This document shows, one piece after another, positions 1 to 34,362 of a DNA stretch of 34,362 bases. The stretch spans positions 1 to 34,362 of the forward strand of contig JAGORB010000006.1 in NCBI GenBank assembly GCA_018063065.1. The letters run 5' to 3'. Made by a program: the position numbers and the translations under genes. The notes under the pieces are model-generated. The model saw only the letters and a program-made list of their open reading frames with translations, did no database searches and was not told where the DNA came from. This stretch comes from Minisyncoccota bacterium. GTDB taxonomy: Bacteria; Patescibacteriota; Minisyncoccia; Phycocordibacterales; XYD1-FULL-46-19. Every line of letters begins with the position of its first letter. Position 1 is the first letter of the stretch.

Positions 1-1
1 T

Positions 2-30
2 TTGCTAATTTAACACGGCTCTGATAGATT
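2..30 (+). promoter_or_regulatory. Promoter of the small helical protein-ychF unit
   Basis: TTGCTA at 2-7, a 17-base spacer, and TAGATT at 25-30. The start codon at 38 lies only 7 bases after the -10 box, so the predicted transcript starts at or next to the ATG (leaderless). Confidence 0.5.
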
Positions 31-37
31 GTGAAGC

Positions 38-256
38 ATGTTGCAAGAATTTATTCTCCGCCAAATGCTGCGCAAGGCCGGCGCTCCTGAGCCAGTGGTT
101 AACAAGGCCATTGAGGGGATTAAAAAGGACCCAGAATTTTTCACCAAGTTGGCGGAAGAGATTGAAGCTAAAACCAAAGCCGGTGTACCCCAACAACAAG
201 CCGCCATGGAAGTCATTTCTAATTATCAAGATAAATTAAAAGACTTACTCGCTTAA
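38..256 (+). CDS. Small helical protein of unknown function
   Basis: A 72-residue, charged, probably all-helical soluble protein with no signal peptide or membrane segment. I do not recognise the family. It ends one base before the ATG of ychF, so the two are almost certainly cotranscribed and perhaps translationally coupled. There is no SD; the ATG sits 7 bases after a good -10 box, which decides the start and suggests a leaderless mRNA. The second half is rich in Glu, Lys, Ala and Gln, compatible with a helical hairpin or short coiled coil. The link to ychF hints at a role near translation, but that is inference from position only. Confidence 0.75.
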   Translation: MLQEFILRQMLRKAGAPEPVVNKAIEGIKKDPEFFTKLAEEIEAKTKAGVPQQQAAMEVISNYQDKLKDLLA

Positions 257-257
257 T

Positions 258-1340
258 ATGGGTTTATCTATTGGAATTGTGGGTCTGCCAAATGTCGGTA
301 AATCGACACTTTTTAACGCTCTCACTAAAAAGGGTGTGCCGGCGGAGAATTACCCCTTCTGCACCATTGACCCCTCGGTGGGCGTGGTGGCAGTGCCCGA
401 TGAGCGGTTAGATAAACTGGCCGACTTCTCTAAATCGATTAAGAAGGTGCCGGCGGCGGTAGAGTTTGTCGACATTGCCGGCTTGGTTAAGGGCGCCTCA
501 ACTGGTGAGGGTTTGGGTAACGCCTTCCTCTCCAACATTAGAGAGGTGGACGCCATTGCCGAGGTGGTGCGAGTATTTGAAGATAAAAATGTGACCCATG
601 TCTCGGGTGAGAAGTTGGACCCAATGGATGACGTGGAGACTATTAACTTAGAACTTATTTTAGCCGACTTACAAACTGTGACTAAGCGTCGAGCTAATTT
701 AGCGCGAGATATTAAACAAAATAAAAAGGAAGCTATTTTAGAAGATGGCGCTTTAGAGCGGATTGAGAAGGCTCTCCTCTCTGGCCACATGGCCAACACA
801 GTGAACTTAGATGATAAAGAAGCGCCGCTGATTAAACAATTAACTTTACTCTCGGCCAAACCAATTTTGTATGTCCTCAATGGTAAAGCGGGTGCGCCTA
901 AGGCCGATACCACGCGCTTGCGAGAATTTATTAAATCAACTAAGGCCGAATTTGTGGAGGTGGACGCCAAGGTAGAGCAAGAATTATCTGAATTAGAAAC
1001 GGCTGATAAATTAGAATTTAAAAAAGAATTGGGGGTAGAAGATGATGGCGTTAATGATCTTATTACCGGCGCCTATAAACTTTTAGGCTTAATGAGCTTC
1101 TTCACCACTGGCGAGACAGAGACCCGCGGCTGGACTATTAAACAGGGGAGTACAGGGCCGGAGGCCGGCGCCGCCATCCACACCGACTTTAAAGATAAAT
1201 TTATTAGAGCGGAAGTTATTGCTTGGGATAAGCTCTTAGAATCTGGCAGTTACGGTCATGCTCGCGACAAGGGCCTGCTCCGAACTGAAGGCAAGGATTA
1301 TATCGTGAAGGATGGTGATGTCGTAGAGTTTAAGATATAA
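258..1340 (+). CDS. ychF: YchF/OLA1-family P-loop ATPase/GTPase
   Basis: A 360-residue protein, the usual length for YchF (about 363). The family binds ribosomes, is involved in translation and stress control, and in characterised members prefers ATP to GTP. Visible motifs: P-loop GLPNVGKST at residues 9-17, the family block with PFCTI, Walker B/G3 DIAGLVKGAS near residue 72, and a C-terminal TGS domain ending in the conserved EGKDYIVKDGDV block. Where most YchF proteins have NxxE (the altered G4 motif), this one reads LNGKAG and lacks the acidic residue. The start lies one base after the preceding stop and has no SD, so translation probably relies on coupling. The family call is secure. Confidence 0.97.
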   Translation: MGLSIGIVGLPNVGKSTLFNALTKKGVPAENYPFCTIDPSVGVVAVPDERLDKLADFSKSIKKVPAAVEFVDIAGLVKGASTGEGLGNAFLSNIREVDAIAEVVRVFEDKNVTHVSGEKLDPMDDVETINLELILADLQTVTKRRANLARDIKQNKKEAILEDGALERIEKALLSGHMANTVNLDDKEAPLIKQLTLLSAKPILYVLNGKAGAPKADTTRLREFIKSTKAEFVEVDAKVEQELSELETADKLEFKKELGVEDDGVNDLITGAYKLLGLMSFFTTGETETRGWTIKQGSTGPEAGAAIHTDFKDKFIRAEVIAWDKLLESGSYGHARDKGLLRTEGKDYIVKDGDVVEFKI

Positions 1341-1350
1341 TTAACATACT

Positions 1351-1884
1351 ATGAAAAATGTACATATTTTGAAGTGGGTGCTGGTTATTGCCATTGTGGT
1401 GGTGCTTAACCTCTTCTTCAACTTCGCTATTAAGCTCGCTTATGATGCTCCCGAGTGGGATAAGTTCTGTCCCCAGGAGCAAGTAACCATTACGCCCGAC
1501 ACTCAAGATAAATGTGTGGCCGTAGGTGGTGCTTGGACCGAGAATGTGGCGCCTATGAAGCCGGTTACAGCAGGCGAGACAGTAGCTCGCGGTTGGTGTG
1601 ACCCCAACTTTACTTGTCAGAAGAATTTTCAAGTAGCTGAAGAGCTTTATAATCGCAATGTCTTTATTATCTTAGTAGTTGCCGGCCTGCTCTCATTGGT
1701 AATTGGCTTCTTTATCTCTAATATTACCGCTGTGTCACTTGGCTTGTCGCTAGGTGGTGTGCTCTCCTTCATTATCGGTACTATCCGCTACTGGAGCAAT
1801 ATGGATGATTACCTCCGTGTCATCATCTTAGGCCTCGCCCTCGTCGCCCTCATCTGGCTCGGCGTCAAAAAAATTAGGGATTAA
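1351..1884 (+). CDS. Four-helix membrane protein with a Cys-containing external loop
   Basis: A 177-residue protein of unknown function. Predicted: one N-terminal membrane helix (residues about 8-28), a loop of about 70 residues, and three further hydrophobic stretches filling residues about 100-172, ending in a short basic tail. The loop holds four cysteines in two clusters (one near FCPQ and DKC, the other near GWC and TCQ), suited to two disulfides if the loop faces outside. It follows ychF by 10 bases. TATAAT at 1336-1341, inside the ychF end, lies 9 bases before the ATG, so a private leaderless transcript is possible. A terminator follows directly. I do not recognise the family. Confidence 0.8.
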   Translation: MKNVHILKWVLVIAIVVVLNLFFNFAIKLAYDAPEWDKFCPQEQVTITPDTQDKCVAVGGAWTENVAPMKPVTAGETVARGWCDPNFTCQKNFQVAEELYNRNVFIILVVAGLLSLVIGFFISNITAVSLGLSLGGVLSFIIGTIRYWSNMDDYLRVIILGLALVALIWLGVKKIRD

Positions 1885-1895
1885 ACAAAAAGAAA

Positions 1896-1920
1896 AGGCC
1901 TCCACATGGAGGTCTTTTTT
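1896..1920. terminator. Bidirectional intrinsic terminator
   Basis: The hairpin GGCCTCC/GGAGGTC is followed by TTTTTT on the plus strand and, read from the other side, by CCTTTTCTTTTT. It separates the membrane protein gene from the convergent gene at 1938-2177. A second small stem (AAGGCC/GGCTT, 1921-1935) precedes it on the minus strand. Confidence 0.8.
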
Positions 1921-1937
1921 AAGGCCCGGAGGCTTTA

Positions 1938-2177
1938 TCAGTGGGTAAATAATCGTTGGATTTCGATTAGATTTCTCTCTTCTGCCGAGAGGGTGGTGTT
2001 ACCTACAACCCTGGCGACACAAATAAAGTTTTGGCCAAACTTCTGGACTTGTTCGTCGGCCACATCTTCTTCACTTCGAGAACTTTCAACCAAACAATTG
2101 GCCACTACTACCCTGGTGTCAGGAAGCATGGAGTCGCCATTAGCTTTAGCTTTATATAGCACGACATATTGAGCCAT
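1938..2177 (-). CDS. Small protein sharing its N-terminal domain with the MazG-like protein at 2487-3008
   Basis: A 79-residue soluble protein of unknown function. It opens with MAQYVVLYK; the protein at 2487-3008 opens with MVQYIVLCK, and the likeness continues to the hydrophobic end of the domain (ICVARVV versus IGIGLVV, near residue 50-57). The two genes also share nearly the same promoter and leader, so they descend from one duplicated unit and this copy is the domain alone. A strong SD (AGGAGG) lies 8-9 bases before the ATG, fixing the start. It is monocistronic with a bidirectional terminator downstream. The likely job of the domain is unknown; the fusion to a nucleotide pyrophosphohydrolase hints at ligand or partner binding. 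Confidence 0.75.
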   Translation of the reverse strand: MAQYVVLYKAKANGDSMLPDTRVVVANCLVESSRSEEDVADEQVQKFGQNFICVARVVGNTTLSAEERNLIEIQRLFTH

Positions 2178-2200
2178 GTTGGGCCCTCCTTCTGACCCCA

Positions 2201-2228
2201 GTTATACCATTTGAATTAACAAAGTAAA
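2201..2228 (-). promoter_or_regulatory. Promoter of the 79-residue protein, copy 1 of a duplicated module
   Basis: On the minus strand, TTTACT (2223-2228), a 16-base spacer and TATAAC (2201-2206), 23 bases before the start codon. The same boxes, spacing and leader recur at 3032-3059. Confidence 0.6.
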
Positions 2229-2238
2229 GTGATAGACA
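2211..2238 (+). promoter_or_regulatory. Possible divergent promoter for the 49-residue Zn-finger gene
   Basis: TTGAAT (2211-2216), 16 bases, TAGACA (2233-2238). The layout matches the leuS promoter in the second copy of this region, but the -10 box is weak. An alternative is TAGACA as a -35 box with a poor -10 box further on. Confidence 0.35.
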
Positions 2239-2286
2239 AAAATAAATAAAAATAGTAGAAATATATCAGAAAGAAAGGAGGAGGAA

Positions 2287-2436
2287 ATGTCGGAAGAACT
2301 CGTTTACCCTCATTGTAAGGTATGTGAACGGGAGTATCAGTATTGTCCCAAAGTTCCTAAAAGTGAAGCACCGTCTTCAATCTGTGGGTGGTGTCTCGCT
2401 CGTCTCTGGGGGCTTGTTCCTTCTATATTTGATTAA
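2287..2436 (+). CDS. 49-residue zinc-finger-like protein
   Basis: A short ORF starting MSEELVYPHCK. It has a strong SD (AGGAGGAGG) just before the ATG, a CxxC pair (HCKVC), a further Cys, and a second CxxC (CGWC), the pattern of a small treble-clef or zinc-ribbon domain. It has its own terminator directly after the stop. The C-terminal part (LARLWGLVPSIFD) is hydrophobic. It lies between the two duplicated divergent modules. I cannot name the family; DNA, RNA or protein binding through a structured zinc site is the reasonable guess. The SD, stop and terminator arrangement makes it a real gene despite its size. Confidence 0.75.
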   Translation: MSEELVYPHCKVCEREYQYCPKVPKSEAPSSICGWCLARLWGLVPSIFD

Positions 2437-2439
2437 GTT

Positions 2440-2470
2440 CAAGCGCCACAGGGATGTGAGCGCTTTTTTT
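2440..2470 (+). terminator. Intrinsic terminator of the 49-residue gene
   Basis: The AAGCGC/GCGCTT stem is extended by CACA/TGTG across a one-base bulge, with a GGGA loop, then a run of seven T. Confidence 0.8.
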
Positions 2471-2472
2471 AA

Positions 2473-2496
2473 TTAAAAAGGGGCCCTCATGGGCCC
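2473..2496 (-). terminator. Terminator overlapping the stop codon of the MazG-like gene
   Basis: On the minus strand: GGGCCC, loop ATGA, GGGCCC, then CTTTTTAATT. The TGA stop of the 2487-3008 gene lies within the loop, so gene end and terminator share bases. Confidence 0.8.
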
Positions 2497-3008
2497 GGGG
2501 TGTCGACGTGGTCTAAAATTATGCCTTTAGAGAAGCTACCTCGTTCTCGCTCCCTCTCTACTCTGCGGATCTCCACTTCTTCTGGTGTGATTTTCACAAA
2601 CAACGCCCAATCCCTTAAAACTTGCATAGCATCAGCAAATTCACTGATCCTTTGATCGCGGGATGGAGCATTAAATATTTCTTCGCCTTCTTCCATGTGC
2701 TTGTCTCTAAACCGACTATACAGCGGAGGTCCAGATTCTTGGTGATGATGAGGAATTTCTCCTTTGCCATTTTGGGAGATAATCTCTGGTATTTTGTCAC
2801 GGACCAATTTGCCGTAATGAGAAGGGGTCATCAGTTTGGGGTCAATTTCTCTTTCCACTACTAGACCAATTCCTATTACCCTATTTTTGCCCCACTGTTT
2901 TTCTGCCATTACTAGGGCTAAAGAGGTGGAAACATTGAATTGTACGGTCATAAGACAGGCTTGAGGAACATCCTCATCATTTTTACAAAGTACAATATAT
3001 TGGACCAT
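2487..3008 (-). CDS. MazG-like/PRA-PH-type nucleotide pyrophosphohydrolase with an extra N-terminal domain
   Basis: A 173-residue protein in two parts. Residues 1 to about 60 resemble the standalone 79-residue protein at 1938-2177. From residue 67 it has the hallmark LVRDKIPEII of all-alpha NTP pyrophosphohydrolases (phosphoribosyl-ATP pyrophosphohydrolase/MazG-like), followed by the metal-binding acidic set: EEGEE at 106-110, then E123 and D126 in EFADA. Such enzymes hydrolyse NTPs or dNTPs to the monophosphate and PPi, often to clear damaged nucleotides. HHH at 87-89 precedes the acidic set. A strong AGGAGG SD sets the start. Monocistronic, with its own promoter and terminator. The enzyme fold is well supported; the substrate cannot be told. 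Confidence 0.85.
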   Translation of the reverse strand: MVQYIVLCKNDEDVPQACLMTVQFNVSTSLALVMAEKQWGKNRVIGIGLVVEREIDPKLMTPSHYGKLVRDKIPEIISQNGKGEIPHHHQESGPPLYSRFRDKHMEEGEEIFNAPSRDQRISEFADAMQVLRDWALFVKITPEEVEIRRVERERERGSFSKGIILDHVDTPGP

Positions 3009-3031
3009 GTTGGGCCCTCCTTCTGCCCCCA

Positions 3032-3059
3032 GTTATACCATTTGAAGGAATTAAGTAAA
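3032..3059 (-). promoter_or_regulatory. Promoter of the MazG-like gene, copy 2 of a duplicated module
   Basis: Minus strand TTTACT (3054-3059), 16 bases, TATAAC (3032-3037), 23 bases before the ATG. Boxes, spacing and leader match the copy at 2201-2228. Confidence 0.6.
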
Positions 3060-3069
3060 GTGTTATACT
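3042..3069 (+). promoter_or_regulatory. leuS promoter, overlapping the divergent MazG-like promoter
   Basis: TTGAAG (3042-3047), 16 bases, TATACT (3064-3069). The ATG at 3087 is 17 bases further on, giving a leader of roughly 10 bases without an SD. The boxes lie within the oppositely directed promoter, so only one polymerase could bind at a time. Confidence 0.55.
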
Positions 3070-3086
3070 GGCCCAATAAATTTCTC

Positions 3087-5423
3087 ATGAATAAGTATGA
3101 CCACAAGGCGGTAGAGGCCAAACAGCAGAAGAAGTGGTGGGATGCTGATATTGATAAAGTGGGTAGTGATCCTAATAAACCTAAAAGTTATATCTTAGAC
3201 ATGTTCCCTTACCCGTCTGGTGAGGGCTTACACGTGGGCCACCCCAAGGGTTACATTGCCACCGACATTTACTCGCGAGTTAAGAAGATGCAGGGGCACA
3301 ACATTCTCCACCCGATTGGTTGGGACGCCTTCGGCCTACCGGCTGAGAATTACGCCCTTAAAAATAAAATTCACCCTAAAGTAGCAGTCGATAAAAACAT
3401 CGCCACTTTTAAAGAGCAGTTAAAGAAGATTGGTTTTAATTACGATTGGGAGAAGGAGATCAACACCACCGACCCGGAGTATTATCGTTGGACGCAATGG
3501 ATTTTCTTAAAATTATTTGAGAAGGGGTTGGCTTATGAGAGTTATGAACCGATTAACTGGTGCCCCTCGTGCCAGACGGGCCTCGCTAATGAAGATTTAG
3601 ATGGCGGCAAGTGCGAGCGCTGTGGCAGTGAGGTAGAGAAGAAGCCCATGCGCCAGTGGGTGCTTAAAATTACCGATTATGCTGACCGGTTACTCACCGA
3701 TTTAGACAGTCAGAATTTAAACTGGCCTGAGAGTATTAAGACCTCGCAGAAGAATTGGATCGGAAGATCAGAAGGGGCGGAGATTGAATTTAAATTGAAG
3801 GGGATTGAAGGCCAAGAAGATGGTAAACATGCGGTAACTATCTTTACTACTCGACCCGACACCATTTTTGGCGTTACCTTTTTAGCTGTATCGCCTGAAT
3901 TGGCTAATAAATGGTTAGAAGTTGGTTGGCAAGCAAGTAATGAGATTAAAAATTATGTGACACAAACTTTAGCAGAGAGGGCTAAACAAACCTTCAAAGA
4001 TAATCCCGAGAAGACGGGCATCTTTAGTGGTATCTATGCTATTAATCCAGCTAATAATGAAGAGGTGCCAGTCTGGGTCACTAACTATGTCTTAGCTGAT
4101 GTAGGTACCGGCGCCGTCATGGCCGTCCCCGCTCATGATGAGCGCGATGCTGAATTTGCTGCCAAATTTAATTTACCAGTTTCTAATGCCGGATTAATAG
4201 ACAAGGATGAAGCGATTAAAAAAGTTGGTGGTCAACCCAAAGTTAACTACAAACTTAAAGATTGGGTCTTCTCGCGGCAGAGGTATTGGGGAGAGCCGAT
4301 CCCGATTATTCATTGTGCCAAGTGTGGCTCAGTGGCAGTACCAGAGAGCGACTTGCCGGTTAAACTCCCCGAGGTGGAGCATTATGAGCCTGCAGGCACG
4401 GGTGAGTCGCCCTTGGCCAACATTACCGATTGGGTCAATGTGAAGTGCCCCAAGTGCGCCGGCGAGGCTAAACGGGAGACCAACACCATGCCCCAATGGG
4501 CCGGGTCATCTTGGTATTACTTAGCCTATGCCTGTAAAAATCCTAAAGTCAAAGGTGAGCCACCAAGTTATGATTTATTAAATAAAGAAAGATTGGATTA
4601 TTGGAATCCGGTTGATGTCTATGTGGGCGGAGCCGAGCATGCGACGCGTCACCTTATTTATGCCCGCTTCTGGCACAAGTTTTTATACGATATTGGAGTC
4701 GTGTCTAATATAGAACCGTTTACTGAATTACATAATGTGGGCTTAATTTTGGCCGAGGATGGCCGCAAGATGAGCAAACGCTTTGGGAATGTAATTAACC
4801 CAGACGAGATTGTGGAGCTTTATGGTGCCGATAGTTTGCGCTTGTACACCATGTTTATGGGCCCCTTTGCCGAGGAGATTGCTTGGAGTACCAATAATAT
4901 TATCGGAGTGCGAAGATTCTTGGAGAAAGTTTGGAGATTAAAAGAATATGTAAAAGATGATGCCGCTAAAGATGCTGATTTAAACTTAACTGTTAAAAAA
5001 GTGACGGAAGATATCTTGAATTTCCGTTTTAACACGGCTGTGTCGGCGATGATGATCCAAGTTAATGCTTGGGATAAGGTGGGGAGTGTTAATAAAGCCG
5101 ATTACGAGACCTTGCTTAGTCTCTTGGCTCCATTTGCTCCGCATGTAGCCGATGAATTATGGGAGCAATTGGGTTATCAAGAATCTATCCACCTTGCCAA
5201 GTGGCCTACGTATGATATAACTCAAATTACACCACACACCATTACCGTGGTGATTCAGGTTAACAGTAAGGTCCGCGGCAAGCTCACGGTGGAGCCAGGA
5301 TTGGGTGAGGACGAGATTAAACGCTTGGCCTTAGCCACTCCCGGAGTGACCAAGTGGTTAGGCGACGGGGGAGTGAGGGAAGTCATTTATGTGCCAGACC
5401 GGGTAATCAACTTTATGGTCTAA
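3087..5423 (+). CDS. leuS: Leucyl-tRNA synthetase
   Basis: A class I aminoacyl-tRNA synthetase of 778 residues (E. coli about 860). In order: N-terminal catalytic half with HVGH at 49-52; a zinc-ribbon insert with two CxxC pairs (CPSC and CERC); the CP1 editing domain with TTRPDTIFGVTF and the GTG...HDERD block; a second Cys-rich insert (CAKC, CPKC); the signature loop written KMSKR (561-565) rather than KMSKS; an anticodon-binding helical domain; and a C-terminal domain with INSK-like IQVNSKVRGK. The reading frame is open upstream to 2940, but ATG 3087 follows the promoter and begins the conserved MNKYDHKAVE, so I use it. Confidence 0.97.
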   Translation: MNKYDHKAVEAKQQKKWWDADIDKVGSDPNKPKSYILDMFPYPSGEGLHVGHPKGYIATDIYSRVKKMQGHNILHPIGWDAFGLPAENYALKNKIHPKVAVDKNIATFKEQLKKIGFNYDWEKEINTTDPEYYRWTQWIFLKLFEKGLAYESYEPINWCPSCQTGLANEDLDGGKCERCGSEVEKKPMRQWVLKITDYADRLLTDLDSQNLNWPESIKTSQKNWIGRSEGAEIEFKLKGIEGQEDGKHAVTIFTTRPDTIFGVTFLAVSPELANKWLEVGWQASNEIKNYVTQTLAERAKQTFKDNPEKTGIFSGIYAINPANNEEVPVWVTNYVLADVGTGAVMAVPAHDERDAEFAAKFNLPVSNAGLIDKDEAIKKVGGQPKVNYKLKDWVFSRQRYWGEPIPIIHCAKCGSVAVPESDLPVKLPEVEHYEPAGTGESPLANITDWVNVKCPKCAGEAKRETNTMPQWAGSSWYYLAYACKNPKVKGEPPSYDLLNKERLDYWNPVDVYVGGAEHATRHLIYARFWHKFLYDIGVVSNIEPFTELHNVGLILAEDGRKMSKRFGNVINPDEIVELYGADSLRLYTMFMGPFAEEIAWSTNNIIGVRRFLEKVWRLKEYVKDDAAKDADLNLTVKKVTEDILNFRFNTAVSAMMIQVNAWDKVGSVNKADYETLLSLLAPFAPHVADELWEQLGYQESIHLAKWPTYDITQITPHTITVVIQVNSKVRGKLTVEPGLGEDEIKRLALATPGVTKWLGDGGVREVIYVPDRVINFMV

Positions 5424-5427
5424 TTTA

Positions 5428-5456
5428 TTGACATATTATAAACCGTGTGATAATCT
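5428..5456 (+). promoter_or_regulatory. Near-consensus promoter giving a leaderless mRNA
   Basis: TTGACA (5428-5433), 17 bases, TAATCT (5451-5456); ATG at 5464 is 7 bases after the -10 box. No room for an SD. Confidence 0.75.
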
Positions 5457-5463
5457 TTAAAAC

Positions 5464-6504
5464 ATGAATAAAGCTAACGACAAATTAACGCTTAAACCGA
5501 AGGAGGCCACCAAGAAGCTCCTCGCTGTTTTGACCCCCCGCGCTAAAGAGGTGCTCTCTAAGCGTTATGGCTTGGAAGACACGGCTAAACGCCAGACCTT
5601 AGAGGCGATTGGCGAGAAGTATGGCATCACGCGCGAGCGCGTTCGCCAGATTGAGAATGCCGGTTTAATGGCGATTAAGAAGTCACCCGCTTTTACCTCC
5701 ATGACTCCTTCTTTTGAAGAGCTTAAGACCGTGCTTGCCTCTCATGGTGGTATCGTCCATGAAGAAGAATTTTTATCTACGCTCGCTAAAGACAAGTCTA
5801 CTCAGAATCACATTCACTTCTTGTTAGTTATTGGCGAGGCCTTTTCTAAACTTAAAGAGGATGATGAATTCCATCATCGCTGGACTGTGGACGCCAAGTT
5901 GGCCGAGAAGGTGCACGACTCCATCCGCAATCTCTGCACCAATTTTAATGAAAATGATTTAGTCTCGGAAGCCGAATTAATTACCAACTTCTTAACCGAG
6001 CTTAAGGATGTGGTTAAGGATCCTCGCGCCGCCGACTTTGCCAAGCGTTGGATTGTCCTCTCTAAGCGCTTATCGCAGAATCCACTTGGTGAGTGGGGCT
6101 TAGCTTCCTCGCCTAACGTGCACATGCGCGGTATCCGCGATTACGCCTTCTTGGTGCTGCGCAAGCACGGCTCGCCAATGCACTTCTCTGAAGTGGCTAA
6201 GCAAATTACCAAGACCTTCGGTAAGAAGGCTCATCCGGCCACTTGTCACAATGAATTGATTAAGGACCAACGCTTTGTTTTGGTAGGACGTGGCTTATAC
6301 GCTCTCACCGAGTGGGGTTACTCTCGCGGCGTGGTGGCTGATGTCATTAAGAGCGTCCTCAAGAAGAATGGACCTTTGTCTAAAGAAGATGTCATCAACA
6401 AGGTGATGAAGGAGCGCTATGTTAAAGAGAATACCATTCTTGTTAATCTCCAGAACTCTAAATACTTCAAGAAGGATAAACAGGGTAAATACTCGCTCGC
6501 CTAA
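5464..6504 (+). CDS. Sigma-70 region 4 / HARE-HTH transcription-associated protein
   Basis: A 346-residue soluble protein. Residues about 21-73 form a sigma-70 region 4 helix-turn-helix with the telltale ITRERVRQIE block, which in sigma factors reads the -35 box. No region 2 is present, so it is not a full sigma factor. The middle (about 75-215) is helical and unknown. Residues about 221-285 look like a HARE-HTH domain (the fold of the RNA polymerase delta subunit), with RGLYALTEWG near its end, followed by another winged-helix-like stretch ending KQGKYSLA. It follows leuS but has its own strong leaderless promoter. A global regulator or RNA polymerase accessory factor is likely, by inference from the domains. 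Confidence 0.8.
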   Translation: MNKANDKLTLKPKEATKKLLAVLTPRAKEVLSKRYGLEDTAKRQTLEAIGEKYGITRERVRQIENAGLMAIKKSPAFTSMTPSFEELKTVLASHGGIVHEEEFLSTLAKDKSTQNHIHFLLVIGEAFSKLKEDDEFHHRWTVDAKLAEKVHDSIRNLCTNFNENDLVSEAELITNFLTELKDVVKDPRAADFAKRWIVLSKRLSQNPLGEWGLASSPNVHMRGIRDYAFLVLRKHGSPMHFSEVAKQITKTFGKKAHPATCHNELIKDQRFVLVGRGLYALTEWGYSRGVVADVIKSVLKKNGPLSKEDVINKVMKERYVKENTILVNLQNSKYFKKDKQGKYSLA

Positions 6505-6516
6505 GCGTTTTCGGTG

Positions 6517-6522
6517 TATAAT
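6517..6522 (+). promoter_or_regulatory. -10 box before the VirB4-N-like gene
   Basis: Perfect TATAAT at 6517-6522, ATG at 6530, a 7-base gap. No convincing -35 box is seen. Predicted leaderless start for a possible operon through mnmA. Confidence 0.5.
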
Positions 6523-6529
6523 TGAATAA

Positions 6530-7720
6530 ATGATTTCGGCGGCCGCTTTAATCTTCTTGTATTTGTTGCCTATTCCTTTAGGCCTGCTCTGCTGGCGCTT
6601 ATACTTACTCTATATTCGCTCTTATCACATCAACACTTTAGAGTGGACGCTTTTAGAGATTAAGGCACCGCGCGAGATCTTCAAGTCGCCCCAAGCGATG
6701 GAGGTAGTTTTAATGGCCTTGCATCAACCCAGTGAAGGTAGCTTAATTGATAAATATGTTAACGGTCGCTTGCGCGCCTGGTTCTCCTTAGAGATGGTTT
6801 CCTTAGGTGGATCGGTGCATTTTTATATTCGGACCCAAACTAAGTTTAAAAATTTGATTGAGTCGCAAATTTATTCTCAATACCCGGGCATTGAGGTGCA
6901 TGAGGTGGATGACTACACCCAATTTGTGCCGTCTTATCAATCGGCCACCGGCGGTTGGTCCTTGTGGGGCGTGGAGTATCAATTAACTAAGCCCGATCCG
7001 TATCCCATTAAGACTTATGTGGATTACGGTTTGGATAAAGATCCCAAAGAAGAATTTAAAATTGATCCCATTACCCCAATAATTGAGATGTTGGGCTCTG
7101 TCGGGCCCGGCGAGCAAATTTGGATTCAAATTCCCTTAATGGCCACTCGCGAGCGGTTTAAAAAGGATGGCACTTGGAATGGTTGGCAAGACTGGACCGA
7201 GGAGGGCAAGAAGGAGATTAAGAAGATTATGGATAAATATGCCAAGAAGGGGGCTGAAGGCGAGTTAATTAGTAGTGAGGGATCAGTACCTAAGTCCGAG
7301 CGCGATGTCATTGAGGCTATTAGTCGCAGTATCACTAAACCCGGCTTCGATTGCGGAGTGCGGATGATTTATCTGGCGCCGGCCGATAATTACCAGTCTT
7401 ACAATATTGCGCGCATGACCTCCTCCATGAAGCAATTTAGCGCCGGGGGCTTAAACGGCTTCAAACCGCTTAAGACCACCAGCTTTGATTATCCGTGGCA
7501 AGATCCGTGGCAAACGCGAGTGGAAGCGGTGAAGAAGAAGATCTTCGAGGCTTATCGCCGACGGGCTTACTTCTTTAAACCGTTTTATTCTAAACCGATG
7601 GTGCTTAATACTGAGGAGATGGCGACTATCTTCCACTTCCCCGGACAAGTGGCTGAGACTCCTACCCTGGGCCGGATTGAGTCTAAGCGTGGCGAGCCAC
7701 CAGTTAATCTGCCTATTTAA
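6530..7720 (+). CDS. Membrane-anchored VirB4/TraG N-domain-like protein without an ATPase domain
   Basis: A 396-residue protein with one N-terminal membrane stretch (about residues 2-30) and a long cytoplasmic part. The block around LEIKAPREIFKSPQAMEVV and the EMATIFHFPG...TPTLGRIESKRG end resemble what I recall as the N-terminal part of large Patescibacteria proteins that continue into a type IV secretion/conjugation ATPase. Here the gene stops just where the ATPase would begin: no Walker A or B follows, and mltG starts 5 bases later. Either the ATPase is encoded elsewhere, or this is a standalone family. A role in a type IV secretion or pilus-like machine at the membrane is plausible but inferred. 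Confidence 0.65.
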   Translation: MISAAALIFLYLLPIPLGLLCWRLYLLYIRSYHINTLEWTLLEIKAPREIFKSPQAMEVVLMALHQPSEGSLIDKYVNGRLRAWFSLEMVSLGGSVHFYIRTQTKFKNLIESQIYSQYPGIEVHEVDDYTQFVPSYQSATGGWSLWGVEYQLTKPDPYPIKTYVDYGLDKDPKEEFKIDPITPIIEMLGSVGPGEQIWIQIPLMATRERFKKDGTWNGWQDWTEEGKKEIKKIMDKYAKKGAEGELISSEGSVPKSERDVIEAISRSITKPGFDCGVRMIYLAPADNYQSYNIARMTSSMKQFSAGGLNGFKPLKTTSFDYPWQDPWQTRVEAVKKKIFEAYRRRAYFFKPFYSKPMVLNTEEMATIFHFPGQVAETPTLGRIESKRGEPPVNLPI

Positions 7721-7725
7721 ACTTC

Positions 7726-8709
7726 ATGAAGAATCTTTTCTACCGCTATTGGTATAAACTTAAACGCTTTTATCGTCAGCGCCGACGCGAGAGTATTATC
7801 GGCGGGGTTGTCGCTTTAATTATTTTACTCTGGATCTTACCACCAGCCGCTTATCCGGTGGGCAGAATTATCCGCATTCAAGAAGGCTTAAACGCCCGCG
7901 AGATTGCCGCCTTCTTGGAAGATAAGAAGGTGGTGCAGTCGGAATTACTCTTCACCCTCTTCCTTAAAGCTTTGCCCGGTGAGCCACATATTATTGCCGG
8001 CGACTACATGCTCGCGCATCGCTCAACTATCTTTGGCGTGACTTATCGCTTATTAACCGGTAAGTATGATATTAAACCAATTAAGATCCGCATCCCGGAG
8101 GGCGCCACCTTAAGCGATATCAGCGTTATCTTAGACAAGCGCCTGCCGGAATTTAATCGGCAAGAATTTATGCTCTTGGCCAGCACTTCAGAAGGTTACT
8201 TATTCCCCGACACTTACTTCTTCATGCCCACCGCCTCCACCACCAGCTTGGTAGAGGAGATGCGCGAGAACTTTGACCGGCAGACTGCACCCTTAAGCCT
8301 CGCCATCTTCCGCTCCAAAAGAAGTTTGGAAGAGATTGTGACCATGGCCTCCATCTTGGAGAAGGAGGCGTACACCGATGCCGATCGCGAGATGATCTCC
8401 GGCATCTTATGGAAGCGCATTGATGAGGGGATGCGCTTGCAGGTGGATGCCGTCTTCCCTTACTTCTTGGGTAAGAACACTTTTGATTTAACCCGCGCCG
8501 ACTTGCGTCACCCCTCGCTCTACAATACTTATCGTTATGCCGGCTTACCACCGGGCCCAATTGGCAGCCCCAGCTTCAGCTCGCTGGAGGCGGCGGCTAA
8601 CCCTATCACCTCGCCTTACTGGTTTTATTTATCGGATCTAAAGAGTCAGATGCATTACGCCGTCGATTATGACGAGCATTTGAAGAATAAGAACAAATAT
8701 TTACCATAA
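7726..8709 (+). CDS. mltG: MltG-like endolytic murein transglycosylase
   Basis: A 327-residue YceG/MltG family protein, close to the usual length (about 340). MltG cleaves nascent peptidoglycan strands and helps set glycan length. A basic cytoplasmic tail is followed by one membrane helix (about residues 24-45), then a LysM-like region, then the catalytic domain with the ASILEKEA block (Glu at 212/214), GMRLQVDAVFPYF, and the late YNTYRYAGLPPGPIGSPS motif. The long domain is outside the membrane. It follows the VirB4-N-like gene by 5 bases and lies 12 bases before the exonuclease gene. Recognised with high certainty. Confidence 0.95.
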   Translation: MKNLFYRYWYKLKRFYRQRRRESIIGGVVALIILLWILPPAAYPVGRIIRIQEGLNAREIAAFLEDKKVVQSELLFTLFLKALPGEPHIIAGDYMLAHRSTIFGVTYRLLTGKYDIKPIKIRIPEGATLSDISVILDKRLPEFNRQEFMLLASTSEGYLFPDTYFFMPTASTTSLVEEMRENFDRQTAPLSLAIFRSKRSLEEIVTMASILEKEAYTDADREMISGILWKRIDEGMRLQVDAVFPYFLGKNTFDLTRADLRHPSLYNTYRYAGLPPGPIGSPSFSSLEAAANPITSPYWFYLSDLKSQMHYAVDYDEHLKNKNKYLP

Positions 8710-8721
8710 ATTCCTGAGAAG

Positions 8722-9276
8722 ATGAAGAAACATAACTTGGCTTTTATTGATGTGGAGACGACCGGCTTCGACCCCGAGAAGCACGAGCTTATTGAGATTG
8801 GTGGCTTGATTGTGAAGCAGATCCCCCAAGAAGGACGCGGGCCCAAGTTAGAAGTAATAGATGAATTTGAATACAAGATTAAACCCGAGCACATTGAGAC
8901 AGCTATGCCTGAGGCCCTGCGGATTAATAGTTACAATGACGCCGACTGGCTCTTTGCCAGTGATCTCGCCTCAGTGATGAAGGTGGTGCAAGAGAAGACA
9001 GCCGACTGCATTATGGTGGGTCAGAATGTGCACTTCGACGCTAAGTTCTTGGAGGTGGGCTTTAGAAAATCCGGTTTAGAAAATAAGATGCATTATCATA
9101 AATTGGACTTGATTCCCATGGCCTTCGCCAAAAATTATCACAATGAGAATCCGCGTTGGTACAACTTGCAAGGCTTGGCCGAGCATTATGGGATTAAAAA
9201 TGAGTCCGCGCACTCGGCCCTAGCTGATATTAAGGCCACTTTCGAGATCTACAAAAAAGTGTTAGAGATAGAGTAA
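8722..9276 (+). CDS. DnaQ-like 3'-5' exonuclease (DEDDh)
   Basis: A 184-residue single-domain exonuclease. Exo I: FIDVETTGFD with Asp10 and Glu12; Exo II: GQNVHFDAKF; Exo III: HSALADI with His164 and Asp169, the DEDDh arrangement. It could act as the proofreading epsilon subunit or as an RNase T/oligoribonuclease-type trimming enzyme; sequence alone does not separate them. Its stop overlaps the mnmA start (TAATG), so the two are translationally coupled. No SD before its ATG. Confidence 0.92.
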   Translation: MKKHNLAFIDVETTGFDPEKHELIEIGGLIVKQIPQEGRGPKLEVIDEFEYKIKPEHIETAMPEALRINSYNDADWLFASDLASVMKVVQEKTADCIMVGQNVHFDAKFLEVGFRKSGLENKMHYHKLDLIPMAFAKNYHNENPRWYNLQGLAEHYGIKNESAHSALADIKATFEIYKKVLEIE

Positions 9277-10304
9277 TGAAGACGGTATTTGTGGGATTAT
9301 CCGGCGGGGTAGACTCGTCTGTGTCTGCTGCCTTGCTGAAGAAGCAGGGTTATAAAGTGGTGGGAGTCTTCCTTAAAGTATGGGAGCCAGAAGGTGTTAA
9401 GTGTACTTGGCGAGATGACAGACGCGAGGCTATGCGGGTAGCCGCCCACTTAGATATACCATTAGTTACTTGGGACTTGAGTAAAGAATATAAAAATAAA
9501 ATTGTTGATTATATGTTGGGCGAGTATCAAGCCGGTCGGACACCCAACCCGGATGTGATGTGCAACAAATATATTAAATTTGGCGCCTTTTATGACCAGG
9601 CGATGAAGTTGGGTGCCGATTATGTGGCCACCGGACATTACGCGCAAATTAAGAACAATGAACTCCACCAAGCTAAAGATAAATCTAAAGATCAAAGTTA
9701 CTTTTTGTACCAAATAAAATCAGACGCCTTAAGTAAGACCCTTTTCCCCGTCGGCGGATTATTAAAAACCGAAGTGAGGAAGTTGGCTAAGAAGTTCAAG
9801 CTCCCAAACGCCGAGCGGAAGGATAGTCAGGGACTGTGCTTTATTGGCAAATTTGATTTTAAAGAATTCTTAAAGTCTCAACTTAAGACTAAGGTGGGGA
9901 AGGTATTGAATGAGAAGGGAGAAGTAATTGGCGAGCATGAAGGGGTAATACTTTATACCCTCGGTGAGCGCCATGGCTTTACTATTACCACCAAAACACC
10001 CCAAGATAAGCCTTACTATATTGTGGCTAAAGATATTAAGACCAATACTTTAACTGTAAGTCAGGAGCCTAAAAATACTAAAGGTAAGCAGAAAGAATTT
10101 ATTTTAGAGTCTACTAACTGGTTTACCCAGCCGGCAGAAAGTAAAAATTATTTGGCCCAAATTAGATATCATGGGGCCTTTTTACCCTGTCAAATTAAAG
10201 ACCATAAAATTATTTTTACCGATAACATTCAAGACTTGGCCGCCGGGCAATCGGTGGTTATTTATGAAGGTAAAAAGGTGCTGGGCGGGGGAGTAGTTAA
10301 ATAA
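9276..10304 (+). CDS. mnmA: tRNA-specific 2-thiouridylase MnmA
   Basis: A 342-residue protein that forms 2-thiouridine at the wobble base (U34) of Lys, Glu and Gln tRNAs. PP-loop SGGVDSS near residues 9-15; TPNPDVMCNKYIKFG carries the nucleophile Cys96; SQGLCFIG carries the persulfide-accepting Cys188; ATGHYAQ is present. The C-terminal half has the GEVIGEHEGVILYTLGERHG block. Length and motifs are standard. Last gene of the run beginning at the VirB4-N-like gene; the hairpin at 10308-10343 follows. Confidence 0.97.
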   Translation: MKTVFVGLSGGVDSSVSAALLKKQGYKVVGVFLKVWEPEGVKCTWRDDRREAMRVAAHLDIPLVTWDLSKEYKNKIVDYMLGEYQAGRTPNPDVMCNKYIKFGAFYDQAMKLGADYVATGHYAQIKNNELHQAKDKSKDQSYFLYQIKSDALSKTLFPVGGLLKTEVRKLAKKFKLPNAERKDSQGLCFIGKFDFKEFLKSQLKTKVGKVLNEKGEVIGEHEGVILYTLGERHGFTITTKTPQDKPYYIVAKDIKTNTLTVSQEPKNTKGKQKEFILESTNWFTQPAESKNYLAQIRYHGAFLPCQIKDHKIIFTDNIQDLAAGQSVVIYEGKKVLGGGVVK

Positions 10305-10343
10305 AAAAGAGACGATCCGTACAAAAGTACAAGCATCGTCTCT
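10301..10343 (-). terminator. Intrinsic terminator for the minus-strand Zn-ribbon unit
   Basis: Stem AGAGACGAT/ATCGTCTCT (10308-10316 with 10335-10343), inner stem GTAC/GTAC around AAAA. The T-run (TTTTTTATTT) is on the minus-strand side, so it ends the minus-strand unit; it may also slow transcripts from mnmA. Confidence 0.75.
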
Positions 10344-10467
10344 AAATCTGATTATTTCTCTTTCTCTTCCATCCGTAGCGGTATTTAACCCGCCTTTGCG
10401 GTTGCCACCACGATTTCCTCATCCGCCAGCGCTCGAGCCCGCCTCGCCAGATCAAGTAAAGTATCAT
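10342..10467 (-). CDS. 41-residue Arg/Trp-rich mini-ORF, coupled to the Zn-ribbon gene
   Basis: A short ORF beginning MILYLIWRGG, whose ATG overlaps the TGA of the upstream gene (ATGA), the usual arrangement for translational coupling. The product is strongly basic and aromatic (about 12 Arg/Lys beyond a hydrophobic start, five Trp). Its stop lies in the terminator stem, so the ORF fills the space between the upstream stop and the terminator. No match to a known family comes to mind; nucleic-acid or membrane binding would fit the composition. It could also be a chance reading frame over the 3' UTR. Confidence 0.45.
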   Translation of the reverse strand: MILYLIWRGGLERWRMRKSWWQPQRRVKYRYGWKRKRNNQI

Positions 10468-10643
10468 GCTACCTTCACTTTCTTTGCCTCACACCGGCAA
10501 GGTCCTTGGACCCACTTACCAGTGTTGAGATCTTTGTACCGCTTGGATTTATGAGCATCCTCAATCGGGTAAACCCGATCTGGTACCCACATAATCCGCG
10601 GTTGCCGACAAACACGGCATTTATCCACCTTACGCGTGACCAT
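10464..10643 (-). CDS. 59-residue zinc-ribbon-like protein
   Basis: The start is the ATG at 10643, with an AGGAGA SD 7 bases before it; an upstream in-frame ATG at 10676 lacks an SD. The product begins MVTRKVDKCRVC and has CxxC near the start and CRC near the end (GPCRCEAKKVKVA), giving four cysteines that could hold one zinc. The body is basic. This suggests a small RNA-, ribosome- or DNA-binding protein, but I do not recognise the family. It has its own promoter (TTGACT, 16, TAGGAT). Confidence 0.75.
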   Translation of the reverse strand: MVTRKVDKCRVCRQPRIMWVPDRVYPIEDAHKSKRYKDLNTGKWVQGPCRCEAKKVKVA

Positions 10644-10680
10644 TTTATGATCTCCTAATTGAAAGATTAAATCCAAACCT

Positions 10681-10708
10681 ATCCTACTCCTCTCGTCAAA
10701 AGAGTCAA
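10681..10708 (-). promoter_or_regulatory. Promoter of the 59-residue Zn-ribbon gene
   Basis: Minus strand TTGACT (10703-10708), 16 bases, TAGGAT (10681-10686). Leader of about 30 bases containing an AGGAGA SD. Confidence 0.65.
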
Positions 10709-10733
10709 TGTGTGGTAGTTTAATCCCGGAAAG

Positions 10734-10747
10734 GGGGTGAAAACCTC
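10734..10747 (+). promoter_or_regulatory. SD-masking GNRA hairpin directly before the start codon
   Basis: GGGGT (10734-10738), tetraloop GAAA, ACCTC (10743-10747), then ATG at 10748. The 5' arm is the SD (GGGGGTG), so the hairpin would hide it. One pair is G-U. Confidence 0.5.
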
Positions 10748-11080
10748 ATGGGAAAACACAGGGCTAAAAAGCATGAATCTAGGGGAGCGCTGGGAGCCGT
10801 TGTTTCGGTGGATAGTCTTAAAACCTTACCCGAAGAGGAGAAGTTGGGATTAAAGCGAGGCATTCGCTACAAATTCAGTCGTCGGGTAACAGCTGATGCT
10901 TTTCCACTTAAGGGAGGGAGACTCGACGCCGACTTTGAGGCTGGACAATTTATGGGGACTATTGGTGATCAGTATAAATTTAAGGGCAAACCAATAAACC
11001 ACAAGGTTTCTGGCGAGTGTCAATTCTTCCTCCATACGGAGCAAGTAAAAGCCATTACCTTCAGCCCTGCGGCTGATTAA
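10748..11080 (+). CDS. 110-residue basic protein of unknown function
   Basis: Begins MGKHRAKKHESRGALG, a Lys/His/Arg-rich tail, followed by a mixed, probably beta-rich domain of about 90 residues ending TFSPAAD. No membrane segment, signal peptide or catalytic motif is visible. An SD-like AAAGGGGGTG lies before the ATG and is predicted to be held in a small hairpin (10734-10747). An intrinsic terminator follows the stop. It is transcribed divergently from the Zn-ribbon gene. No clear -35/-10 pair was found for it. Function unknown; the tail could bind nucleic acid. Confidence 0.75.
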   Translation: MGKHRAKKHESRGALGAVVSVDSLKTLPEEEKLGLKRGIRYKFSRRVTADAFPLKGGRLDADFEAGQFMGTIGDQYKFKGKPINHKVSGECQFFLHTEQVKAITFSPAAD

Positions 11081-11105
11081 AGTCCACATGAGTGGGCTTT
11101 TTAAT
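11080..11105 (+). terminator. Intrinsic terminator of the 110-residue gene
   Basis: Stem AAGTCCAC/GTGGGCTT (11080-11087 with 11092-11099), loop ATGA, then TTTTAATTT. Confidence 0.75.
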
Positions 11106-11134
11106 TTGCTACCAGAACAGTTGTTTGTTAATCT

Positions 11135-11147
11135 CCTCCATAGGAGG
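11135..11147 (+). promoter_or_regulatory. SD-masking hairpin of the 58-residue membrane gene
   Basis: CCTCC (11135-11139), ATA, GGAGG (11143-11147), the SD of the gene starting at 11156. The SD is fully paired with an anti-SD in its own leader. Confidence 0.5.
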
Positions 11148-11155
11148 GCGTACTG

Positions 11156-11332
11156 ATGAAAAAGTTCTTTACAGTTTTCTTGTTGGCTCTAGGCGTTGCC
11201 TTGTTTCTTTGGTTATTATCAGGCCAGAATCTGTTAGTACAAACGATCTTTGGCGTAATAATTCTGGTGATTATCTGTGTTTGGGGTGTTGTAAGTGAAG
11301 TCATTCGCATCAAACGAAGAAGGGAGTGGTGA
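11156..11332 (+). CDS. 58-residue two-helix membrane protein
   Basis: A short ORF starting MKKFFTVFLLALGV. Two hydrophobic stretches (about residues 4-21 and 28-47) are joined by a short polar turn, with a basic end (IKRRREW), so both ends probably face the cytoplasm. A strong AGGAGGG SD sits 8 bases before the ATG, in a hairpin that masks it. The stop overlaps a possible GTG start of the next ORF. No family recognised. The layout resembles a small holin- or toxin-like hairpin protein, but nothing more specific supports that. Confidence 0.7.
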   Translation: MKKFFTVFLLALGVALFLWLLSGQNLLVQTIFGVIILVIICVWGVVSEVIRIKRRREW

Positions 11333-11334
11333 CC

Positions 11335-11505
11335 TTGCACAAACAACCTGAATGCTTCTTGCCAGGTCAGGAAGAAGCAGAAGACGTCACCCATTTGCTC
11401 CAAAAGTTTCTTGATGAGCAGTACGCCGATAAGCCTCCCGGCTATACTCCAACAATGGATCCACCAAGGAACCCTCTTCACCCCTGGGGACTATGGGAAA
11501 AGTAA
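11335..11505 (+). CDS. 56-residue acidic/proline-rich protein
   Basis: Two starts are possible. TTG at 11335 lies 8 bases after the AGGGAG SD (11321-11326), a better distance than the GTG at 11329, which overlaps the upstream TGA. The product begins LHKQPECFLPGQ (initiator read as Met), has an acidic helix-like middle and a Pro-rich C-terminus with DPPRNPLHPWGLWEK. No known family. It is coupled to the 58-residue membrane gene and followed by a terminator, so the pair forms a small operon. Its polar character beside a hairpin membrane protein is the only contextual clue. Confidence 0.55.
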   Translation: MHKQPECFLPGQEEAEDVTHLLQKFLDEQYADKPPGYTPTMDPPRNPLHPWGLWEK

Positions 11506-11517
11506 TCCCTCTCACTC

Positions 11518-11552
11518 AGGCCCCTTCTTCGGAACGGGGCCTGCTTTTTTTA
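11518..11552 (+). terminator. Intrinsic terminator upstream of alaS
   Basis: Stem AGGCCCC/GGGGCCT (11518-11524 with 11536-11542), then GCTTTTTTTATT. The T-run is also where a -35 box for alaS would have to lie. Confidence 0.85.
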
Positions 11553-11567
11553 TTGTTTAAAATCGGG

Positions 11568-11573
11568 TAGGAT
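11568..11573 (+). promoter_or_regulatory. Probable -10 box of alaS
   Basis: TAGGAT (11568-11573), 8 bases before the ATG, so a near-leaderless transcript; the only candidate -35 box falls in the T-run of the previous terminator. Confidence 0.4.
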
Positions 11574-11581
11574 ACAAGCTA

Positions 11582-13459
11582 ATGACTGCTAATGAGATTA
11601 GGGCCAAATTCTTAAAGTTTTTTGAGGCCAGAGGGCACGCCATTTTGCCCTCCTCCAGTTTGGTCACCACTGATGACAAGGGTGTTACTAATTCTACCTT
11701 GTTTAATACCGCCGGCATGCAGCCGCTTATTCCATACCTCTTGGGAGATCCTCATCCCTCGGGTAAACAAGTAGCTAGCGCTCAAAAATGCTTAAGGACA
11801 GTAGATATTGATGACGTGGGCGACAACACTCACAACACCTTCTTTGAGATGCTCGGCAATTGGTCCCTTGGCGACTACTTTAAAGAAGAAGCTATTAAAT
11901 GGAGCTTTGAATTTTTAACTTCTAAGGAAGATGGTTTGGGATTAGATCCCAACAGGCTTTATATCACCGTGTTTGAAGGTGACGAGAATGCCCCTCGCGA
12001 TGACGAAGCCTTTAATATTTGGAAGCAATATGTACCTGAGCATCGCATTTATTTTATGGGTGCCAAGAGTAATTGGTGGGCCGCCGGCGACAATGGCCCT
12101 TGTGGACCAGACACGGAGATGTTCTACGATATTACTCCCGAGGGCTTGGGTGATTTAACTAAAGAGCAATATATTAAAGCCGATGACGAGCGCAAGGTGA
12201 TAGAAATTTGGAATGATGTCTTCATGCAGTATCAAAAGGAGGATGGTAAGGTGGTGGGTAAATTAAAGAATAATAATGTGGACACCGGCGCCGGCCTCGA
12301 GCGCCTATCTATGATTATGCAAAATGTGGGTAATGTCTATTATACGGATTTATTTAGAAAATCTTTAAGAATACTAGAGCAAGCGCATTCAGATTCTTTC
12401 TCCCACTTTATTTCCACAGAAACAGAAAAGGATAGGTCAATAAGAATAATCCTGGATCATACTCGAGCAATTTTATTTTTAGCTGCAGATGGAATTATTC
12501 CTTCAAATAAAGATCGAGGATATGTAATGAGAAAGTTAATACGTCGTCAAGCTGTGCATATGCGAAAATTAGTTCTAGGTCCACGGGATACTTTTATTAA
12601 CCTTCTTGATTCTTTCGTTAAGGTATATGTTGATCAATATCCTGAGGTTTTCAATGTGAAAAAAACAAATTATAGTGTAATTTTAGATGAGATGGATAAG
12701 TTTTCTGAAACTGTAGAAGAAGGTTATAAGGAATTTGAAAAGTGGTATAGAGGACCTATAGCTTATTGGGGTGAGGCTACAAGAGATGAAGTCGAAGATA
12801 TGATGAGTAAAAAACCAAAGATAATGCCTGGCCTAATAGCTTTCAGATTATTTTCTACATATGGATTTCCTATTGAACTTACTTCTGAAATTGGCAATGA
12901 AAAAGGAATAGAAATTGATATGGAAGGTTTTAATAAAGCTATGAAAGAACATCAAAAACTTTCACAATCTGGCGCGGGGCAGAAGTTTAAGGGCGGGTTA
13001 GCTGATGACTCTGAAGAAGTGGTGAAGTATCACACTGCCACTCACTTGCTTAACCAAGCCCTACATGAAGTGTTAGGCGAGCATGTAGAGCAGCGAGGGA
13101 GTAATATTACCGCCGAGCGACTACGCTTCGACTTCTCTCATCCACAAAAATTAACAGAAGAAGAGAAGAAAAAAGTAGAAGAGATTGTTAATGAGAAGAT
13201 TAAGGCTAATTTGCCGGTTAAATTTGAGATATTACCTAAAGTGGAGGCCGAGCAGACGGGTGCCCGCCACATGTTTAATGAGAAGTATGGGGATGAAGTG
13301 AAGGTTTATTATATTGGTGACTCTCTAGAATCTGCTTACTCTAAAGAATTTTGTGGTGGGCCACATGTAGAAAACACTGGTGTTTTGGGCACCTTCAAAA
13401 TTACTAAAGAAGAAGCCGTCGCCGCCGGCATCCGGAGGATAAAAGGCGTACTTGTCTAA
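11582..13459 (+). CDS. alaS: Alanyl-tRNA synthetase lacking the C-terminal C-Ala domain
   Basis: 625 residues against about 875 in E. coli. The class II catalytic core is intact (FLKFFEARGH, FNTAGMQPLIP, THHTFFEMLGNWS-type block, GPCGPDTEMF, NTGAGLERL-type motif 3). The editing domain is also intact, with HTATH (His484, His488) and CGGPH (Cys591, His595). The protein ends right after the editing domain (GIRRIKGVLV), so the coiled-coil/C-Ala part that aids dimerisation and tRNA binding is absent. Between about 12340 and 12970 the codon use changes sharply: eight ATA and eight AGA/AGG codons, A/T third positions, against CGC/GCC-rich flanks. The segment seems imported by recombination. Function should be normal. 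Confidence 0.96.
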   Translation: MTANEIRAKFLKFFEARGHAILPSSSLVTTDDKGVTNSTLFNTAGMQPLIPYLLGDPHPSGKQVASAQKCLRTVDIDDVGDNTHNTFFEMLGNWSLGDYFKEEAIKWSFEFLTSKEDGLGLDPNRLYITVFEGDENAPRDDEAFNIWKQYVPEHRIYFMGAKSNWWAAGDNGPCGPDTEMFYDITPEGLGDLTKEQYIKADDERKVIEIWNDVFMQYQKEDGKVVGKLKNNNVDTGAGLERLSMIMQNVGNVYYTDLFRKSLRILEQAHSDSFSHFISTETEKDRSIRIILDHTRAILFLAADGIIPSNKDRGYVMRKLIRRQAVHMRKLVLGPRDTFINLLDSFVKVYVDQYPEVFNVKKTNYSVILDEMDKFSETVEEGYKEFEKWYRGPIAYWGEATRDEVEDMMSKKPKIMPGLIAFRLFSTYGFPIELTSEIGNEKGIEIDMEGFNKAMKEHQKLSQSGAGQKFKGGLADDSEEVVKYHTATHLLNQALHEVLGEHVEQRGSNITAERLRFDFSHPQKLTEEEKKKVEEIVNEKIKANLPVKFEILPKVEAEQTGARHMFNEKYGDEVKVYYIGDSLESAYSKEFCGGPHVENTGVLGTFKITKEEAVAAGIRRIKGVLV

Positions 13460-13468
13460 AAGGGAATG

Positions 13469-13477
13469 TGGTAGAAT
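13469..13477 (+). promoter_or_regulatory. Extended -10 promoter of the surface-module gene
   Basis: TGGTAGAAT (extended -10 TGnTAGAAT), 6 bases before the GTG start at 13484, without a good -35 box. Predicted leaderless GTG mRNA. Confidence 0.5.
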
Positions 13478-13483
13478 ATAGGG

Positions 13484-14257
13484 GTGAAAAAGGCGGAAGT
13501 TAAAAATAACTTGGCGGTGTTTTTTGATCTCGGTGACGAGGCGGTAACGGCCAGTGTAATTGCGCCCACATCCCATGACGGCAAGCCAATTATTATCTGG
13601 CATGAGACGGTACCCATTACTTCTACCTCCACTCTTGACCCTAAGGCCAAATTATTAAAGACCCTCACCGCCCTGGAAGAGGCGGCCTTCGCCCTCCATC
13701 GCACTTGGCCCAATTTAACTAATGAGGCGGAATGTATTCTGCCCAAACCTTTTTATCATCACGCTACCAAGACGGTCATTTTAGAAGAAGATGAGCCCTT
13801 CAATCTAGACGAAGAAGTTTTCCACCAGCTCCGCGAGCGCGAGATCAGCGATTATTTATTACAAGTTAAGAAGCCGTACCAAGATATCCCGCAAGATGTG
13901 CCGGTAATGTTGGAGTATCGCTTGCTTCACTTACTCGTTAACGATCGCGAGGCCACCTTGCCTCACTACGAGCCGGTCAAGAACTTGGAGTTGGGCCTCT
14001 ATCTCTCGGCCGGCTCTGAGGCAATTATCAATCGCCTCAAGAAGATTATCATCGGCCACGGCCACTTTGAGCGGGTCGGCTTCCATTCTGACTACTTTGC
14101 CACCACGGCCTTAATGCGCGAGCTGACACGCCAAGGCCGAGGCCTCAACGGCCGCTACGAGCTCTCGCCCTTGGCCAAGAGCCTACCTTATCATTATCCG
14201 GTGCCGCACGCCCTGTTTATAGCCGGGGTTGCTAGCGATAGGTCTGGCTTGCTATAA
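13484..14257 (+). CDS. 257-residue protein, possibly actin-fold (FtsA/PilM-like)
   Basis: Starts at GTG 13484, 6 bases after an extended -10 box. The opening NLAVFFDLGDEAVTASVI resembles the phosphate-1 strand-turn-strand of FtsA/PilM-type actin-like proteins, and the layout (small N-terminal lobe, Glu/Asp-rich helices, then a hydrophobic strand near VKNLELGLYLSAGSE) is compatible with that fold. The catalytic Asp/Gln/Gly set of real ATPases is not clear, so it may not bind ATP. No membrane segment. It is followed by a gene for a membrane-anchored surface protein, and a PilM-like cytoplasmic partner for that protein is the working idea. Otherwise unknown. Confidence 0.55.
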   Translation: MKKAEVKNNLAVFFDLGDEAVTASVIAPTSHDGKPIIIWHETVPITSTSTLDPKAKLLKTLTALEEAAFALHRTWPNLTNEAECILPKPFYHHATKTVILEEDEPFNLDEEVFHQLREREISDYLLQVKKPYQDIPQDVPVMLEYRLLHLLVNDREATLPHYEPVKNLELGLYLSAGSEAIINRLKKIIIGHGHFERVGFHSDYFATTALMRELTRQGRGLNGRYELSPLAKSLPYHYPVPHALFIAGVASDRSGLL

Positions 14258-14258
14258 T
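14229..14258 (+). promoter_or_regulatory. Promoter of the baseplate-J-like surface gene
   Basis: TTGCTA (14229-14234), 18 bases, TATAAT (14253-14258), lying over the end of the preceding ORF. Leader of roughly 20 bases, no SD. Confidence 0.55.
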
Positions 14259-14283
14259 CCCTAGATATTTAACTAATTTAATT

Positions 14284-15582
14284 ATGTCCGATATTAGAGT
14301 TAAACGCAGTTTAAAGGAGATTTTACCTCGCGATAATGCCGGGGGCAGCTTCCGCAATCATTTACCGGCCGATGACGCGCCGGCGCCACGCCCCCGCAAT
14401 ATTGATTGGGCCCCGCGCCGTCGTCTCTCCTCCAAGACGCTTATTGGTATCGTGGTCTTGGTAATTGTGGCCGGTGGCGCGCTCTTTGCTTCCAGTGTTT
14501 TGGCCAAGATTACGGTTAAAATTACCCCTGTTCAGGGCCGCTTACTCCTCAATCACACCTTCGACGCTTACAGCACGGTTACAGAAGGGGAGTTAGCCTT
14601 CAGTTTGGTCTCTAATATTACCGATACGGAGAAGAAGATTGTTCCCGCTTCCGGCTCCGAGAAGGTGTCTCGCAAGGCCGGCGGTACTATCATTATTTAC
14701 AACAATTACGACAACAAGGTGCAGAAGTTGGTGGTCAACACCCGCTTTGAGACCAGCGATGGCAAGATTTATCGCATTACCGCTCCAGTGAGCGTGCCTG
14801 GTATGACCACTCAAGGTGGACAAGCCACTCCCGGCTCGGTGGAGGTAGCAGTAGTTGCCGACCAAGCTGGCGCCGAGTACAACATCGGCCTTACCGACTT
14901 CACTATCCCCGGCTTTAAGGATGATCCTCGCTACGCCAAGTTCTATGCCCGCTCCAAGACCGAGATGACCGGCGGTTATGTGGGGGAGATTAAGAAGGTC
15001 TCGGCTGACGACAAGGCCAAGGCCATTGCCGAGCTAGAAACAGTCTTGAGCGAGCGGATGGTCAAGGAGGCCAAGCTCCAGATCCCAGCCAACTTTATTT
15101 TATTTGATGACGCTTATTTCTTAACCTTTGAAGAGCAGTTGCCTGGTACCGGCAGTTCTACTCCCACCACTGGCGACCAAGCCGAAGTGGTCTTGAAGGG
15201 TACCTTCCATGGCATCTTGTTTGACCGCAAAGCCTTGAGCTACAAGATTGCTAAGGATCAGATCCCCGAGTTTGACGGTCGCGAGTTGGAGATCAAGAAC
15301 TTGAATGAACTTAAATTCAAACTCTTAAATCGCGAGAGTATCAAGGGCCCGGAGGTAGAGAAGGTCTCATTCACCCTCGAGGGCAACGCTCATTTGATCT
15401 GGTCCTTCAACCAAAATGAGTTAATTGCCAAGCTCCAGAGTGCCGGCAAGAATGATTACCAAGGCGTCTTTGCCCAATTCCCAACTATTAAGCAAGCGGA
15501 GATTGTCTTCTTCCCCCCGTGGGTCAAGAATATCCCTGAAAATAAGGACAAAATCAATATTGAAGTAAATACTAATGATTAA
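14284..15582 (+). CDS. Single-pass surface protein with a baseplate-J-like region
   Basis: 432 residues. A basic, Pro-rich cytoplasmic tail (residues 1 to about 57, with many Arg), one membrane helix (about 58-78, LIGIVVLVIVAGGALFASSV), then a large beta-rich external part. The stretch around PGSVEVAVVADQAGAEYNIG resembles the core of baseplate J/gp47-like domains, which in my recollection often appear in Patescibacteria surface proteins. The rest (KGTFHGILFDRKALSYKIAK and beyond) is probably further repeats of a small beta domain. It could be part of a pilus- or contractile-type surface complex. The topology is well supported; the domain name is tentative. Confidence 0.6.
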   Translation: MSDIRVKRSLKEILPRDNAGGSFRNHLPADDAPAPRPRNIDWAPRRRLSSKTLIGIVVLVIVAGGALFASSVLAKITVKITPVQGRLLLNHTFDAYSTVTEGELAFSLVSNITDTEKKIVPASGSEKVSRKAGGTIIIYNNYDNKVQKLVVNTRFETSDGKIYRITAPVSVPGMTTQGGQATPGSVEVAVVADQAGAEYNIGLTDFTIPGFKDDPRYAKFYARSKTEMTGGYVGEIKKVSADDKAKAIAELETVLSERMVKEAKLQIPANFILFDDAYFLTFEEQLPGTGSSTPTTGDQAEVVLKGTFHGILFDRKALSYKIAKDQIPEFDGRELEIKNLNELKFKLLNRESIKGPEVEKVSFTLEGNAHLIWSFNQNELIAKLQSAGKNDYQGVFAQFPTIKQAEIVFFPPWVKNIPENKDKINIEVNTND

Positions 15583-15604
15583 GCCCCAATTTAACCCCTC
15601 CCGC

Positions 15605-15633
15605 TTGACGGTTAACTTCAGATCTGCTAGCAT
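15605..15633 (+). promoter_or_regulatory. Promoter of the infA-ribosomal protein operon
   Basis: TTGACG (15605-15610), 17 bases, TAGCAT (15628-15633); the infA ATG at 15651 is 17 bases further on, so the leader is about 10 bases without an SD. Confidence 0.65.
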
Positions 15634-15650
15634 CATCAATGTACGCCTAA

Positions 15651-15896
15651 ATGGAGGAAAATAAAGACAAAAAAGACCCATCCCAACTTGGGGATGGTTC
15701 GCTCGTTTCTGGCGTGGTCACGGAGGCCCTGCCTAACACTATGTTCCGGGTTAAAATTGAATCCCAAGAGAACGAGCTCCTTTGTTATATTGCCGGCAAG
15801 ATGCGGCTTCACCGGATTAGAGTACTAGTGGGCGATAAAGTGAGCATTGTGCCTGACGCCTATGGTGGTAAGGGCCGGATCGTCCGCCGCGACTAA
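15651..15896 (+). CDS. infA: Translation initiation factor IF-1
   Basis: An 81-residue S1-fold protein that binds the 30S A site during initiation. The signature ALPNTMFRVKIE and the GDKVSIV...GRIVRRD end are clear. It carries an N-terminal extension of about ten charged residues (EENKDKKDPS) compared with the 72-residue E. coli protein. First gene of the translation operon; no SD before its ATG. rpmJ follows after 14 bases. Confidence 0.97.
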   Translation: MEENKDKKDPSQLGDGSLVSGVVTEALPNTMFRVKIESQENELLCYIAGKMRLHRIRVLVGDKVSIVPDAYGGKGRIVRRD

Positions 15897-15910
15897 GTAA
15901 ACATTTTTTC

Positions 15911-16027
15911 ATGAAAGTTAGATCAACGATTAAAAAGCGCTGTGCCCAATGCGAGTACGTCAAGAGACGGGGGCACCTTTATATTATTTGTAAAGCCAAG
16001 CCTCGCCATAAACAAAAACAAGCTTAA
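15911..16027 (+). CDS. rpmJ: Ribosomal protein bL36
   Basis: A 38-residue ORF beginning MKVRSTIKKRCAQCEYVKRR. It has the bL36 zinc set (CxxC, then ICK, then a His in KPRH) and the expected place between infA and rpsM. The tail KQKQA is typical of the family. The start follows a T-run without an SD. Confidence 0.97.
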   Translation: MKVRSTIKKRCAQCEYVKRRGHLYIICKAKPRHKQKQA

Positions 16028-16035
16028 ATATATTT

Positions 16036-16416
16036 ATGCGTATTGCCGGTATTACTTTACCTACTAATAAAAGAATGGAGATCGCCTTAACGGCGGTTTA
16101 CGGTGTGGGCCGTCCCCGCGCCAAGAAGATCTTAGATGAAGCCAAGGTTGATTGGTCTAAGAAGACCGGTGACCTCACTGATCAAGAGGAGGCTCGCCTC
16201 CGTACCTTAATTGAGAGCTTCAAGATTGAAGGTGACTTAAAGCGCGAGGTCGCCGCTCATATTAAACGCTTGAAAGATATTAAAAGTTACCGCGGTTCTC
16301 GCCATATGCGAGGACTCCCAGTCCGCGGTCAGCGCACCAAGACCAACTCCCGTACTCGTCGCGGCAACGTCCGTAAGACCATGGGCTCCGGCCGTAAGAA
16401 GGTAGAGAAGAAGTAA
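16036..16416 (+). CDS. rpsM: Ribosomal protein uS13
   Basis: 126 residues, beginning MRIAGITLP, with the YGVGRPRA helix-hairpin-helix, the SYRGSRHMRGLPVRGQRTK block and a basic end (RKKVEKK). It contacts tRNA in the head of the small subunit. The ATG comes directly after an A/T-rich ATATATTT stretch and lacks an SD, as do most genes of this operon. The length is normal. Confidence 0.98.
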   Translation: MRIAGITLPTNKRMEIALTAVYGVGRPRAKKILDEAKVDWSKKTGDLTDQEEARLRTLIESFKIEGDLKREVAAHIKRLKDIKSYRGSRHMRGLPVRGQRTKTNSRTRRGNVRKTMGSGRKKVEKK

Positions 16417-16430
16417 TCATATTTATATTT

Positions 16431-16859
16431 ATGGGTAAAAAACGCATTATTAAAAAAGTAGGTGAGGAGGGCGAGGGACAAGCTCGCTCTAGTGGCAAGA
16501 GTGGCCGCCGCCGTATTGAACTTGGCGTGCTCCACGTTAATGCCACTTACAACAACACCTATGTGGTCTTGGCTGATACCGAGGGCAAGACTGTGGCCAG
16601 CTCTTCTTCTGGTGCTTTGGGCTTCCGCGGATCTAAGAAGGGCACCCCCTTCGCCGCGAGCAAGGTGGGCGAGCTCTTGGCTGATAAGGCTCTCGCCATG
16701 GGCATGGGCGAGGTCGAGGTCATTATTAAGGGCGTGGGTGCCGGCCGAGAGTCAGCCATGCGCGCCTTTGTGGCTAAGGGCATTAATGTTAATGGCATTA
16801 AGGATCGGACCCCGGTGCCTTTTAACGGTCCTAAGCCCCCGCGAGCTCGTCGCATCTAA
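16431..16859 (+). CDS. rpsK: Ribosomal protein uS11
   Basis: 142 residues with a basic N-terminal extension (GKKRIIKKV...SGKSGRRR) before the conserved core: LHVNATYNNTYV, SSGALGFRGSKKGTPFAA, GVGAGRESAMRA and the end RTPVPFNGPKPPRARRI. It sits at the platform of the small subunit. The start follows TTTATATTT with no SD. A second open frame overlaps it but is only a shadow of the GC-rich codons. Confidence 0.98.
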   Translation: MGKKRIIKKVGEEGEGQARSSGKSGRRRIELGVLHVNATYNNTYVVLADTEGKTVASSSSGALGFRGSKKGTPFAASKVGELLADKALAMGMGEVEVIIKGVGAGRESAMRAFVAKGINVNGIKDRTPVPFNGPKPPRARRI

Positions 16860-16875
16860 TTCTTAAATTTTAATT

Positions 16876-17478
16876 ATGAAAATTGGACCAAAATATAAAA
16901 TTGCTCGACGACTCGGTGAACGAGTTTTCCCCAAGACCCAAACTGCCAAGTTTGTTATTTCTGGTACCGAGAAGAAGATGGGCCGCCGCAAAACCTTGTC
17001 TGATTATGGCCGTCAGCTTTTAGAAAAACAAAAAGCTAAATATACCTATGGCGTGTCCGAGAAGCAATTCGTGGGTTATGTTAACAAGGCTCGTGGCGCT
17101 CAAGGCAACCCAGCCGAGGCGCTCTACACGCTCTTAGAGAAGCGCTTAGACAATGTGGCCTTCCGCTTGGGTCTCTTCCGCTCACGCGCCTTCGCCCGCC
17201 AAGGTGTGGCTCACGGTCACATCTTGGTTAACGGCCGCAAGGTTACCATCCCTTCTTATCAAGTAAGAAGCGGCGACGTCATCTCTATCCGCACTGGCAG
17301 CCAGCAGAACGGTATCTTCCGCGAGATTGCCACCAAGTTGGCGGAGCACACCGCTCCTTCTTGGCTTCTCTTCAACCTTGATGAGAAGCGCGGTGAGGTT
17401 AAGGCTGAACCCTTGATGAGCGAGGGTGAGATGAATTTAAACTTTAGCACCATTTTAGAGTTTTATAGTCGAGTTTAA
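16876..17478 (+). CDS. rpsD: Ribosomal protein uS4
   Basis: 200 residues. The N-terminal part lacks the four zinc cysteines, so this is the C-minus form of uS4. The S4 RNA-binding domain (LDNVAFRLGLFRSRAFARQ, GHILVNGRKVTIPSY) follows, and a C-terminal segment closes with STILEFYSRV, a standard family ending. uS4 starts small-subunit assembly and often represses its own operon; I see no obvious operator here. No SD. Confidence 0.98.
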   Translation: MKIGPKYKIARRLGERVFPKTQTAKFVISGTEKKMGRRKTLSDYGRQLLEKQKAKYTYGVSEKQFVGYVNKARGAQGNPAEALYTLLEKRLDNVAFRLGLFRSRAFARQGVAHGHILVNGRKVTIPSYQVRSGDVISIRTGSQQNGIFREIATKLAEHTAPSWLLFNLDEKRGEVKAEPLMSEGEMNLNFSTILEFYSRV

Positions 17479-17513
17479 AAATTTATAAATATTATTAAAG
17501 TAATAAATTTTTT

Positions 17514-18497
17514 ATGCCAGAATTTAACATCATTCTTCCATCCAAGCCAATCATTGTGAACGAAGACAACTTTGTTGGCACCTACGAGATCGAGGGCTTG
17601 TACCCGGGCTATGGTCATACCTTAGGCAATTCCTTGCGCCGCATTATCCTCTCGTCCTTACCCGGCTTTGCCATTACCGGCGTGAAGATCGATGGCGTGC
17701 CTCATGAATTCTCCACTATTACCGGCGTGAAGGAGGATGTGATCTCGATCATCCTTAACTTAAAGCGCGTTCGCTTCCGAGTAGTGGGCGATGGTCCTCA
17801 CACTGTGAGCTTGAATGTGAAGGGTGCCAACACTGTTACGGCCGGTGATATTAAGACTCCCGGCGACGTTGAAGTTATTAACAAAGATCAAGTTATTGCC
17901 AATTTAACCGACAAGTCAGCCAACTTGGACATGGAGATCACTATTGAGAAGGGCTTAGGTTACTTGTCTAAGGAGACTATGCAGAAGGAGAAAGTGGAGA
18001 TTGGCACTATTGCCACTGACGCTATCTTTACCCCTATTCGTCGCGTGTATTACGAGGTAGAGCAAATGCGCGTGGGTGAGCGTACCGATTATAACCGTTT
18101 GCGCTTAACCATTGAGACCGACGGCATTATCTCTCCCCACGACGCTCTCGAGCAATCGATTGCTATCATGATCAATCAGCTTAAGTCGATTGTTGGCTTC
18201 AAGGAGGATGACTTACCCGAGCGATTGACCGAGTCCAAAGCCGATGTTAAGGTCGTTAAGGGCGAGGAGGCGGGCGATGACAAGAAGGATGCCGAGGTGT
18301 TAAAAACTCGGATTGAAGACTTGGACTTATCGGCTCGCACCGTTAAGGCGCTCGCCGCTGGCAGCATCCGCACCATCGGTGGCTTAAGCCGCAAGAAGGT
18401 CGCCGACCTAGAGGAGGTAAGCGGCTTGGGCGATAAGGGGATTGAAGAGATTAAACTGGCCTTAGCTAAGTTTGGCCTGCAACTTAAAGAAGATTAA
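17514..18497 (+). CDS. rpoA: RNA polymerase alpha subunit
   Basis: 327 residues, normal length. The N-terminal domain (1 to about 230), for dimerisation and beta/beta' contact, has YPGYGHTLGNSLRRILLSS-type and KEDVISIILNLK-type blocks. A linker rich in Lys/Asp follows, then a C-terminal domain (about 260-327: EDLDLSARTVKALAAG, IGGLSRKKVADL, GLGDKGIEEIK) that contacts UP elements and regulators. The gap to rpsD is 35 bases, the widest in the operon, and ends in a TTTTTT stretch directly before the ATG. Confidence 0.98.
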   Translation: MPEFNIILPSKPIIVNEDNFVGTYEIEGLYPGYGHTLGNSLRRIILSSLPGFAITGVKIDGVPHEFSTITGVKEDVISIILNLKRVRFRVVGDGPHTVSLNVKGANTVTAGDIKTPGDVEVINKDQVIANLTDKSANLDMEITIEKGLGYLSKETMQKEKVEIGTIATDAIFTPIRRVYYEVEQMRVGERTDYNRLRLTIETDGIISPHDALEQSIAIMINQLKSIVGFKEDDLPERLTESKADVKVVKGEEAGDDKKDAEVLKTRIEDLDLSARTVKALAAGSIRTIGGLSRKKVADLEEVSGLGDKGIEEIKLALAKFGLQLKED

Positions 18498-18505
18498 TTT
18501 TATTT

Positions 18506-18859
18506 ATGAATCATCACGGGTCGAAAAGAAAATTAGGTCGCGAGAAGGGGGTCAGAGAGGCTTTAATCAAGTCCTTGGGCCGCTCGCTAGTTAAGTATGG
18601 TCGCATTCAGACCACTGAGGCCAAGGCCAAGGAATTGCGCCCGTGGATTGAGCGCTTGGTAACCAAGGCCCGATCCGGCAAGCTCGCCAGCGAGCGCGCA
18701 GTAATCTCGGCCTTCGGTAACGACGAGATTGCCTTCAAGCTGATTAAAGACATTGCGCCTCGGATGAAGGAGCGCCCGGGTGGTTATACCCGCGTGATTA
18801 AGGTCATGGGCAAGCGCGCCGACGCCAGCCCGGAGGCAATTATTGAATTTGTGGCTTAA
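18506..18859 (+). CDS. rplQ: Ribosomal protein bL17
   Basis: 117 residues, the usual length. The N-terminal MNHHGSKRKLGREKG is slightly altered from the common HRxxxRKLGR pattern. LIKSLGRSLVKYGRIQTTEAKAKELRPWIERL is the family core, and GGYTRVIKV near the end is also diagnostic. It lies near the peptide exit tunnel on the large subunit. The ATG is preceded by TTTTATTT. Confidence 0.97.
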   Translation: MNHHGSKRKLGREKGVREALIKSLGRSLVKYGRIQTTEAKAKELRPWIERLVTKARSGKLASERAVISAFGNDEIAFKLIKDIAPRMKERPGGYTRVIKVMGKRADASPEAIIEFVA

Positions 18860-18867
18860 ATATATTT

Positions 18868-19212
18868 ATGGAACACATTATTGATGCTAAAGATAAGGCT
18901 CTCGGACGCGTAGCTTCTGCCGCGGCCCTACTTTTGCGTGGTAAGGATGAGCCGACCTTCCGCCCCCACTTATTGCCCGAGACCAGCGTGAAGATTATTA
19001 ATGCTGGCGCGATGAAAATTTCTAACAAGAAGTTGTCGGATAAAATTTATCTCCGTTACACCGGTTATCCGGGTGGTCAGCGGGCCGAGACCTTAAATGA
19101 TGTTTTAACCAAGAAGGGGCCAGACGAGGCGATCCGTCGCGCCGTCCGCGGGATGTTGCCACCCAATCGCCTCCGCGCTATTATGCTTACTCGCCTAAAG
19201 ATTGAGAATTAA
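18868..19212 (+). CDS. rplM: Ribosomal protein uL13, short form
   Basis: 114 residues against 142 in E. coli. The N-terminus begins just before DAKDKALGRVASAAALLLRGK, so the usual 14-residue leader strand is missing, and the C-terminal tail after RGMLPPNRLRAIMLTRLKI is also cut. Core blocks (INAGAMKISNKKLSDKIY, RYTGYPGG) are intact. Trimmed ribosomal proteins are common in reduced Patescibacteria genomes. ATATATTT before the ATG, no SD. Confidence 0.96.
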   Translation: MEHIIDAKDKALGRVASAAALLLRGKDEPTFRPHLLPETSVKIINAGAMKISNKKLSDKIYLRYTGYPGGQRAETLNDVLTKKGPDEAIRRAVRGMLPPNRLRAIMLTRLKIEN

Positions 19213-19216
19213 TATT

Positions 19217-19624
19217 ATGTCTACTGCTAAAGCTACCAAATATTTTGAAGGAGTGGGTCGCCGCAAAGAGGCGGTGGTGCGCACGCGCATTACCCCGGCC
19301 GCCAAGACCACTTATGTGGCCAACGACTTAAGCCTTAAGGATTACTTCAAGGTGGCTTCTTTTATTGATACCGCCACTCGCCCTATTACTATTGCTAAAG
19401 CTGGTGAGCACTTTACCGTCTCGTTTAAGGCCAAGAGCGGCGGCGTAGCCGCTCAAGCTGATGCCGCCGCCTTGGGCCTCGCGCGCGCTTTGATTAAATT
19501 TGATACTCGTCTCCGCGCCGACCTCAAGAAGGCTGGCTTGTTATCGGTTGACCCTCGTCAGAAGGAGCGCCGCAAGTTCGGCCTCAAGAAGGCTCGCAAG
19601 TCACCACAGTGGTCCAAGCGTTAA
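19217..19624 (+). CDS. rpsI: Ribosomal protein uS9
   Basis: 135 residues from ATG 19217 (MSTAKATKYFEGVGRRKEA). An in-frame ATG at 19202 lies inside the end of rplM and is less likely, as the one at 19217 has the same A/T-rich TAATATT upstream as its neighbours. The C-terminal tail ends in SPQWSKR, matching the invariant SKR that reaches the P-site tRNA. ALGLARAL and DPRQKERRKFGLKKAR are typical family blocks. Confidence 0.97.
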   Translation: MSTAKATKYFEGVGRRKEAVVRTRITPAAKTTYVANDLSLKDYFKVASFIDTATRPITIAKAGEHFTVSFKAKSGGVAAQADAAALGLARALIKFDTRLRADLKKAGLLSVDPRQKERRKFGLKKARKSPQWSKR

Positions 19625-19636
19625 TATCATAAAATT

Positions 19637-20173
19637 ATGGAAGAGGAGGATTTACAATTTGAATCCTCGGAAGAGGAATCAGCCTTAAGTAAAAGTTCAG
19701 GCGATTTGAAACGTCTTAAACTTAAGATTAAAGAGACGGAGGATAAAGCCCGAGAATATTTACAAGGCTGGCAACGCGCCAAGGCTGATTATATTAATCT
19801 CCAGAAGCAGGAGGCCGAGACGAGGGCTAAGGCCTTGCAGTTGGGGAGTGAACGTGTGCTCCTAGACTTGATTAAAGTGGCCGAGAGCTTTGAGCTCGCC
19901 ATGAGCAACAAGCAGGTCTGGGAAGAGGCACCGGCCAATTGGCGCACCGGCATTGAGTACATTTACAGTCAGTTGCAAAATATTTTCAAAGATTATAATT
20001 TAGAAATTATCGATCCCTTAGGAGAAGACTTTGATCCCAAGTATCACCACGCCATTGGCACTCTCCCGCCGGAGCGAGAAGAAGATAAGGGTAAAGTAGC
20101 AAATGTCTTGCAAAAGGGTTATAAATTAAGAGATAAAATTATTAAACCAGCTCAAGTAAAAACATATGAGTAA
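19637..20173 (+). CDS. grpE: Nucleotide exchange factor GrpE
   Basis: 178 residues. An acidic, disordered N-terminus ([14 protein letters not shown]) leads into a long coiled coil (residues about 28-75, with [18 protein letters not shown]) and then the C-terminal beta-wing domain ([38 protein letters not shown]). GrpE speeds ADP release from DnaK. It starts 12 bases after rpsI without an intervening terminator, so the chaperone genes are probably read from the ribosomal operon. It overlaps dnaK by 8 bases. Confidence 0.97.
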
Positions 20174-22043
20174 AATTTTAGGCATTGACTTAGGTACCAC
20201 CAACTCGGCCATGGCCGTGGTGGAGGGCGGCAGCCCTAAAATTATTGAGAACGCCGAGGGAGTGCGCACTACGCCCTCAATTGTGGCCGTGTCTAAAACG
20301 GGGGAGCGTTTGGTAGGCTTACTGGCTAAACGCCAAGCGATTACTAATCCCAAGAACACCATTTACGGCATTAAGCGCTTGATGGGTCACAAGTTTAATG
20401 ATCAACATGTGCAGAAGGATAAGGGTCTTGTCTCTTATGAGATTGCCGCCGCCGATGATAGTGGCGTGAAGGTAAAGCTGGGTGAGAAGTATAGCCGGCC
20501 AGAGGAAGTCTCCGCCATGATCTTGGCTAAACTTAAACATGACGCCGAGGCTAAGTTGGGCGAGAAGATTGAGGAGGCGGTTATTACCGTGCCGGCTTAC
20601 TTTGACGACTCGCAACGCAAGGCCACCAAGGATGCCGGTGAGATTGCCGGCTTTAAGGTCCGTCGGATTATTAACGAGCCTACCGCCGCCGCCCTGGCCT
20701 ATGGCTTGGATAAAAAGAAGGATGAGAAGGTGGTGGTGTATGACTTTGGCGGTGGAACCTTCGATGTCTCGGTGCTTGATATTACCGGCGGGGATAGCGA
20801 CAAGAGTATTGAAGTTAAGTCTACTGATGGTGACTCTCACATGGGTGGTGAGGATATTGATCAAAAAATTATTCGCTGGATTGGTGATGAATTTAAAAAA
20901 GAATCAGGTATCGATGTCACTAAAGATGAGTTAGCTCTTCAACGTCTTAAAGAAGCCGCCGAGAAGGGGAAGCATGAGCTCTCCACTGTTAACGAGACAG
21001 AGATTAATATCCCCTTCATTACCTCCGACGCTTCTGGTCCACGCCACTTATTACTAAAAATGAGTCGCGCCACTCTCGAAGAGTTGGCTCGCGAGTATAT
21101 TGATCGCTCGGTGGAGATTACTAAGCGCGCCGTCGAAGCTTCTGGCTATCAATTAAGCGAGATTAATGAAATTATTTTAGTTGGCGGTCAAACACGCATG
21201 CCGGCCATTCAACAAGCGGTTAAGACCTTGTTTGGCAAAGAACCAAACCTTTCTATCAACCCGGATGAAGTGGTGGCTCTTGGAGCAGCGGTGCAAGCCG
21301 GTATCTTCCAAGGTGATGTGAAGGATGTTCTCCTCTTGGATGTAACACCACTTTCTTTGGGTATTGAAACAATGGGTGGAGTAGCCACCAAGTTGATTGA
21401 TAAAAATACTACTATTCCAACTTCTAAAAGTCAGACCTTTTCTACTGCCGCCGACAATCAAACTCAGGTAGAAATTCATATTGTGCAAGGTGAACGCGAG
21501 ATGGCGGCGGACAACAAAACTTTGGGTCGCTTTATCTTGGACGGTATCCCACCAGCGCCGCGCGGCATGCCGCAAGTGGAGGTAACCTTCGATCTCGATG
21601 CCAACGGCATTCTCTCGGTGAAGGCTAAAGATAAGGCTAGTGGTAAAGAACAATCGGTAAGAATTGAAGCTCAATCGAGCTTGTCTAAAGAAGATATTGA
21701 GAAGATGAAGGCCGAGGCCGAGACTCACGCCGCTGAAGACAAGCAGAAGCGAGAGTTGGTAGAGACCAAGAACTTGGCCGAGCAACTTATTTATACTAGC
21801 GAGAAGGCGCTTACTGATGCAGGGGATAAAATTACCGCCGAAATTAAGTCGGGAGTGGAGGCTAAAATTACTGAACTTAAAAAAGTAAAAGATGGTACTG
21901 ACATGACGGCCATTAAAACAGCCACCACCGAACTCTCGACTGAATTATCCAAGATTGGCCAAGCGATGAATCAAGCCAATCAAAGTGAACAAAAACCCCC
22001 GGAGAATCCGGAAGGTAATGTGCGTGACGCCGAGACTAATTAA
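20166..22043 (+). CDS. dnaK: Chaperone DnaK (Hsp70)
   Basis: 625 residues, near the usual 638. The ATPase domain has [28 protein letters not shown] and [13 protein letters not shown]. The substrate-binding domain begins near [15 protein letters not shown], followed by an alpha-helical lid and a disordered polar tail ([16 protein letters not shown]). The start overlaps the end of grpE by 8 bases, so its translation is coupled. No CIRCE element or heat-shock box was seen before grpE, so there is no local sign of heat-shock control. Confidence 0.98.
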
Positions 22044-22048
22044 ACCTT

Positions 22049-23110
22049 ATGCCTAAAGACTACTACCAAATTTTAGGAGTAGAGAAGGGGGCCTCCAAGG
22101 ATGATATTAAAAAAGCGTTCCGCAAGTTAGCCCATCAATTTCATCCCGATAAAAAGGGTGGCGATGAATCTAAGTTTAAAGAAGTTAATGAGGCTTATCA
22201 AACTCTCTCGGATGATAAAAAGCGAGCCCAGTATGACCAATTTGGGAACGCCAACTTTGGTGGTGGTAATCCAGGCGGCTTCGACTTCTCGGGCTTTGAC
22301 TTCAGCAACTTTACCGGCGGGCAGGATATGCAATTTGATTTTGGCGATATCTTCAGCAATATCTTTACCGGCGGCCAAGGAGGCCGCCGTCGCGGCCGCG
22401 ATATCTCAGTGGATATTGCCATTACCTTCGCCGAGAGTGTCTTTGGTGTTGAGAAAAATGTTTTGATTAGTAAGGTTGGAGTTTGTGATACTTGTGATGG
22501 CGATGGTGGCAAGCCAGGGAGCAAGAAGAAGACTTGCCCAACCTGTAATGGTAAAGGTAAGGTGCGAGAATCGCGTCGCTCCTTCATTGGTACCTTCAGC
22601 AGTATTAGAGAGTGTGATAAATGCTTTGGCCGCGGCACCATCCCGGAAGAAGCTTGTGCCACTTGTGCCGGTGCCGGCGTGCTAAAGAAAACTGAGGAAG
22701 TGAAGGTGGTGATCCCGCCTGGGCTTGAGCCGGGCGAGATGATTAGACTCTTGGGTCGCGGCGAGGCCATCAGCAACGGCCCGGCCGGTGACTTGTACGT
22801 GAAGGTGCATATTGATAAAGATAAGACCTTTACCCGCGAGGGACCCAACTTGGCGATGAGTTTAGATATTAAACTCTCCGACGCTTTATTGGGTGGGGAA
22901 TATAAGGTAGATACCTTAGACGGCGAGTTGAAGGTTAAGATCCCGGCCGGCATCTCGGCCAACGAGATCTTACGCGTGAAGGGCTATGGCGTGGGCCCCA
23001 AGGGCGGCCGGCGTGGCGACTTAATGATCAAGGTCCTCATCCCGACCCCGACCAAGCTCTCAAGTAAAGCCAAAAAAATTATCGAAGATTTAAAACACGA
23101 GGGGTTATAA
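22049..23110 (+). CDS. dnaJ: Co-chaperone DnaJ (Hsp40)
   Basis: 353 residues. The J domain contains the HPD tripeptide ([10 protein letters not shown]), followed by a Gly/Phe-rich region, four CxxCxGxG zinc repeats ([32 protein letters not shown]) and a C-terminal beta domain. Full-length class I DnaJ, starting 5 bases after the dnaK stop. Last gene of the long plus-strand run; a consensus promoter for a short transcript starts three bases after its stop. Confidence 0.98.
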
Positions 23111-23112
23111 AT

Positions 23113-23140
23113 TTGACAGAAAGCTTAGATAGTGTATAAT
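23113..23140 (+). promoter_or_regulatory. Perfect-consensus promoter of a short transcript
   Basis: TTGACA (23113-23118), 16 bases, TATAAT (23135-23140): both boxes match the sigma-70 consensus exactly, the only such pair found in the window. It lies just after dnaJ and points at the region 23147-23292. Confidence 0.8.
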
Positions 23141-23146
23141 AGGACA

Positions 23147-23292
23147 ATCATGTTATTTATGAATAATTTTAATATTAACTTTTACCGCTTGGGCCGCAAG
23201 GCTGATTGGAGCGGTCTTTGTCATTGCGCGGGGTTTTAAGTATTTAAAGACTTTTTTGAACACTTAAAACGCCGCACACTGCGGCGTTTTTT
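23147..23292 (+). ncRNA. Candidate structured RNA or attenuated leader of the ABC exporter
   Basis: The transcript from the consensus promoter would run about 145 bases to an intrinsic terminator. It can form ACCGCT/AGCGGT (23184-23189 with 23210-23215) enclosing GCC-GCAA-GGC with a GNRA loop, then TTTTAAGT/ACTTAAAA (23234-23241 with 23262-23269), which abuts the terminator stem. It could be a free small RNA or a leader that controls read-through into the exporter gene at 23347, which lacks a good promoter of its own. A 29-codon reading frame (23150-23239, MLFMNNFNIN...) begins 9 bases after the -10 box and might be a leader peptide. It does not match 4.5S, 6S or tmRNA features that I know. 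Confidence 0.5.
23268..23292 (+). terminator. Intrinsic terminator between the short transcript and the ABC exporter
   Basis: CGCCGC-ACACT-GCGGCG flanked by AA/TT, followed by TTTTTT. It lies between the consensus promoter and the exporter gene. Confidence 0.85.
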
Positions 23293-23346
23293 GATCTTTT
23301 AGGTCTTTCACAATCAAATAAATAAACTACGGAAGGAGTTAGATTA

Positions 23347-25140
23347 ATGTTAAGAAATGTCAGAAACAATGCCTTGTTTTACTTATTCAGTAAAGCTTGG
23401 CACTACTCAAAAGGAAATCGGAGGAATATTGTTCTATTCTGGATCATGTTTATTGTGGCCAACTGTTTAGTGTTGTTTATTCCGCCCCTGTTATGGGCGA
23501 GGGTAATCAACGTTGTGCAGGAGCAAGGCGTTACCAAGGAAACTTTCAAAACCTTGTTGGGCCTACTGGTGTTAATACCAGTCATAGACTTGATCTTCTG
23601 GCTATTTCATGGACCAGCGCGAGTACTAGAGAGAGCCAATGCTTTCAAAGCCAGAGGTAATTATCGAAAGTACCTCTTGCGAGGAATCATGGCTCTACCC
23701 ATGGAGTGGCATGCTGGACATCATTCTGGCGATACTATCGACAAGGTAGAGAAGGGGACAGACTCCCTGTATCGTTTCTCTGGTAATTCCTTTGAGATTA
23801 TTTCTGCCGTCGTCCAGCTGGTAGGAAGTTATGTGATGCTGGTGTATTTGAGCCCATCCTCATTCCTAATCGTATTTGGGATGATGGTAGTCACCGCCGG
23901 GATTACGATGAGCTTTGATAAGGTTATCCTTGCTCACTACAAAGAACTTAACCATGCGGAAAATGGTATTTCTGAAAGTGTTTTTGACACTATTAGCAAT
24001 ATTACTACCGTCATTATCTTGCGAGCCGAGAGGAAGCTCTTCAAGGATATCGGTCGGAAGATTGATAAGCCCTATCAGCTTTACCTGTGGAACAATATCG
24101 TCAACGAGATGAAATGGTTCCTAACCAACATGTGTTGCAAGGTGATGGCGGCGGCCGTACTGGGCGTGTATTTCTGGCAAAACATTGGTGGAACTCAAAT
24201 AATTTTAGGGGGTAGCGTATACCTCTTGATTAATTATTTGAACACCATTGGAGACTTGTTTTACCGCTTTGCCGGCATGTATGGAGACATCCTCCAGCAG
24301 AAGGCTAAGGTCATGAACGCGGAAGAGGTGGCTCTCGACTTTAAAGAAGAGAGTTTGACCAACCATGTTCTACCGGTTGGTTGGAAGAAGCTAGAGATTA
24401 AAAACCTCAACTTCTCTCACACCAACTCCAAAGAAGGAGTTTTGCATCTAGACAATGTAAAACTGTCTTTACACCACGGCGAGAGAATCGCTTTGGTGGG
24501 AAGTAGCGGCAGTGGTAAAACAACTCTACTCCATGTTATCCGAGACTTGTTTCATCCGGAAACTTTGGAGTTGATGGTTGATGGCCAGTTGATTGAACAG
24601 GGATTTGAAGGGATCAGTCAAGCGATTGCGCTCATTCCTCAAGAACCAGAGATCTTCTCTAAAACGATTTTGGAGAATATAACCTTAGGAGCAGAATACG
24701 ATCCAGAGACTGTCAGAACTTTTACCGATTTGGCTTGCTTTACCCAAGTAGCCAAGAAGCAACCGAAGGGTCTTGATTCCTCCATCAACGAGCGGGGAGT
24801 CAATCTAAGCGGAGGTGAAGGGCAGCGTTTAGCCTTAGCCCGCGGTTTACTAGCCTCAAAGGGCAAAGATATTATCTTGCTTGATGAGCCAACTAGTAAA
24901 TTAGACTCCGTCACAGAGAGGAGAGTCTACGAGAGTATCTTCAGGGAATTTGAGGATCAGATGATTATCTCCACGATCCATCGTCTGCATCTACTTTCCC
25001 TATTTGATCGGGTTTATTTATTTGAAAGCGGGAAGATTATCGCCTCTGGCACCGTTGCTGAATTACGGGCTTCATCGCCCGAGTTCAAAAACTTATGGTC
25101 GCAATACCATAGCCAAACTCACGAGGAGATACCTGCTTAA
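23347..25140 (+). CDS. ABC exporter half-transporter (membrane domain fused to ATPase)
   Basis: 597 residues. Type I exporter membrane domain with several hydrophobic helices (residues about 30-330), then the nucleotide-binding domain: Walker A GSSGSGKT at 385-392, Q-loop IPQEPEIFS, signature LSGGEGQ near 488, Walker B IILLDEPTS near 509-517, and the switch His in STIHRLH. All catalytic residues are present, so a dimer can hydrolyse ATP. The substrate is unknown. SD AAGGAG sits before the ATG, in a predicted AACT/AGTT hairpin loop. No separate promoter is evident, so it may depend on read-through from the consensus promoter at 23113. A strong terminator follows. Confidence 0.93.
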   Translation: MLRNVRNNALFYLFSKAWHYSKGNRRNIVLFWIMFIVANCLVLFIPPLLWARVINVVQEQGVTKETFKTLLGLLVLIPVIDLIFWLFHGPARVLERANAFKARGNYRKYLLRGIMALPMEWHAGHHSGDTIDKVEKGTDSLYRFSGNSFEIISAVVQLVGSYVMLVYLSPSSFLIVFGMMVVTAGITMSFDKVILAHYKELNHAENGISESVFDTISNITTVIILRAERKLFKDIGRKIDKPYQLYLWNNIVNEMKWFLTNMCCKVMAAAVLGVYFWQNIGGTQIILGGSVYLLINYLNTIGDLFYRFAGMYGDILQQKAKVMNAEEVALDFKEESLTNHVLPVGWKKLEIKNLNFSHTNSKEGVLHLDNVKLSLHHGERIALVGSSGSGKTTLLHVIRDLFHPETLELMVDGQLIEQGFEGISQAIALIPQEPEIFSKTILENITLGAEYDPETVRTFTDLACFTQVAKKQPKGLDSSINERGVNLSGGEGQRLALARGLLASKGKDIILLDEPTSKLDSVTERRVYESIFREFEDQMIISTIHRLHLLSLFDRVYLFESGKIIASGTVAELRASSPEFKNLWSQYHSQTHEEIPA

Positions 25141-25146
25141 CCCCCA

Positions 25147-25172
25147 ACCCCCGCCACTCAGGCGGGGGTTTC
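25147..25172 (+). terminator. Intrinsic terminator of the first ABC exporter
   Basis: CCCCCGCC/GGCGGGGG (25148-25155 with 25161-25168), loop ACTCA, then TTTCTTATT. Confidence 0.8.
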
Positions 25173-25189
25173 TTATTATGAAAGAAGGG

Positions 25190-25225
25190 TTATAAAAAAG
25201 AAAAGGCCGCCCCGGAGAGGGCGGC
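25190..25225 (-). terminator. Intrinsic terminator of the HD hydrolase gene
   Basis: On the minus strand GCCGCCC/GGGCGGC (25206-25225), then CTTTTCTTTTTT. Confidence 0.85.
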
Positions 25226-25237
25226 TCAAGAAAAGTA

Positions 25238-25864
25238 CTATCTAAGTCTCATAAAAGGTTCTATGGCTGCTCGAAGTAGCTCTCCAACCTTATCTCCTAA
25301 TTCTCCATGTTCTTCACACAGAGACATCAGGATCGGGTTTACAAATCTTACCGTCTCATCCCGCTTCCTGAGTTGTTTTTCTTCAGAGCAGGACTGGAGG
25401 GTGCGAGTGTTATGGATGCGGTCGACCAGTTTTATTAACTTAGCCTCCCATCTCCCCTCCAAAACACTTTTAAAGTGGAATTGCTTCCTCTCCTCAGCAT
25501 CCTTAAAACGGGGATCATTTTTGCTGGGCTTGGTAACAGTAACCACAATTTCCCACACACGATCGCCAAAGTTCTTCCTAATTTGATCACTGGTAAGGAT
25601 ATAGGTATCTTCCAAAATATCATGGAGCAGGGCAGCGATTACTAAATCGCGGTCCGTTACCCCTAATTCATCCACCAAGATTAAAGCAGTGGCTCGGGGA
25701 TGCTCAAAGTAACGTTCACCCGATTCTCGCTTTTGAACCTTGTAACCATGACCGTACTTGGCCCAATTGTAGGCTCCCTCCACCATCTCTAAATCTGCAG
25801 GGGTCAACCTATATTTAAACCTCTTAAAGAAACTCTCTCGATTTTCAACTTGTTCATCTGGCAT
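25238..25864 (-). CDS. Small HD-domain (p)ppGpp hydrolase-like protein (Mesh1/SAH type)
   Basis: 208 residues, with only the hydrolase-type HD domain of RelA/SpoT proteins: His55 in FEHPRATA, His81-Asp82 with Glu85-Asp86 in LLHDILEDT, and Asp148 in KLVDRIHNTRTLQ. These match the metal- and substrate-binding residues of SpoT/Mesh1 hydrolases. There is no synthetase, TGS or ACT domain. Members remove the 3' pyrophosphate from (p)ppGpp or, in some cases, act on NADPH or pApp. Its SD, GAAGGAGG, is exactly the loop of a hairpin before the ATG. The promoter overlaps an inverted repeat shared with the divergent small RNA. The family call is good; the true substrate is open. Confidence 0.85.
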   Translation of the reverse strand: MPDEQVENRESFFKRFKYRLTPADLEMVEGAYNWAKYGHGYKVQKRESGERYFEHPRATALILVDELGVTDRDLVIAALLHDILEDTYILTSDQIRKNFGDRVWEIVVTVTKPSKNDPRFKDAEERKQFHFKSVLEGRWEAKLIKLVDRIHNTRTLQSCSEEKQLRKRDETVRFVNPILMSLCEEHGELGDKVGELLRAAIEPFMRLR

Positions 25865-25882
25865 TTAAGCCTCCTTCCTTAA
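25865..25882 (-). promoter_or_regulatory. SD-in-loop hairpin of the HD hydrolase gene
   Basis: On the minus strand the leader ends TTAAG-GAAGGAGG-CTTAA and then ATG. The 5-bp stem (25865-25869 with 25878-25882) touches the start codon and the 8-base loop is the SD itself. Confidence 0.55.
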
Positions 25883-25898
25883 TTTGTTAACTGTTTTT

Positions 25899-25927
25899 AT
25901 TATAAAATAAAATTAACTTAAATGCAA
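25899..25927 (-). promoter_or_regulatory. Promoter of the HD hydrolase gene
   Basis: Minus strand TTGCAT (25922-25927), 17 bases, TATAAT (25899-25904). The -35 box lies in the inverted repeat 25913-25932. Confidence 0.75.
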
Positions 25928-25932
25928 GTTAA
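25913..25932. promoter_or_regulatory. Inverted repeat between two divergent promoters (candidate operator)
   Basis: TTAACTT-AAATGC-AAGTTAA, two perfect 7-base arms. It covers the -35 box of the HD hydrolase promoter and the start of the -35 box of the small-RNA promoter, so one bound dimer could control both. Confidence 0.55.
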
Positions 25933-25957
25933 CAACTTTAAACTAAAGTAATAAGAT
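25929..25957 (+). promoter_or_regulatory. Promoter of the anti-SD small RNA
   Basis: TTAACA (25929-25934), 17 bases, TAAGAT (25952-25957). The expected start at about 25964 lies three bases before the 5' arm of the RNA's closing stem. The spacer holds a second inverted repeat, ACTTTA-AAC-TAAAGT (25935-25949). Confidence 0.6.
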
Positions 25958-25963
25958 GTTGGC

Positions 25964-26101
25964 ATAGGGTAAGCAACCTGCATTCCGAACGATTGCGACA
26001 GCGTTCGCTTCGAGTCCAGATCACCTCCGATTCCCAAGCAGAAGCTTACCCTTAAGACCCAGCCGCTACGCATTTCAAACGTCAAGGCTGGGTCTTTTTT
26101 A
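25964..26101 (+). ncRNA. Predicted structured small RNA carrying an anti-Shine-Dalgarno sequence
   Basis: No ORF fills this region. The predicted transcript has a closing stem GGGTAAGC/GCTTACCC (25967-25974 with 26044-26051), an inner stem CTGC/GCAG (25978-25981 with 26038-26041), and a hairpin CGAACG/CGTTCG (25986-25991 with 26002-26007). The segment 26008-26037 stays unpaired in this fold and contains GATCACCTCC (26019-26028), identical to the end of bacterial 16S rRNA that pairs with SDs. It ends in a terminator with an 11-bp stem (AAGACCCAGCC/GGCTGGGTCTT, 26054-26064 with 26086-26096) and six T. Promoter, structure and terminator support a real RNA; its function is inferred. Confidence 0.65.
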
Positions 26102-26102
26102 T

Positions 26103-26131
26103 TTGACTCTAATTTAGAAGGAGAATAGAAT
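26103..26131 (+). promoter_or_regulatory. Promoter of the 228-residue unknown gene
   Basis: TTGACT (26103-26108), 17 bases, TAGAAT (26126-26131), beginning straight after the T-run of the small RNA's terminator. Leader of about 30 bases with AAGGAGAGG. Confidence 0.75.
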
Positions 26132-26168
26132 ACCGCCAGACAAAAACTGCCACTGAAGGAGAGGCTAA

Positions 26169-26855
26169 ATGTTCATCACAACTGAATTTTCTGGCATTGG
26201 GAATTATGGGGTCTGTACCATTATTCCAAGAGACATTCTCGAGAACTCAATGGACATGCTCCAAAAATCTTCTCGTGGAGAAAATTGGGAAAACTTTGAT
26301 CTGAACCACTACCGACCCCTAGGGATCAAAAATTGCTTCCGCATAATATCAGAGCAAGATGAGTTCAAGGTAAAGTTATCTTGGCTCTCACACCACTTAG
26401 CGGATGCTTTGAGATCTCACGGCCTTCTCATGCTTTGTGCAGCAGAGCTAATGACCAAAGACAGAAGTGGGGCTGGTCTAGAAATCCATTCAGCTCAAAT
26501 ATCTAATGGTTGGTGCCTACAGGCCAACTTGGGCGACCAGATCTGGGATGTGATGGAAAGTCCTAAGATCTCAGAAATTTTGCCCCAAATCAATTCGGAG
26601 ATACGCACCTGGTGGGAAGATCAAGAAGGAGTGGCTCGCCATGGGCAATACGCGATTATTTTCTCAGGGAAAGATGGCCTCACCCTTCAAATCAACCAAC
26701 CAACAGGTAACGGTGTCTGGGTTGCTGGCAGCCGTAAGAGTGATAACACTAACCAAATCACGGACCACAATACTGATACCTCCTTCCAATGCTTCGCTCA
26801 TGTTTTATCACTCTGTGTAGTCTTGAAGCATTGCCGGAAGGTGGTGTTTGAGTAA
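26169..26855 (+). CDS. 228-residue soluble protein of unknown function
   Basis: Begins MFITTEFSGIGNYGV, preceded by a good SD (AAGGAGAGG) 6 bases before the ATG. No signal peptide, membrane helix or familiar motif. Mixed composition with several Trp, Cys and His, two hydrophobic helical stretches (about residues 75-95 and 208-220), and an acidic central part. I do not recognise the family. It has its own promoter and terminator and follows the anti-SD RNA, with which it may be functionally but not transcriptionally linked. Codons are more even than in the GCC/CGC-rich core genes nearby, in line with an accessory origin. Confidence 0.75.
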   Translation: MFITTEFSGIGNYGVCTIIPRDILENSMDMLQKSSRGENWENFDLNHYRPLGIKNCFRIISEQDEFKVKLSWLSHHLADALRSHGLLMLCAAELMTKDRSGAGLEIHSAQISNGWCLQANLGDQIWDVMESPKISEILPQINSEIRTWWEDQEGVARHGQYAIIFSGKDGLTLQINQPTGNGVWVAGSRKSDNTNQITDHNTDTSFQCFAHVLSLCVVLKHCRKVVFE

Positions 26856-26881
26856 AAACCAACTCAAGATCAATCGGTTTT

Positions 26882-26908
26882 AAGCGCCCTCTCCGGGGTG
26901 CTTTTTTA
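26882..26908 (+). terminator. Intrinsic terminator of the 228-residue gene
   Basis: AAGCGCCC/GGGTGCTT (26882-26889 with 26896-26903), then TTTTATTTAT. It lies against the end of the convergent DUF167 gene. Confidence 0.8.
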
Positions 26909-27130
26909 TTTATCTCTCACACTAATCATCTTGCTGCGCTCGTGGTGGCCAGAGATGAGGCGGAGGTGGGAGGAGGGGAGTTTAAGGTGCTTAGCGAGGA
27001 GGGTAATAACGGCCTCATTGGCGAGGCCTCGCTCAGCCGGCGCTTTAACCTTAATCTCAAAGCGATTAGGCCCCAGCGCTTTTATCTCATCCTTCTTACT
27101 GTCGGGGATAACCTTAACCTTGATATACAT
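26906..27130 (-). CDS. DUF167/YggU family protein
   Basis: 74 residues, the normal size. Characteristic features are the strand MYIKVKVIPDSKKDEI, the KVKAPAERGLANEAVITLLAKHL block and the ISGHHERSKMISV end. The biochemical role of the family is unsettled. The ATG lies 6 bases after TATACT on the minus strand and has no SD, so it has the leaderless core-gene type of start although it lies among SD-led accessory genes. The -35 box is poor. Confidence 0.92.
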   Translation of the reverse strand: MYIKVKVIPDSKKDEIKALGPNRFEIKVKAPAERGLANEAVITLLAKHLKLPSSHLRLISGHHERSKMISVRDK

Positions 27131-27136
27131 GGCTAT

Positions 27137-27142
27137 AGTATA
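27137..27142 (-). promoter_or_regulatory. -10 box of the DUF167 gene
   Basis: Minus strand TATACT, 6 bases before the start codon; no good -35 box. Predicted leaderless. Confidence 0.45.
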
Positions 27143-27170
27143 TTATCAAATATCTTTTGTTTCCTTTAAT

Positions 27171-27206
27171 TAAAAATCACTCAGTATCTTGAATATACTG
27201 AGTGAT
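27171..27206 (-). terminator. Intrinsic terminator of the 69-residue gene
   Basis: 12-bp stem ATCACTCAGTAT/ATACTGAGTGAT (27176-27187 with 27195-27206), followed on the minus strand by TTTTTAATT. Confidence 0.85.
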
Positions 27207-27234
27207 GAACTCTCTTGAACCGTTTCTACCCCCT

Positions 27235-27444
27235 CTAATCTTCGTAGGAATGACGATATGTATCTGAGCGATGAAGTGGTGCACCCTCTCCATAAACATC
27301 AGTCGGGGGACAACCGCCAGAATGTCTATACTTCTTATCTTTAAATTCTAAATACTCTGCCGGTGTACAGTCTGGCACAATCCGCATAACCACCCTCTGA
27401 TAAACAGAATAGACAATACTCAAAAAATAACTCAGAACTCGCAT
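27235..27444 (-). CDS. 69-residue protein of unknown function
   Basis: Begins MRVLSYFLSIVYSVYQRVV, a hydrophobic-amphipathic N-terminal helix that may be membrane-associated, followed by a polar, Tyr/His/Gly-rich C-terminal half (HSGGCPPTDVYGEG, HRSDTYRHSYED). The N-terminal MRVL opening resembles that of the divergent 162-residue gene (MRVLGLVKRLL), which may be chance. A GGAGGT SD lies in a hairpin loop before the ATG. It has its own promoter and terminator. No family recognised. Confidence 0.7.
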   Translation of the reverse strand: MRVLSYFLSIVYSVYQRVVMRIVPDCTPAEYLEFKDKKYRHSGGCPPTDVYGEGAPLHRSDTYRHSYED

Positions 27445-27446
27445 AC

Positions 27447-27465
27447 AAACAAACCTCCATTGTTT
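27447..27465 (-). promoter_or_regulatory. SD-in-loop hairpin of the 69-residue gene
   Basis: On the minus strand AAACAA-TGGAGGT-TTGTTT: a perfect 6-bp stem whose 7-base loop holds GGAGG, just before the start codon at 27444. Confidence 0.5.
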
Positions 27466-27484
27466 ACTTAAGGATACTTCTATA

Positions 27485-27512
27485 ATTATAACATCTTTTA
27501 TTTAAAATACAA
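27485..27512 (-). promoter_or_regulatory. Promoter of the 69-residue gene
   Basis: Minus strand TTGTAT (27507-27512), 16 bases, TATAAT (27485-27490). Leader of about 33 bases. Confidence 0.65.
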
Positions 27513-27514
27513 AT

Positions 27515-27543
27515 TTGACTTATCTTCAATACATATGTAATAC
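27515..27543 (+). promoter_or_regulatory. Promoter of the 162-residue WH...IHHQP gene
   Basis: TTGACT (27515-27520), 17 bases, TAATAC (27538-27543), back-to-back with the divergent promoter at 27485-27512. The leader contains a small hairpin (CTACCCA/TGGGCAG, one mismatch) before the SD. Confidence 0.7.
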
Positions 27544-27595
27544 TTTTAAACAGACTACCCATGGTGGGCAGTTATAGATTAAGGAGATTTGTATT

Positions 27596-28084
27596 ATGAG
27601 AGTGTTAGGGTTAGTAAAAAGGCTGTTACTGGGTCCACCAGACCTAGCAACATTGAAAATCAAGGTCCTGGACTACCGGCACCCCGCCTTGGTTAAGCGC
27701 CTAGTTAAGAAGCTTGGCCTTACCCACGAAGAAGCCGAGGAGGTTTTCCTCGGTATGAAGCAGTTCCTATTCTTGTGCGGAACAAAAAGCAGGAAAGGTG
27801 CTCTAGCCCCACAATCCACGTTGGTTGATGAAGCTTGGCATCATTTCATGCTTTTCTCGCGCGATTATCACCGGTTCTGCTTCCAATACTTCGGTCGCTT
27901 GATTCATCACCAACCGACTGACGAAGGGCAAGATGACGGGGCACCTTGCCTCAACCGCACCAAAGAGGGATTGAGTCAGGAGTTTAAAACCTCCTTCAAT
28001 CCCGCGCTCGCATCCGCGGTTCCCAGTTGTATTGTAGTTCCGGCCGGCGACTGTAGCGGGACCACAAATTGCCAAGATGAATAG
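27596..28084 (+). CDS. WH...RDY...IHHQP protein with a Cys-containing tail, paralogue 1
   Basis: 162 residues. Core shared with the gene at 29171: a helical region (residues about 31-60), CGT at 61-63, VDEAWHHF with Trp81-His82, RDY at 89-91, FC at 94-95, FG at 99-100 and IHHQP at 103-107. The spaced Cys/His/Trp suggest a metal site or a compact helical domain. I associate the WH-F-RDY-C-FG-HH pattern with proteins resembling the glycine-rich-domain (GRDP) family, but that is weak. The tail (about 115-162) is different from the paralogue and has Cys at 118, 145, 153 and 159. AAGGAG SD 9 bases before the ATG; own promoter and terminator. Confidence 0.75.
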   Translation: MRVLGLVKRLLLGPPDLATLKIKVLDYRHPALVKRLVKKLGLTHEEAEEVFLGMKQFLFLCGTKSRKGALAPQSTLVDEAWHHFMLFSRDYHRFCFQYFGRLIHHQPTDEGQDDGAPCLNRTKEGLSQEFKTSFNPALASAVPSCIVVPAGDCSGTTNCQDE

Positions 28085-28100
28085 AATCGTCGATCTTACA

Positions 28101-28134
28101 AAAGGGGTAGTCCAAATGCTGCCCCTTTAATTTT
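28101..28134 (+). terminator. Intrinsic terminator of paralogue 1
   Basis: AAAGGGGTAG/CTGCCCCTTT (28101-28110 with 28119-28128), one G-U pair, then AATTTTTC. Confidence 0.8.
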
Positions 28135-28156
28135 TCAAAAAATAATTTTTAATAAA

Positions 28157-28666
28157 ATGGATATTCTACAATACTTAAAATCAATCGATAAGTTACACGG
28201 TGGGAATGCTTTAGATGTGGGGACTGGCATCGGCCAGACAGCTAAACAATTAGCCCTCATTGGCTTTAATGTAGATGCTGTGGATAATAAACCTCAAAAT
28301 TTAGAGGGGGAGAACCTTAATTTTATTGAAAAAGACATCCAAGATTTAGAAATAAAAAATAATCATTACGATTTAATTTTTGCCCGTAATATTTTACCCT
28401 TTTTACCCTCAGAAGAGGCTACTTTTAAAACCATAGGCAAGCTCTACCAGGGATTAAAGGGTGGTGGGGTAATGTACTTTAGTATTTTTGGTCCACGTGA
28501 TGATTGGGCTAGTAAAAAACATATGACCTTTATTGAATACGATAAGGTTTTAAATAATATTCCGGGGAAGAAGCTTAAAACGGGTACAGAGTATTTTTGG
28601 GGAAAAACCATGTCTGGAGATCTGAAATATTGGCACATCCATCATTTTATTATCGAAAAGGAATAA
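28157..28666 (+). CDS. Class I SAM-dependent methyltransferase
   Basis: 169 residues. Motif I ALDVGTGIGQTA (SAM binding), an acidic end of strand 2 (VDAVDNKP), the motif II region FIEKDIQDL, then YDLIFARNILPFLP and LKGGGVMYFSIFG, all in the order of the Rossmann methyltransferase fold. The C-terminal part (GDLKYWHIHHFIIEKE) is short. The substrate cannot be inferred. It has no SD, unlike its neighbours; A/T-rich sequence precedes the ATG, so its start is of the core-gene type. Confidence 0.9.
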   Translation: MDILQYLKSIDKLHGGNALDVGTGIGQTAKQLALIGFNVDAVDNKPQNLEGENLNFIEKDIQDLEIKNNHYDLIFARNILPFLPSEEATFKTIGKLYQGLKGGGVMYFSIFGPRDDWASKKHMTFIEYDKVLNNIPGKKLKTGTEYFWGKTMSGDLKYWHIHHFIIEKE

Positions 28667-28742
28667 GGGATCTATTAGTTGAAGTATAAGCCTAATTTAT
28701 GTTAGCGTTAAACTAGAACAACTTAGGAAGGAGGGTAGGACG

Positions 28743-29060
28743 ATGACAGAGACTTCTGTTCCGGGAGAAGTTATGATTATAGCCGCCGTCCTTGTGATAG
28801 TGGCTTTAGTCGATGCAAGGATTAGAAGCATAAATAGCTTCTATCTGTGTCTAGCTAAACGGTGGAATATTAGTCAGTACTACGTCGAACGAGCCTTTAA
28901 AGAGTTTGGCCTAGGTAAAAGCAATCGTTACACTGCTTGGTCCAGGGCCGACTTCCTTAATTGGTACAATGACAAGGTTGCTCGCCTTAGAGTAGAATCT
29001 GACAGTTTTTATGTCGATGAGATCTTCGCCGATGAAGAAGAGATCCTTTGGCCCGATTAA
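28743..29060 (+). CDS. 105-residue single-pass membrane protein of unknown function
   Basis: A hydrophobic stretch at residues about 9-24 (VMIIAAVLVIVALVDA) anchors a soluble part. The soluble part has a helical basic region (KRWNISQYYVERAFKEFG) that looks like a small helix-turn-helix or winged domain, and an acidic end (DEIFADEEEILWPD). Strong AAGGAGGG SD before the ATG, and a terminator after the stop; no convincing promoter was found. A membrane-tethered regulator is one reading, but weakly supported. Confidence 0.7.
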   Translation: MTETSVPGEVMIIAAVLVIVALVDARIRSINSFYLCLAKRWNISQYYVERAFKEFGLGKSNRYTAWSRADFLNWYNDKVARLRVESDSFYVDEIFADEEEILWPD

Positions 29061-29093
29061 GCCCCCACGCCACCTTGGCGCCGGGGCTTTTCA
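29059..29093 (+). terminator. Intrinsic terminator of the 105-residue gene
   Basis: AAGCCCC/GGGGCTT outside (29059-29065 with 29083-29089) and CGCCA/TGGCG inside, then TTTTC. The next promoter's -35 box begins at 29095, two bases later. Confidence 0.8.
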
Positions 29094-29094
29094 T

Positions 29095-29123
29095 TTGACA
29101 AATTTTATTAAATATATTAGTAT
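29095..29123 (+). promoter_or_regulatory. Promoter of paralogue 2
   Basis: TTGACA (29095-29100), 17 bases, TAGTAT (29118-29123). Leader of about 40 bases; AAGCT/AGCTT (29145-29149 with 29161-29165) can form around the AAGGAG SD. Confidence 0.75.
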
Positions 29124-29170
29124 AAAAACAGTTGTTTGAAATACAAGCTACACAAAAAGGAGCTTAAATA

Positions 29171-29569
29171 ATGGGTCATGTTGAATCTTGTGTCTCTTGC
29201 GAAACGGAAGCTGGCCTTAAGGAGAGAAAGAAGGCTAAAAAAGCCGCGGTCTTGGCTTACAAAAACGAGGAAGTCGTAAAGCGCCTGAAAAGGGAGCTTG
29301 ACATCCCTCTAATTGAAGCTCAAAAACTTTTTCAAGAGCTCCTGAAGTTTATGTGGAGGTGTGGTACGAGTAGAAAATCGCATCGTCCTCCGTCAAAAAA
29401 GGTCGACGAGGCGTGGCACACCTTCATAATCTTCACCAGGGATTACGCCGACTTTTGCCAAAAGCACTTTGGACATTTTATCCACCATCAGCCGGACCCT
29501 GAAAAAGAGATTAGTAGCAAGAGAAATTCTACTCCTTGTCGTTCTCGTTGTCACAATACAAGTAGATGA
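29171..29569 (+). CDS. WH...RDY...IHHQP protein with a Cys-containing tail, paralogue 2
   Basis: 132 residues, same core as the gene at 27596: helical region (about 28-62), CGT at 64-66, VDEAWHTF with Trp82-His83, RDY at 90-92, FC at 95-96, FG at 100-101, IHHQP at 104-108. The N-terminus has CVSC (Cys7, Cys10), absent in paralogue 1, and the short basic tail has Cys123 and Cys127 (TPCRSRCHNTSR). SD AAGGAG, own strong promoter and a 13-bp terminator. Shared core with divergent ends suggests a common scaffold with different partners. Function unknown. Confidence 0.75.
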   Translation: MGHVESCVSCETEAGLKERKKAKKAAVLAYKNEEVVKRLKRELDIPLIEAQKLFQELLKFMWRCGTSRKSHRPPSKKVDEAWHTFIIFTRDYADFCQKHFGHFIHHQPDPEKEISSKRNSTPCRSRCHNTSR

Positions 29570-29595
29570 GACTATGTAGAACATATTCCCCGCGG

Positions 29596-29632
29596 AGACC
29601 TTTGGCAAAAATTGCTAAGGGTCTTTTTTTTG
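29596..29632 (+). terminator. 13-bp intrinsic terminator overlapping the trpS promoter
   Basis: Arms 29596-29608 and 29612-29624 pair over 13 positions (two G-U), with a loop of three A and then eight T. The 3' arm begins with TTGCTA, the trpS -35 box. Confidence 0.85.
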
Positions 29633-29640
29633 GGTAAGAT
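29612..29640 (+). promoter_or_regulatory. trpS promoter, inside the upstream terminator
   Basis: TTGCTA (29612-29617), 17 bases, TAAGAT (29635-29640); ATG at 29647 is 6 bases further on, so a leaderless transcript is predicted. Confidence 0.65.
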
Positions 29641-29646
29641 AAGCCT

Positions 29647-30594
29647 ATGTCACAGAAGATCCTCCTCTCAGGGGTTAAGCCTACCGGCCGGCCACATATT
29701 GCCAATTACTTTGGCGCCATGAAGCAATTTGTGGATCTCCAGCATGATTACCATGCTCATGTCATGATTGCCGACCTCCACGCCCTCACCACCACTCAAG
29801 ACGCCAAGAAGCTTAAGGAGGACACTCTCGATTTAATTATTGATTACTTAGCCATCGGCCTAGATCCGGAGAAGGTAGTGTTGTTTAAGCAATCCGACGT
29901 GTCAGAACATGCCGAGTTGGCGTGGATCTTTGATTGTATTACCACCGTGCCTTACCTCATGCGCGCTCACGCCTTTAAAGATGCCGAGGCTAAGAGTAAG
30001 GAGGTTAATGCCGGCCTCTTCACTTATCCCATGCTCATGGCCGCCGATATCCTCCTCTACGACGCTGATGTGGTGCCGGTAGGTAAGGATCAGAAGCAAC
30101 ATATTGAATATGCTCGCGACACGGCGGAGAAGTTTAACCGCATTTTTGGCGAGACTTTTAAATTACCCGAACCTTTAATTCTGGAAGAGGTAGAAACAGT
30201 GCCCGGTGTGGATGGTCAGAAGATGAGCAAGAGTTATGGCAACACTATCCCACTCTTTGCCGAGGATGAGGAGATCAAGAAGTTGTGCATGAGCATTATC
30301 ACCGACTCCTCCGGCGAGCGCCCCGAGAATGTTTATAATATTCATAAATTATTTAAATCAGAAGCAGAATTGGATAAATTATATGAAGAGAAGAAGGGTA
30401 AGTATAAAGAACTTAAAGAGGCGCTAATTGAAGATGTAATCGCTTTTATTACTCCCCTTAGAGAGAAGCGTAAAGAAATTGCCCAAGATCCAGAGAGAGT
30501 AATCGAAATTTTACGCAAAGGTGGCGAGCAAGCTAAACAATCTGCTACAATAAAGATGCAAGAAGTCCGGGAGAAAGTGGGAATTGATTTATAA
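29647..30594 (+). CDS. trpS: Tryptophanyl-tRNA synthetase
   Basis: 315 residues, class Ic synthetase of usual length (about 330). Opening SGVKPTGRPHIANYFGAMKQ, in which the HIGH-equivalent is PHIAN; the MIADLHALT block; PVGKDQKQHIEYARD; and KMSKSYGN for the signature loop. The C-terminal helical part is complete. The start has no SD and lies 6 bases after the -10 box. The ABC exporter gene follows after 19 bases. Confidence 0.98.
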   Translation: MSQKILLSGVKPTGRPHIANYFGAMKQFVDLQHDYHAHVMIADLHALTTTQDAKKLKEDTLDLIIDYLAIGLDPEKVVLFKQSDVSEHAELAWIFDCITTVPYLMRAHAFKDAEAKSKEVNAGLFTYPMLMAADILLYDADVVPVGKDQKQHIEYARDTAEKFNRIFGETFKLPEPLILEEVETVPGVDGQKMSKSYGNTIPLFAEDEEIKKLCMSIITDSSGERPENVYNIHKLFKSEAELDKLYEEKKGKYKELKEALIEDVIAFITPLREKRKEIAQDPERVIEILRKGGEQAKQSATIKMQEVREKVGIDL

Positions 30595-30613
30595 GATCAA
30601 AGCCTAAAACTTA

Positions 30614-32398
30614 ATGAAGAAAAAATTAACCAAAGATGACTATTTAAATGGTCTTCGGACCATTTTTTCTTATCTGACTACGCATAAAAAGAGACTCCAA
30701 ATTTTAATTTGGATTTCTTTAGTCTTGTCTGTTTCTAATCCGCTGGTGCCATTTTTAACCGGTAAGTTACTCGACTCAATTATCTCTTCCGCTCAATTTA
30801 ATATTTGGGGTCTAAGCGTACTGGCGGTATATGTTTGGTTAGCAGCGTGGTTAATAACCCAATTTATTACTTATAGTTTAGAGCAATTGCGTAGTACTCA
30901 CACCGGGACTTTAGGCAACACTCTTTACGGAGAATATATCGTGAAGGGTTATAATTATTTGCTTAACTTGCCCCTTAGCTTCCATAAAAAGAAGAAGATC
31001 GGCGCCGTACTCAACAATATTACCCGGAGCGCCAATGTCTTAGAGGATATTGCCAACCGAGTAATCATTAACCTAGCTCCTCAATTTATCAGTATCTTGG
31101 TGGCCGTTTTTATTACTCTTACTATTGAGCCTAAAATTGCCTTGGTAATGTTTATAGGAGTAGCAGTTTATGTAGTGGTCTTAATCCTGACCGTTGATGC
31201 CAGCACCCTGATCCAGCGTAAAATCCAAAAGGGCTGGGTTAAAGCGTGGCGGGGCGGTTACGATAGTATCGACAATGTGGTCGCCGTCAAACAGATGTCT
31301 ACTGAAGAGTACGAGCAGAAGAAGAATTGGCGCAACTTCATCTTCGGCGCCATTAAATACAACATCGAGATGACCATGCTTATGCGCAAGATTGGCTGGT
31401 ATCAAAAATTGATCATCCTCGCTACCCAAACAATCATATTTATTTTAGCCATCAACTTCGTTAGAGGAGGCCAAATGACCATTGGTCAAATTATTACCTT
31501 AACCAGTTACACCGGCATGCTCTTTGCTCCCTTTATTACCCTAGGCGACTACTGGCGGACAATCCAAAACGGTTTTATCTCTCTTAAAGACTCAGAGAAA
31601 ATTTTTAACACCGAGGCCGAGAAATATATCCCCGACGATGAAGTTAAGTTAAAAGATATTGCCGGTCGAGTTACCTTTAAAAATACTTCTTTCTCTTATG
31701 AGGGCAACAATCCCGTCTTATCCAATATAAATTTTGAAGTCCAGCCCGGGGAAGTGGTGGCCCTGGTGGGTAAGTCCGGCGAGGGTAAGAGTACTTTAAT
31801 TGATCTAATCTCGGGTTATCACTTTGCCAAGAAGGGCCGAGTAGAGATTGATGGTGTGGATGTTAAAAGAATTAATTTACACTTCTTACGTCGCAATATA
31901 GGCGTAGTCCCGCAGGAAGTGGTTTTATTTAGCGATACCATCAAGACCAACATTGCTTACGGCAATTTAGCTGCCAGCGATAAGGATATTGCCGCCGCTG
32001 CTCATAAAGCTCATGCCTTAGAATTTATTGAGAAGTTCCCCAAGAAGTGGAAGCAGGTGGTGGGTGAGCGGGGAGTTAAGCTCTCGGTAGGGCAGAAGCA
32101 ACGCGTCGCTATCGCTCGCGCCATTCTACGTAATCCCAAGATTCTCATCCTAGACGAGCCTACTTCAGCCCTGGATGCCGAGAGCGAGAGCTTCATTACC
32201 AAGGCTCTGGAGGAGTTAATGAAGGGTCGCACCACCTTCATTATTGCTCACCGTTTAAGTACTGTCCGCCGGGCCGATAAGATCTTGGTCTTTAAAGACG
32301 GTCAGATTGCCGAGGTGGGCAAGCACGACGAGCTTATCACCCGCGAGAATGGCGTTTACCGCCACCTCTACGAGCTCCAGATTGGTCTCCATCAATAG
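30614..32398 (+). CDS. Second ABC exporter half-transporter, with LSVGQ signature
   Basis: 594 residues. Membrane domain (about 25-330) of type I exporter form, then the ATPase: Walker A GKSGEGKST near 385-393, Q-loop VPQEVVLFS, signature LSVGQKQ near 490 (Val for the usual Gly), Walker B ILILDEPTSALD near 510, switch His in IIAHRLSTV. The LSVGQ change could weaken one site, but active exporters with this change exist, so activity is still likely. It follows trpS and precedes aspS, which has its own promoter. The substrate is unknown. It differs strongly from the exporter at 23347 and is not a recent duplicate. Confidence 0.93.
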   Translation: MKKKLTKDDYLNGLRTIFSYLTTHKKRLQILIWISLVLSVSNPLVPFLTGKLLDSIISSAQFNIWGLSVLAVYVWLAAWLITQFITYSLEQLRSTHTGTLGNTLYGEYIVKGYNYLLNLPLSFHKKKKIGAVLNNITRSANVLEDIANRVIINLAPQFISILVAVFITLTIEPKIALVMFIGVAVYVVVLILTVDASTLIQRKIQKGWVKAWRGGYDSIDNVVAVKQMSTEEYEQKKNWRNFIFGAIKYNIEMTMLMRKIGWYQKLIILATQTIIFILAINFVRGGQMTIGQIITLTSYTGMLFAPFITLGDYWRTIQNGFISLKDSEKIFNTEAEKYIPDDEVKLKDIAGRVTFKNTSFSYEGNNPVLSNINFEVQPGEVVALVGKSGEGKSTLIDLISGYHFAKKGRVEIDGVDVKRINLHFLRRNIGVVPQEVVLFSDTIKTNIAYGNLAASDKDIAAAAHKAHALEFIEKFPKKWKQVVGERGVKLSVGQKQRVAIARAILRNPKILILDEPTSALDAESESFITKALEELMKGRTTFIIAHRLSTVRRADKILVFKDGQIAEVGKHDELITRENGVYRHLYELQIGLHQ

Positions 32399-32410
32399 CT
32401 ATGATAGGAT
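32382..32410 (+). promoter_or_regulatory. aspS promoter
   Basis: TTGGTC (32382-32387), 17 bases, TAGGAT (32405-32410); ATG at 32420 is 9 bases on. Predicted near-leaderless; the -35 box lies in the end of the exporter gene. Confidence 0.6.
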
Positions 32411-32419
32411 AAGCTTTAT

Positions 32420-33808
32420 ATGGAACGGACTTATATTAAGGATTTGGGCGGGAAGACAGGGGAGGAGGTACTTATTAAGTGCTGGGTGGATGTGCGCCGG
32501 GATCAGGGCAAGATGGTCTTCTTCGACTTCCGCGATATGAGCGGCAAGGTGCAGGGTGTGGTTTTACCCAATTATACGGACGCTTTAGAAACCGCTAAAG
32601 AAATTAGGTCTGAATGGGTGCTGGCCGTAACCGGTAAAGTAAACGAGCGCCCGGCTAAAAATGTTAAAGAAGGTGTTTTAAACGGCAACATTGAGCTGGA
32701 GGTTACCGGCATTGAAGTTTTAAATAAATCAGAGACCCCACCCTTCGAGCTCGCTGACACCAGCGGTATTAATGAGGAGGTGCGTCTTAAATATCGCTAC
32801 TTAGATTTACGTTCTGAAAGAATGCAGAAGAATCTCCGCACCCGCCACGCGATAATAAAATATGTTCGCGACTTCTTGGACCAAGAAGGTTTTATTGAGG
32901 TGGAGACTCCCGTCTTAACCAAGTCCACGCCAGAAGGGGCCCGCGATTATGTGGTGCCATCACGCCTCTACCCGGGCAAGTTTTATGCCTTACCGCAATC
33001 GCCTCAACAATACAAGCAACTCCTAATGGTGGCCGGAGTAGAGAAGTACTTCCAAATTGCGCGCTGCTTCCGCGATGAAGATACACGAGGAGACAGACAG
33101 CCCGAGTTTACTCAAATGGACTTGGAAGCGTCATTTGTGGAGCGAGAGGATATTATGGCGCTGAATGAAAAGCTCTTGATTGAGATCGTGGAGAAGTTAT
33201 TCCCCGAGAAGAAGATTCAGCAGAAGCCCTTCCCCCGCATTAGTTATAAAGAGGCGATGAATAAGTATGGTACTGATAGACCAGACATTAGAGAAGACAA
33301 AGAAGATCCCAACTTACTCGCCTTTTGCTGGGTGATTGACTTCCCCTTCTTTGAGAAGACTGACGGGGGCGGTTGGACCTTTACGCATAACCCCTTCTCA
33401 CGCGCCATCCCCGAGCATGAAGAGTGGTTGAGGAATAAAGAAAATTTAAGTGAGATTATTACCTCGCAATACGATATTGTGTTAAATGGTTTAGAGGTAG
33501 GTGGCGGTAGTATCCGCAACCACCAACCAGAATTACTGTCTAAAGTGTTTGAGATTATGGGCTTCAGCGACGAGCGGATTAAAGCCAACTTCGGCCACAT
33601 GCTGGAGGCGCTTGCCTTTGGCGCGCCACCCCACGGCGGTATTGCTTGGGGCTTGGACCGCCTCGTTAACCTCCTCCTCAATGAGCCCAATATCCGCGAG
33701 GTCATCGCCTTTGCTAAAACAGGGGAGGGTAAAGACTTAATGATGGACTCTCCGTCTGAAATTGAAGACAAGCAACTAAAAGAGTTAAAACTAAAATTAG
33801 AGAAATAA
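32420..33808 (+). CDS. aspS: Aspartyl-tRNA synthetase lacking the GAD insertion
   Basis: 462 residues against about 590 for the bacterial type. N-terminal OB-fold anticodon domain (GEEVLIKCWVDVRRDQGKM), class II motif 1, bacterial-type flipping loop and motif 2 (QSPQQYKQLLM, FRDEDTRGDRQPEFTQMD), then directly from YGTDRPDIRED to FCWVIDFPFFE: the roughly 130-residue GAD domain normally placed here is replaced by a few residues. Motif 3 (GIAWGLDRLVNLL) is intact. At the anticodon position where Leu or His help set tRNA discrimination, this protein has Gln (RRDQGK), so whether it also charges tRNA-Asn cannot be told. Confidence 0.96.
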   Translation: MERTYIKDLGGKTGEEVLIKCWVDVRRDQGKMVFFDFRDMSGKVQGVVLPNYTDALETAKEIRSEWVLAVTGKVNERPAKNVKEGVLNGNIELEVTGIEVLNKSETPPFELADTSGINEEVRLKYRYLDLRSERMQKNLRTRHAIIKYVRDFLDQEGFIEVETPVLTKSTPEGARDYVVPSRLYPGKFYALPQSPQQYKQLLMVAGVEKYFQIARCFRDEDTRGDRQPEFTQMDLEASFVEREDIMALNEKLLIEIVEKLFPEKKIQQKPFPRISYKEAMNKYGTDRPDIREDKEDPNLLAFCWVIDFPFFEKTDGGGWTFTHNPFSRAIPEHEEWLRNKENLSEIITSQYDIVLNGLEVGGGSIRNHQPELLSKVFEIMGFSDERIKANFGHMLEALAFGAPPHGGIAWGLDRLVNLLLNEPNIREVIAFAKTGEGKDLMMDSPSEIEDKQLKELKLKLEK

Positions 33809-34243
33809 ATGAAAATACTTTTTGTCTGTCGAGGGAATGTGGGGCGGAGCCAAATGGGAGAGGAGATTTTTAGACAGTTAACCAAGGGTGAGTATGAGAC
33901 CTCTTCAGCTGGGACTTCAGTTTATGATAAAGAGGGAGTAAGTCAGGATGGTAAAAAGCTGGGAGATCTGGTCGCTGCTAACGAAGTGGTTAACTCGCTT
34001 AAAGAGATTGGGGTAGACGCAGGGGATAATGTGCGCACTCAACTTACACCGGAGATGGTGGAGGGAGCTGATAAAATAATTGTCATGGCTGAGCCGGAGA
34101 CCATCCCGGACTATCTTAAAAATTCTGACAAGGTAACTTATTGGGAAGTGGCGGATCCTAAAGGCATGGATCAGCAAGATACTAACAAAATCCGGGACCA
34201 AATCACTGAACTAGTTAAAGGTTTTATTGGTACTATAAGATAA
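33809..34243 (+). CDS. Low-molecular-weight protein-tyrosine phosphatase/arsenate-reductase-fold protein
   Basis: 144 residues. P-loop CRGNVGRS with the CX5R catalytic site (Cys7, Arg13), and the general acid Asp116 in VADPKG. The fold serves both tyrosine phosphatases and arsenate reductases; no extra Cys pair typical of thioredoxin-linked ArsC is present, which favours a phosphatase. It starts right after the aspS stop with no gap and no SD, so it is coupled to aspS. The scpA-like gene begins 2 bases after its stop. Confidence 0.9.
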   Translation: MKILFVCRGNVGRSQMGEEIFRQLTKGEYETSSAGTSVYDKEGVSQDGKKLGDLVAANEVVNSLKEIGVDAGDNVRTQLTPEMVEGADKIIVMAEPETIPDYLKNSDKVTYWEVADPKGMDQQDTNKIRDQITELVKGFIGTIR

Positions 34244-34245
34244 AT

Positions 34246-34362
34246 ATGGACCAGGATTTTAAGGTGAAGGTGGGGGAGTTTGAGGGGCCGTTGGGGGTCT
34301 TGTTGGACTTGATTGAGAAGCGCAAGATGCACATCTCTAATGTGTCACTCGCGGCCGTCACC
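34246..34362 (+). CDS. scpA: Segregation and condensation protein ScpA, 5' end only
   Basis: The first 39 codons of a gene cut by the window edge: MDQDFKVKVGEFEGPLGVLL, followed by DLIEKRKMHISNVSLAAVT. The VGEFEGPLxxLLxLIEK pattern is the ScpA (kleisin) opening; kleisins bridge SMC heads in the chromosome condensation complex. It lies 2 bases after the phosphatase stop and is probably in the same operon. Confidence 0.88.
   Translation, partial: MDQDFKVKVGEFEGPLGVLLDLIEKRKMHISNVSLAAVT

Follow-up and report, generated by a model that had tools for sequence, protein, structure and literature searches.

Features of the locus

The element under study lies at positions 25964-26101 of the window (the whole stretch of DNA analysed, 34,362 nucleotides), between two genes led by a Shine-Dalgarno (SD) sequence, one of them divergent from it and the other downstream (Table 1). 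The promoter-like site of the original prediction is present but weak, and its 11-bp terminator is borne out. A start near 25964, as expected from this promoter-like site, would place +1 just 5' of the closing stem, which had been read as 8 bp and is predicted to be one A-U pair longer. The CGAACG/CGTTCG hairpin that had been proposed does occur in the sequence, although the minimum-energy fold pairs this part in another register. The ten-base identity to the SD-binding end of canonical 16S rRNA is exact. The motif had been said to lie in the only long unpaired part of the RNA, which does not quite hold: in the predicted fold its ACCTCC is mostly unpaired (0.74-1.0), but its GATC pairs for the most part with GATT (unpaired 0.14-0.37). 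CCTCC has one copy in the core, which offers one ACCUCC loop only. The element as a whole is predicted to fold at -53 kcal/mol (z -7.2).

Table 1. Features of the locus and its neighbours (window coordinates; MFE in kcal/mol)
Feature	Position	Strand	Basis or remark
SD-led gene, stand-alone HD-domain (RelA/SpoT-type hydrolase) protein, divergent, leader AAGGAAGGAGGCTTAAATG	25238-25864	-	Pfam HD_4, 5e-19
Promoter-like site TTAACA-17-TAAGAT	25929-25957	+	consensus scan, 9/12 matches; weak on its own
Structured core	25966-26053	+	predicted MFE -29.9, z -4.5
P1, 9 bp	25966-25974/26044-26052	+	predicted fold
P2, 4 bp	25978-25981/26038-26041	+	predicted fold; absent from the original prediction
P3 hairpin	25986-26012	+	predicted fold
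P4 hairpin (weak)	26019-26032, helix 26019-26022/26029-26032	+	predicted fold
GATCACCTCC, identical to the canonical bacterial 16S rRNA 3' tail and Era recognition site	26019-26028	+	exact match
Intrinsic terminator, 11-bp stem GACCCAGCC.../...GGCTGGGTC, then T6	26054-26100	+	predicted MFE -22.7, z -6.1
Promoter-like site TTGACT-17-TAGAAT, 3' of the terminator	26103-26131	+	10/12 matches; probably serves the next gene (ATG 26169)
SD-led downstream gene, 228 aa, leader AAGGAGAGGCTAAATG	26169-26855	+	no Pfam match

The consensus scan gave three promoter-like sites in a region of 321 bases, against 0.5 expected. The strongest sign of an RNA gene is the terminator. The ORF list of the locus holds no forward ORF 5' of it, and being on the plus strand it cannot serve the gene to the left, since that gene is transcribed away from it. 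That no protein gene uses this terminator speaks most strongly for an independent RNA, while the promoter-like site that the downstream gene has for itself argues against the RNA being the leader of that gene. The features of an independently transcribed sRNA (its own promoter, an intrinsic terminator and no ORF) are thus all predicted from the sequence, and a small, folded, independent non-coding transcript at 25964-26101, ending at the terminator as originally proposed, is likely.

Elsewhere in the window, positions 27596-28084 and 29171-29569 hold diverged paralogues with the shared motif VDEAWHxFxxFxRDYxxFCxxxFGxxIHHQP, both SD-led and without a Pfam match; the former has an SD-led orthologue in a relative of this genome, G006.

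Homologues and the ten-base match

Conservation in relatives had been named beforehand as the test that could refute the proposed role, and none was found by blastn or covariance model at the sensitivity available. Using blastn, the locus retrieved only itself from 61 genomes and nothing from phage and plasmid records. A covariance model of the core (rough, as it was built from a single sequence) likewise recovered no locus but its own from 297 genomes of the order or, with laxer filters, from 16 genomes of the family, and it had no credible match in 0.7 Mb of other loci; in these searches the genus is represented by the present genome alone. One candidate of this model in G006 (L156, E 1.3) consists of unrelated hairpins, and of seven exact 16-mers in IMG/VR none fits the model. 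Rfam 15 has no family in the window at the gathering threshold (6S, SRP, tmRNA and riboswitches included), and a relaxed threshold gave none of relevance. Outside the window, a type III hammerhead ribozyme scores just above the Rfam gathering score (L102:5872-5926, contig C32 of this genome, minus strand). Relatives of the neighbouring genes stand without the RNA: the 228-aa gene has a relative only in Candidatus Vogelbacteria MJ-2014_bin-1736, where the upstream region has a cold-shock-like gene but lacks such an RNA.

When the core is shuffled, the canonical tail is matched over at least 10 contiguous bases in 137 of 200,000 cases (7e-4). This is low for one RNA and one motif, before the motifs and loci screened (many motifs, over the whole window) are counted. 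In this genome GATCACCTCC has 2 copies against 0.94 expected, and over 61 relatives the ten-mer occurs about once per genome, about twice as often as a reversed-pattern control, with no single conserved copy apparent. This genome and G006 together have six copies, of which three fall within ORFs that run on the opposite strand. G006 has two intergenic copies, and at least one of them is the complement of an extended SD at a minus-strand start. In the order, some copies lie in ORFs or are SD complements, and the ten-mer as such is not linked to an RNA.

The 16S rRNA tail and Era

According to the original prediction, the RNA would imitate the SD-binding end of the ribosome or compete for a factor that binds it. 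In this genome the 16S rRNA gene is on contig C19 at 11529-12988, where Rfam aligns it over its full length; the gene ends in ...GGAAGCTGTTCGTGGAACTATTTC. Its end, GTGGAACTATTTC, is without CCTCC, and it has GGAACTATTTC where the canonical tail is GATCACCTCC. An intron hiding the true tail was considered and rejected, as the next 590 bases or so past the 16S end hold no CCTCC and the Rfam alignment is full length. In fact, CCTCC is present in none of the 30 readable 16S tails of the order (this genome included, both strands read), which read GTGGANTATTTC-like. In the wider class the tails form a partly decayed series, from GGATCACCTCC via GGATCATCTCC and GGATTTTCTCC to complete loss, and of 240 genomes sampled from the phylum 121 keep the canonical tail, which makes its absence from the order a loss. 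One genome, G143, has two 16S tails (contigs C2 and C6), one lacking the canonical anti-SD and the other carrying it together with a different helix 45; a foreign contig is the probable cause.

Loss of CCUCC from the 16S tail across a clade, as in this order, is described for Bacteroidetes such as Chryseobacterium, for Mycoplasma and for Carsonella, in passages of PMC6107228 that do not name Patescibacteria among such groups. Such bacteria are usually without SDs as well, whereas an SD-led minority persists here.

Era (TIGR00436) was not found above the curated cut-off in any of 61 genomes of the order, the matches covering only the GTPase half and belonging to GTPase domains of other proteins. 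The present genome is 84% complete, and complete relatives agree on the absence. This result is in line with a review that reports the loss of Era from most CPR bacteria and gives its recognition site as GAUCACCUCC (PMC10582724, citing Tu 2011). The ten bases of the RNA are identical to this site and to the canonical 16S 3' tail, but in the RNA they come without the preceding helix 45. An RNA mimicking the anti-SD of its host would find no such sequence in the host 16S rRNA, and a decoy for Era, the best-known reader of GAUCACCUCC, no Era in this genome. With the tail lost and Era not found, competition for a tail-binding factor has neither site nor factor, and neither proposal is supported for this host.

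SD-led genes and pairing with the loop

Most genes had been said to be leaderless or without an SD, with the SD-led ones being a mostly accessory minority, and counts at start regions agree. At 506 ATG starts, TATAAT stands at leaderless distance 57 times versus 7, and AAGGAG at -20 to -4 stands 34 times, versus 5 and 2 in control stretches. Counting SD-led ORFs with ATG starts only gives 38, against 15 with the reversed motif (all counts here are approximate, gene starts having been set by a simple ORF rule without a gene caller). ORFs that have no homologue in G006 are more often SD-led than those that have one (27/246 versus 11/318, p 6e-4; G006 was read to ~636 kb of ~700 kb). AAGGAGG-N4-9-ATG exceeds its control in 15 of 15 other genomes of the family, and an SD recoded to the new tail (GAAATA) was rejected, being unenriched (4 versus 2-3). 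In this lineage, whose ribosomes have no anti-SD, leaderless or SD-less core genes therefore stand beside a smaller number of SD-led genes, most of them accessory.

That the ACCUCC loop might block the SDs of accessory mRNAs, those of the two flanking genes included, in the manner of the cuckoo RNAs, keeps a minor chance. The loop is accessible in the predicted fold, the SD-led accessory genes are real by the above count, and both neighbours are among them. However, of the duplexes that 26010-26042 forms with about 500 leaders, 296 fall below -10 kcal/mol, inside the range of 30 shuffled loops (241-365), so that in silico the loop pairs with leaders no better than shuffled loops do. The base after CCTCC is G, which limits pairing to GGAGG and excludes the AAGGAG consensus of the genome, leaving the common AAGGAG leaders only GGAG/CUCC. 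Moreover, there is a single motif, and the RNA has no homologues found, though SD-led genes occur throughout the family.

Like the cuckoo/alpha-r14 sRNAs of alphaproteobacteria (NfeR1, CcsR), the predicted RNA is short, ends at a terminator and carries a C-rich motif resembling an anti-SD in a hairpin loop. In those sRNAs, which are widely conserved, each of three hairpins presents CCUCCUCCC (PMC10746234), in contrast to the single ACCUCC loop found here, in a host without an anti-SD. Neither three CCUCCUCCC hairpins nor a motif conserved while the stems drift was seen, no homologue being available from the 297 genomes of the order or the 16 of the family. The RNA is outside the cuckoo family and would act at most like an antisense sRNA.

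Other explanations

Intergenic hairpins abound in this genome, and the element might be a structured spacer without function, its promoter having arisen by chance; this is unlikely. The core structure, significant alone, is unexceptional for this genome: its fold is equalled by 8% of random intergenic 88-mers after correction for composition, and by raw energy it ranks 779th of 8266 intergenic windows, which, together with the conservation that was not found, would suit a spacer. A strong terminator in an orientation serving no protein gene would not, and neither would a closing stem that starts beside the expected transcription start.

Quite unlikely, too, is a 5' leader or attenuator of the downstream 228-aa gene, in which a folded sensor would be followed by a terminator that is opened by read-through. 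A structured element and terminator 68 bases upstream of an SD-led start do suggest such an arrangement, but the promoter-like site of the gene itself follows the terminator, the predicted folds hold no evident antiterminator, and the only homologue of the gene is without such a leader.

The boldest reading makes the RNA a trans-acting anti-SD, i.e. an unlinked RNA with the lost sequence that guides ribosomes without an anti-SD to the SD-led accessory mRNAs, or holds these as a regulon. The 16S rRNA has lost CCTCC, yet SD presence is common to reciprocal best hits of this genome and G006 far above expectation (3/6, Fisher p 1e-4), in orthologues that are 36-44% identical. That SDs are kept at orthologous genes despite this loss means that something may read them, and the RNA bears the exact sequence of the lost tail. 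Still, SD-led genes occur in every other genome of the family without this RNA, the ten-mer is unconserved and no ribosome-binding feature is known, which makes both versions highly improbable.

Three further candidates were rejected. SRP RNA does not fit, as the family has no RF00169 match, the RNA has no domain IV motif, and a universal RNA should have surfaced in relatives by covariance model. For the SD of a minus-strand gene (GGAGGTGATC on the other strand), the nearest minus-strand ATG is about 34 bases off and opens only about 22 codons. A type III toxin-antitoxin RNA would have tandem repeats, which are absent, and the homologue of the neighbouring gene stands without the RNA; the AlphaFold model of the neighbouring gene's protein (pLDDT 37) is too poor to use. 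As an observation in its own right, the small bacterial SRP RNA (RF00169) was detected in 0 of 16 genomes of the family, complete ones included, and is either very diverged or lost there.

Interpretation and significance

The best explanation, and a reasonably probable one, is that the locus is an orphan non-coding RNA unit whose match to the 16S tail is coincidental and whose action, if any, would be antisense at a few leaders. It builds on what is established here, namely the anatomy, the predicted fold, the terminator, the absence of both anti-SD and Era, and the lack of detectable homologues; we infer from it both the transcription of the RNA and any target. Promoter, folded core and intrinsic terminator would together form a transcription unit for an RNA of about 135 bases, which, as far as is visible, would be restricted to one genus or strain. 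The ten-base identity is most likely a coincidence rather than mimicry, since there is neither an anti-SD-bearing ribosome to mimic nor Era to compete for. If the RNA acts, the likeliest way would be that its C-rich ACCUCC loop pairs, as a short antisense, with a few GGAGG or GGAGGU leaders, and such pairing would reduce the expression of a handful of accessory genes. Against this explanation, the ten-base match is unlikely for one RNA and lies where a presented motif would be expected, in a predicted loop, and the predicted promoter is weak. Even so, the anti-SD-like loop is probably coincidental, or weakly used at most.

The RNA adds one further candidate to the orphan sRNAs, and the host context matters more. 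A description of anti-SD loss with retained SD-led genes was not found for Patescibacteria in the literature, which was mostly that outside subscription journals. Here, a patescibacterial order (the family of Candidatus Vogelbacteria among it) has lost the 16S anti-SD, has no Era, and has a small, orthologue-consistent, strongly SD-led accessory set. It can now be asked whether these SDs are left over from gene transfer, serve as purine-rich leaders that need no anti-SD, or are the sites of another reader.
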